Source: an uncultured Bacteroidales bacterium (GTDB lineage Bacteria > Bacteroidota > Bacteroidia > Bacteroidales > Bacteroidaceae). Taken from it: DNA of 41,627 bases. The stretch's first letter is position 1. Each line of letters opens with the position of its first letter. Of this stretch, positions 1 through 41,627 are shown in pieces. The stretch lies in contig CACXEH010000042.1 in NCBI GenBank assembly GCA_902766625.1, positions 1-41,627 on the forward strand. The letters run 5' to 3'. The notes below the pieces were generated by a model. That model was not told the DNA's origin. It ran no database searches and worked only from the letters and a program-made list of their open reading frames with translations. The translations under genes were made by a program, and so were the position numbers.

Positions 1-360
1 CCCTCTACAGTACACAACCGTCTTCTCGTGTCAGCCACAGCTACGCTTAAGGAAGGCAATTTCTCCTTCTCCCTGCGAGAGCGTTACCTCTATGACTACA
101 AAGTAGCGCAACGCAGCGGCGAGAATGTCCTCAGAAGCAAGGCCAGCATCAATTATCACATTAAAAACACGCCGCTGACACCATATGTGGCAATTGAGAT
201 GTTCACTTGGGACCATTGGAAGAAGACCCGTCACTACGCAGGCACTCATATAAAATTAGACAAGCACAGTACGCTGGATTTCTTTTACATGTATTACACG
301 ATGAGCGATAAGAACTTCCAGAGGCATCTTCTCGGTTTAGGCTATATATTGAAACTATAA
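1..360 (+). CDS. DUF2490-like outer-membrane protein, C-terminal part
   Basis: This is the 3' end of a gene whose start lies before the window; the frame is open from base 1 to the TAA at 358-360. About 119 residues are visible. They show alternating polar and hydrophobic strands with the pattern FSFSLRERYLYDYK, then YVAIEMF and a final strand ending in GLGYILKL, which is how C-terminal strands of small outer-membrane barrels look. The spacing and the RER motif resemble the DUF2490 family of Bacteroidota. Function is unknown; structural or porin-like roles are inference. The GTG at 28 is an internal codon, not a start, because the homologous-looking sequence continues upstream. The next gene follows after 22 bases, so co-transcription with the alpha-galactosidase is possible. 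Confidence 0.6.
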   Translation, partial: PSTVHNRLLVSATATLKEGNFSFSLRERYLYDYKVAQRSGENVLRSKASINYHIKNTPLTPYVAIEMFTWDHWKKTRHYAGTHIKLDKHSTLDFFYMYYTMSDKNFQRHLLGLGYILKL

Positions 361-382
361 TAACTATAAATTAACCTCTAAG

Positions 383-2584
383 ATGAAAGTTAAATTTATC
401 ATTTCTGCTTTATTTTTATGGGCAGTCGTGTTGATGTCCCAGGCAGCGACACAACACCATCTTGTGCTTTCTACGGAAAACACGTCAATAGGTATCACTG
501 CCAACGAAGGCGGCCGTTCCTACATACAGTATTACGGAGCCAAGATTGACCAAGGCGACATAAGGAAAATCTTTGCCTTGGGTTCCAATTTCACCAGTCT
601 CTCCTATCCCACTTTCGGTATTCACCTTGGCGGCGGTGCGGTGGAGGCCTTAAGCCTGCAAATGCCCGACGGCAACATGTCGACCGATCTGTTTCTGCAA
701 TCTGTAGAGAAGAAAAACGATGCGGGCGGTGAGTGTCTTGTATTGACTATGATTGACAGCGTTTACCCTGTAACGGTCAAGCAATACTTTAAGGCTTATA
801 ACTCGTCAGACGTCATTTCGACTTGGACAGAGATTAGCAACAAAGGCAAGAAGAGCATTTTGATGAACAAATTTGCTTCTGCCGCCATCCCTCTGCAACG
901 GGGCGACAACTACGTGTGCCACTATCACGGCAAATGGGCATCTGAAAACTATATGTTTGAGACGCCTATGCCAAACGGCCAATTGGTGCTGGACGAAAAA
1001 GAAGGTCTCCGCACAGCTTGGTACAACAACCCTTCATTCATGATTACCGCCGACGGCAAACCTCAGGAAGAATGTGGCGAAGTCTTTGGCGCAACACTTC
1101 TCTGGGGCGGCAATTACAAGATACAGATGGTTGCCGAGAACAACAAATTTACTGTCGTCGCCGGCATCAATAACGACAACTCGGCTTACACCCTTGAAGC
1201 CGGAGAGACATTCACCACTCCTGAGTTTGCAATGACTTACAGCACCCAAGGCAAGGGCGGTGTCAGCAGAGCTTTCCACAGATGGGGCCGCAAGTATGCC
1301 CTGCAGCACGGCGGTCAGGTTCGTGACATCCTCTTGAACAGTTGGGAAGGCGTATATTTCCAAGTAAATCAAGAGAAGATGGACCAGATGATGCAGTCTA
1401 TCGCCAGTCTTGGCGGTGAACTGTTTGTAATGGATGACGGCTGGTTTGGTGAGAAATATCCGCGCAACGACGGCACGTCCTCACTGGGTGACTGGGGTGT
1501 CAACAAGGGCAAACTGCCTCTCGGTGTCAAAGGTCTGACGGATGCTGCCAAGAAGCACGGCATCAAATTCGGCATCTGGATTGAGCCTGAAATGGCAAAC
1601 ACCAAGAGTGAACTTTACGAGAAGCATCCCGACTGGATTTTGCAGTGCAAGAACCGTGAGTTAACCAAAGGTCGCGGCAGAACACAGGTTGTTCTGGATC
1701 TCTGCAACCCTAAAGTGCAGGATTTCGTATTCAGCATCACGGACAACCTGCTGACCGAGAATCCCGAAATTGCATACATCAAGTGGGATTGTAATGCAGC
1801 CATGATGGACTACGGCTCGACCTATCTGTCTGCCGACCGCCAGAGTGAGGTAGATATCAGGTACCACATGGGACTGCGCAATGTCCTCAAGCGCATCCGT
1901 GAGAAATATCCCGATGTCGTCATCCAATGCTGTTCCAGTGGCGGCGGCCGCATCAGCTATGGTTTCCTGCCCTGGTTTGACGAATTTTGGACAAGCGACA
2001 ACACCGATGCCTACCAGCGTCTCTACATGCAGTGGAGCGCCAGCCAGTTCTACCCCGCTATCGCTATGGCTTCCCACGTCAGCGCGAGTCCCAATCACCA
2101 GACAAGCCGTGTGACACCTATCAAATTCAGATTTGATGTTGCTATGACCGGTCGTCTGGGTATGGAGATGCAGCCCAAAGACATGACAACTGAGGAGATA
2201 GAATTCAGTAAACGGGCCATTGCAAGCTACAAGTCCATCCGTGAAGTCGTGCAACTGGGTGACCTGTATCGCCTGGTATCTCCCTACGACCACAAGAGCA
2301 TCTCTGCGCTGATGTACGCCAATGACGACAAGAGCCATCTGGCAGTATTTGCATATAGTTTGGAATATACACACAATCAGCAAGTACCTTACGTCAGACT
2401 CACAGGCGTTGACGAGAACAAAAACTACCGCATCAAGGACCTCACTCCGTGGAACGTCCAGAAACCTTGCTTCCTTGACAACAAAGTTGTAAGCGGACGC
2501 GCCTTGAAATATGCGGGTCTGAAACTGAAAGATATATTAAACAGACCTTTCTCAAGCGTTGCTTTGGAATTGGTCGCAGAATAA
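383..2584 (+). CDS. Secreted GH36-type alpha-galactosidase
   Basis: A 733-residue glycoside hydrolase that should release alpha-1,6-linked galactose from raffinose-type sugars or galactomannan. An N-terminal signal peptide (about residues 1-21, ending SQAA) points to the periplasm or cell surface. An N-terminal beta-sandwich (about 30-290) precedes the catalytic barrel (about 315-640) and a short C-terminal beta domain. Family motifs are intact: DDGWF at 351-355, KWD with the presumed nucleophile D469, CCSSGGGR at 516-523 and SDN with the presumed acid/base D539. Length is normal for bacterial GH36. A lipoprotein gene starts 11 bases downstream, suggesting a two-gene unit. GC content is high (35 of 60 bases at 1921-1980), unlike the restriction operon that follows. 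The exact substrate cannot be read from sequence. Confidence 0.93.
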   Translation: MKVKFIISALFLWAVVLMSQAATQHHLVLSTENTSIGITANEGGRSYIQYYGAKIDQGDIRKIFALGSNFTSLSYPTFGIHLGGGAVEALSLQMPDGNMSTDLFLQSVEKKNDAGGECLVLTMIDSVYPVTVKQYFKAYNSSDVISTWTEISNKGKKSILMNKFASAAIPLQRGDNYVCHYHGKWASENYMFETPMPNGQLVLDEKEGLRTAWYNNPSFMITADGKPQEECGEVFGATLLWGGNYKIQMVAENNKFTVVAGINNDNSAYTLEAGETFTTPEFAMTYSTQGKGGVSRAFHRWGRKYALQHGGQVRDILLNSWEGVYFQVNQEKMDQMMQSIASLGGELFVMDDGWFGEKYPRNDGTSSLGDWGVNKGKLPLGVKGLTDAAKKHGIKFGIWIEPEMANTKSELYEKHPDWILQCKNRELTKGRGRTQVVLDLCNPKVQDFVFSITDNLLTENPEIAYIKWDCNAAMMDYGSTYLSADRQSEVDIRYHMGLRNVLKRIREKYPDVVIQCCSSGGGRISYGFLPWFDEFWTSDNTDAYQRLYMQWSASQFYPAIAMASHVSASPNHQTSRVTPIKFRFDVAMTGRLGMEMQPKDMTTEEIEFSKRAIASYKSIREVVQLGDLYRLVSPYDHKSISALMYANDDKSHLAVFAYSLEYTHNQQVPYVRLTGVDENKNYRIKDLTPWNVQKPCFLDNKVVSGRALKYAGLKLKDILNRPFSSVALELVAE

Positions 2585-2595
2585 AGTCTTGCACA

Positions 2596-3492
2596 ATGAA
2601 ACAGTTTTTAGTAATCATCAGCATAGTGTCGGCCGTCATCACTTCATGTACCGATCAGAAGCCGGACACCGCTCCCGCGGAAACCCCTTTTGCCGAACAG
2701 GGCAAGGCCTATGTTCTTGACAGCACCATCGAAGTTGCCGGACGGCAAGGTGTGGCATGCGACGGCAAATATTACTACATCTCCAGTTCCACTGCATTAT
2801 ACAAATATACCTTGCAGGGCGAACTGGTCAAGAGCAACGAAGACCCTTTTACCGAACTGGAACTTGAGGCCAACCATCTTGGTGACATCGATGTATATAA
2901 TGGTGACATCTACACTGGCATAGAGACATTCATTGACGGCGTGGGCAAGAATATTCAGGTCGCTGTTTACGATGCCGAGACAATGGAGTACAAGTATTCC
3001 ATACCCTGGAACAAAGAGTCCGGACAGGTTGAGGTCTGCGGTCTTGCTGTGGACAGAGAGCACAACCGTGTCTGGATGGCGGACTGGGTACAAGGTCATG
3101 AACTCTACTATTACGACCTCGCCACGAAGACATATGAGGGTAAAGTACGGCTCTCCCCTGCTCCACAGTTGCAGCAAGGCATCTATTGCAGAAACGGTCA
3201 GATTCTTATCAGTTGTGACGACGGCGATGCCGAAAAAGACGAGTCAGACCACCTCTATATTGCCGATGTGTACCAAAACGACCAGCCGGTCGACACGGCA
3301 GAGGTCAAACTCTGGCGCGAAATGACTGACTTCAAGCGTGTAGGTGAAATCGAAGGATTGACATTCAATCCCCTCACCGACAATCTCATCGTACTGTCCA
3401 ATCGTGGCGCACGCATCATTCTGGGCATGCCCAAAGGCTTCTACGAGGGATACGACCGCGAAATTCACGAAATATACATCTACGGCAAATAA
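2596..3492 (+). CDS. Propeller-like secreted lipoprotein of unknown function
   Basis: A 298-residue lipoprotein. The N-terminus MKQFLVIISIVSAVITSC is a lipoprotein signal with the lipidated cysteine at residue 18. The rest contains repeated beta-rich segments of propeller type, for example GVACDGKYYYISSS, CGLAVDREHNRVWMADW and IEGLTFNPLTDNLIVLSNRG. The last pattern recalls SdiA-regulated or phytase-like six-bladed propellers, but the match is by eye and no catalytic site is claimed. It begins 11 bases after the alpha-galactosidase stop and probably shares its transcript, so a role in the same sugar-handling process is an inference from position. No recognisable terminator lies between the two. 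The palindromic array at 3569-3626 follows its stop codon by 76 bases. Confidence 0.7.
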   Translation: MKQFLVIISIVSAVITSCTDQKPDTAPAETPFAEQGKAYVLDSTIEVAGRQGVACDGKYYYISSSTALYKYTLQGELVKSNEDPFTELELEANHLGDIDVYNGDIYTGIETFIDGVGKNIQVAVYDAETMEYKYSIPWNKESGQVEVCGLAVDREHNRVWMADWVQGHELYYYDLATKTYEGKVRLSPAPQLQQGIYCRNGQILISCDDGDAEKDESDHLYIADVYQNDQPVDTAEVKLWREMTDFKRVGEIEGLTFNPLTDNLIVLSNRGARIILGMPKGFYEGYDREIHEIYIYGK

Positions 3493-3568
3493 CAACGGTC
3501 GCAGTATTTCCGTCATGTTTCTTATCGGCATGAGGAATAAAGATATCTTTTGTCACGATAAGTTTTCA

Positions 3569-3626
3569 ATTCCATGGGCTGGAACTTAGATTCCAGCCCG
3601 TGGAATTTATATTCCACCCGCTGGAA
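3569..3626. repeat. Three 16-base palindromic units at 21-base spacing, possible terminator
   Basis: Three near-identical units lie at 3569-3584, 3590-3605 and 3611-3626, separated by 5-base spacers. Each has the form TTCCA-N5-TGGAA, so each is itself a dyad. The cores are TGGGC, GCCCG and CCCGC. Unit 1 is also the reverse complement of unit 2 apart from one base that still allows a G-U pair, giving a 15-base hairpin with a loop of about six bases followed by TTTATATT. That could terminate the galactosidase operon. The third unit allows alternative pairing. The remaining intergenic sequence 3493-3951 shows only the promoter-like box at 3794. Confidence 0.7.
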
Positions 3627-3793
3627 CGGAAAACATATCGCCAGAAACAATCCCACATAACGCATAAGCCATAAAACGCTGTCACAATGCCGGCAATAAT
3701 TCATACCGACAGAAAATCCCCACGTGACAAAGTGAATTGAAACAAACATTCAAAAAAATGTGTCAGTTAATACAATATTGCCAAGAAAAAAGT

Positions 3794-3801
3794 TAAATTT
3801 G
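3794..3801 (+). promoter_or_regulatory. Possible -7 box for the restriction-modification operon
   Basis: TAAATTTG matches the Bacteroidota -7 element TAnnTTTG. No clear -33 TTTG lies 19-21 bases upstream. If used, it gives a leader of about 145 bases before the methylase ATG at 3952. A separate TTGACA at 3876-3881 is also present, without a convincing partner. Confidence 0.4.
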
Positions 3802-3951
3802 TAATATCAAATAACGGCGGAAATAATCTGCATGTAAGTAGTGCGGAATTACAATACAAAGCGACTTGAGCACTCTTGACAAGATTGCAATGCTGCATGA
3901 TATTGATATATAAGATTTATAGAACGCAACCGAAATATATTTCAATTTACT

Positions 3952-4932
3952 ATGACAAAAGCAAAACCCTTTATCAAGTGGGTTGGAGGAAAGAGCCAAC
4001 TTATCGAACAACTGGATGCACAGCTTCCAGCTGACTTTGATAATTGGGAAAATGTTACATACATAGAACCCTTTGTAGGCGGTGGAGCAATGCTTTTCTA
4101 TATGCTTCAGCGTTATCCTAATATTCAACATGCAATTATCAATGATATTAATTCAGATTTGACAACATGTTATCGAACTGTCAGAGATGCACCTGAACAA
4201 CTGATCGAATCGTTGAAGGAAATTGAGAAAAACTATTTAGCTCTTGAAAGTGAGGAAAGGCGAAAGGAATTCTATATGGTAACACGTGATCAATACAATG
4301 AGAAGGATCTTGATCCAATCAAAAATACAACACTTTTTTTCTTCTTAAATAGGACATGTTTTAATGGCCTTTATCGTGTAAACAAAAAAGGATTGTTCAA
4401 TGTACCCTTTGGGAGATATATAAATCCAACAATTTGTGATCCCGAGACGATAAGGAAAGATAGTAAATTGTTGCAACATGTCGAAATTCTGAATAACGAT
4501 TTTGAAGACACATACAGATATGCTCATGGCAATACACTTTTCTATTTTGACCCTCCGTATCGCCCGTTAAGTAACACCTCAAGTTTCAATGATTATGCAA
4601 AGGAAGCTTTCAATGACGAAGCCCAGATACGTCTGAAGGAGTTTTGTGACCGCATAAATGAGGCTGGCTTTCACTTCATGCTAAGTAATTCTGATTGTAA
4701 AAGCAAGAATGAAGAGGACATTTTTTTTGATATATTGTACCAAGCATATCAGATAGAGCGTGTATGGGCATCAAGAAGTATTAATTCAAAACCTGACAAG
4801 CGTGGAAAGTTGACTGAGATTCTAGTACATAATTACAAAGCAACAAAGGATGCTCCTCGTGCTAAATATCATTCAGTTGAATTAGAACCATTGTATGTCG
4901 CAGAAAAGACTCATGATTATTCAGTTAACTAG
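3952..4932 (+). CDS. dpnM: DNA adenine methyltransferase, Dam/DpnM type (alpha class)
   Basis: A 326-residue N6-adenine methyltransferase expected to methylate A in GATC and protect the host from the DpnII-like nuclease encoded next. The order of motifs is that of the alpha class: KWVGGKSQL near residue 9, EPFVGGGA at 39-46 (S-adenosylmethionine site) and DPPY at 200-203 (catalytic motif). The length is somewhat above Dam of E. coli and close to other restriction-linked members, with a lysine-rich tail. The ATG is the first in frame after a leader of about 150 bases. It heads a four-gene operon (this gene, the nuclease, a second nuclease-like gene and a second methylase). The operon is much more AT-rich than the flanking alpha-galactosidase, consistent with transfer. 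GATC specificity is inferred from the family and the partner genes. Confidence 0.92.
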   Translation: MTKAKPFIKWVGGKSQLIEQLDAQLPADFDNWENVTYIEPFVGGGAMLFYMLQRYPNIQHAIINDINSDLTTCYRTVRDAPEQLIESLKEIEKNYLALESEERRKEFYMVTRDQYNEKDLDPIKNTTLFFFLNRTCFNGLYRVNKKGLFNVPFGRYINPTICDPETIRKDSKLLQHVEILNNDFEDTYRYAHGNTLFYFDPPYRPLSNTSSFNDYAKEAFNDEAQIRLKEFCDRINEAGFHFMLSNSDCKSKNEEDIFFDILYQAYQIERVWASRSINSKPDKRGKLTEILVHNYKATKDAPRAKYHSVELEPLYVAEKTHDYSVN

Positions 4933-4958
4933 ATAAACCTATACGATACAATTAAATA

Positions 4959-4972
4959 TGGCGATTTCGCCA
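4959..4972. promoter_or_regulatory. Perfect dyad between methylase and nuclease genes
   Basis: TGGCGATTTCGCCA is a perfect inverted repeat (6-base arms around TT) in the 53-base gap before the nuclease start at 4986. An overlapping 11-codon reading frame (ATG 4958 to TAA 4993) runs across the nuclease start codon. It could be an operator or a translational control hairpin, but no function is shown by sequence alone. Confidence 0.35.
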
Positions 4973-4985
4973 CACTACAGGATGC

Positions 4986-5807
4986 ATGGCTAAAGATTTT
5001 AACAAGTTTATGTCTCAACTTCAAGAGACGAATCAGACATTAGATTTCTTCTGTGATTTTGATAAGATTTCGGAAAACGTAGATAATATCAAATTAAGCC
5101 TATGTATGCTAAATAGTTTGATAGGAACAACTGATTTGCGAAAAAGTGTTGAGGTTATCTGGAACAGAGACAGAACTGCATTTAGTGTTATAGATATCCT
5201 AATTGCAGTAAGAAGTGAAGGTAAAAAAAAGATTTTGAATTCAGACGGGCAAAGCATTATTCTTGACAAATTATTCACCAGCGTTGATGGCGTAATTGAA
5301 TACCTTGAAGGAACAGGACTTGCAGATATATTTCGTCAAAGAAAGATTGGAGATTTAGTTGATTACGTTTATGGTATTGAAACTGGTCTTGACAGTAATG
5401 CAAGGAAAAATCGTAGTGGCCATGTTATGGAGGAAATGGTCGCAAGCATTTTTGATAATAATGATATAGAATATCGTCAAGAGGTTTATTCAAGTGAATG
5501 GCCAGAGATTACAAAAGTTCTTGGTGACGATGAGAAACGCTTCGACTTTGTGATCTCAACAGAGCATATAACATATCTAATTGAAGTAAATTTCTATAGC
5601 AGCGGAGGTTCTAAACTCAATGAGATAGCGCGTTCATATTCTGATATTGCACCAAAGATCAATTCAGTATCAGGTTTTGAGTTTGTTTGGATTACCGATG
5701 GTATTGGTTGGAAAAGTGCAAGGAATAAGCTTCAAGAAGCTTATAATATTATTCCAAAAATATATAATTTATCGGACATAACACATTTCATAAATTCATT
5801 AAAATAA
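4986..5807 (+). CDS. dpnB: Type II restriction endonuclease, DpnII/MboI family (GATC)
   Basis: A 273-residue protein that reads as a DpnII/MboI-family endonuclease cutting unmethylated GATC. The family-typical block GIETGLDSNARKNRSG lies at about 130-145. The nuclease core follows: RFDFVI with D187, then YLIEVNFYSSGGSKLNE with E200, where the usual lysine of PD-(D/E)XK is replaced by asparagine, as I recall for this family. Length is close to that of DpnII. ATG 4986 is chosen because the protein pattern starts there; no strong ribosome-binding purine stretch precedes it, and the upstream ATG at 4982 is out of frame and stops at once. The order methylase then nuclease ensures protection first. 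The next gene starts 6 bases after its stop. Confidence 0.92.
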   Translation: MAKDFNKFMSQLQETNQTLDFFCDFDKISENVDNIKLSLCMLNSLIGTTDLRKSVEVIWNRDRTAFSVIDILIAVRSEGKKKILNSDGQSIILDKLFTSVDGVIEYLEGTGLADIFRQRKIGDLVDYVYGIETGLDSNARKNRSGHVMEEMVASIFDNNDIEYRQEVYSSEWPEITKVLGDDEKRFDFVISTEHITYLIEVNFYSSGGSKLNEIARSYSDIAPKINSVSGFEFVWITDGIGWKSARNKLQEAYNIIPKIYNLSDITHFINSLK

Positions 5808-5813
5808 TTGAAT

Positions 5814-6347
5814 ATGAAAAAAGGTGGAACAGGTGGCGGCAACACCATTACGGGTTTGAAATATGAAGCAAAAGTTGATTTAGGTAAATTTTTAAATGAA
5901 CAAGACGGTTATGAGGTGGTAGGTGTTGAAGTGTATTATAATCATGAACATGTAGCGAACTTGTTTAAAAAGCATGGACTTTATAAATATTTGAGCGATA
6001 AGGGAGTTGATTGGAAAAAACATATATCTTCCCAACTTCTCCCTGATAATTGTATCTATGTTATCGTTAATAATACGGTTTTTATAATTGAAGTTAAACA
6101 TCAACAAATAGGAGGAAGTGTTGACGAAAAATTACAGACATGTGATTTCAAAAAGAAACAATATACAAAATTATTTGCTGAATTAAATTATAAAGTTGAG
6201 TATATATACATTCTTGATGATTGGTTTAAGGCTGATAAATATAAGGATGTTAGAGATTATATAATTAGTGTTGGATGTCATTACTATTATAATTACATTC
6301 CTCTTCAAGAATTGGGTTTACCTGTACCTGCAAACAATAAAAAATGA
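5814..6347 (+). CDS. Small PD-(D/E)XK nuclease-like protein inside the DpnII operon
   Basis: A 177-residue protein from ATG 5814 (a TTG at 5808 is in frame but touches the previous stop and is unlikely as the start). I do not recognise the exact family. It begins with the glycine-rich GGTGGGNTITGLKYE and carries a PD-(D/E)XK nuclease signature: PDN with D78, then FIIEVK with E93 and K95, the two acidic residues 15 apart. It continues with GGSVDEKLQT and a region ending near PVPANNKK. These features suggest a small restriction endonuclease or nicking nuclease. Its stop codon overlaps the next start as ATGA, so it is translationally coupled to the DpnA-like methylase. It is very AT-rich (13 G+C in 6181-6240). 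A standard DpnII operon has no such gene, so it may be a second enzyme, an accessory nuclease or a remnant. Confidence 0.8.
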   Translation: MKKGGTGGGNTITGLKYEAKVDLGKFLNEQDGYEVVGVEVYYNHEHVANLFKKHGLYKYLSDKGVDWKKHISSQLLPDNCIYVIVNNTVFIIEVKHQQIGGSVDEKLQTCDFKKKQYTKLFAELNYKVEYIYILDDWFKADKYKDVRDYIISVGCHYYYNYIPLQELGLPVPANNKK

Positions 6348-7222
6348 TTTTATCATACTATAAATCTCCTAATAAAGATTTTACACTAATTCAGGGTGAT
6401 TGTGTAGGTATTTTGTCAAAATTCAAATTTGGTTTTGACATGATTTTTGCCGATCCTCCATATTTTTTGTCAAGTGGTGGCATTTCGTATCAGAGTGGCC
6501 AAGTAGTTTGCGTAGATAAAGGAAAATGGGATAAGCCTTCAACCACAGAAGAAATGGACGCTTTTAATCTAAAATGGCTTTCTGCATGCAAGGAGCACAT
6601 GAAGGATAATGCGACTATCTGGATTTCAGGAACACATCACAATATTTTCAGTGTTCAGCAACAACTTTTGAAATTAGGTTTCAAAATACTGAATGTGATT
6701 ACATGGGCTAAGACCAATCCGCCACCCAATATTTCATGCCGATATTTTACCTACTCTACCGAGTTCATTATCTGGGCAAGAAAGTCACAAAAAGTTGCTC
6801 ACTATTATAACTATAACTTAATGAAAAAGCTCAACGGAAATAAGCAAATGACTGATGTATGGCAACTTCCTGCCATAGGCCGTTGGGAAAAATCATGTGG
6901 CAAACATCCGACGCAAAAACCATTGGGAGTGTTGGCGAGATTGATTCAAGCCAGCACACGGCCTGGGGCATGGATTCTTGACCCGTTCAGTGGAAGTGCT
7001 ACAACTGGTATAGCCGCCAATCTATTAGGCAGACGCTACCTCGGTTTAGAGATGGAAAAAGAGTTTTTGTTTATGGGCAAAGCCCGAAGAGAAGAAATAG
7101 AGAATAGTGCTGTACGTAGCAACTATTTGGAACGATTAGTCAAAGCAAAGATTGTCCTGCCTTCTGACAATTACTTTGTGACAGACGATATGGAAACATG
7201 CTATAACGTTCCTTGGTTCTGA
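6344..7222 (+). CDS. dpnA: DNA adenine methyltransferase, DpnA type (beta class)
   Basis: A 292-residue beta-class N6-adenine methyltransferase: the catalytic DPPY comes first (37-40) and the cofactor motif DPFSGSATT later (213-221). The stretches GGISYQSGQVVCVDKGKWDK, SCRYFTYSTE and KHPTQKP agree closely with what I recall of DpnA, the second methylase of the DpnII system. DpnA is known to methylate GATC also in single-stranded DNA, which protects incoming transforming or conjugating DNA. The start ATG overlaps the stop of the preceding nuclease-like gene (ATGA). It is the last gene of the operon, followed by a hairpin at 7265-7306. It is less AT-rich than its immediate neighbour, so the operon may have been assembled from parts. 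Confidence 0.9.
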   Translation: MILSYYKSPNKDFTLIQGDCVGILSKFKFGFDMIFADPPYFLSSGGISYQSGQVVCVDKGKWDKPSTTEEMDAFNLKWLSACKEHMKDNATIWISGTHHNIFSVQQQLLKLGFKILNVITWAKTNPPPNISCRYFTYSTEFIIWARKSQKVAHYYNYNLMKKLNGNKQMTDVWQLPAIGRWEKSCGKHPTQKPLGVLARLIQASTRPGAWILDPFSGSATTGIAANLLGRRYLGLEMEKEFLFMGKARREEIENSAVRSNYLERLVKAKIVLPSDNYFVTDDMETCYNVPWF

Positions 7223-7264
7223 GACTAAGTAATCACCTTTTCAAGATTGATAGCCATAATGTAT

Positions 7265-7306
7265 AGCCCGCTGCGCTATAGTAGTAATACTAATGGGCAG
7301 CGGGTT
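7265..7306 (+). terminator. Hairpin after the restriction-modification operon
   Basis: CCCGCTGC at 7267-7274 pairs perfectly with GCAGCGGG at 7297-7304, extended by two weaker pairs. The loop is about 22 bases and the tail is only TTT, so the terminator is plausible but not strong. It separates the restriction operon from ftsK. Confidence 0.5.
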
Positions 7307-7379
7307 TGCTGTCTATATCTTCAGCTTTCTTTTTTGAGAAAAATGGAGATATTTACTTTTTTATCAAAAATGAAATGTG

Positions 7380-7387
7380 TATATTTG
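7380..7387 (+). promoter_or_regulatory. -7 promoter element for ftsK
   Basis: TATATTTG matches TAnnTTTG and is followed by CA. A T-rich stretch at the -33 position lacks a perfect TTTG. Expected transcription start is near 7393, leaving fewer than ten bases before the ftsK ATG at 7402. Confidence 0.55.
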
Positions 7388-7401
7388 CATAATATATCAT
7401 T

Positions 7402-9807
7402 ATGAAATCTAAATCAAAAAAGAAAAGTAACGCAAACTCAAATGTTTCGTTCAAGAAAGAGTTTGTTGACATATTTGGCTTAAAAAATATTAAGCTTGGG
7501 GAGACGGTACAATTCATGATAGGACTGATCATGATGTTTCTGGCAGTATTTATGATTCTGTCGTTTATCTCGTATAGTCCGGAGGACCAAAGTTGGCTGG
7601 AGTCCGGCAGCAGCGACAACGTTATCTGTTACAACAGTATGGGTATACTGGGAGCCAAATGTGCCAACTACTTCCTCAACCGTTTCATGGGTTGGTCGTC
7701 TTACTTTATACCTTTATTCTTCATCTTCTTCGCCCTGTATTTGATGCGTGCGTACAGGGTTAATCTATGGCGTAAATTTATCAACTTTGCCTTCCTGATG
7801 ATTTGGTTTTCTGTGGCTCTGGCCTATTTCGTTCCGGAAAATATGCGGGAAAGCATGTTTTTCCAGCCTGGAGGAGAACACGGTGAACATATTAAGGAAT
7901 ATATCATGTCTTTAATCGGCAAACCCGGACTGTTTCTGCTTTTGGTATTTACGGCTTTGTGCTATCTTGTTTACTTGAGTCACAGAACAGTAATTGTCAT
8001 TAAGAAGGTATTTAACGGAGAGTATTTCACAAAATTGAAGCGGCCGATAACCGAGAAGGCAAGTGGCGTGTTCAACAAAATCAAAGATGCAACGAAGGAA
8101 GAAGATGGAGAAATCGTAGAAGTTGCGCCTGCGGATCAACCAGTGGAACCTGTTGCCAATGTGATTGAATATGACATTAAAACACCTGATTTTATCAAAC
8201 GGGAAGACACGGTGGAAGATACCGTTGATACAGCTTTTGAGGTTGAGACTGGACAGCAAAACGAAGAAGCAGACAGCACTGTCAAGCAGGAATTTTACGA
8301 TCCGACCAAAGACTTGGAGAACTATGAGTATCCTACATTGAACCTGTTGAAAAAATATGAGTTTTCTGACTCCAGTGTTGACATGGAGGAGCAGAATGCC
8401 AACAAGGACAGAATCATAGTTATTCTTCATAACTTTGGCGTAGAGATATCCAGCATAAAAGCTACAGTCGGTCCGACGATTACCCTGTATGAGATTACCC
8501 CTGCACGCGGTGTGCGTATCGCAAAAATAAGAAATCTGGAGGATGACATTGCATTGAGCCTAAGTGCACTGGGCATCCGTATTATTGCACCGATTCCCGG
8601 CAAAGGCACAATAGGTATCGAGGTGCCCAACAAGAAGCCGCAAATCGTATCAGCAGAAAGCATTTTCAATAGTAAGAAATTTCAGGAGTCAGCATACGAA
8701 TTACCCATTGCCCTCGGCAAGACCATCACAAATGAGATATACATGGTCGATTTGGCCAAAATGCCTCATTTACTTGTTGCCGGTGCCACAGGACAGGGTA
8801 AATCTGTAGGACTTAACATCATCATCAACTCCCTACTCTACAAGAAACATCCGAGCGAGTTAAAACTGGTCTTAATTGACCCTAAGAAAGTTGAGTTTAG
8901 TGTCTATTCAGCACTGGATAAATTCTTTATTGCCAAAGTGGATGACGGTAACGATGATGTCATCATTACCGATGTCAACAAAGTAAAGAAAACCCTGAAC
9001 AGTCTGTGCAAAGAGATGGATGACCGTTACCAACTGCTAAAGGCGGCTAAGGTCAGGAATATCAAGGAATATAACGAGCGGTTCCAGAAACGCCTGCTTA
9101 ATCCGGAACACGGCCACAGGTATCTGCCTTATATCGTTGTGATTATTGACGAGTTTGGCGACCTGATTATGACAGCTGGTAAGGAGATCGAATTGCCTAT
9201 TGCCCGTATAGCCCAACTGGCTCGCGCCATTGGTATCCATATGGTAATTGCTACACAGCGTCCTACAACAAATATCATAACAGGAACCATCAAGGCTAAC
9301 TTCCCCGCGAGAATGGCATTCCGCGTGTCAGCAATGATAGACTCCAGGACGATACTTGACCGTCCGGGAGCTAATCAATTGATAGGAAAAGGCGATATGC
9401 TATTCCTGGCAGGAGGAAACAACCCAGACCGTGTGCAATGTGCCTTTATTGATACGCCAGAGGTTGAGTCTGTCGTGAAACACATTTCCACGCAGAAGTT
9501 ATTCCCGAGACCATACCTGCTGCCGGATGTTGTTGAAGATACAGGCACAGAAGGCGGCAGCGGCGATCTCACTAACGGAAACCTTGACCCGCTGTTCCAA
9601 GAAGTGGCACGTCTGGTTGTTGCCAGTCAGTCGGGCTCCACATCATTGATTCAACGCAAATTTTCTATCGGATACAACCGTGCCGGACGCCTGATGGACC
9701 AACTGGAATGTGCGGGCATAGTTGGCCCGTCTCAAGGAAGCAAGCCCAGGGATGTCCTTGTTCAAGATGAAATACAGTTAGACCAGCTAATATCAAATTT
9801 GAAATAA
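7402..9807 (+). CDS. ftsK: DNA translocase FtsK/SpoIIIE
   Basis: An 801-residue septal DNA translocase that pumps chromosome termini through the closing septum and promotes dimer resolution. About four membrane segments occupy residues 38-190, for example FMIGLIMMFLAVFMILSF and GKPGLFLLLVFTALCYLVY. An acidic linker (about 230-300) and an FtsK-alpha-like region follow. The motor has Walker A GATGQGKS at 461-468 and Walker B VIIDEFGD with D583 and E584. The C-terminal winged-helix gamma domain (about 735-801) contains FSIGYNRAGRLMDQLE. Length fits Bacteroidota FtsK, which lack the long E. coli linker. LolA-like starts two bases after the stop and trxB follows, so ftsK heads a three-gene operon. 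Confidence 0.96.
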   Translation: MKSKSKKKSNANSNVSFKKEFVDIFGLKNIKLGETVQFMIGLIMMFLAVFMILSFISYSPEDQSWLESGSSDNVICYNSMGILGAKCANYFLNRFMGWSSYFIPLFFIFFALYLMRAYRVNLWRKFINFAFLMIWFSVALAYFVPENMRESMFFQPGGEHGEHIKEYIMSLIGKPGLFLLLVFTALCYLVYLSHRTVIVIKKVFNGEYFTKLKRPITEKASGVFNKIKDATKEEDGEIVEVAPADQPVEPVANVIEYDIKTPDFIKREDTVEDTVDTAFEVETGQQNEEADSTVKQEFYDPTKDLENYEYPTLNLLKKYEFSDSSVDMEEQNANKDRIIVILHNFGVEISSIKATVGPTITLYEITPARGVRIAKIRNLEDDIALSLSALGIRIIAPIPGKGTIGIEVPNKKPQIVSAESIFNSKKFQESAYELPIALGKTITNEIYMVDLAKMPHLLVAGATGQGKSVGLNIIINSLLYKKHPSELKLVLIDPKKVEFSVYSALDKFFIAKVDDGNDDVIITDVNKVKKTLNSLCKEMDDRYQLLKAAKVRNIKEYNERFQKRLLNPEHGHRYLPYIVVIIDEFGDLIMTAGKEIELPIARIAQLARAIGIHMVIATQRPTTNIITGTIKANFPARMAFRVSAMIDSRTILDRPGANQLIGKGDMLFLAGGNNPDRVQCAFIDTPEVESVVKHISTQKLFPRPYLLPDVVEDTGTEGGSGDLTNGNLDPLFQEVARLVVASQSGSTSLIQRKFSIGYNRAGRLMDQLECAGIVGPSQGSKPRDVLVQDEIQLDQLISNLK

Positions 9808-9809
9808 TT

Positions 9810-10448
9810 ATGAAAATTATAGCAGTATTATTGTTTGCTCTTTTAGGAGTGACAGTTTATGCCCAAAGCAACAGTAAAGAGGCTAAAGCTGTTTTAGACA
9901 AAACATCTAAAACGATAAGAAACAGCGGAGACATGGAGGTCAACTTCACCGCATCTACCTTTATGGAGCAAAGTCAGAAAGGAAATTTGAGTGGTACGAT
10001 ATACCTGAAAGGACGTAAGTTTAATATAGTTTCGACAAACGTATTATGTTGGTTTGACGGCAAGACGCTTTGGAGTTTCAATAAGGCCAATGACGAAGTC
10101 AACGTCAGTTCCCCTTCGGTTAAAGAAAGACAGTCTATGGACCCCTATCTCTTCTGTGAATTATATAAAGACGGATACACCTATGAAATGAGCGATACAT
10201 CCTTGCGCGGACATGATTGTCATGAGGTAAGGCTGAAAACGACAGACAAAAGAAAAAGTGTACAGGAAATGATTATCACCATCGATAAGAAAACAAGTAT
10301 GCCTCTTTGTGTCAGAATGAGGCAAGGCGTTAAATACTGGATTAGAATCAGTATCCAGAAATGCAAGATAAACCAGAAATACGATAACGATAAATTTAAG
10401 TTTAACAGTGAAGACTATCCGTCGGCAACAGTTGTAGATATCAGATAA
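9810..10448 (+). CDS. lolA: LolA-like periplasmic lipoprotein carrier
   Basis: A 212-residue exported protein with a clear signal peptide (MKIIAVLLFALLGVTVYAQ, cleavage near residue 19). The beta-rich body carries the LolA-like segments MEVNFTAST, GNLSGTIYLKGRKFNI and WFDGKTLWSFNKANDEVNVS, where a folded half-barrel would bind lipoprotein acyl chains in the periplasm and pass them to the outer membrane. Length is typical of the family. It sits two bases after ftsK and 18 bases before trxB; this ftsK-lolA neighbourhood is seen in other Bacteroidota, which supports the call. Some LolA-fold proteins have other lipid-carrier roles, so the lipoprotein-specific function is inference. Confidence 0.85.
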   Translation: MKIIAVLLFALLGVTVYAQSNSKEAKAVLDKTSKTIRNSGDMEVNFTASTFMEQSQKGNLSGTIYLKGRKFNIVSTNVLCWFDGKTLWSFNKANDEVNVSSPSVKERQSMDPYLFCELYKDGYTYEMSDTSLRGHDCHEVRLKTTDKRKSVQEMIITIDKKTSMPLCVRMRQGVKYWIRISIQKCKINQKYDNDKFKFNSEDYPSATVVDIR

Positions 10449-10466
10449 CGTTATTAAAAGATTATT

Positions 10467-11399
10467 ATGGAAAAAATACCTTGTTTAGTGATAGGCTCAG
10501 GCCCTGCCGGATATACTGCAGCAATATATACTCAACGTTCGGGAATACAAACTGTTGTTGCCACAGGTTTACAGCCCGGTGGCCAGTTGACGACAACAAC
10601 TATTGTTGAGAACTTTCCTGGATTTCCCGAAGGCATCGATGCCAACATTCTTATGGAGAACATGAGGCAACAGGCTGTAAACTTCGGCGCACAAGTTTGG
10701 GAGAAGATGGTTGCAAAAGTTAATTTGGATGAAACACCGTATCATATCCTTTTTGATGACAATTCTGAGGTTACGGCAGACACTATTGTCATTGCCACAG
10801 GAGCTACGGCAAAATATCTCGGGTTGGCAGACGAAACCAAATATCAAGGTATGGGCGTCAGCGCATGTGCTACATGCGACGGATTCTTCTACAGAAAAAA
10901 GACTGTCGCTGTAGTCGGAGGTGGTGATACGGCTTGTGAAGAAGCATGTTATCTGGCTACACTGGCGGCAAAGGTCTATATGATTGTGAGAAAGCCTTTC
11001 TTGCGTGCCTCACAGATTATGCAAGAGCGTGTGAAAAACAATCCTAAAATTGAAATACTGTTTGAGACTAACACACTTGGTTTGTATGGCGAAAATGGTG
11101 TTGAAGGAGCTAAACTCGTATATCGAAAGGGAGAAACAGATGAAAGAACCTACGATTTGCCAATTGACGGGTTCTTTCTCGCTATCGGCCATAAACCCAA
11201 TAGCGATATATTTAAGCCTTGGGTTAAGACGGATGAGTTGGGATATATCATTACTGAAGGTAAAACGCCAAAGACTGGTGTTCCGGGTGTATTTGCTGCA
11301 GGAGATGTTGCTGATCCGCATTATAGACAGGCCATCATTGCCGCAGCATCAGGTGCCAGTGCCGGAATGGAAGTAGAGAAATATCTGTCAACGAAATAA
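10467..11399 (+). CDS. trxB: Thioredoxin-disulfide reductase
   Basis: A 310-residue flavoprotein that uses NADPH to reduce thioredoxin in the cytoplasm. The FAD site GSGPAGYTAA lies at 10-19 and GGQ at 38-40. The redox-active CATC is C134 and C137, within SACATCDGFF. The NADPH-binding motif GGGDTACEEA lies at 151-160, and a second FAD motif GVFAAGDVAD sits near residue 277. Length and spacing match low-molecular-weight bacterial TrxB, so nothing is missing. It ends the ftsK operon and converges with dnaA. The 16- to 17-base hairpin at 11450-11490 ends its transcript. Confidence 0.96.
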   Translation: MEKIPCLVIGSGPAGYTAAIYTQRSGIQTVVATGLQPGGQLTTTTIVENFPGFPEGIDANILMENMRQQAVNFGAQVWEKMVAKVNLDETPYHILFDDNSEVTADTIVIATGATAKYLGLADETKYQGMGVSACATCDGFFYRKKTVAVVGGGDTACEEACYLATLAAKVYMIVRKPFLRASQIMQERVKNNPKIEILFETNTLGLYGENGVEGAKLVYRKGETDERTYDLPIDGFFLAIGHKPNSDIFKPWVKTDELGYIITEGKTPKTGVPGVFAAGDVADPHYRQAIIAAASGASAGMEVEKYLSTK

Positions 11400-11449
11400 A
11401 ATATTAAGGGTTTTCGTATAGGATATTAAATTTTTTACTGAATAAGTAC

Positions 11450-11490
11450 ATACAAATAAGACCTGCGTATTTTGCAGGTCTTATTTGTAT
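11450..11490. terminator. Bidirectional terminator between trxB and dnaA
   Basis: The arms 11450-11466 and 11474-11490 pair perfectly over 17 bases around the 7-base loop GTATTTT. The right arm contains the dnaA stop codon (TTA at 11481 on the plus strand) and its last codons. There is no long T-run outside the stem, although T-rich bases lie within the arms. Confidence 0.8.
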
Positions 11491-12872
11491 ATCTCATGTT
11501 CCAAAACATCCATTTCCCGTTTGAAAACAGCATCGCTGCCCATCCGCTTTTTGACCAAGGAACATGAATGTATAACTGTAGCATGGTCTCTTCCAATACG
11601 CAAACCAATTTGTGTCGTAGATAGGCCTGTACATTTCTGACTCAAATACATGATGATTTGTCGGACATGAACAATATTTTGTTTACGGCTTGAAGAAACA
11701 AGATCAGTGGATTTGACAGCATATTTCTTGCAGACTTTGTTAAGTATATCATCAATTGTCACAACTTTTCTGCGTGTACTTACTACCTTGGAGATAACAC
11801 TTTCAACCAAGTCCATGTTTATGTCCGCATTTGTGGCGATGGAATATGCCATAATAGAGTTGATTATACCTTCCAGGTCACGGACACTTCCTGTAACATT
11901 TTCTGCGATATAGTCAACAAGTGAAGAAGGTATAGACAAACCTTCGTGTTGAATCTTAAAGTTCAATATATCCCTGCGCAGATTATAGTCAGGCGACTCT
12001 AATTCTGCAATCATTCCCCATTTAAAGCGTGAAAGGAGTCTGTCTTGAAGTCCGCTCAAAGAAACAGGAGGCCTGTCACAAGCAAGAATAATCTGTTTCT
12101 GATTGCGGTGCAAGTGATTGAATATATTAAAGAATGCCTCTTGGGTGCCTGTCTTACCTGCAATTTCCTGAATGTCGTCAATGATAAGAACATCAATAGA
12201 CTGATAGAAATTCATAAAATCGTTGAAATGGTTTTTCTTTACCGATTCAACATATTGGATTTGAAACAGGTGAGCGGAAACATATATGATTCTCTTATGA
12301 GGATGCAGTTCTTTAACTTTAATGCCAATAGCATTAATCAAATGAGATTTACCTACTCCACTTGCTCCATATACAAAAAACGGATTAAACGTATTCTGGT
12401 ACTTTTGCGCAATAGCCTCTGCGATAACAGCAGGAAGTTTATTGCTATCACCTTTTATAAAGTTCTCAAAAGTACAATTGGGATTTAGGTTTGAATCAAA
12501 ATTTGACGAAGCGTCTTGAATAACATTCTCTGGAGTATATCTACTTTGTTTGTGATTATCATTTATTGTATCTGCAGAACTGCTGTCAGTAGAATCTTCA
12601 TCAATAGCCAAATCGTTCTTGCGGTCAACTTCAATATGGTATCCTAACTTAACATCTCCGTAGAACTTGCGAATAGTGACCCTTAATAATTCAAGATAAT
12701 TAGACTCAATATACTCCACGAAGAATCTGTTTGGAACATCCAAACGCAGATTGTTGCCGTCAAAAGAATAAAAACCTATATGACGAAACCATGTATTATA
12801 TGGTAACTCACCGATATTATTCTTAATAAAAGACAAACATTGTGCCCAAATCTCTTCAGGTGTATATCTCAT
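11481..12872 (-). CDS. dnaA: Chromosomal replication initiator DnaA
   Basis: A 463-residue initiator that binds DnaA boxes and opens the origin. Domain I (about 1-80) starts with the typical EEIWAQCLSFIKNNIGE. A variable linker (about 85-130) is followed by NPNCTFENFIKGDSN. The AAA+ core has Walker A GASGVGKS at 169-176 and Walker B LIIDDIQE near 229-236. The C-terminal DNA-binding domain carries RIGRDHATVIHSC, the helix-turn-helix signature for DnaA boxes. All expected domains are present at normal length. Start ATG at 12870-12872 has a promoter box about 28 bases upstream (12900-12907). The last codons are shared with the terminator stem at 11450-11490. Confidence 0.97.
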   Translation of the reverse strand: MRYTPEEIWAQCLSFIKNNIGELPYNTWFRHIGFYSFDGNNLRLDVPNRFFVEYIESNYLELLRVTIRKFYGDVKLGYHIEVDRKNDLAIDEDSTDSSSADTINDNHKQSRYTPENVIQDASSNFDSNLNPNCTFENFIKGDSNKLPAVIAEAIAQKYQNTFNPFFVYGASGVGKSHLINAIGIKVKELHPHKRIIYVSAHLFQIQYVESVKKNHFNDFMNFYQSIDVLIIDDIQEIAGKTGTQEAFFNIFNHLHRNQKQIILACDRPPVSLSGLQDRLLSRFKWGMIAELESPDYNLRRDILNFKIQHEGLSIPSSLVDYIAENVTGSVRDLEGIINSIMAYSIATNADINMDLVESVISKVVSTRRKVVTIDDILNKVCKKYAVKSTDLVSSSRKQNIVHVRQIIMYLSQKCTGLSTTQIGLRIGRDHATVIHSCSLVKKRMGSDAVFKREMDVLEHEIYK

Positions 12873-13183
12873 TTCAGTTTATTCAATCACATTTCATTAC
12901 AAAATTACAATTTTTACATCGAAAAAATGATATCACCCGAAAGTAAAATTTGAATATAATGTTTATAAAATAATCTTATTTACAACAACTTAAAAATCTT
13001 TAATTCTAAATAGCATAATTATTCTGGCATAAAAATCTTAACTGTTGATTATCCAATGTTTATAAATATTAAAAACCTTATTCAAAAAAGAAATTTATAA
13101 TAAAATCAGCTAACAGTTGATAACGAATAAAGTGCTGCTATATTTTTTGTCTACAGCAATATTTAGAATTATTTTTGTCACGT
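12873..13183. other. AT-rich region upstream of dnaA, candidate origin region
   Basis: This 311-base gene-free stretch is extremely AT-rich (only 9 G+C in 12961-13020). It contains two DnaA-box-like sequences, each 7 of 9 to TTATCCACA: TTATCCAAT at 13049-13057 and, on the minus strand, TTATCAACT at 13115-13123. They lie near inverted AACTGTT/AACAGTT motifs. A minus-strand -7 box, TAATTTTG at 12900-12907, probably drives dnaA. A weak stem (13133-13140 with 13152-13158) may end the operon arriving from 13184. Two degenerate boxes alone do not prove an origin. Confidence 0.4.
12900..12907 (-). promoter_or_regulatory. -7 promoter element for dnaA
   Basis: Read on the minus strand this is TAATTTTG, matching TAnnTTTG. 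It lies 28 bases before the dnaA ATG. No convincing -33 TTTG is seen at the usual distance. Confidence 0.5.
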
Positions 13184-14080
13184 TTATTTATCCTTCTTAC
13201 CAAAGACTGAGAAATGTACATACCTTTTAGGATGTTCTTTCAAATCTTGAAGTAATTTGTCTGAAGAAACAAGGGTTTGGTTAAGGTTATCATATAACTG
13301 CGTGTCATTAAGCAATAAGCCTAAAGAACCAGACTTAGAGTTAATCTTTTCGCTTATAGATTCCGTCAGCTGACGAACATTAAGTAAGGCATCATTAACA
13401 TTTTTTATTGTAGCTGCGTAATCAATAGTATTAAGTTTTGAAGTGATATCTCCTGTATTGTGACCAATAGCATTCAATTGCGCCATTAATGTAGGTATCT
13501 CATTTTTCATCAATCTATTTAATTGATCTGTTGTGATGCATAAATTATGTGTAACATATTCCGTATTGGCAATAATATTGGATAAAGCTGTATCGCCTAA
13601 TAGTGTATTCAAAGATGCGAGAATAGAATCAACTTTCGGTACCATTTTCTCAATGCTTGGCATCATGTTGCCAGCTTTAGCCATTATCCCGTTCTCAGGT
13701 CCGCCTGAAAAACTGTCACCAGGCTTTAGCGTAATTCCATCGCCTATAATAACAGACAGCGTTGTGCCGCCAATTAACCCTTGCTTGATTTCCGCACGGC
13801 TATTATCTGTAAATCGCATTTTCCTATCGACCTCTATCTTGACCCTAATGTTCTGAGGATGTTCATAGTCATAGTTGATTGAGCGTACTATTCCAACAGG
13901 ATATCCATTAGCATATACCGGGTTTGATTCTTCAAGCCCTGAAACATCATTGAAGTTAATATAATACGTGCTATAACTTTTAAATATATTGATCCCTTTA
14001 AGAAAATTGATACCAAAATATATGACAACAACCGCACAAATGACGGTTAAAGCTAATTTTATTTCTTTAGAGTTTTTCAT
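13184..14080 (-). CDS. MCE/MlaD-family lipid-binding protein
   Basis: A 298-residue membrane-anchored protein. One N-terminal transmembrane segment (LALTVICAVVVIYFGINFL, about 9-27) is followed by the MCE domain (about 36-115), with YYINFNDVSGLEESNPVYAN, VGIVRSI and GLIGGTTLSVIIGDG. After that comes a long, probably helical C-terminal region (about 140-290). MCE proteins form hexameric rings that carry phospholipids across the periplasm in Mla-type transport. The ATPase and permease partners are not in this window. It is the last gene of a four-gene minus-strand operon and starts 11 bases after the amidase gene stops. The pairing of an MCE gene with a cell-wall amidase gene is, to my knowledge, common in Bacteroidota. 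Confidence 0.88.
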   Translation of the reverse strand: MKNSKEIKLALTVICAVVVIYFGINFLKGINIFKSYSTYYINFNDVSGLEESNPVYANGYPVGIVRSINYDYEHPQNIRVKIEVDRKMRFTDNSRAEIKQGLIGGTTLSVIIGDGITLKPGDSFSGGPENGIMAKAGNMMPSIEKMVPKVDSILASLNTLLGDTALSNIIANTEYVTHNLCITTDQLNRLMKNEIPTLMAQLNAIGHNTGDITSKLNTIDYAATIKNVNDALLNVRQLTESISEKINSKSGSLGLLLNDTQLYDNLNQTLVSSDKLLQDLKEHPKRYVHFSVFGKKDK

Positions 14081-14091
14081 GTTATATTTTT

Positions 14092-15342
14092 TTAATTTTT
14101 CAGTTCTGCCAATGCTTGTTGTACACTTATTTTTTCATCGCCCTTCATTGCAATAACGAAATTCCCTGGAAATTTATCGGCAAGCATTTTCTTCAATGTA
14201 ATTATCTCTTTGTAGGAACTAGTATTTCCGTAGGTATATTTATATAGATTGTTTTCTTTATAATATGAAATTAGTGAACCGTCAATACCCTTGAATTGCT
14301 CACTGTCTTTACGCAACATTTTTGATGATACTAATATTTGAACCTTGAATGTTATACTCTCATTTTTTATATTCTGTGAGATATCTTTATCCGTAGTAGT
14401 TTCGTTTGTTATAATTTCAGAAGCACTTTCTTTTGTTGACCGAAGAGAATCTGTAGGTATGTTTTTTATGCTTATTGGTTCTTCAGGTGCAGCACTCTCA
14501 ACTCTGTTAACATCGGCTTTAGACATATTCTGCTGTTCTTCGTCTAATTTTGCTTTTTGTATATCTGCATTGTGCAATATAACAGACTTGCTCCGCGTAT
14601 ATGATTTCACATAGTCCACAAAACCTAAATATATGCTTCTAGCTAATTCGTCAGTTCCCTTGGCAGAGTTAAGATATTGCTCTTCTGAAGGAGTTGAGAT
14701 GAATCCTAACTCTGTTAAGACACTCGGCATAGAAGTTTCTCGAAGTACAAGAAAACCTGCCTGTTTTACGCCTTTATCTACACGGCCAACGATTGCATAT
14801 TGATTTTGTATAGCCTTAGCCAATTGTGCACTTTGCTTCATAAATTGATCTTGCATGAATTCAAAAATAATATAACTCTCCGAAGACTTCGGGTTAAAAC
14901 CTGCATATCGTTTTTGGTAATCATTTTCATACAGGATTACAGAGTTTTCACGTTTGGCAACATCTAAGTTGTCTTTTGAACGGGCCATACCCAATGAATA
15001 AGTTTCAGCACCAACACTTTGTCTACCTTTTGGAAGGGCATTCGTATGTATCGATATAAACAAGTCTGCCTTTGCACGGTTCGCTATAGCAGCTCTTTCA
15101 TGTAAATCAACAAAGACATCCGATTTGCGTGTATAGATGACTTTTACCTCCGGACAATTCTTCTGTATTAATTCTCCAACTTTAAGAGTAACATTAAGAT
15201 TTATGTTTTTTTCTTTGGAATAAGTGCCTATCGCTCCAGAGTCATGACCGCCATGACCAGCATCTAAAACAACAGAAAACGGCCTGACATATAACGGTAT
15301 ACTGCAGAAAGCTAAAAGTATGGTAATAAATTTATTTCTCAT
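14092..15342 (-). CDS. N-acetylmuramoyl-L-alanine amidase (Amidase_3) with C-terminal SPOR-like region
   Basis: A 416-residue exported cell-wall amidase that cleaves the bond between N-acetylmuramic acid and the stem peptide, usually during daughter-cell separation. A signal peptide of about 20 residues leads directly into the catalytic domain VVLDAGHGGHDSGAIG. Presumed zinc ligands are H30, E44 and H99 (in FISIHTNA), and the catalytic glutamate is E211 in VLTELGFIS, so the site is intact. A low-complexity linker (about 255-325) leads to a C-terminal segment (about 330-416) containing FKVQILVSS and a final LADKFPGNFVIAMK pattern. This resembles a SPOR peptidoglycan-binding domain. Its start overlaps the end of the preceding propeller gene by 11 bases, indicating coupled translation. 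Confidence 0.92.
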   Translation of the reverse strand: MRNKFITILLAFCSIPLYVRPFSVVLDAGHGGHDSGAIGTYSKEKNINLNVTLKVGELIQKNCPEVKVIYTRKSDVFVDLHERAAIANRAKADLFISIHTNALPKGRQSVGAETYSLGMARSKDNLDVAKRENSVILYENDYQKRYAGFNPKSSESYIIFEFMQDQFMKQSAQLAKAIQNQYAIVGRVDKGVKQAGFLVLRETSMPSVLTELGFISTPSEEQYLNSAKGTDELARSIYLGFVDYVKSYTRSKSVILHNADIQKAKLDEEQQNMSKADVNRVESAAPEEPISIKNIPTDSLRSTKESASEIITNETTTDKDISQNIKNESITFKVQILVSSKMLRKDSEQFKGIDGSLISYYKENNLYKYTYGNTSSYKEIITLKKMLADKFPGNFVIAMKGDEKISVQQALAELKN

Positions 15343-16885
15343 TATTTATATTTCTGAATCTAGGTCTTATTTCTTTGTATTTAACAGGTGTATGAGGCCC
15401 TTTCACAACTTTTTCGAATTGTTCTGGAAGGTAAGGAACCTTATCTTTCGTGAATTCAGGGACATTGAAACTTTTAAACAATTTTATATAAGACCTTGGA
15501 TCTTCCTGAGGAATCACAAAAGCTTTGTGTGCCTGGCCCTTTTTGTCAAAGTATGTTATGTAACTGCGGGAAAACGAGCCGTCGTCTCGGCGTGAACTGA
15601 AAACAATCCACCTACCGTTACTACTCCATGCATGGTATGAATCCACATTATTACTATTAGCTGCTTTTAGTGGATATACTTGATTGGTCTCCAAATTCTT
15701 TACATATAAATCAGATGACGAATGCCAAATATGGAACTGCCCGAAGTCACCAAGCGTAAATAACAGGTATTTACCGTCAGGACTAATCCTTGGAACAGAG
15801 GCGCTTTTGTTTATTGCAGCAGAATTAAAAACTAATTCTGGTTCTCCAAAGGACATACTTTTTTCATTAAACGGTATGCGAAATATATTATATTTTAGTT
15901 TCTTGGAATCTACAATAATTTTTGAATCCATTACTGAGTCAGCGTCAGAATCAATGATATTTGTTTTAGCTTCACAGTAATATATCATATCACCGGAAGG
16001 AGTCCACGCCGGGAAAGTCTCAAGTTCATTGTGAGTCTTTATAACATTGCTTATTTCATGTGTGTCAGCATTATAGAAAACTATATCTGACGCATGGTCT
16101 AGAACTTCTATTTTTTGTTTGTCTACGATATGAAAAACTTGTCCAGTTTTGTTTGAGGAAAACACAAGCCAGTTTTTCGTAGGATGCCATGAAGGATAAA
16201 CGCAGGAGCCTAATATTGAATCGTTTTTTGTGTTAAGTTTTTCTATATGGCCGTTTTCAGCAATGATAGTTCCTCCGAATGCAGAACGTGCATGAAACAA
16301 CATTCTTTTTGTGCTATAGTTTTGATAATTGTGACAATTGACACAATATGTTTTGTCTTTCACATACGTTAATCGTGGATTTTCAATAATGGGAGTTTGC
16401 TCAAATGTGGTTAAGTCACGCTGATACAATCCCATGAGCCTGTACAATATATATCCGGGTTCAATCAGACGATATGACAAATATTGATCTATCTGTTCTT
16501 CTGCAACTTGTATGTGATATTTAGGATAAACAGTCCATTTCCCGTCAAGATATTTATATATATATATGTCTAATGATTTATTTTTGCTTTTGGTTATAAA
16601 ATCACGCCATTCGTCCATTTCAAATTGAATCACGCCCGTATTATCGCTGCTAGAAACCAAATCTTCTGTACCATTTGTCATGCGGCATACGAATTTATCA
16701 CCATTCTCTCTTATCATGAAATTGAGCGGAGCTATGTTGGGCGGTATAACGATATTGGTATAATCAGGAAAAATCTTTATTTTCTTTTCTGTCGGTTGTG
16801 CATCTTCCGGAATGTTATAAGAAGGGTTACAACTGCCCAAAAGAACAAATAAACATAATAAAACTATGATATATCTATGTTTCAT
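15332..16885 (-). CDS. Beta-propeller lipoprotein with CXXCH heme-type motif (TolB/PD40-like)
   Basis: A 517-residue lipoprotein with a signal and lipobox LLGSC, lipidated at C19. An N-terminal beta-rich region (about 40-170) is followed by the motif CVNCH (C181, C184, H185), the sequence to which c-type heme is attached in cytochromes. The rest shows repeated propeller blades of the WD40-like PD40 type, for example YPSWHPTKNWLVFSSNKTG, PRISPDGKYLLFTLGDFG and WSSNGRWIVFSSRRDDG. It overlaps the amidase by 11 bases and starts 8 bases after the DUF6057-like gene ends, so it lies in the middle of an envelope operon. Whether heme is bound is unproved; the cysteines could instead hold a metal or form a disulfide. 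No cytochrome maturation gene is in the window. The role is unknown. Confidence 0.8.
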   Translation of the reverse strand: MKHRYIIVLLCLFVLLGSCNPSYNIPEDAQPTEKKIKIFPDYTNIVIPPNIAPLNFMIRENGDKFVCRMTNGTEDLVSSSDNTGVIQFEMDEWRDFITKSKNKSLDIYIYKYLDGKWTVYPKYHIQVAEEQIDQYLSYRLIEPGYILYRLMGLYQRDLTTFEQTPIIENPRLTYVKDKTYCVNCHNYQNYSTKRMLFHARSAFGGTIIAENGHIEKLNTKNDSILGSCVYPSWHPTKNWLVFSSNKTGQVFHIVDKQKIEVLDHASDIVFYNADTHEISNVIKTHNELETFPAWTPSGDMIYYCEAKTNIIDSDADSVMDSKIIVDSKKLKYNIFRIPFNEKSMSFGEPELVFNSAAINKSASVPRISPDGKYLLFTLGDFGQFHIWHSSSDLYVKNLETNQVYPLKAANSNNVDSYHAWSSNGRWIVFSSRRDDGSFSRSYITYFDKKGQAHKAFVIPQEDPRSYIKLFKSFNVPEFTKDKVPYLPEQFEKVVKGPHTPVKYKEIRPRFRNINNEK

Positions 16886-16893
16886 AATCGAAT

Positions 16894-18516
16894 TTAATTA
16901 ACTTGAGAATTTATACTGTTTATTGTGTTGTTAACTCTATAAGACTCTTCGTCTTTCAGATTTTGGTAAAAATAGTAAAACGTATATTTACCCGTGTATT
17001 TATCTTTTAATGCAGTTCCTTTTTCCCTTGTGGATTTGCCACGAAGCGAAGCGGCCTCATTCAACATTTGCTTAGTTGAGGAAACAGCATATTCTGGTAT
17101 TTGTTGTAGGAATTTCATGTCATTTTTCCTCATGGCTTCCACGACAAGTGCATCTTCGAATGCAGCTGGAACCGTAGGTTCGTCCGGCATAATTCGTGCT
17201 AGCTTCGTAAAGTCATCCAAATCCTTTGTGTACAGAGCTACAGCCATGCTATTCTCAAAAGTCCTTCGGGAATAAAAGTTGTTTAGATATTTGTGATACC
17301 ATATATATAGCGGAATCGGGAATTCTTCTTCATATGCATCACTCGCGGGAATCATAGAATATACCGTTGAAAGTAAGTAATCACTGTTTACCAACGAATT
17401 GTCAAACAACATCGGTCTATATTTCTTTACAAAAGATCGTTCAAAAGGAACGAAACTGATAAGTTCCAGATATTTATCCGCTAATTCTTTTTCATTGCGT
17501 AATAAGGATGTCAGGAACATATATTTCAGGCAATAAACAGACTTTCCACTCATTACGGTATGTTCCATACAATAATGATATGCAGGATTTATCAGTCCAA
17601 AATGAAAGTCTATTTCCGATTCATATAACAAATAACCTGATTCTTCTACTCCAGTGCGGTTTATTAATCTTGTCTGAGGATATTGATGGTATATATCAAA
17701 CAATCTCTCATTCAGTTGGTCGTTCATTCTGAGTCCTATTGCATAATATGCGGCGACTGCTTTAGAAGGATTCTTGGCCTTCAATCCCAAATCTATCATC
17801 TCATTCCAATCTTGATTCTGGCACAGACGCATCATTCTTGTTGTATATAGTACATCTTGCTTTTCAATAGAACAATAAGCTGACAATAAGACGAAAAAGA
17901 CTATCGGTATGCACAAATTAAGTACATTAGGCATCGTTCCGTCTGTTTTGCAATCGGAAGCAACAGCCGGAAATTTGCGCTTGGATATTATCCTGACAGC
18001 AAATGAAATCAATATAAGTGCCAGCAAGCAAATGACCGGACCATAAAATGCAAACGACTGGTCATATTGGTAAAAGAGGCTCAAGCCAATGGAGACAATA
18101 TACACAAACCATGCACATACGGGTATCAAACTCAGCAAACGCAAGAAACCGTTCAAATTAAATATATAAATCAGGAAATAAACGATGCTTGTTAAAATGA
18201 GAGAATATATAAGTCCTCCTAACCACGGATACTTGAAAAAAAGTAAAAAGAAACGGCCTACAATTTGGAGAGCACCCGTCTTTACGCATAAGACTTCGTG
18301 CATTAATTCTTTGTCAAATGCAAAATAAGACCATTGCTCACAAATATAGAACACATCGCCGTATATCAACCAGCTGAAAAGCCAGATTACTAAAAAGGAA
18401 ACTGCCAGAAATGGCATTTTAGGCCAGGCAAATTTTATTTTACCCGTCCTGCTTGTCGGTATTGTGACATTCATTTTGTCTCTTTGGCGGTTGTTATAAT
18501 ATTTTATCTCAGCCAT
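16894..18516 (-). CDS. Multi-spanning membrane protein, DUF6057-like
   Basis: A 540-residue membrane protein. About six hydrophobic segments fall in the first 225 residues (for example FLAVSFLVIWLFSWLIYG, GGLIYSLILTSIVYFLIYIF and IPIVFFVLLSAYCSI). The remaining 300 residues are soluble and helical, with TPR-like pairs such as EMIDLGLKAKNPSKAVAAYYAIG. The architecture and the position next to the propeller lipoprotein recall the Bacteroidota family DUF6057; function is unknown. ATG 18516 is the first start, but the methionine at residue 15 is an alternative. It is the first gene of a four-gene operon (this gene, propeller, amidase, MCE). A TAAATTTG box lies 27 bases upstream in a divergent intergenic region shared with the glycosyltransferase. 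Confidence 0.75.
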   Translation of the reverse strand: MAEIKYYNNRQRDKMNVTIPTSRTGKIKFAWPKMPFLAVSFLVIWLFSWLIYGDVFYICEQWSYFAFDKELMHEVLCVKTGALQIVGRFFLLFFKYPWLGGLIYSLILTSIVYFLIYIFNLNGFLRLLSLIPVCAWFVYIVSIGLSLFYQYDQSFAFYGPVICLLALILISFAVRIISKRKFPAVASDCKTDGTMPNVLNLCIPIVFFVLLSAYCSIEKQDVLYTTRMMRLCQNQDWNEMIDLGLKAKNPSKAVAAYYAIGLRMNDQLNERLFDIYHQYPQTRLINRTGVEESGYLLYESEIDFHFGLINPAYHYCMEHTVMSGKSVYCLKYMFLTSLLRNEKELADKYLELISFVPFERSFVKKYRPMLFDNSLVNSDYLLSTVYSMIPASDAYEEEFPIPLYIWYHKYLNNFYSRRTFENSMAVALYTKDLDDFTKLARIMPDEPTVPAAFEDALVVEAMRKNDMKFLQQIPEYAVSSTKQMLNEAASLRGKSTREKGTALKDKYTGKYTFYYFYQNLKDEESYRVNNTINSINSQVN

Positions 18517-18542
18517 AGCGTTTATCTTTCTGTTTTAATTAG

Positions 18543-18550
18543 CAAATTTA
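18543..18550 (-). promoter_or_regulatory. -7 promoter element for the envelope operon
   Basis: On the minus strand this reads TAAATTTG, matching TAnnTTTG. It lies 27 bases before the start of the DUF6057-like gene. No clear -33 box is visible. Confidence 0.5.
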
Positions 18551-18588
18551 ACGATTTTGGCTTATATAATGATACATATACGTTGTTT

Positions 18589-18623
18589 TTTGATTAACTA
18601 AAGACAAAAAATGTGTATTTTTG
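18589..18623 (+). promoter_or_regulatory. Promoter of the glycosyltransferase-MATE operon
   Basis: TTTG at 18589-18592 and TATTTTTG at 18616-18623 resemble the Bacteroidota -33 and -7 boxes, with a 23-base spacer, slightly longer than usual. Initiation would fall near 18629, only a few bases before the ATG at 18632. This argues against the upstream in-frame ATG at 18611 as the start. Confidence 0.55.
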
Positions 18624-18631
18624 CATCAGAG

Positions 18632-19729
18632 ATGAGAATTTTACTACTCGGTGAATATAGTAACGTGCACTGGAATTTGGCTTTAGGCCTTCGGGCTTTA
18701 GGTCATGAAGTGTGTGTGGTATCTGACGGAGACAACTGGAAGAATTACCAGCGCGACATCGATCTACGTCGGAAATCGGTTTCACCGGCAGACACACTGC
18801 GGTATTTGCTTAACCTGTTTATGACTTTTCCAAAATTTAAAGATTTTGATGTTGTGCAAATTATTAATCCGGTATTCCTCTCTCTCAAAGCGGACAAAAT
18901 AAAACCTTTCTACAATTATCTGCGCAACCATAATAAAAAGATATTTATGGGTGCCTTTGGCATGGATTATTACTACATTAAGTCTTGTTTGGACTGTAAG
19001 ACTTTTAGATATAGTGATTTCAATATTGGAAATAAAATTCGTCAGACATCATTTAATGATATCTGGTTGCAAGATTGGTATTACGGATCAAAAGGCAAAC
19101 TAAATCAATATATCGCCCACGATTGTAACGGTATTATCAGTGGCTTATATGAATATGATTGCGCATATCAGTCGGAGTTTAAGGAAAAGACATGTTTTAT
19201 TCCATTCCCCATAGATACGTCAGCTGTCGTGCAAAAAAATATCCAGAAACATGATAAGGTGCGTTTTTTTATCGGTATTCAGAAAAAACGCAGTGCATAC
19301 AAAGGTACAGATATCATGCTTGAAGCTTTGGAAGACGCAAGAAGGGATTATCCCGATAAGGTAGAGATCGTCAAAGTTGAATCAGTACCATTCCCGGAGT
19401 ATAAGCTGTTGCTGTCAGACAGCGATGTTATTTTAGATCAACTTTATGCCTATACGCCTGCCATGAATGCCCTGACCGCAATGGCTCAGGGACTTGTTGT
19501 CATTGGCGGTGGTGAACCCGAAGCTTACGACCTCTTGGGCGACTATGAACTAAGACCTGTTGTTAACGTGCAACCTGATAAACGAAGTGTGTATGACGCA
19601 GTAGTGGAACTTGCAACGCACCCAGAACGCATTTCTGATTTATCTCGAAAAAGTATTGAATATGTGCGCCGCTTTCACGATTGTAAAAAAGTGGCAGAAA
19701 AATACATACAATTTTATCATTCAAGATAG
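18632..19729 (+). CDS. Glycosyltransferase, GT4-like family
   Basis: A 365-residue protein beginning MRILLLGEYSNVHWNLALGL, a typical GT-B N-terminus. A long Rossmann-like half contains VVQIINPVFLSLK and IFMGAFGMDYYYI. The C-terminal half includes the family-typical nucleotide-sugar region ending in AQGLVVIGGGEPEAYDLLG, followed by the terminal helix VRRFHDCKKVAEKYIQFY. It probably transfers a sugar to an envelope polysaccharide or lipid; the substrate cannot be told. ATG 18632 is preferred over the in-frame ATG at 18611 because the latter overlaps the promoter's -7 box. It is followed after 16 bases by a MATE exporter in the same direction. Confidence 0.8.
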   Translation: MRILLLGEYSNVHWNLALGLRALGHEVCVVSDGDNWKNYQRDIDLRRKSVSPADTLRYLLNLFMTFPKFKDFDVVQIINPVFLSLKADKIKPFYNYLRNHNKKIFMGAFGMDYYYIKSCLDCKTFRYSDFNIGNKIRQTSFNDIWLQDWYYGSKGKLNQYIAHDCNGIISGLYEYDCAYQSEFKEKTCFIPFPIDTSAVVQKNIQKHDKVRFFIGIQKKRSAYKGTDIMLEALEDARRDYPDKVEIVKVESVPFPEYKLLLSDSDVILDQLYAYTPAMNALTAMAQGLVVIGGGEPEAYDLLGDYELRPVVNVQPDKRSVYDAVVELATHPERISDLSRKSIEYVRRFHDCKKVAEKYIQFYHSR

Positions 19730-19745
19730 CTAAAAACTAAAACAC

Positions 19746-21077
19746 ATGACAACTAACCATTTCAAATCTCATGTTCAAGCTATCGCAAAATTGGGCTTAC
19801 CCATTGTTGTCGCACAGTTGGGCGTTATCGTTCAGTCCTTTGCAGACACAATAATGATTGGACAATATGGCACACTTGAGCTATCTTCTGCTGCATTTGT
19901 CAACAATGTGTTTAACCTTGTATTTTTCTTTTTGTTAGGTTATTCTTACAGCACCACTCCTATTGTGGGGTATTATTATGGTAAGAATGACTTGTATAAC
20001 GTAGGGAAAACACTTAAAGAAAGTCTTTTGGGAAACTTTGTATTCTCTCTAATTGTCTGCTTTTTATTATATTTATTATATTTAAATATTGACATCTTGA
20101 ATCAACCTTCGGAATTGTTGCCCTACATCAAGCCTTATTTTCTGCTTTTACTAATTTCAATGCCATTTGTTGCATTGTTTAATTCTCTTAAACAATTTAG
20201 CGATGCTATCGGAGATACCAAGACACCTATGTGGGTAATGATTTTGGGCAACATTCTCAATATAGCCGGCAATGCACTATTGATCTACGGTCTAATGGGT
20301 TGTCCGGAATGGGGTTTGTTTGGTGCAGGTCTGGCTACCCTATTCTCCAGAACCATTATGTGCGGAGTGATGTTTTGGGCATTACGCCACAAAAAACATT
20401 TCAAAACATATCATCAAGGTTTTCGTTCAGACATTACATTTAGTGGTGTATGGCATTTGGCAAGAGTCGGATTGCCCATCAGTTGCCAATTGTCTCTTGA
20501 GGCTGCAGCATTTAATGTCGGAGCTGTTTTTATGGGATGGTTAGGTGCGTATGAGTTGGCTGCGCATCAGATTGCATGTTCCATTGGAACATTATGTTTT
20601 ACCATATATTATGGCATCGGAGCAGCTGTAGCCATAAGAATCAGTCATTTTCGTGGCAGGCAAGACTGGAGCGAAGTTAGGACAACATCGGTTGTTGGAT
20701 TTATCATGACACTTTGCGCCAGTGCCATATTAAGTGGAACAATCTTCTTCTCTATGGATCCTTTGGTCGCTGCCTTCACCCCTGATGCCAATGTTGCTAA
20801 TGTCGTTTACACCTTAATGCCAGCATTTTTCGTATATCAGTTTGGCGATAGCCTGCAAGTTATTTTCGCCAATTCTTTGCGCGCCATTGAAAAAGTCAAG
20901 AATCTGTTATTTTATGCCGTGATAGCATATGGCTGTGTGTCAATTCCATTGAGCTATGTTTTTGCTTTTACATTCCACCTCGGGGCACCCGGTGTATGGT
21001 GGGCGTTTCCATTTGGGCTGACAACAGCCGGACTATTGTTCTGCAACAAATTTTACAAGGAGACAAAGATGGCTTAG
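19746..21077 (+). CDS. MATE-family multidrug/toxic-compound exporter
   Basis: A 443-residue integral membrane protein with about 12 transmembrane segments arranged as two similar halves, as in the MATE (NorM-like) transporters. Family-typical stretches are LPIVVAQLGVIVQSFADTIM in the first helix, GDTKTPMWVMILGNILNIAG in the middle, and GLPISCQLSLEAAAFNVG at the start of the second half. It would export cationic compounds or an envelope precursor using a sodium or proton gradient. The cargo is not predictable. Length is normal for the family. It follows the glycosyltransferase by 16 bases and probably shares its transcript. After it, ACACGTGT with a T-run at 21115-21126 may aid termination. 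Confidence 0.92.
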   Translation: MTTNHFKSHVQAIAKLGLPIVVAQLGVIVQSFADTIMIGQYGTLELSSAAFVNNVFNLVFFFLLGYSYSTTPIVGYYYGKNDLYNVGKTLKESLLGNFVFSLIVCFLLYLLYLNIDILNQPSELLPYIKPYFLLLLISMPFVALFNSLKQFSDAIGDTKTPMWVMILGNILNIAGNALLIYGLMGCPEWGLFGAGLATLFSRTIMCGVMFWALRHKKHFKTYHQGFRSDITFSGVWHLARVGLPISCQLSLEAAAFNVGAVFMGWLGAYELAAHQIACSIGTLCFTIYYGIGAAVAIRISHFRGRQDWSEVRTTSVVGFIMTLCASAILSGTIFFSMDPLVAAFTPDANVANVVYTLMPAFFVYQFGDSLQVIFANSLRAIEKVKNLLFYAVIAYGCVSIPLSYVFAFTFHLGAPGVWWAFPFGLTTAGLLFCNKFYKETKMA

Positions 21078-21190
21078 GAACATCTCCCAGCACCTTGTTT
21101 TTTTATCCTCGATACACGTGTTTTTTGTCACGATGAAAAAAAACTTCTCTCCTAAATATTTTCAATTTCAGAAGTGTTACATCCACAAAA

Positions 21191-21228
21191 AAACAAGCAC
21201 AGGCTTATAGTATTTCCTGTGCTTGTTT
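21191..21228. terminator. Terminator between MATE exporter and unknown gene
   Basis: A perfect 13-base stem, AAACAAGCACAGG (21191-21203) with its complement at 21216-21228, surrounds a 12-base loop. On the minus strand the stem continues into a T-run, so it is a good intrinsic terminator for the gene ending at 21246. It could also stop plus-strand transcripts from the MATE gene. Confidence 0.85.
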
Positions 21229-21245
21229 CAAAATAAGCTGTACCT

Positions 21246-21827
21246 TTATTTTTCAGCTAAACTGAAATCTTCCGGTTTATTCTCTCCTACATATGAGAAT
21301 GTGAAATTCTTTCCTTTTGCAGCCGGGAATTGGCTTCTTGAGTCAATGTCGGAACGGCTTCTTAAATAATCCACTATCCTCTCATAGCTGTGCATTGCAC
21401 TTCGAGCCTTAACCAAGGCACGGAATGTTGTATCTCTGTATGACGATTTACCTGTAACAGGGTCACAGACCACACGTTTGAATTGCAATTGTGAATCATA
21501 CCATCCGTTATGTTCATCTGTCAAGGCATGCGACTTTGACAAATTTTTTTGCTGAGTATTATCACTTTCAATCAGACTTTTCAAATTGTGCCGTTTGAAT
21601 TCGTCAAGATTACTTGCATTTGTTTTAATAACTATAAAGTAGTAATGAGTTTTTACCTTGTAACGTTTTGGAAAGTTTGAATCAGAATCAACATAATCAG
21701 TTAATTCCTTGACAAAATCGTCATTGACATCAAAATCCTCAATATTCAAACTTTTCAAGAATCCGACTGCTTCGTCTACGTTAGAAACAATTACTTCATC
21801 ATTAAAGTAACGTAAGTATAGATTCAT
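21246..21827 (-). CDS. Conserved-looking protein of unknown function
   Basis: A 193-residue protein that I do not recognise. It has no signal peptide or membrane segment and is rich in charged residues. Its N-terminal half (MNLYLRYFNDEVIVSNVDEA then FLKSLNIEDFDVN) looks like a small alpha/beta domain. Its C-terminal half contains WYDSQLQFKRVVCDPVTG and SYRDTTFRALVKARSAMHS, with a tail FTFSYVGENKPEDFSLAEK. It lies 32 bases downstream of a tRNA-Gly gene on the same strand and has no obvious promoter of its own, so read-through from the tRNA cluster may express it. It ends just before a strong terminator. It seems to be a genuine gene, given its ordered codon structure and position. No biochemical role can be inferred. 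Confidence 0.75.
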   Translation of the reverse strand: MNLYLRYFNDEVIVSNVDEAVGFLKSLNIEDFDVNDDFVKELTDYVDSDSNFPKRYKVKTHYYFIVIKTNASNLDEFKRHNLKSLIESDNTQQKNLSKSHALTDEHNGWYDSQLQFKRVVCDPVTGKSSYRDTTFRALVKARSAMHSYERIVDYLRSRSDIDSRSQFPAAKGKNFTFSYVGENKPEDFSLAEK

Positions 21828-21859
21828 TGTAAAATGTTAAGAAAAGACATAAAAAAAGA

Positions 21860-21931
21860 GCGGAAAACGAGACTCGAACTCGCGACCCCAACCTTGGCAA
21901 GGTTGTGCTCTACCAACTGAGCTATTTCCGC
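21860..21931 (-). tRNA. tRNA-Gly (anticodon GCC), copy 1
   Basis: The 72-base minus-strand sequence folds as a cloverleaf: acceptor GCGGAAA/TTTCCGC, D arm GCTC-AGTTGGTA-GAGC, anticodon stem CAACC/GGTTG around TTGCCAA (anticodon GCC), and a T arm with TTCGAGT. CCA is not encoded. A run of seven T follows the 3' end. It is identical to the copy at 22139-22210. Confidence 0.97.
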
Positions 21932-21942
21932 AATCAAGAAGT

Positions 21943-22024
21943 GAAGAGAAGGAGACTCGAACTCCCACGTCATAATGACACTACCCCCTCAAAGTAGCGC
22001 GTCTACCAATTCCGCCATCTCTCC
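21943..22024 (-). tRNA. tRNA-Leu (anticodon GAG)
   Basis: An 82-base class II tRNA on the minus strand. Acceptor GGAGAGA pairs with TCTCTTC with one G-U pair. The anticodon stem CTACT/GGTAG encloses TTGAGGG, giving GAG. A long variable arm (TGTCATTATGACGT) identifies leucine. CCA is not encoded. Confidence 0.96.
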
Positions 22025-22040
22025 ATTCTAAAAATAGACG

Positions 22041-22122
22041 TGCCCAGAACAGGACTCGAACCTGCATGCCTCTCGACACACGCACCTGAAACGTGCGCGT
22101 CTACCATTCCGCCACCTGGGCA
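22041..22122 (-). tRNA. tRNA-Leu (anticodon CAG)
   Basis: An 82-base class II tRNA on the minus strand. Acceptor TGCCCAG pairs with CTGGGCA. The anticodon stem CACGT/GCGTG encloses TTCAGGT, giving CAG, with a long variable arm. CCA is not encoded. Confidence 0.96.
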
Positions 22123-22138
22123 TAACTTTTCAAAGAGA

Positions 22139-22210
22139 GCGGAAAACGAGACTCGAACTCGCGACCCCAACCTTGGCAAGGTTGTGCTCTACCAACTGAG
22201 CTATTTCCGC
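22139..22210 (-). tRNA. tRNA-Gly (anticodon GCC), copy 2
   Basis: This 72-base gene is base-for-base identical to the tRNA-Gly at 21860-21931, including anticodon GCC. It is the first gene of the four-tRNA unit. A full promoter (22238-22268) lies just upstream on the minus strand. Confidence 0.97.
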
Positions 22211-22237
22211 AAATGCCACATTTCTCTAAATGCGGTG

Positions 22238-22268
22238 CAAAAGTAAGATTTTTTTTTATATCCACAAA
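22238..22268 (-). promoter_or_regulatory. Promoter of the tRNA cluster
   Basis: On the minus strand TTTG (22265-22268) is followed after exactly 19 bases by TACTTTTG (22238-22245), matching the Bacteroidota -33/-7 consensus TTTG-N19-TAnnTTTG. It is the best-matching promoter in the window and lies 27 bases before the first tRNA. Confidence 0.8.
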
Positions 22269-22390
22269 ATTTCACAGAGAATTTTTGAAAAAAGTATCAT
22301 GTTTTTTTTGAAAAGAGTCAGAAATGCGAAAAATTAAGAACAACAGGAAAGAAATATATCTGAACAAAACCAAAGTATCAATAATTAATG

Positions 22391-22398
22391 TATTTTTG
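22391..22398 (+). promoter_or_regulatory. -7 promoter element for the arylsulfatase gene
   Basis: TATTTTTG matches TAnnTTTG and lies 37 bases before the ATG at 22436. No clear -33 box is seen. The rest of the interval from the tRNA promoter to here is AT-rich with nothing else recognisable. Confidence 0.5.
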
Positions 22399-22435
22399 TA
22401 ATTAATATCTTAATTTGCATCAATATACAAAGAAA

Positions 22436-24712
22436 ATGAATAACGGAAAGATCCTTTTTAAAGAGATTGCCGCAGGTGGAGTTTTGCTTGCCAGCATGCC
22501 TGTTTCTGCGCAATATAGCCCGACTCCTCCTTTTACAGGACATATAGGCAAGACAGTTGAGACGACACAGACAGCGTATCCGCAGCATAATCCCAAAGCT
22601 CCTGCAGGTGCCCCTAATATTGTGTGGATATTATTGGACGATACCGGCTTTGGTGTCAGCTCGGCTTTCGGCGGACTTGTAGAGACACCTACGTTTGACT
22701 ATCTTTCACAACAAGGATTACGTTTCAATAATTTTCATACAGCCTCTATCAGTGCTGCCACACGCGCCTGCCTGCTGACCGGCCGCAATCATCACTCAGC
22801 CCACATGGGCCGTTTTAATGATGATCAATATGGCGCACCCGGATATGATACCTATCTGCCCATGGAACACGGCACTATCGCCGAAGTGCTTCGCGAGAAC
22901 GGATATGCTACATTGTGTGTAGGAAAATATAACGGTACTCCTGACCGGAACGGTTCTAATGCCGGACCTTTCAACCGTTGGCCGACAAATCGAGGATTTG
23001 ACCACTACTTCGGTTTCAATGCCGCTTCAGGCGCTGAAGACCAGTGGCACCCTATGCTATATCGTGATACACATAGAGTACCCGATGATTCATTAGGACA
23101 GTTGTGCATCACACGTTTTGCGAATGAAGCCATAAACTATATTGCCGATCAGAAGAGTGCGGCTCCGGAACAACCATTCTTCCTCTATTTTTCTCCTGGT
23201 ACAGCGCACACGCCATTCCACACTTCCAAGGAATGGGTTGACAAGTATCACGGCAAGTTTGACAAAGGATGGGATGAATACGCCAGGCAGACGTTGAAGA
23301 ATCAGCTGATCCAAGGCATTGTACCAAAAGGTACAAAACTGCCTATACCAAACAAAGACAAACAGGACTGGAGCGTGCTCTCTGCCGATGACCGCAAGTT
23401 GTATACACGTCAGATGGAAGTTTTTGCGGGCTTTATGTCTCAATGTGACTACGAGATAGGCCGCATTGTTAATTTTATCCGTGAAATTGGACAGTTGGAC
23501 AATACTTTGATTATTGTTGCCCTGGGTGACAACGGCGCCTCTGGTGAAGGAATGCGTACAGGCGGCCGGGAGATGGCTTCAGTAGAGGCTGAAAATGACT
23601 TTATAGCAAAAGAACTAAAGAAATATGATTACTATGGCGATGAACGTACACAGCCGTTCTATTCCGCCGGATGGGCACAAGCTTGCAATACACCTTTCCG
23701 CTATCATAAAAAATGGGCAGATTATGAGGGAGGCACACATGACGGTCTTATTGTCTTTTATCCAAAAGTCATTAAAGAGGCCGGCGGCATACGCACACAA
23801 TATACCCATGTCACCGATATCCTGCCGACGACATTGGAATTGTCTGGTACAAAATATCCGGAGAAGATTAACGGATATACTCAAACGCCTGTAGAGGGTA
23901 CCAGTTTTGCCGATGCTGTCACATCGGCCGACAACAACGTACCTGAACATAAGCACATACAATATTACGAGCTTAACTCCTCCTATGCGCTGTATAAAGA
24001 CGGCTGGAAAGTTCAGTTTCCTAATGGCAAGCTGAACAACCTGCGCGGTTTTTTCCCAGATACTGACGTACATCTCTACAATCTCAAGGAAGATTTCAAT
24101 GAAAGCAACGACTTGGCAAAAAAATATCCTGAAAAAGTATCAGAGCTTTTGGCTGACTTTGAGAAAGAAGCATGGAAATACAATGTATATCCTCTGAAAA
24201 GCGGTAAGACAAAAGTTGACCCTAACTACCCTAATCCTCAGCGCCCGCATTACGACATATACGTTGGAGCCCGCAACTATGGTGAATATCCTTATTTTGA
24301 CGGCACACAGGGCAAGCCTTACACCATCTCTGTCTATATCAGCGAAAGCAACGGCAGAGACAATGGCGTACTGATGTCACAGAGGGGATTCGCGCTCTAC
24401 ATGCTTGACGGAGTGCCGGTATTTGCCGTGCGAGATGACAAAAAAATTGTTGCCTCTCGTGCCGTACCTGCCGGTAAATCTGTGGTAAAAGCTGAAGTGC
24501 GCCACAAGGGCAAGACACCTTCCAGTGTCCGGCTGTATATCAACGATGAACTCGTCGGCAGTTGTGAACTGAAGGAGAAACTGAACATGTCGGGTAAGTC
24601 CAACTTCATACAGGTTGGTCGCCAATGGGGTCTGCCGGTCAACAATGACTACAAGTCACCATTTACCTTTACCGGCAAAATATTCAAAGGAACTGTTGAT
24701 ATAAAGCAATAA
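22436..24712 (+). CDS. Exported arylsulfatase, serine-type (S1 sulfatase family)
   Basis: A 758-residue sulfatase with a signal-like N-terminus ending in ASMPVSAQ (about residue 26). It should remove sulfate esters from glycans or aryl sulfates. Metal-binding WILLDDTGFG carries D68 and D69. The formylglycine motif is S-A-A-T-R at 106-110 followed by ACLLTGRNHHSAH, so the residue to be modified is serine 106 rather than cysteine, and Ala replaces the usual Pro. LGDNGASGEG gives further metal ligands. After the catalytic domain, a C-terminal beta-sandwich of LamG-like appearance (about 590-758) may bind carbohydrate. Serine-type sulfatases need the radical-SAM maturase anSME, which is not in this window. 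ATG 22436 is preferred over an in-frame TTG at 22415. Confidence 0.92.
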   Translation: MNNGKILFKEIAAGGVLLASMPVSAQYSPTPPFTGHIGKTVETTQTAYPQHNPKAPAGAPNIVWILLDDTGFGVSSAFGGLVETPTFDYLSQQGLRFNNFHTASISAATRACLLTGRNHHSAHMGRFNDDQYGAPGYDTYLPMEHGTIAEVLRENGYATLCVGKYNGTPDRNGSNAGPFNRWPTNRGFDHYFGFNAASGAEDQWHPMLYRDTHRVPDDSLGQLCITRFANEAINYIADQKSAAPEQPFFLYFSPGTAHTPFHTSKEWVDKYHGKFDKGWDEYARQTLKNQLIQGIVPKGTKLPIPNKDKQDWSVLSADDRKLYTRQMEVFAGFMSQCDYEIGRIVNFIREIGQLDNTLIIVALGDNGASGEGMRTGGREMASVEAENDFIAKELKKYDYYGDERTQPFYSAGWAQACNTPFRYHKKWADYEGGTHDGLIVFYPKVIKEAGGIRTQYTHVTDILPTTLELSGTKYPEKINGYTQTPVEGTSFADAVTSADNNVPEHKHIQYYELNSSYALYKDGWKVQFPNGKLNNLRGFFPDTDVHLYNLKEDFNESNDLAKKYPEKVSELLADFEKEAWKYNVYPLKSGKTKVDPNYPNPQRPHYDIYVGARNYGEYPYFDGTQGKPYTISVYISESNGRDNGVLMSQRGFALYMLDGVPVFAVRDDKKIVASRAVPAGKSVVKAEVRHKGKTPSSVRLYINDELVGSCELKEKLNMSGKSNFIQVGRQWGLPVNNDYKSPFTFTGKIFKGTVDIKQ

Positions 24713-24791
24713 TCTCGCTGATTTATATCAGACACAGCTGTGGGCAAACTATTCTGACAGGGAAACCTGTTGCTTTATAAATTAAACATCT

Positions 24792-25541
24792 ATGACATCA
24801 CGGAAAAAAGCCGTCATCGTAGGAGCCACTTCTGGTATCGGTCTGGAGATAACCCGTCTTTTGGCCAAGCAGGGTTACGTCATTGGTATTGTAGGACGCC
24901 GCCAGTCCCTACTTGACAACATCAAGGAGGAAATCAGTGGTGTGACGGCCACAGCCTGCATAGACATCAATGATGCTGATGCGGGTGTAAGACTGTTGGA
25001 CTTCATTCATACCATGGGCGGCATCGACCTATATTTCCACAGTTCCGGCATAGGATACCAGAATCCCCTGCTCGACTCTGACAAAGAGTTGTCTACCGTT
25101 GAGACCAACGCCCTTGGGTTCACACGGATGATAGACACCGCTTTTCATTACTTCGCCGAACAGAACGGAGGTCGTGGGCATATAGCCGCCATTACTTCCA
25201 TAGCGCGTACAAAGGGACTGGGCGCTGCTCCGGCATATTCAGCCACCAAGCGCTTTCAAAGCAACTATCTTGAAGCCCTCAGCCAACTTTCATCCATTCA
25301 CCATCACCACATTACAATAACAGATATCCGTCCGGGATTCGTCGGAACAGACCTGTTGAAAAATGACAAATACCCGTTGGTCATGGATAAGACCAAAGTG
25401 GCAAGACACATTGTTAACGCCCTGAAACGCGGGAAGGCAGTTGTGACCATTGATTGGAGATATCGCATCCTTGTATTCTTTTGGCGACTCATCCCCCGCT
25501 GCATCTGGACGCATCTTGACATCAAGACCCGAAAGATATAA
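24792..25541 (+). CDS. Short-chain dehydrogenase/reductase
   Basis: A 249-residue cytoplasmic oxidoreductase of the classical SDR fold. The cofactor motif is GATSGIG at 11-17. GRR near 35-37 suggests NADP preference. The catalytic set is N106, S136, Y149 and K153 (YSATK), all present. The substrate is unknown. A C-terminal hydrophobic stretch (RILVFFWRLIPRCIWTHL) is unusual for soluble members and may touch the membrane, as in some lipid-acting SDRs. The 79-base gap after the arylsulfatase contains a small hairpin (ACAGG-GAAA-CCTGT at 24757-24770) of uncertain meaning, so co-transcription is possible. A terminator follows at 25569-25601. Confidence 0.9.
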   Translation: MTSRKKAVIVGATSGIGLEITRLLAKQGYVIGIVGRRQSLLDNIKEEISGVTATACIDINDADAGVRLLDFIHTMGGIDLYFHSSGIGYQNPLLDSDKELSTVETNALGFTRMIDTAFHYFAEQNGGRGHIAAITSIARTKGLGAAPAYSATKRFQSNYLEALSQLSSIHHHHITITDIRPGFVGTDLLKNDKYPLVMDKTKVARHIVNALKRGKAVVTIDWRYRILVFFWRLIPRCIWTHLDIKTRKI

Positions 25542-25568
25542 GTCCAACATAACTTGAATTACACTGAC

Positions 25569-25601
25569 AGAGACGCATCCTTAAAAAATCGGTGCGTCTC
25601 T
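25569..25601 (+). terminator. Terminator after the dehydrogenase gene
   Basis: AGAGACGCA(T)CC at 25569-25580 pairs with GGTGCGTCTCT at 25591-25601, with one bulged T and a loop TTAAAAAATC. The following bases TCTTCTGTT are T-rich. It separates the dehydrogenase from the surface-protein region. Confidence 0.75.
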
Positions 25602-25671
25602 TCTTCTGTTCCAGACTGAAACTCTTCACTTACGTCTGAATAACCTTTTATGAAAAAAATATCGTTATTGT

Positions 25672-25698
25672 GAATTTGCTATACATTATTGCAAATTC
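25672..25698. promoter_or_regulatory. Inverted repeat upstream of the BspA-like gene
   Basis: GAATTTGC at 25672-25679 and GCAAATTC at 25691-25698 form a perfect 8-base inverted repeat with an 11-base gap. A second smaller dyad, ATTGC/GCAAT, overlaps the right arm. It lies 28 bases before the -7-like box and could be an operator. Confidence 0.35.
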
Positions 25699-25725
25699 GC
25701 AATATAAGAAAATTATAACATTTCC

Positions 25726-25733
25726 TAAATTTG
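25726..25733 (+). promoter_or_regulatory. -7 promoter element for the BspA-like gene
   Basis: TAAATTTG matches TAnnTTTG and lies 30 bases before the ATG at 25764. No -33 TTTG is evident. The inverted repeat at 25672-25698 lies just upstream. Confidence 0.5.
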
Positions 25734-25763
25734 TGAAAATAACGCAAAAAAAACATAATTTTT

Positions 25764-28700
25764 ATGAGACGACTAAGCCCAGTAATGCTTTTTTATTCTT
25801 TGTTACTGTTATCTTCGGCATCTTTTGCACAATCTGGCAACGTGAGCGTAGCCGATGCCAACGGAAACAAACTCCGCTACTCTTTTGACAGTGCCGACGG
25901 ACCTGCCACATTCACCGGCATTGACAGTTATGCCACCGACGAGAGTAAAGCCGGACACATCATCATTGCCGACAATGTCATCGACGCTGACGGTAACACC
26001 CACGAGGTCAACTACATTGGCGGCAGCATAAGTAACCGGAACAAAATCATAAGCATCGTTTTCGGCCAAAATATCATTGCCACGGGTGGTTCTGACGGCA
26101 ACAGTAATGACGCTTTCTATGCCTGCCCGCAGCTGAGGAAAGTAACCTTAAACAACAGGCTGGAAACCCTGGGCCGATACACTTTCCAGTCGTGCAATAG
26201 TCTGGAAGATATCAACCTTGGTGATGCTACCGGTCTGAAGACCATTATGCTCAAGGCATTCCAAAATGCAGACAATCTGTGCTCACTCGAATTGCCAGAG
26301 AGTGTGAGCCTCATTGAAGAGTCTGCCTTTGAAGGATGCGACTCTCTGCGTTCCTTCACCTTCCTCGGCATGTCAAGTCTCACCAACATACCCAAGAACT
26401 GTTTTGCAGGTTGCGTTAGTTTGGAGAATATAACCCTGCCCGATGCCGTCAAGACGTTGTCAGCAGGATGCTTCTACAACACGCCAAGTCTTACCGAGAT
26501 AATCTTTGGTACGGGCATCACGTCGCTGAGTGATGACAACTACGTCTTCGGCTACTTCAACGCAAACCTAAAGAAGATGACGTTCCCCGGTGCAGTCTAT
26601 CCTTTCCTGAAAGAATACTATCTCCCTTCCGACATTGTGCTCTACGTGCGCCCCGATTTGATAGACACCTACAAGGAGAACAGCTTCACCAAGGAACTGC
26701 ATTTCATCGGCATCGGCCAGTCAACCGCCTTTGATATCACCACCACTGCAGGCGGCCAGTTGCAGGTTCAGGTAGAAGCCCAAGGCGATGCCAATAATGT
26801 GATACAACTTACAGTCACCGGCCCCATCAACGGTACTGACATTGATTACCTGCACAGCGCCATGCCCAATATTTCCATTCTGGATCTCACGAATGCACGC
26901 ATCGTTGCCGGCGGTGACAGCTATCACCAATGGGAGATAAACAATGGTACGGCTACACAAAACACATGGGCTGGTCCCTGGAATACCGAGACCGACGTGG
27001 TAGGTTCTTCCATGTTCTACAACATGCCTACCCTCACCAGTCTCTCGCTCCCTTCAGGGGTCACCACCATCGGTGACTACGCCCTGGCGCAAGACAAGAA
27101 CAAAAACTTCAAGCTTGCCTATGTCACCATCCCGTCGGGAGTCACCGCCATCGGCCGTAACGCATTCTATTGTACAGGTATCACAGAAATAACCCTTCCC
27201 GTCGGTGTCACCGTCCTGGAACAAAGTGTTTTCGAGAGTTGTGAAAAACTCCGCAAGGCCACCCTGCCCGAGGGCCTCAAAGTCATTGGAGCAAAATCTT
27301 TCAACAACTGTTATGTTTTAGAAGACATAAATATGCCTTCAACCGTTGAGAGTATTGAAAACGAAGCCTTTATCAATAACTACCAGCGTTCAACTCCTCT
27401 GACTATCCCCGCTTCCTGCAAGCGTATTGGCGATTATGTCTTCTACAACAATTACGCCATGCCCGGAATAACGTTCTGCGAGGGTTTGGAGTCTATCGGA
27501 TACTATGCGTTCTATGGCTGTCATAACATCAGGCAGGTCTTGTTGCCTGAGAGCGTAACCAAACTGGGCAACTCTTCGTTCTACGACTGTGACTCTTTGC
27601 GGACGTTCACGTTTCCACAAAATATCAAGGATGTTCCCGCCTGGATTTTGCAGAGTTGCGACGCACTTGCTTCCGTCACCCTGGCCGACGGTACCACAGG
27701 CATCGGACAAGGATCGTTTGCCGACTGTCCCATGCTCAACACCATCAACTACAATCAGGAGACACTCACCAGCGTCAGTTCTTACGCCTTCCGTGGAACG
27801 GGTTTCACTGACGTCTCGCTGCCGAGCAGCGTCACATCCCTGGGAAGTGCTGTCTTCTCCAATTGTGCCAAACTTGTCAGCGTCAATATCCCCCCAGGGG
27901 TTGATTTTGTACCTGACGACTATGTCAGCAACTGTCCGAAACTCGTCAATGTAATCATGCATGAGGGCATCCGTACCATCGGCAACGCAGCGTTCTACGG
28001 CTGCATATCACTGCCATCTATTGATTTGAACAATCAGATTACGGTCATAGGCAATAACGCCTTCAACAGATGCACAAGCCTCGTTCTTCAAAAATTGCCC
28101 GATGCGCTCACCACTATCGGCGCGGCGGCCTTCCGTGAGACCTCTGCCATAACCGTCCGGTTAACCATCCCTTCGACCGTTACGCTGATAGACGCCGAAG
28201 CTTTCATGGGCAGTGGCATCAGCGCCGTCATTCTGCCCGACGGCCCCATAACCCTCGGTGGGCACGTTTTTGCAAATACCCGCAACCTTACTGCAGTCCA
28301 ACTGCCTTCAACTATAAAGCGCATTCCCGATTACGCTTTTCAGCAAGCCACATCCTTGCGCCACATTGACCTGCCTCCCTCAGTGGAGGAAATCGGTTAT
28401 TGTGCTTTTGACCAGAGTGCCCTTGAAGAGATTACCCTGCCAGATTCCGTCAAAACGATTGAGGGATCCGCTTTCAGCTCAACAAACCTGCGGACCTTCC
28501 GAGTTCCCGACCACTTCACAAGCGACCTCGGTTCATATTGCTTAAACAACTGTAAGCGCTTGAAGACTGTTTACTTCGGTCGCAATCAGGATTATTCACA
28601 GTGGCAGAGTTTTACCTGTTGCAATGGTTGCGACTCTCTGGAACTGATGCGAGTATATGCAGGTACACCACCGCTATGCAGTTCCAGCTACATGGGCTAC

Positions 28701-30320
28701 CGTACAAACTGCATATTGGAAGTGCCAGAGGATCAAGTTGCTCTTTACAAGGAAGCCGACAACTGGAAAGATTTCAAGGAAATCAGGGGTTTCTTCAGCG
28801 GTGATGTCCTCAATGACCAAGACTTTGCCTTGCTACAGACGCTGTACCAAACCCTTGATGGTGCAAACTGGACCACCTCATGGGATTTGACCAACAACCA
28901 TCATGCTACAGGCAAATGGCCCGGTGTCACCACGGAGAACACGGGTGGCGAGACCTACTACATTACCGCCATAAACCTGCCGGCATCGGGACTGAAAGGG
29001 CAGTTGACGGCCGATATATTCCAACTGACAAGACTGCAGGCGCTCGATCTGAGTGAAAACAACATCAGCGGCAACATCGGAATTTTATTTACAGGTACTG
29101 CCTCACATCTTGCACCGCTGACAGATATCAACTTAAAGGCCAATCTTCTGACCGGTGACATTTACCCCTTTGCCTCCAGACTGCCGGAACTGACAAAACT
29201 GGATGTCAGTTTCAATCGCCTGACAGCGATATCACAGCCCATTCCTAAAGACAAACTCAACGACTTTGTTTACAACTTCCAGTTTATTGATTATTGGACG
29301 CATGAAGCAGTTGACTGTGATGAAGCCGAAATCACCGATGTCACGGTAGGCGTACCGACAAAGCTTACTCCCAACACACTGATGACCTATCGTCACGACA
29401 ATCAGGATTACGGGTTTACCGGCAATGACCTTGCACGCCTCTGTTATGACGGCTACTGGTACCAGCCTTGGCTGGCCCACTGGGAACTATACCGGACCGA
29501 CAGCCTCTGGAATCTCTACGCAGGCAACGACAACTACGTCTTCAGCGGCCCGAAGAACAAGGTACAGGCATACGTATTCTATAATGGTAACTGGGAAACC
29601 CTGTTGCTACGCATGAACTGGACAGACGGCGATGTCAATGCGGATCAGGACATCGACGTCACCGACTTACAGAGTGTTATCTACTATGCCATGAATGAAA
29701 AGAAGCCGACCGGCCAGATGTTCAACTACACAACTGCCGATGTCAATGCAGATAATGCCATAGATATTCGTGACGTGGTAGGAAACATAGATTATATCCT
29801 CGGATATGTTCAATCTGCCAATGCAAAAAGATATGGTAAATCACAATATACAGAATTAAACGAAAAATCAGCCAACAAACTTACTGTCAGCCATTCTTCC
29901 ATCCTGTTTAACAATACAGAATCCGTAGCTGCATTACAATTTCTCATCACTGGAGCATCTGCACGCGAGATTAACATAAAAGCTAATCTTCGCAACAATT
30001 TCTCAATTGCAATGCGTGATATACCAGGTGGAGTACGTGTTGTAATTTATTCTGCCACGGGTAACGAACTTCCCCCTGGCCAGTATGAACTTGTGACTAA
30101 TTTGCCAGCCAATGCTGTCGTTACAGACGCCCGGCTATCAGATAAAAATGCAAACCACCTTGGTGTTAATATCAATAATGAAGCTACAGGTATCAATGCC
30201 ATTAAAATTGATGAGGCATTGAGTGGAAAATGGCATGATCTAAATGGACGTGTATTAAATGTTAAACCGACACAACCAGGCATATACATTAAAAACGGCA
30301 AAAAAGTTATCATTAAATAA
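25764..30320 (+). CDS. BspA-like leucine-rich-repeat surface protein with dockerin-like module
   Basis: A 1518-residue secreted protein with a signal peptide ending SASFAQ (residue 23). Most of it is BspA-type LRR_5 repeats of about 23 residues (about 50-320 and 415-1010), with units like LTSLSLPSGVTTIGDYAL. A conventional LRR segment follows (about 1016-1170), including LQALDLSENNISGN. At about 1288-1348 are two calcium-loop repeats, DVNADQDIDVTDL and DVNADNAIDIRDV, as in dockerins. The next 110 residues resemble a shortened cohesin-like fold (ESVAALQFLITG, then RVVIYS). The C-terminus, WHDLNGRVLNVKPTQPG then IYIKNGKKVIIK, is the tail type of surface-secreted Prevotella proteins. BspA proteins bind host proteins or cells; the ligand here is unknown. 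GC content falls in the last 170 codons. Confidence 0.92.
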   Translation: MRRLSPVMLFYSLLLLSSASFAQSGNVSVADANGNKLRYSFDSADGPATFTGIDSYATDESKAGHIIIADNVIDADGNTHEVNYIGGSISNRNKIISIVFGQNIIATGGSDGNSNDAFYACPQLRKVTLNNRLETLGRYTFQSCNSLEDINLGDATGLKTIMLKAFQNADNLCSLELPESVSLIEESAFEGCDSLRSFTFLGMSSLTNIPKNCFAGCVSLENITLPDAVKTLSAGCFYNTPSLTEIIFGTGITSLSDDNYVFGYFNANLKKMTFPGAVYPFLKEYYLPSDIVLYVRPDLIDTYKENSFTKELHFIGIGQSTAFDITTTAGGQLQVQVEAQGDANNVIQLTVTGPINGTDIDYLHSAMPNISILDLTNARIVAGGDSYHQWEINNGTATQNTWAGPWNTETDVVGSSMFYNMPTLTSLSLPSGVTTIGDYALAQDKNKNFKLAYVTIPSGVTAIGRNAFYCTGITEITLPVGVTVLEQSVFESCEKLRKATLPEGLKVIGAKSFNNCYVLEDINMPSTVESIENEAFINNYQRSTPLTIPASCKRIGDYVFYNNYAMPGITFCEGLESIGYYAFYGCHNIRQVLLPESVTKLGNSSFYDCDSLRTFTFPQNIKDVPAWILQSCDALASVTLADGTTGIGQGSFADCPMLNTINYNQETLTSVSSYAFRGTGFTDVSLPSSVTSLGSAVFSNCAKLVSVNIPPGVDFVPDDYVSNCPKLVNVIMHEGIRTIGNAAFYGCISLPSIDLNNQITVIGNNAFNRCTSLVLQKLPDALTTIGAAAFRETSAITVRLTIPSTVTLIDAEAFMGSGISAVILPDGPITLGGHVFANTRNLTAVQLPSTIKRIPDYAFQQATSLRHIDLPPSVEEIGYCAFDQSALEEITLPDSVKTIEGSAFSSTNLRTFRVPDHFTSDLGSYCLNNCKRLKTVYFGRNQDYSQWQSFTCCNGCDSLELMRVYAGTPPLCSSSYMGYRTNCILEVPEDQVALYKEADNWKDFKEIRGFFSGDVLNDQDFALLQTLYQTLDGANWTTSWDLTNNHHATGKWPGVTTENTGGETYYITAINLPASGLKGQLTADIFQLTRLQALDLSENNISGNIGILFTGTASHLAPLTDINLKANLLTGDIYPFASRLPELTKLDVSFNRLTAISQPIPKDKLNDFVYNFQFIDYWTHEAVDCDEAEITDVTVGVPTKLTPNTLMTYRHDNQDYGFTGNDLARLCYDGYWYQPWLAHWELYRTDSLWNLYAGNDNYVFSGPKNKVQAYVFYNGNWETLLLRMNWTDGDVNADQDIDVTDLQSVIYYAMNEKKPTGQMFNYTTADVNADNAIDIRDVVGNIDYILGYVQSANAKRYGKSQYTELNEKSANKLTVSHSSILFNNTESVAALQFLITGASAREINIKANLRNNFSIAMRDIPGGVRVVIYSATGNELPPGQYELVTNLPANAVVTDARLSDKNANHLGVNINNEATGINAIKIDEALSGKWHDLNGRVLNVKPTQPGIYIKNGKKVIIK

Positions 30321-30361
30321 ACAGTTTATACAAGCAATAAGTTGAAAATAAAAATGTCATT

Positions 30362-33300
30362 ATGAAATATTTTAGAACAATCTTATCAGCAGTGTTTCTG
30401 TGCATCATAACAAACATGTATGCGCAGACTAATGTTCTTCGCATTCCAGAGATAACCTATCCTGCCGGCAAGACCTTGAGCCTACCTGTCGAATTAGAGA
30501 ATGCAAGTGACGTCGTTGGTGTACAGTTTGACCTTTCTGTACCATACGAACTCAGTGTTGATACAGCAAACCAAGTCATTACAAATCTCACAAAAAATCG
30601 CATCACAAACCACAAAGTCATCTGTCAAAAGAAAGGTACGCAGTGGAGAGATGCAAATGAACACGGAGGTATTAACACATACTATAACTATCGCTTCATC
30701 ATATATAGTGAAGATAACTCCAAACTCTCAGGCAGCACAGGTACACTCCTTACCATAGAAATGCCTATACCTGACAATCTCGCCAACAAAACCGTTATTC
30801 CTCTCTATCTCATTGACAATAGCGTTGTTCTAAGTAATCGTAATAAGGAAAACGTGCTCAGTGCGCAAGTTAACGGAAATGTAACTATTGAAGTTGTGCC
30901 ACGTCCTGATTTATTGCCTTCTAATATCACCGTAAGCCAAACCATTATTGACCCAAAAGGAACAATAGATTTTTCTTGGAAGGTAAGCAATATCGGCGAC
31001 TTGGCCACTGAGGCAGGATGGACTGAAAGACTATATCTGGAAAGTCAGTCCACAGGCACACGTGTATACATAGGCTCAACTTCATACAACGGTAAACTTG
31101 CCATTAATGCCAGTGTAGAACGCTCTGCACAATTTACTCTTGATGATTTTCCTGGAATAAGCGGATTATGCCGCCCCGTTGTACAAATCATCCCTGCGGC
31201 AGGTTGTGGTGAAAATGCCCTATATCAAGCAAACAATACTGTAAGCGGCAGTAAATACTCAGTACGTGTAAATAAATATTTAATATTAACTGCCAATAAA
31301 AATCTTATTCTAAAGAACTCAACAAACGGTTACTATTGCGAACTTCGTCGTACAGGCGATTTGACTGAATCACAAACTTTCAACATAAGTAGTATAGATA
31401 AAGCAGGTCATACAGACCGACTTCGTTTCTCTGATAATGGCAAAGTAACCTTCAGTAAAGGAGCTAACAGAGCTAGTTTCTATCTTTATCCTGTCAATAA
31501 TGAACGTTTTGACATAGATCAGCACGTTGCTGTAATAGTCAACGAATCATTAAACAATGGATATGACATGGCTGTTGACAGTGTTCTTATCGAGGAAACC
31601 AATTTAATAGCTCTTACATTGCGTACAGACAAAGACGATTACAATGAAGGAGAAACCATCCATTTAACAGCAAGTGTTTCACAGCGACCTTTCCCCGGAC
31701 AGTTGGCTGTTTACCTGAATATTGAAGAACAGAAACGTTTTAAACTTCCACAACGCATTGTGTTTGAAGACGGGGCTCTTGAAGCCAGCGTTGACATTCC
31801 TGTTATTCAAGATAACAGTCCTTCGAATGACATGAGTATATGTATAACAGGAACTGCCGATCATCACAAGTCTGCTGAAACTCTTTTCATACTCCACGAT
31901 GATGACACTCCAGCTATCCAGATGACATTGTCTCCCAAAACCGTTAGCGAAGGAGCAGGTCCTCAGGCTATTATGGGGACAATAACTAGAGCTGGTGTAA
32001 CCAACAATAAAATCACAATCAAACTTACAGATGATGGTTTCGATGACATATATTATAGCGCTCAGACTTTAACAATGCCAGCGGGAACGACAACAGTCAA
32101 TTTCCCTCTTGGCATTAAAGATAACCAAGCTGCAGACGGAGATCGCCTCGTACATATCCGAGCAGCCGTATATATGACAGACTGTAATTGTACTGCTATC
32201 GGTGACAAGCAAGCCGTGGTTACTGATAGTATCATTATTACAGACAATGATGGTCCTACTCTCAGCGTCATAGCTGATAAGTCTACCATTCTCGAAGGAA
32301 ATGAAGAAGGATGCAATCTGACCATCACCAGAAACAATATAGGGAACGAAGACCTCACCATCACTATTGAAACTGACGCTGAAGACGTTCAGTATGAGAC
32401 AACTGCAATAATACCTGCCGGACAAAGGAGTGTCAGCATACCTTTCCGGGCTTTGAGTAATAGTGCGGCAGAAGGTGATCGTACAATTAGTGTTGTTGCA
32501 AAGGCTGAAGGTTTCAGTAACGGTTCTACTTGGTTACTTATCAGTGATCGTACAATGCCTGATCTGACCATTACGGCTTTTGAACTCAGTAATACTGTTG
32601 TAAATGAGAATACTCCGATTACTGTTACCATTCAGGTGAAAAACATCGGTTCGGCAGCAGTCCCGGCAAATATTCCCATTAAACTCTACTATGATGACCA
32701 TGAGTGGACTACATATACCATGCCAACAGGTCTAGACAGTGGTGAAGCAAAATATTTCAGTTTCCGTCCTAATAACTTCCTTTCTACCGGAAAGTTTGCA
32801 ATCAAGGCTGTTGTCAATCCAACAAATAAACCTGTAGAACTGCTCACAACCAATAATACATCATCTACTATCGAACTGACAGGCAATAGCCTCTATACAT
32901 ATACGATGCAGGCTGAAAAGCCTGGTTATAATGTCAATGAGACAGCAAAATTCACAGGTACATGCATCGGTATTGACGGCCAAATTAACCCAAGTCACTA
33001 CATGGAACTTTTTATAGACTGTAATGGTCAACGCCAAACATTCGGGAATATTGGCGGCATTAATGATAATGGCAGATTTATGGGACAATGCTCAATTCCC
33101 GCAAGTTTCTCTGGTACAGTAAACATTGGTGCTTGCGCCCGCAGCGATGCGGCAACCACAAAGGTTTTCCTCGGTTCGTTTGAGGTCTATGGCATGGAGC
33201 GTACAGAAAACAGCTATATTGTCAACGAGATCTTTAAGGACGAGCCATATGCTGGAAAGATACGACTACGCAATACTTGTGGACTGGATATGCATAATAT

Positions 33301-36300
33301 TACTGCAACACTGGAAGGCAGAACCGCAAACTATGGAATCAATATAACACCTATTGCCACACTGCCTGCACATGGAGAAGTAGATTTAGAGTACACGATT
33401 ACGGGAAATAAAGTCACATCTATCAGCGATTACGAACAGATACAGTTTGTCCTCAAGAGTGACGAAGGTGCCAAGTTGACCGTGAACACATGGAACTATA
33501 CAAAGATGCGTACAGCTGACTTGGCTGTAAGCGAAAACAATATCAAAACAACGGTACAAACAACACAACCACGTACCTACCCCATCTTCCTTACTAATAA
33601 AGGTGAGGCTCCGACAGGTAAAATCAGTATTTCCTTACCTACAGGTATGGGCAAGTTCGTCACGCTGGCCTCTGCATCAGAAATACCTTCTCTGAATACC
33701 GGCGACAGTACCATGATTCTGCTGCGCTTCAACGGCCAGGGCTTTGACGTGAACATAGAACAGACTGGTACCCTTGCCATCAATTGTGAAAACGGTAATG
33801 GTACAGTAGTTCATTTTAGTGTGACAACTGTCAGTGAAAGTAAAGGTAATCTGAAAGTCTATGTGGAAGACGAGATGACCATCTACGGTGACAAAGACGG
33901 TAATCATCCGCGCGTCAATGAAGCTACAGTAAAACTGAAAGACTATAACACTGGCGCAGACATTAAAACATTAACAACTGATAAAAACGGATATGTCACT
34001 TTTGAAGGTATAAACGAAGGTTTCTATCAACTTTATGTCACCGCGCCAAAACACGATGATTATCGTCAAAATATTGTAGTTGCTCCAGGGGAAACAAAGA
34101 ACCATACGGCTACAATATCTTATCAAGCTGTCAGTGTTACATGGGATGTTGTGGAAACAGAGGTGCAAGACGAATATGAAATTGTCAGCACATTAACCTA
34201 TGAAACACAAGTTCCCGTTCCAGTCATCGTTATGACTGCTCCCGACACATTGGCTCTTGACCTAATGGAAGAAGGGAAATCGACGATGTACAACATAGTA
34301 TTACGAAACGAAGGACTTATCGCTGCTCAAAACACCAAACTGACTCTTCCTGAAATATCAGGCTATACATTCACACCGTTAGTCCAGTATGAAGGTGTTA
34401 TCATTGGTGCGCAACAGAGTTATGTCATACCGGTCCGTGTAACCCATGATGTAGTAGCCGGTTCACGTGGATTACTCAGTTCTCGTGGCGGTATGCCTTG
34501 CAGTGGCAGATATTTGGCCGACTTTGAATGGCCCTGTGGCAGTGATCACAAGCACGCCTGGGTTGCCAAGACCGTAAATTTGGTTAAAAATACGGCAACA
34601 GGTGGCGGCGGTGGTTGCGCCGGTGATGGCGGTTGGGTTGGTGCAGGTGGCGGTAGCGGCGCTCCGGCATTCAATGGCAGGGGCACTGGCATCAGTTGGA
34701 AGGCAGCCAGTGACGGAGCTCTGCGTGGCACGATTGATTTGCTCTGCGCTATGTCTAACCTTGTTCCCGGTCCGCCCGATGGTACTGACGATGCCCTTGA
34801 CCGCATGAATGATGTTTTGGATATATGGCAAAATGGCGGTGATTGGAATTCGATTAAGAATGCTATAAACAATGAAGGTAACCGTCGTATTGAAGGCGCC
34901 AAGAATGATTTGCTGAACGGCCTGACCGGCGGCGGATATGACACATACAATGACTGGAAGAATTTCTACAATGGTGTGAAAGGCGTCTACGAAGGTGTCG
35001 GCAGAGGTGACTATCTGTCAAAGAGTCTGAAAGGAAAAACAACAAAGGCTGAAAGTTCATCAGAAGAACAGGATCCTTCACTCGTGGAAGGTACAACAGA
35101 GTGGTACGTGAAGATTTTTGAGGATTATGTTGACAATTCGTATTTCCGCACTTACCTCGAGAAGATGAACCTCTACGGCACCGTGAAGTTTGCCCGATAT
35201 GACCTGATGACGGAACTGCTCAACGCTACCGAGGCCCTCGACCACTATACGCCTGAGTTTGCCGAGAGCATTGACAGCTTGAACAGCATTATCAGTGATA
35301 TGACATACGGAATAACGGCCTTTGGATACGGCGGTACTATCGTGGGCGAAGGAAAGTCGCTGGAGGAGATGCAGGACAGGATAGACGCTGTAAAAATCAA
35401 CGGCTCGGATACATACTATGATTTCAATTATAATCAGTATGTGGAACGCATGGTGCTGTACATCAAGAAATATATGAGCTGGAGGGCTCATAAGGCACAA
35501 ATAGGTCAACCGGGATCAGTTCTTGAATCCAATCCTGTCACCGAAGACGGGTGGCGTGATATGGATACTCCAAGCTGGACATATGGCAAATGGTACACGC
35601 TTGATGAAATAGTGCGCTCGCGCTATGTAAAGGAGTATGCCAATCGCATTGACTCCTGCCAGAACGCCATGCTGTTGAAAGGTTTTGACTCATGGGATGA
35701 CCTCTATGCCAGCGCGCAGAAGGACTTGCTGGACATGTATGAGAACATGGGCAAAAACACCTGCGCCAGCGTGAAACTGGAAATTGACCAGAAACTCGTC
35801 ATGACGCGCCAGGCTTTCCGTGGCACACTGACAATGGAGAACGGACTCAATACTGACCTGACTGGTATCGAGTTGTCTTTGCTGGTTAAAGACTTGATGG
35901 GCACTGAGGCAACAAGCCATGAGTTCCAGATTAACTTTGAGAGCATTGACGGCTTCGAGGGCAGTGTAAACGGCCCGTGGACGCTCGGTCCGAAAGCCAA
36001 GGGTGTCGCCACCATTTTGTTCATCCCGACAAAATATGCCGCTCCCGATGCGCTTACTACCTGGAGTTTTGGCGGGACGCTATATTTCAACGACGGAGAG
36101 GGCGCCACACAGGTACGCTCATTGCTGCCAGTATCGCTGCAGGTAAAACCGTCGCCCGACCTCGACCTTACCTATTTCATGCAGCGCGATGTCTACGGTG
36201 ACAATCCACTGACGAAGGATGTGGTTGAACCTATGGTGCCGGCAGAGTTTGCTGTACTCATCCATAATAAGGGCAAGGGCGACGCATCGAATATACGCAT

Positions 36301-38665
36301 GTTTACCCGTCAGCCTCAGATTATTGACAACGAGAAGGGACTGTTTATTGATTTCAACATTATATCCTCACGGCTGAACGGTGGCAACAGTGTCTTGGCC
36401 CTTGACTCAACCGTTGCGACGACGTTCGGTGACATAGCGGCAGGAGGATCAGCCTATGCGCAATGGGACCTGACAGCCTCACTCCTGGGACACTTTAATA
36501 AGTATGACATCTCGGTGAACCATGTCACATCATACGGTAACCCCGACCTCTCACTGCTTGACCAGGTGACTATTCACGAGTTAATCCACAGTGTCAGACT
36601 CCCCATAGGGTCTCTGATGGGCTATTGGTTGCCACAGACTCAAGACCTGCACGGCTGGGCTGTCAACGATAATCTGGGCATCAACCCCACTGATGAGCCC
36701 GACCGTATGTACCTGAGCGACGGCACGACACTGCCCATCCTGTCGTTTACCGACAAAACGACAGTGAAGTATTCCGGCAATTATAGCTATAATGTCACTA
36801 TCGACGTGGACGAGACCGATATGCAGGACGGTTTCAACTTTATCTACATATCCTTTGCCGACCCGACCATGGGAGGCGGAGGAATCAAGTCTGTGCGCTC
36901 TGACAGACCCTTGCTGAAAAACAACCAGATATGGCAGACGCAATATACCATGCGAGACGGTGCCGACCCCATCCGTGACAACAAGGTGCATGCGCTCATA
37001 GCCTTCCAGAAAGGCAGGGACAACAAGCCCTACTCATTCCAAATTGAGTTTGAGCCAGCCCCGCTCAACCGTCTTGAGGTTAAGAGCATAGAGACTGTTC
37101 CGCAGGGCGACGCCATCGCCACAGATGTACTTGACGAGCTGACGGTAAGCTTCAACAAGCCCGTCAAGCCTGAGACTTTCACCCGTAACGACATGGTGTT
37201 GCGCTATGAAGGCGAAAAACAGACCTCCGATATTCTTATCACAAAAGCCGCCGACAATGACTCTGTGTTCACCTTGAAGATGAACAATGTAGACCGCAAC
37301 GGCTACTACACACTGCTGGTCAACACCGTTGATGTTACCGATACGGAAGATTTCACCGGCTTGGACGGCAAACAGGTCGGTTGGATGCTGTTTAAGGGCG
37401 GACTTGTACAATACAACGTCGAGCCGTGGCCAAGTGTCCAGGCCGGCAATGTCACCACCAGCAATAACGGAGTGACCAGCGGTGATGTCATCTATGGTGC
37501 CGATGTCACCATGACCGCCACACCTCAAGACGGCTACACGTTTGACTACTGGGGAACTGTTGACGAGGCCATTGAGTCCATCGCTTCATCGCGCGGACGG
37601 CTCAAGGGCGAAACATCCGCACCACAGATACAGGAAAGCCAGATAGGCCGTTACAGTACAGAGAACCCTGTCGTCGTACCGATGAAAAAAGCCTGCAACA
37701 TGCGGGCGGTCTTCAAACCAAAGACCTACACGGTGACTTTCGTCTATGACGGGAATCAGGGAGAGTTCAACGCGACATCGGCGGTCTACAACCACGGAGA
37801 CAGACTGAGTCTGCGAGCTACTCCAGCCGAAGGCTACAGTTTCGTTGGCTACAGCGACGGCAGCGCCATCCTCTCAACCGCAGCCGAATATGAGTACACC
37901 GTGACAGGTCCCGCCACCATCACCGTATTATTTAAGAGTGATGCCCCCGAGGAAATCCTATTGCGTGAAAGCATTGATTATACGCCTGCGGCAGTCAATA
38001 ATGCCAACGTGCGTCTACAGCGTACCTTCGAAAAGAGCCTGTGGAATACGGTGTGCGTACCGTTTGACATCGACGAACCCGCCAATGTATTCGGTGAGGG
38101 CACCCAGGTTGCCCGTCTGAACGGCATAGACGGCAATGTGGTGCAATTCTCCACAGTAACGGGCATGGAGGCCAACGTGCCTTACCTCATCATGCCGGGC
38201 AAGCTAAACAATAATCAGGACATCAGCGACAGCACTTCGGCGATATCCATCTACAGCATCTCCAACACGGAGATTGTGCCGCCCGGCGCAACGATGAGTG
38301 AATGCAGCGGAGGTGTGGAAATGATTGGCACATACATCAACAGTGACATACCGGCTGCCGGTGACTACTATGTCCTATCCACAAACCTGCTCGAGTATAT
38401 CGGCATTGGCGCAGAGATTCCGAGCGGACGTTTCAGGGCATACTTCCACATTCCGGGCACAACAGGTGAAACACTGAAAATCGCTATCGACGGCATCATC
38501 ACCGGCATCGGTCTCCAGTTGCAGCCCGTAACCAGGAAAGGCGACATATACACCCTTTCAGGCATGCTGCTCCATAAAAATGCCGATATCAACACTTTGC
38601 GTCGCCAAGGCAGATTGCAACCGGGCATTTATATCATGAACGGCCAAAAGATTGTCGTGAAATAA
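30362..38665 (+). CDS. Giant multidomain secreted surface protein
   Basis: A 2767-residue exported protein with a signal peptide ending TNMYAQ (residue 22). By eye the order is: cohesin-like domain (about 23-178, with GVQFDLSVP), CARDB-like (182-300), beta modules, two Calx-beta-like domains (about 515-620 and 632-730), CARDB-like (733-840) and CnaB-like (1162-1250). A glycine-rich linker follows (about 1412-1435), then a helical, Trp- and Tyr-rich region (about 1450-1800) unlike the rest, more beta domains, a Big-like domain (2236-2335) and divergent repeats such as TATPQDGYTFDYWG. The tail GIYIMNGQKIVVK matches that of the preceding protein. It reads as an adhesin or fibrous surface protein. 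The frame is intact throughout. The gap to the BspA-like gene is 41 bases, suggesting one transcript. Domain names are provisional. Confidence 0.9.
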   Translation: MKYFRTILSAVFLCIITNMYAQTNVLRIPEITYPAGKTLSLPVELENASDVVGVQFDLSVPYELSVDTANQVITNLTKNRITNHKVICQKKGTQWRDANEHGGINTYYNYRFIIYSEDNSKLSGSTGTLLTIEMPIPDNLANKTVIPLYLIDNSVVLSNRNKENVLSAQVNGNVTIEVVPRPDLLPSNITVSQTIIDPKGTIDFSWKVSNIGDLATEAGWTERLYLESQSTGTRVYIGSTSYNGKLAINASVERSAQFTLDDFPGISGLCRPVVQIIPAAGCGENALYQANNTVSGSKYSVRVNKYLILTANKNLILKNSTNGYYCELRRTGDLTESQTFNISSIDKAGHTDRLRFSDNGKVTFSKGANRASFYLYPVNNERFDIDQHVAVIVNESLNNGYDMAVDSVLIEETNLIALTLRTDKDDYNEGETIHLTASVSQRPFPGQLAVYLNIEEQKRFKLPQRIVFEDGALEASVDIPVIQDNSPSNDMSICITGTADHHKSAETLFILHDDDTPAIQMTLSPKTVSEGAGPQAIMGTITRAGVTNNKITIKLTDDGFDDIYYSAQTLTMPAGTTTVNFPLGIKDNQAADGDRLVHIRAAVYMTDCNCTAIGDKQAVVTDSIIITDNDGPTLSVIADKSTILEGNEEGCNLTITRNNIGNEDLTITIETDAEDVQYETTAIIPAGQRSVSIPFRALSNSAAEGDRTISVVAKAEGFSNGSTWLLISDRTMPDLTITAFELSNTVVNENTPITVTIQVKNIGSAAVPANIPIKLYYDDHEWTTYTMPTGLDSGEAKYFSFRPNNFLSTGKFAIKAVVNPTNKPVELLTTNNTSSTIELTGNSLYTYTMQAEKPGYNVNETAKFTGTCIGIDGQINPSHYMELFIDCNGQRQTFGNIGGINDNGRFMGQCSIPASFSGTVNIGACARSDAATTKVFLGSFEVYGMERTENSYIVNEIFKDEPYAGKIRLRNTCGLDMHNITATLEGRTANYGINITPIATLPAHGEVDLEYTITGNKVTSISDYEQIQFVLKSDEGAKLTVNTWNYTKMRTADLAVSENNIKTTVQTTQPRTYPIFLTNKGEAPTGKISISLPTGMGKFVTLASASEIPSLNTGDSTMILLRFNGQGFDVNIEQTGTLAINCENGNGTVVHFSVTTVSESKGNLKVYVEDEMTIYGDKDGNHPRVNEATVKLKDYNTGADIKTLTTDKNGYVTFEGINEGFYQLYVTAPKHDDYRQNIVVAPGETKNHTATISYQAVSVTWDVVETEVQDEYEIVSTLTYETQVPVPVIVMTAPDTLALDLMEEGKSTMYNIVLRNEGLIAAQNTKLTLPEISGYTFTPLVQYEGVIIGAQQSYVIPVRVTHDVVAGSRGLLSSRGGMPCSGRYLADFEWPCGSDHKHAWVAKTVNLVKNTATGGGGGCAGDGGWVGAGGGSGAPAFNGRGTGISWKAASDGALRGTIDLLCAMSNLVPGPPDGTDDALDRMNDVLDIWQNGGDWNSIKNAINNEGNRRIEGAKNDLLNGLTGGGYDTYNDWKNFYNGVKGVYEGVGRGDYLSKSLKGKTTKAESSSEEQDPSLVEGTTEWYVKIFEDYVDNSYFRTYLEKMNLYGTVKFARYDLMTELLNATEALDHYTPEFAESIDSLNSIISDMTYGITAFGYGGTIVGEGKSLEEMQDRIDAVKINGSDTYYDFNYNQYVERMVLYIKKYMSWRAHKAQIGQPGSVLESNPVTEDGWRDMDTPSWTYGKWYTLDEIVRSRYVKEYANRIDSCQNAMLLKGFDSWDDLYASAQKDLLDMYENMGKNTCASVKLEIDQKLVMTRQAFRGTLTMENGLNTDLTGIELSLLVKDLMGTEATSHEFQINFESIDGFEGSVNGPWTLGPKAKGVATILFIPTKYAAPDALTTWSFGGTLYFNDGEGATQVRSLLPVSLQVKPSPDLDLTYFMQRDVYGDNPLTKDVVEPMVPAEFAVLIHNKGKGDASNIRMFTRQPQIIDNEKGLFIDFNIISSRLNGGNSVLALDSTVATTFGDIAAGGSAYAQWDLTASLLGHFNKYDISVNHVTSYGNPDLSLLDQVTIHELIHSVRLPIGSLMGYWLPQTQDLHGWAVNDNLGINPTDEPDRMYLSDGTTLPILSFTDKTTVKYSGNYSYNVTIDVDETDMQDGFNFIYISFADPTMGGGGIKSVRSDRPLLKNNQIWQTQYTMRDGADPIRDNKVHALIAFQKGRDNKPYSFQIEFEPAPLNRLEVKSIETVPQGDAIATDVLDELTVSFNKPVKPETFTRNDMVLRYEGEKQTSDILITKAADNDSVFTLKMNNVDRNGYYTLLVNTVDVTDTEDFTGLDGKQVGWMLFKGGLVQYNVEPWPSVQAGNVTTSNNGVTSGDVIYGADVTMTATPQDGYTFDYWGTVDEAIESIASSRGRLKGETSAPQIQESQIGRYSTENPVVVPMKKACNMRAVFKPKTYTVTFVYDGNQGEFNATSAVYNHGDRLSLRATPAEGYSFVGYSDGSAILSTAAEYEYTVTGPATITVLFKSDAPEEILLRESIDYTPAAVNNANVRLQRTFEKSLWNTVCVPFDIDEPANVFGEGTQVARLNGIDGNVVQFSTVTGMEANVPYLIMPGKLNNNQDISDSTSAISIYSISNTEIVPPGATMSECSGGVEMIGTYINSDIPAAGDYYVLSTNLLEYIGIGAEIPSGRFRAYFHIPGTTGETLKIAIDGIITGIGLQLQPVTRKGDIYTLSGMLLHKNADINTLRRQGRLQPGIYIMNGQKIVVK

Positions 38666-38678
38666 TATACCCGCATAG

Positions 38679-39191
38679 TCATTGACGCGCACGGTGTCTG
38701 TATTTCCTTTTGAAAGGCATACGGGCACCGTGCCCTTTTTCCATCAGGGAAAACGGGGTGGCACGGACGTCAATCTTGAAATAGTTTCTACGGATGCGCC
38801 AGAGGCGAACAAGCCACACGAGGAAGAAGCCGTCGGACAGGACATGACAGACAACATTCCAGGGCGAAGGTATCGTGACGAAGAAACTGAACAGGTAGAA
38901 GATTAAATCAACGGTAAACAACAGGTCCCACCAGCGTTCCCTGTCCCGGAAGATAAGGGTCAGTGTCTCATGCCCGTCAGTCTCCAGCTGGGCGCAGGCG
39001 GACAGACTCACGTCCCACCTCAACAGGCGAAGTGGCAGACGGATCTCAACGAGGTATCTGCCAGCCGGAAGGGAGCCCCGTATCTCGTCGCCACGCATAT
39101 AGCCTATAAGTTGGCCATTGATGTATATGAAATAAGGCAAGGCGGCAGTTTTGATTACCCCTTGTCGGTGGCGAATGATAAGTTCAGACAT
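38679..39191 (-). CDS. Small membrane protein of unknown function
   Basis: A 170-residue protein from ATG 39191. A longer frame from a TTG at 39218 is rejected because that codon overlaps the promoter box. The N-terminal part (about 1-85) is a beta-rich domain with FIYINGQLIGYMRGDEI and GSLPAGRYLVEIRLPL, a PEGA-like or DUF2846-like arrangement in which a short presented loop is followed by a glycine turn. Two hydrophobic segments (about 92-110 and 115-135) suggest membrane insertion. The tail is basic. I do not recognise a specific family. It converges with the giant surface-protein gene, and a strong plus-strand terminator lies within its last codons. Plus-strand frames over the same bases have no recognisable content. 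Confidence 0.65.
   Translation of the reverse strand: MSELIIRHRQGVIKTAALPYFIYINGQLIGYMRGDEIRGSLPAGRYLVEIRLPLRLLRWDVSLSACAQLETDGHETLTLIFRDRERWWDLLFTVDLIFYLFSFFVTIPSPWNVVCHVLSDGFFLVWLVRLWRIRRNYFKIDVRATPFSLMEKGHGARMPFKRKYRHRARQ
38689..38740 (+). terminator. Strong terminator of the giant surface-protein gene
   Basis: Arms 38689-38702 and 38720-38733 pair over 14 bases with two G-U pairs. The loop contains the small hairpin CCTTTTGAAAGG. The right arm is followed by CCTTTTT. It acts on plus-strand transcripts although it lies inside the 3' coding end of the convergent gene. Confidence 0.8.
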
Positions 39192-39215
39192 ACAGAGAAA
39201 GAAAAAAGCATCGTG

Positions 39216-39223
39216 CAAAGATA
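39216..39223 (-). promoter_or_regulatory. -7 promoter element for the small membrane protein gene
   Basis: On the minus strand this reads TATCTTTG, matching TAnnTTTG. It lies 25 bases before the ATG at 39191 and covers the alternative TTG start, supporting the shorter protein. Confidence 0.55.
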
Positions 39224-39276
39224 CGAAAAGCGCGCTTTTTAATCGGTATTTGACAATACGTAAAGAAAAATATTTT

Positions 39277-39284
39277 TACCTTTG
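39277..39284 (+). promoter_or_regulatory. -7 promoter element for the mini-BspA operon
   Basis: TACCTTTG followed by CA matches TAnnTTTG. A TTTG lies at 39249-39252 with a 24-base spacer, longer than usual. It is 25 bases before the ATG at 39309 and divergent from the box at 39216-39223. Confidence 0.6.
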
Positions 39285-39308
39285 CAGCACACTTAAACTT
39301 GAAATCCT

Positions 39309-40214
39309 ATGTGGTCCCTACAGAAATCTGCATGCCTGCTTCTTTGCCTCGCACTGTCGCAAGTGGTGCGAAGTTATGATGTATGCCTTGACGGCGTTTA
39401 TTACGACCTGACAGGTAATGAGGCTACCGTTACGAACAACGGTGAACCTAAATGTTACTCCGGCAATGTTGCCATTCCGCCCACGATAGCGCATGAACAC
39501 ACCGTTTACTCTGTGACGGCCATTGCGCCCTTAGCTTTCAACGGCTGTACGGGACTGACGGGAGTAAGCATACCGGCTACAGTAAAAACGGTTGGAGACG
39601 ACGCCTTCAAGGGGTGTCCCTGCCTCCCCGTGGCAGACAAGCTCTTCTACGCGGGTACCTATCTGGTCACACCATATGAGTGTTCGGTGACAGGAACTTA
39701 CATCATCAGGGACGGCACGCGATGGATTGGCAACAGAGCCTTTAACGAGCGCCCCTGCATCACCTATATGGATATTCCTGCCTCGGTGGAGCATATCGGC
39801 AAGAAAGCCTTTTACCTCTGCACGTTCCTGAAAACCGTTACGCTTAACAGCAGCGCAGACATCGGCGACAGCGTGTTTGCCGAAACTACAGCCATCACCG
39901 ACTTTAACATATATTGCACTCAGGCACCGCCGATAGCGAACGAAGACAATGCCTTTTCGGAGACCACTTGCCAGACGGCAACGCTCCACGTTCTGAAAGG
40001 CTACAAAAATCTTTTCAAGACGGCATATGGCTGGAGGAAATTTGTCAATATCGTCGACGACCTTGAGCCTGCCGGCATACACAGCGTCAAAACCAGCGAC
40101 AACAATACTGCCGTGCACTACGACACCTGTGGCCGTAGAATCGAACCGTCACAAAAAGGAATTCATATCATCCAGACACCCTCAGGGGCTTCCCGTAAAA
40201 TTCTTATACAATAA
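39309..40214 (+). CDS. Short BspA-like leucine-rich-repeat protein
   Basis: A 301-residue exported protein with a signal peptide (about 1-22, ending QVVRS) and a few LRR_5-type repeats, for example FNGCTGLTGVSIPATVKTVG, FNERPCITYMDIPASVEHIG and FYLCTFLKTVTLNS. The central repeats are separated by a segment YVITP-like (YAGTYLVTPYECSVTG), which in this family marks a beta insertion. The C-terminus, YDTCGRRIEPSQKG then IHIIQTPSGASRKILIQ, is a variant of the tail on the two giant surface proteins, suggesting the same export route. It is probably exposed at the surface; its partner is unknown. A metallophosphoesterase lipoprotein gene begins 9 bases downstream, so the two are likely one operon. 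Confidence 0.88.
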   Translation: MWSLQKSACLLLCLALSQVVRSYDVCLDGVYYDLTGNEATVTNNGEPKCYSGNVAIPPTIAHEHTVYSVTAIAPLAFNGCTGLTGVSIPATVKTVGDDAFKGCPCLPVADKLFYAGTYLVTPYECSVTGTYIIRDGTRWIGNRAFNERPCITYMDIPASVEHIGKKAFYLCTFLKTVTLNSSADIGDSVFAETTAITDFNIYCTQAPPIANEDNAFSETTCQTATLHVLKGYKNLFKTAYGWRKFVNIVDDLEPAGIHSVKTSDNNTAVHYDTCGRRIEPSQKGIHIIQTPSGASRKILIQ

Positions 40215-40223
40215 CAGACATTC

Positions 40224-41048
40224 ATGCATCCAAGACATCCTAACCTGCGTACAAACCTGTTAATACCATTTTTCGTTTGCCTCCTTGCGGGCTGCAATGA
40301 CCTCTTTGACGTACACCCCTACGATATGCACCTGCACGGCGCGCGCGACCTGAACAACGTCAACATCAAGAATATTCAGGAAACATGTCAAGGCAAAGAT
40401 ACATTGCGCATAGCCTTCATCAGCGACACCCATGGCTGGTACACGCAACTTGAAGACGAAATACACGACATCAACCGGCGTGACAGTATAGACTTTGTCA
40501 TCCACTGTGGCGACTTGACCGACACCGGAACGACAAAGGAGTATAAATGGATAAGAGATTACCTGAACCGCCTTAATAAGCCGTATATAGCCGTTGTCGG
40601 CAATCATGACTTTCTTGGTACAGGTGACGAAGCCTACGACTGGATGTTCGGTAAAAAAGACTTCAGTTTCATCATCAACAGACTGAAAATCGTCTGCCTT
40701 GACACCAATGCCATGGAATATGACCGCATGGCTGCCGTGCCCGACTTCAATTTTATAGAGAATGAGGCCAACAACAACGACAGCCTGTTTGACAGGACAA
40801 TTCTCATCATGCATGCCCCACCCTACAGCGATGAGTTCAACAACAATGTCTCTAAGGTTTTCGGATACTACCTGACGCTCTTCCCCGGACTTATGTTTTG
40901 TGTCTATGGTCATGAGCACGAAGACAAAACCATGTATATTTATGACAATGTTCCTCCCTTTTACGGCATTGACTGCGTAGCACATCGCAACTATAAAATA
41001 TTCACTGTCAAACCAGACGGATATGAAGTCAGCCGCATTAATTTTTAG
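40224..41048 (+). CDS. Metallophosphoesterase lipoprotein (calcineurin-like)
   Basis: A 274-residue lipoprotein: the N-terminal hydrophobic stretch ends LLAGC with lipidation at C24. The metallophosphoesterase motifs are in order: SDTHGW (D68, H70), CGDLTD (D97), GNHD (N127, H128), then MHAPP and YGHEHED further on. They bind two metal ions and would hydrolyse a phosphate ester outside the cytoplasm; the substrate is not predictable. The motif set is complete and the length typical. It follows the mini-BspA gene by 9 bases and its last codons overlap the start of the next gene (ATG 41023), so the three genes are probably co-expressed. Surface repeat protein, phosphoesterase and outer-membrane barrel may work together, but this is inference from position. 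Confidence 0.92.
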   Translation: MHPRHPNLRTNLLIPFFVCLLAGCNDLFDVHPYDMHLHGARDLNNVNIKNIQETCQGKDTLRIAFISDTHGWYTQLEDEIHDINRRDSIDFVIHCGDLTDTGTTKEYKWIRDYLNRLNKPYIAVVGNHDFLGTGDEAYDWMFGKKDFSFIINRLKIVCLDTNAMEYDRMAAVPDFNFIENEANNNDSLFDRTILIMHAPPYSDEFNNNVSKVFGYYLTLFPGLMFCVYGHEHEDKTMYIYDNVPPFYGIDCVAHRNYKIFTVKPDGYEVSRINF

Positions 41049-41627
41049 TCTTCTCCTGTTTTCCTTACCGTTACCGGTAATGGCAAGCAATCTGCAAGAT
41101 TCTGTTGCAGACAAGACTTCATTACACCACGATAGTGTAAAGTTAAAGAAGTCCTATGAGCAACGAATCCTCAAATATCACAAGAAATGGACATCACTAA
41201 TCCCCAGACAATTCATTTTACAGAATGCAGGCAATATGGGTGCCATCTCGATGGGTATCGGCTGGAATTATGGCATGCGGAAAAACGGTCACAGACAATG
41301 GGAAACACAGATATTGTTCGGATATATTCCCAAATATCAAAGCAACCGTGGTAAAATTACGACGACACTGAAGCAAAACTATATCCCCTGGAGCATTGAT
41401 TTGCGAAACAACATAAAATTTGAGCCGCTGCGTTGTGGCATATACGTTAACACTGTATTTGGACATGAGTTTTGGAAACGTCAACCTACCCGATATCCTA
41501 AAAAATACTATGACTTTCTCTCCACAGAATTCAGGTTCAACGCTTTTTTCGGAGAAGGTTTCACAAAAATCATTCCGAAAAACAATAGAAAATTCATAAA
41601 AAACTTTACTCTGTTTTATGAAATCAG
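41023..41627 (+). CDS. Outer-membrane beta-barrel-like protein, 5' part (cut by window end)
   Basis: An open frame starts at ATG 41023, inside the end of the metallophosphoesterase gene in a different frame (26-base overlap), and runs to the window edge. About 201 residues are visible. The N-terminus MKSAALIFSLLLFSLPLPVM with an ASN-like cleavage site is a signal peptide. After a charged stretch, the protein shows barrel-like alternating strands: MGAISMGIGWNYGMRK, WETQILFGYIPKY, IYVNTVFGHEFW. This suggests an outer-membrane protein of unknown role. It is the third gene of the mini-BspA operon and probably translationally coupled. The family cannot be named from this fragment. Confidence 0.72.
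   Translation, partial: MKSAALIFSLLLFSLPLPVMASNLQDSVADKTSLHHDSVKLKKSYEQRILKYHKKWTSLIPRQFILQNAGNMGAISMGIGWNYGMRKNGHRQWETQILFGYIPKYQSNRGKITTTLKQNYIPWSIDLRNNIKFEPLRCGIYVNTVFGHEFWKRQPTRYPKKYYDFLSTEFRFNAFFGEGFTKIIPKNNRKFIKNFTLFYEI

What the first reader, a model, noticed from the sequence alone, without database searches (positions are those of the whole stretch)
5814..6347. Extra PD-(D/E)XK nuclease-like gene inside a DpnII-type operon
The classic DpnII system has two methylases (DpnM, DpnA) and one nuclease (DpnB). Here a fourth gene is inserted between nuclease and DpnA, with an intact P77-D78...E93-V94-K95 signature and GGSVDEKL, and its stop overlaps the DpnA-like start as ATGA. It may be a second restriction enzyme with its own specificity, a nuclease protected by the DpnA-like methylase, or an accessory factor for single-stranded incoming DNA.
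Basis: partly seen in the sequence, partly recalled or inferred. Interest (0 to 1): 0.65.

Follow-up and report, generated by a model that had tools for sequence, protein, structure and literature searches.

The report
Second restriction nuclease in DpnII operon
A bacterial DNA-cutting defence operon of the well-known DpnII type carries a second, unrelated nuclease gene that in most other genomes is the only nuclease beside the same DNA-methylating enzymes, so this cell probably has two different enzymes cutting the same DNA site (probably GATC).

Summary
A 177-codon gene (X, 5814-6347) lies between an intact DpnII-family nuclease and a DpnA-like methylase, with P77-D78...E93-V94-K95 and an ATGA overlap. 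These residues are invariant in 61 relatives from many phyla, and X scores weakly but consistently as a PD-(D/E)XK nuclease.

X is not an extra found only in DpnII operons. In 98 loci with X, 66 of 68 with full context carry an adjacent DNA methylase and 44 of 68 lack DpnII. Of 50 genomes whose X locus lacks DpnII, 49 have no DpnII gene anywhere. X occurs with a DpnM-like methylase alone, a DpnA-like methylase alone, or both. It therefore behaves as a stand-alone Type II restriction enzyme that replaces DpnII in many relatives and accompanies it here.

GATC is the most likely target, inferred from its partners. X is not homologous to DpnII at a detectable level.

Not shown: cleavage, specificity, and any benefit of having two nucleases. 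GATC-avoidance statistics were inconclusive. The accessory-factor and single-strand-nuclease readings are disfavoured.

The parts
3952..4932 (+). D12-class adenine methylase, DpnM/Dam family (M1), 326 aa
   Evidence: Pfam MethyltransfD12 E 9.3e-60, NCBIfam dam TIGR00571 E 1.8e-81; best solved relative is DpnM, 2dpm, E 4.8e-52; 39% identical to LlaDCHI M1
4986..5807 (+). DpnII/MboI-family restriction nuclease (R), 273 aa, with D187...E200-x-N202 intact
   Evidence: Pfam DpnII E 3.2e-99; motif invariant in a 16-sequence alignment
5814..6347 (+). X: small PD-(D/E)XK nuclease, predicted second Type II restriction enzyme, 177 aa
   Evidence: 281 relatives; 61/61 aligned homologues hit PDDEXK_11; neighbourhood census; AlphaFold2 model pLDDT 81
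6042..6047 (+). P77-D78 of X, first acidic residue of the predicted active site
   Evidence: invariant in 61 of 61 homologues
6090..6098 (+). E93-V94-K95 of X, the E-x-K of the predicted active site; Q97 follows
   Evidence: E93, K95 and Q97 invariant in 61 of 61 homologues
6111..6134 (+). GGSVDEKL of X, start of the most conserved block (GSVDEKLQTCDFKKKQY)
6344..7222 (+). N6_N4 (beta-class) adenine methylase, DpnA-like (M2), 292 aa; start overlaps the stop of X as ATGA
   Evidence: Pfam N6_N4_Mtase E 2.6e-55; 54% identical to LlaDCHI M2 (GATC system) and 42% to CcrM (GANTC)

Best explanation
X is a stand-alone Type IIP restriction endonuclease of the PD-(D/E)XK superfamily. It cleaves double-stranded DNA at the unmethylated site that the neighbouring adenine methylases protect, most likely GATC. 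In many genomes it is the sole nuclease of a GATC-type restriction-modification operon. In this genome it sits in one operon with a second, unrelated nuclease (DpnII family), so two non-homologous enzymes share the same two protecting methylases. Shown: gene, conservation, methylase association, interchangeability with DpnII. Inferred: nuclease activity, GATC specificity, that both nucleases are active here, and any benefit (back-up, or different sensitivity to phage DNA modifications).
For: Invariant PD...E-x-K-x-Q in 61 homologues; all 61 hit Pfam PDDEXK_11, best E 1.2e-8. Methylase next to X in 66 of 68 full-context loci; architectures (98 loci) include D-X-M (24), D-R-X-M (22), M-X or X-M (24), D-X, D-X-T and others. 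44 of 68 full-context loci have no DpnII, and 49 of 50 genomes whose X locus lacks DpnII have no DpnII gene anywhere. In 393 Bacteroidales genomes DpnII was found in 33, strong full-length or near-full-length X in 8, and both in only 2. On the M2 tree R changes state at least 8 times and X at least 7 times, so they are gained or lost repeatedly beside the same methylase. GATC inference: M1's nearest solved relative is DpnM, M2 is 54% identical to LlaDCHI M2, and X replaces the GATC enzyme DpnII. In P. intermedia a methylase paired with a MboI-like nuclease was shown to make Gm6ATC (PMC5608340). Foldseek best viral matches of X include a Bathycoccus virus protein (E 8e-10, 24% identity); the giant-virus enzyme mel_015/R.Mis1I is a proven GATC nuclease related to R.CviAI and of prokaryotic origin (PMC7253447, PMC10734518).
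Against: No cleavage data. The window protein itself is below Pfam's curated cut-off (20.1 vs 23.7 bits), and no PDB match reaches E 0.001 by sequence or fold. GATC avoidance did not separate X+ from X- genomes convincingly (Bacteroidales medians 0.39 vs 0.54, p 0.06; Alphaproteobacteria p 0.27), and the sampled MX genomes showed only mild depletion (0.52, 0.67). CcrM (GANTC) falls near the methylases of the M-X pairs with uncertain placement. R.CviAI and R.Mis1I sequences could not be compared directly.
Confidence: 0.72

Rival explanations
1. X is a true restriction enzyme but with a different recognition site (for example GANTC, a longer site containing GATC, or an unrelated site), protected specifically by the DpnA-like methylase, so the window holds two nested restriction-modification systems.
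For: 24 loci have only a beta-class methylase with X. That methylase class also contains CcrM (GANTC), 42% identical to M2, and the tree does not exclude CcrM from the neighbourhood of the M-X methylases.
Against: X also occurs with a DpnM-like methylase and no DpnA-like gene (L079, L086; D-X-T in L034, L053, L069, L081). GANTC was not depleted in the X+ genomes with strongest GATC depletion (G494 1.09, G510 0.96, G496 1.06). A longer site containing GATC would still be protected by GATC methylases and is not excluded.
Confidence: 0.17
2. X is an accessory factor of DpnII or of DNA uptake (heterodimer partner, single-strand or hemimethylated-DNA nuclease) rather than an independent restriction enzyme.
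For: It is co-operonic with DpnII and the DpnA-like gene in 22 loci. DpnA of S. pneumoniae is known to protect incoming single-stranded transforming DNA (PMC3573125, listed).
Against: 44 of 68 full-context X loci and 49 of 50 tested X genomes have no DpnII. X is found on phage contigs next to a methylase (L086, L145, L148).
Confidence: 0.07
3. X in this operon is redundant and decaying, a transitional state between a DpnII operon and an X operon, with no current activity.
For: In other four-gene loci one partner is broken: R is disrupted in L036 while X is intact, and X has a stop in L041 while R is intact. Only 2 of 393 Bacteroidales genomes hold both.
Against: In the window both nucleases are full length with all invariant residues and tightly packed in frame with short or overlapping junctions.
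Confidence: 0.04

Closest known systems
DpnII / MboI / LlaDCHI restriction-modification system (two methylases plus PF04556 nuclease)
   Same: The same two methylase types and a DpnII-family nuclease are present and intact; M2 is 54% identical to LlaDCHI M2.
   Different: A fourth gene, X, is present; gene order is D12, R, X, M2 instead of D12, M2, R as in LlaDCHI; X is not detectably homologous to the DpnII nuclease (hhalign probability 6.9%).
R.CviAI (PBCV-1 A579L) and R.Mis1I (melbournevirus mel_015), GATC nucleases of giant viruses
   Same: Small nuclease beside a Dam-like adenine methylase; mel_015 lacked recognisable motifs in domain searches and was judged of prokaryotic origin (PMC7248222, PMC7253447); X's best viral fold matches include a giant algal virus protein at 24% identity.
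   Different: Family identity is not verified, because neither sequence was available here; X occurs in operons with two or three methylases and sometimes a second nuclease.
Pfam PF20472 PDDEXK_11
   Same: All 61 homologues match around the E-x-K motif.
   Different: The window protein scores 20.1 bits against a cut-off of 23.7 and only 23 of its residues align.
BbvCI-type two-subunit restriction enzymes (from memory)
   Same: Two nuclease genes in one system.
   Different: X and DpnII each occur alone with the same methylases, so they are not obligate subunits of one enzyme.

Membership tests
PD-(D/E)XK nuclease superfamily | Conserved D ... (D/E)-x-K active-site residues | tested here: met
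   P77, D78, E93 and K95 invariant in 61 homologues; D, E, K and the following Q also kept in 17 more divergent viral and bacterial sequences
PD-(D/E)XK nuclease superfamily | Profile match above the curated cut-off, or clear fold match to a solved member | tested here: inconclusive
   PDDEXK_11 20.1 bits vs cut-off 23.7 for the window protein, though all 61 homologues match it. Model pLDDT 81. Best PDB fold hits, several of them PD-(D/E)XK enzymes such as BstEII, reach only E 5e-3 to 1e-2
Type II restriction endonuclease | Gene linked to a DNA methylase that can protect the site | tested here: met
   66 of 68 full-context loci
Type II restriction endonuclease | Can be the sole nuclease of its system | tested here: met
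   49 of 50 genomes whose X locus lacks DpnII have no DpnII gene; other nuclease families in those genomes were not searched
Type II restriction endonuclease | Site-specific double-strand cleavage blocked by the cognate methylation | not testable with these tools
   Needs an enzyme assay; GATC avoidance statistics were inconclusive
DpnII nuclease family (PF04556) | Match to the DpnII profile | tested here: not met
   No PF04556 hit for X; hhalign of X and DpnII alignments gives probability 6.9%
R.CviAI / R.Mis1I GATC nuclease family | Direct sequence similarity to A579L or mel_015 | not testable with these tools
   Neither sequence is in the collections at hand. The only support is fold similarity to giant-virus proteins and the published statement of prokaryotic homologues
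Classical DpnII restriction-modification operon | DpnM-like and DpnA-like methylases plus DpnII nuclease | tested here: met
Classical DpnII restriction-modification operon | Exactly three genes, one nuclease | tested here: not met
   A fourth gene with nuclease motifs is present

The most novel reading that the evidence does not exclude
A stacked restriction operon: two evolutionarily unrelated GATC nucleases, both active, share one pair of methylases, so that a phage modification or inhibitor that defeats one (for example a cytosine modification inside GATC, or a protein inhibitor) is still met by the other. X would also be an unrecognised nuclease for operons now listed as orphan GATC methylases.
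Probability: 0.35. Interest if true: 0.62.

Novelty: new variant of a known kind. Interest (0 to 1): 0.5.

Why it matters
X is a widespread nuclease family (281 relatives from one scan of species genomes, several phyla including reduced-genome Patescibacteria) that NCBIfam and PADLOC do not name and Pfam catches only weakly. Recognising it would turn sets of 'orphan' GATC methylases into complete restriction-modification systems. One candidate is Prevotella intermedia 17F, where two GATC-assigned methylases called orphan are separated by 867 nt, room for X, although I could not check that sequence. The four-gene operon would also offer a natural test of why a cell keeps two enzymes for one site, and would give a bacterial counterpart to giant-virus GATC nucleases if the CviAI link holds.

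Tried and rejected
1) Sequence search of the PDB with X and with its profile: only chance-level hits. 2) Common origin of X with DpnII: rejected at the sensitivity available. 3) Viral contig L086 as a giant virus linking X to CviAI: its neighbouring genes did not look like a giant virus, so it was dropped as a link; it looks like a large phage (my reading of the proteins). 4) Second fold model (viral homologue, pLDDT 69) to find a named CviAI-family protein: same unnamed accessions at the top, no resolution. 5) Scan of viral contigs for D12 methylases to find CviAI-like pairs: only weak X-like ORFs, down to E 0.001-0.01, in L299, L327 and L337. 6) GATC avoidance as a specificity test: GATC ranks first or second lowest of 16 palindromes in pooled X loci, but controls without X or DpnII are often depleted as well, so it was not used as proof. 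The p-values were computed from values copied after that script stopped on the last group. 7) Tree of M2 to settle GATC versus GANTC: CcrM sits on a long branch with uncertain place. 8) Cap-snatching endonuclease hits (TIGR04202 in 4 of 61 members; arenavirus folds in Foldseek): taken as shared nuclease fold, not kinship.

Full report
What is there. The window holds a four-gene block on the + strand: a D12 methylase (3952-4932), a DpnII-family nuclease (4986-5807), gene X (5814-6347) and an N6_N4 methylase (6344-7222). X begins 6 nt after the nuclease stop and its own stop overlaps the next start as ATGA. All four genes are intact. The nuclease keeps D187, E200 and N202 of its family. X keeps P77, D78, E93, K95 and Q97, invariant in 61 homologues.

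What X is by sequence and model. The window protein matches Pfam PDDEXK_11 weakly (E 5.6e-4, below the curated cut-off), but all 61 homologues match the same family, the best at 1.2e-8. NCBIfam and PADLOC give no family for the window protein; only marginal hits appear among its homologues. An AlphaFold2 model from the 61-sequence alignment has mean pLDDT 81. Its fold hits in the PDB are modest (E 5e-3 and worse) and include PD-(D/E)XK enzymes such as BstEII. X and DpnII are not detectably homologous, so this is not a duplication.

How X is distributed. One scan of species genomes gave 281 relatives, with 80 loci kept. Adding loci from whole-genome and viral searches gives 98 loci with X. Writing D for the D12 methylase, R for DpnII, M for the DpnA-like methylase and T for a third methylase type, the commonest arrangements are D-X-M (24), D-R-X-M (22), M-X (17), X-M (7) and D-X-T (4). 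Of 68 loci with full context, 66 have a methylase and 44 have no R. Fifty genomes whose X locus lacks R were searched whole for DpnII: one had it. In 393 Bacteroidales genomes, R was found in 33, X strongly in 8 and both in 2, one of them the window's genome. On the M tree, R changes state at least 8 times and X at least 7. The two nucleases therefore come and go beside the same methylases.

How it most likely works. The simplest reading is that X is the nuclease of a complete Type II system in most places, and a second nuclease here. Its site must be one that any of its partner methylases can protect. It pairs with DpnM-like methylases without a DpnA-like gene (L079; the phage contig L086; D-X-T loci) and with DpnA-like methylases without a DpnM-like gene (M-X loci). 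The common target of those two methylase types in characterised systems is GATC: M1's nearest solved relative is DpnM, and M2 is 54% identical to the second methylase of LlaDCHI, a GATC system (my knowledge for the LlaDCHI site). A related case is P. intermedia, where the methylase beside a MboI-like nuclease was shown to make Gm6ATC (PMC5608340). A methylation-requiring enzyme such as DpnI is unlikely, because it would cut the host (inference).

Tests that did not decide. GATC is the lowest or second-lowest of 16 palindromic tetramers in every class of X locus pooled, including the window (observed/expected 0.41). Controls weaken this. Bacteroidales genomes without either nuclease have a median of 0.54, X-only genomes 0.39 (p 0.06) and DpnII genomes 0.26 (p 0.003); in one alphaproteobacterial family two of three X genomes are near zero, but so are six of nineteen without X. 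The samples are 10-100 kb per genome, and relatedness between genomes is not corrected for. The M tree leaves room for a GANTC-type enzyme near the M-X methylases. GATC therefore remains an inference.

Relation to known enzymes. PBCV-1 encodes a GATC system, M.CviAI (A581R) with A579L (PMC7248222). Melbournevirus mel_015 resembles R.CviAI, showed no recognisable domain, is placed among prokaryotic homologues (PMC7253447) and was proven to be a GATC nuclease, R.Mis1I (PMC10734518). X's best viral fold match is a protein of a Bathycoccus virus, a giant algal virus (E 8e-10, 24% identity). That makes X a plausible bacterial relative of R.CviAI, but I could not align them, so I do not file it there. 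REBASE was not available, and it may already list such genes as predicted nucleases.

Verdict on novelty. The gene is a new or unrecognised member of small PD-(D/E)XK restriction enzymes, and the arrangement with two unrelated nucleases under one methylase pair is a variant of the DpnII operon that I did not find described in the papers searched. The result that would raise interest is evidence that both nucleases are active and differ in what they tolerate.

Noticed in passing
L104, L122, L123 and L106, L120, L124, between the DpnII gene and the DpnA-like gene: In Bacteroidales DpnII operons without X the same position often holds another single gene of 174-185 aa (at least two unrelated-looking groups, no Pfam hit); in L105 an AIPR gene and in L115, L119 and L121 DndB/DGQHR-like or similar genes follow the nuclease. 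The junction looks like a cargo slot.
   Followed up: partly
L087 (NZ_CP119140.1 6092-16485), about 4153-5376: Neisseria gonorrhoeae record carries a decayed methylase-X pair: the methylase has in-frame stops and X a frameshift.
   Followed up: no
L025 1240-2733 and L082 2-1504: The D12 methylase upstream of X carries an extra C-terminal region of about 170 residues with no Pfam match, where other operons have DpnII.
   Followed up: no
L058 5464-5907: A 147-aa ORF without a Pfam match lies between the methylase and X.
   Followed up: no
L079 2660-3523: A CAP12/Pycsar-type TIR gene directly follows the D12-X pair, suggesting a defence island.
   Followed up: no
L086/L139, contig of 264,637 bases: A large phage-like contig encodes X (40% identical) directly followed by a D12 methylase, a phage-borne restriction-modification pair.
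   Followed up: partly
   Followed up: no
L299 1996-2499, L327 1950-2456, L337 3348-3920: Small ORFs next to D12 methylases on viral contigs share the K-x-Q-x-V-x-G-(S/T)-x-x-EK motif of X at borderline scores; perhaps a wider family of small phage nucleases.
   Followed up: no
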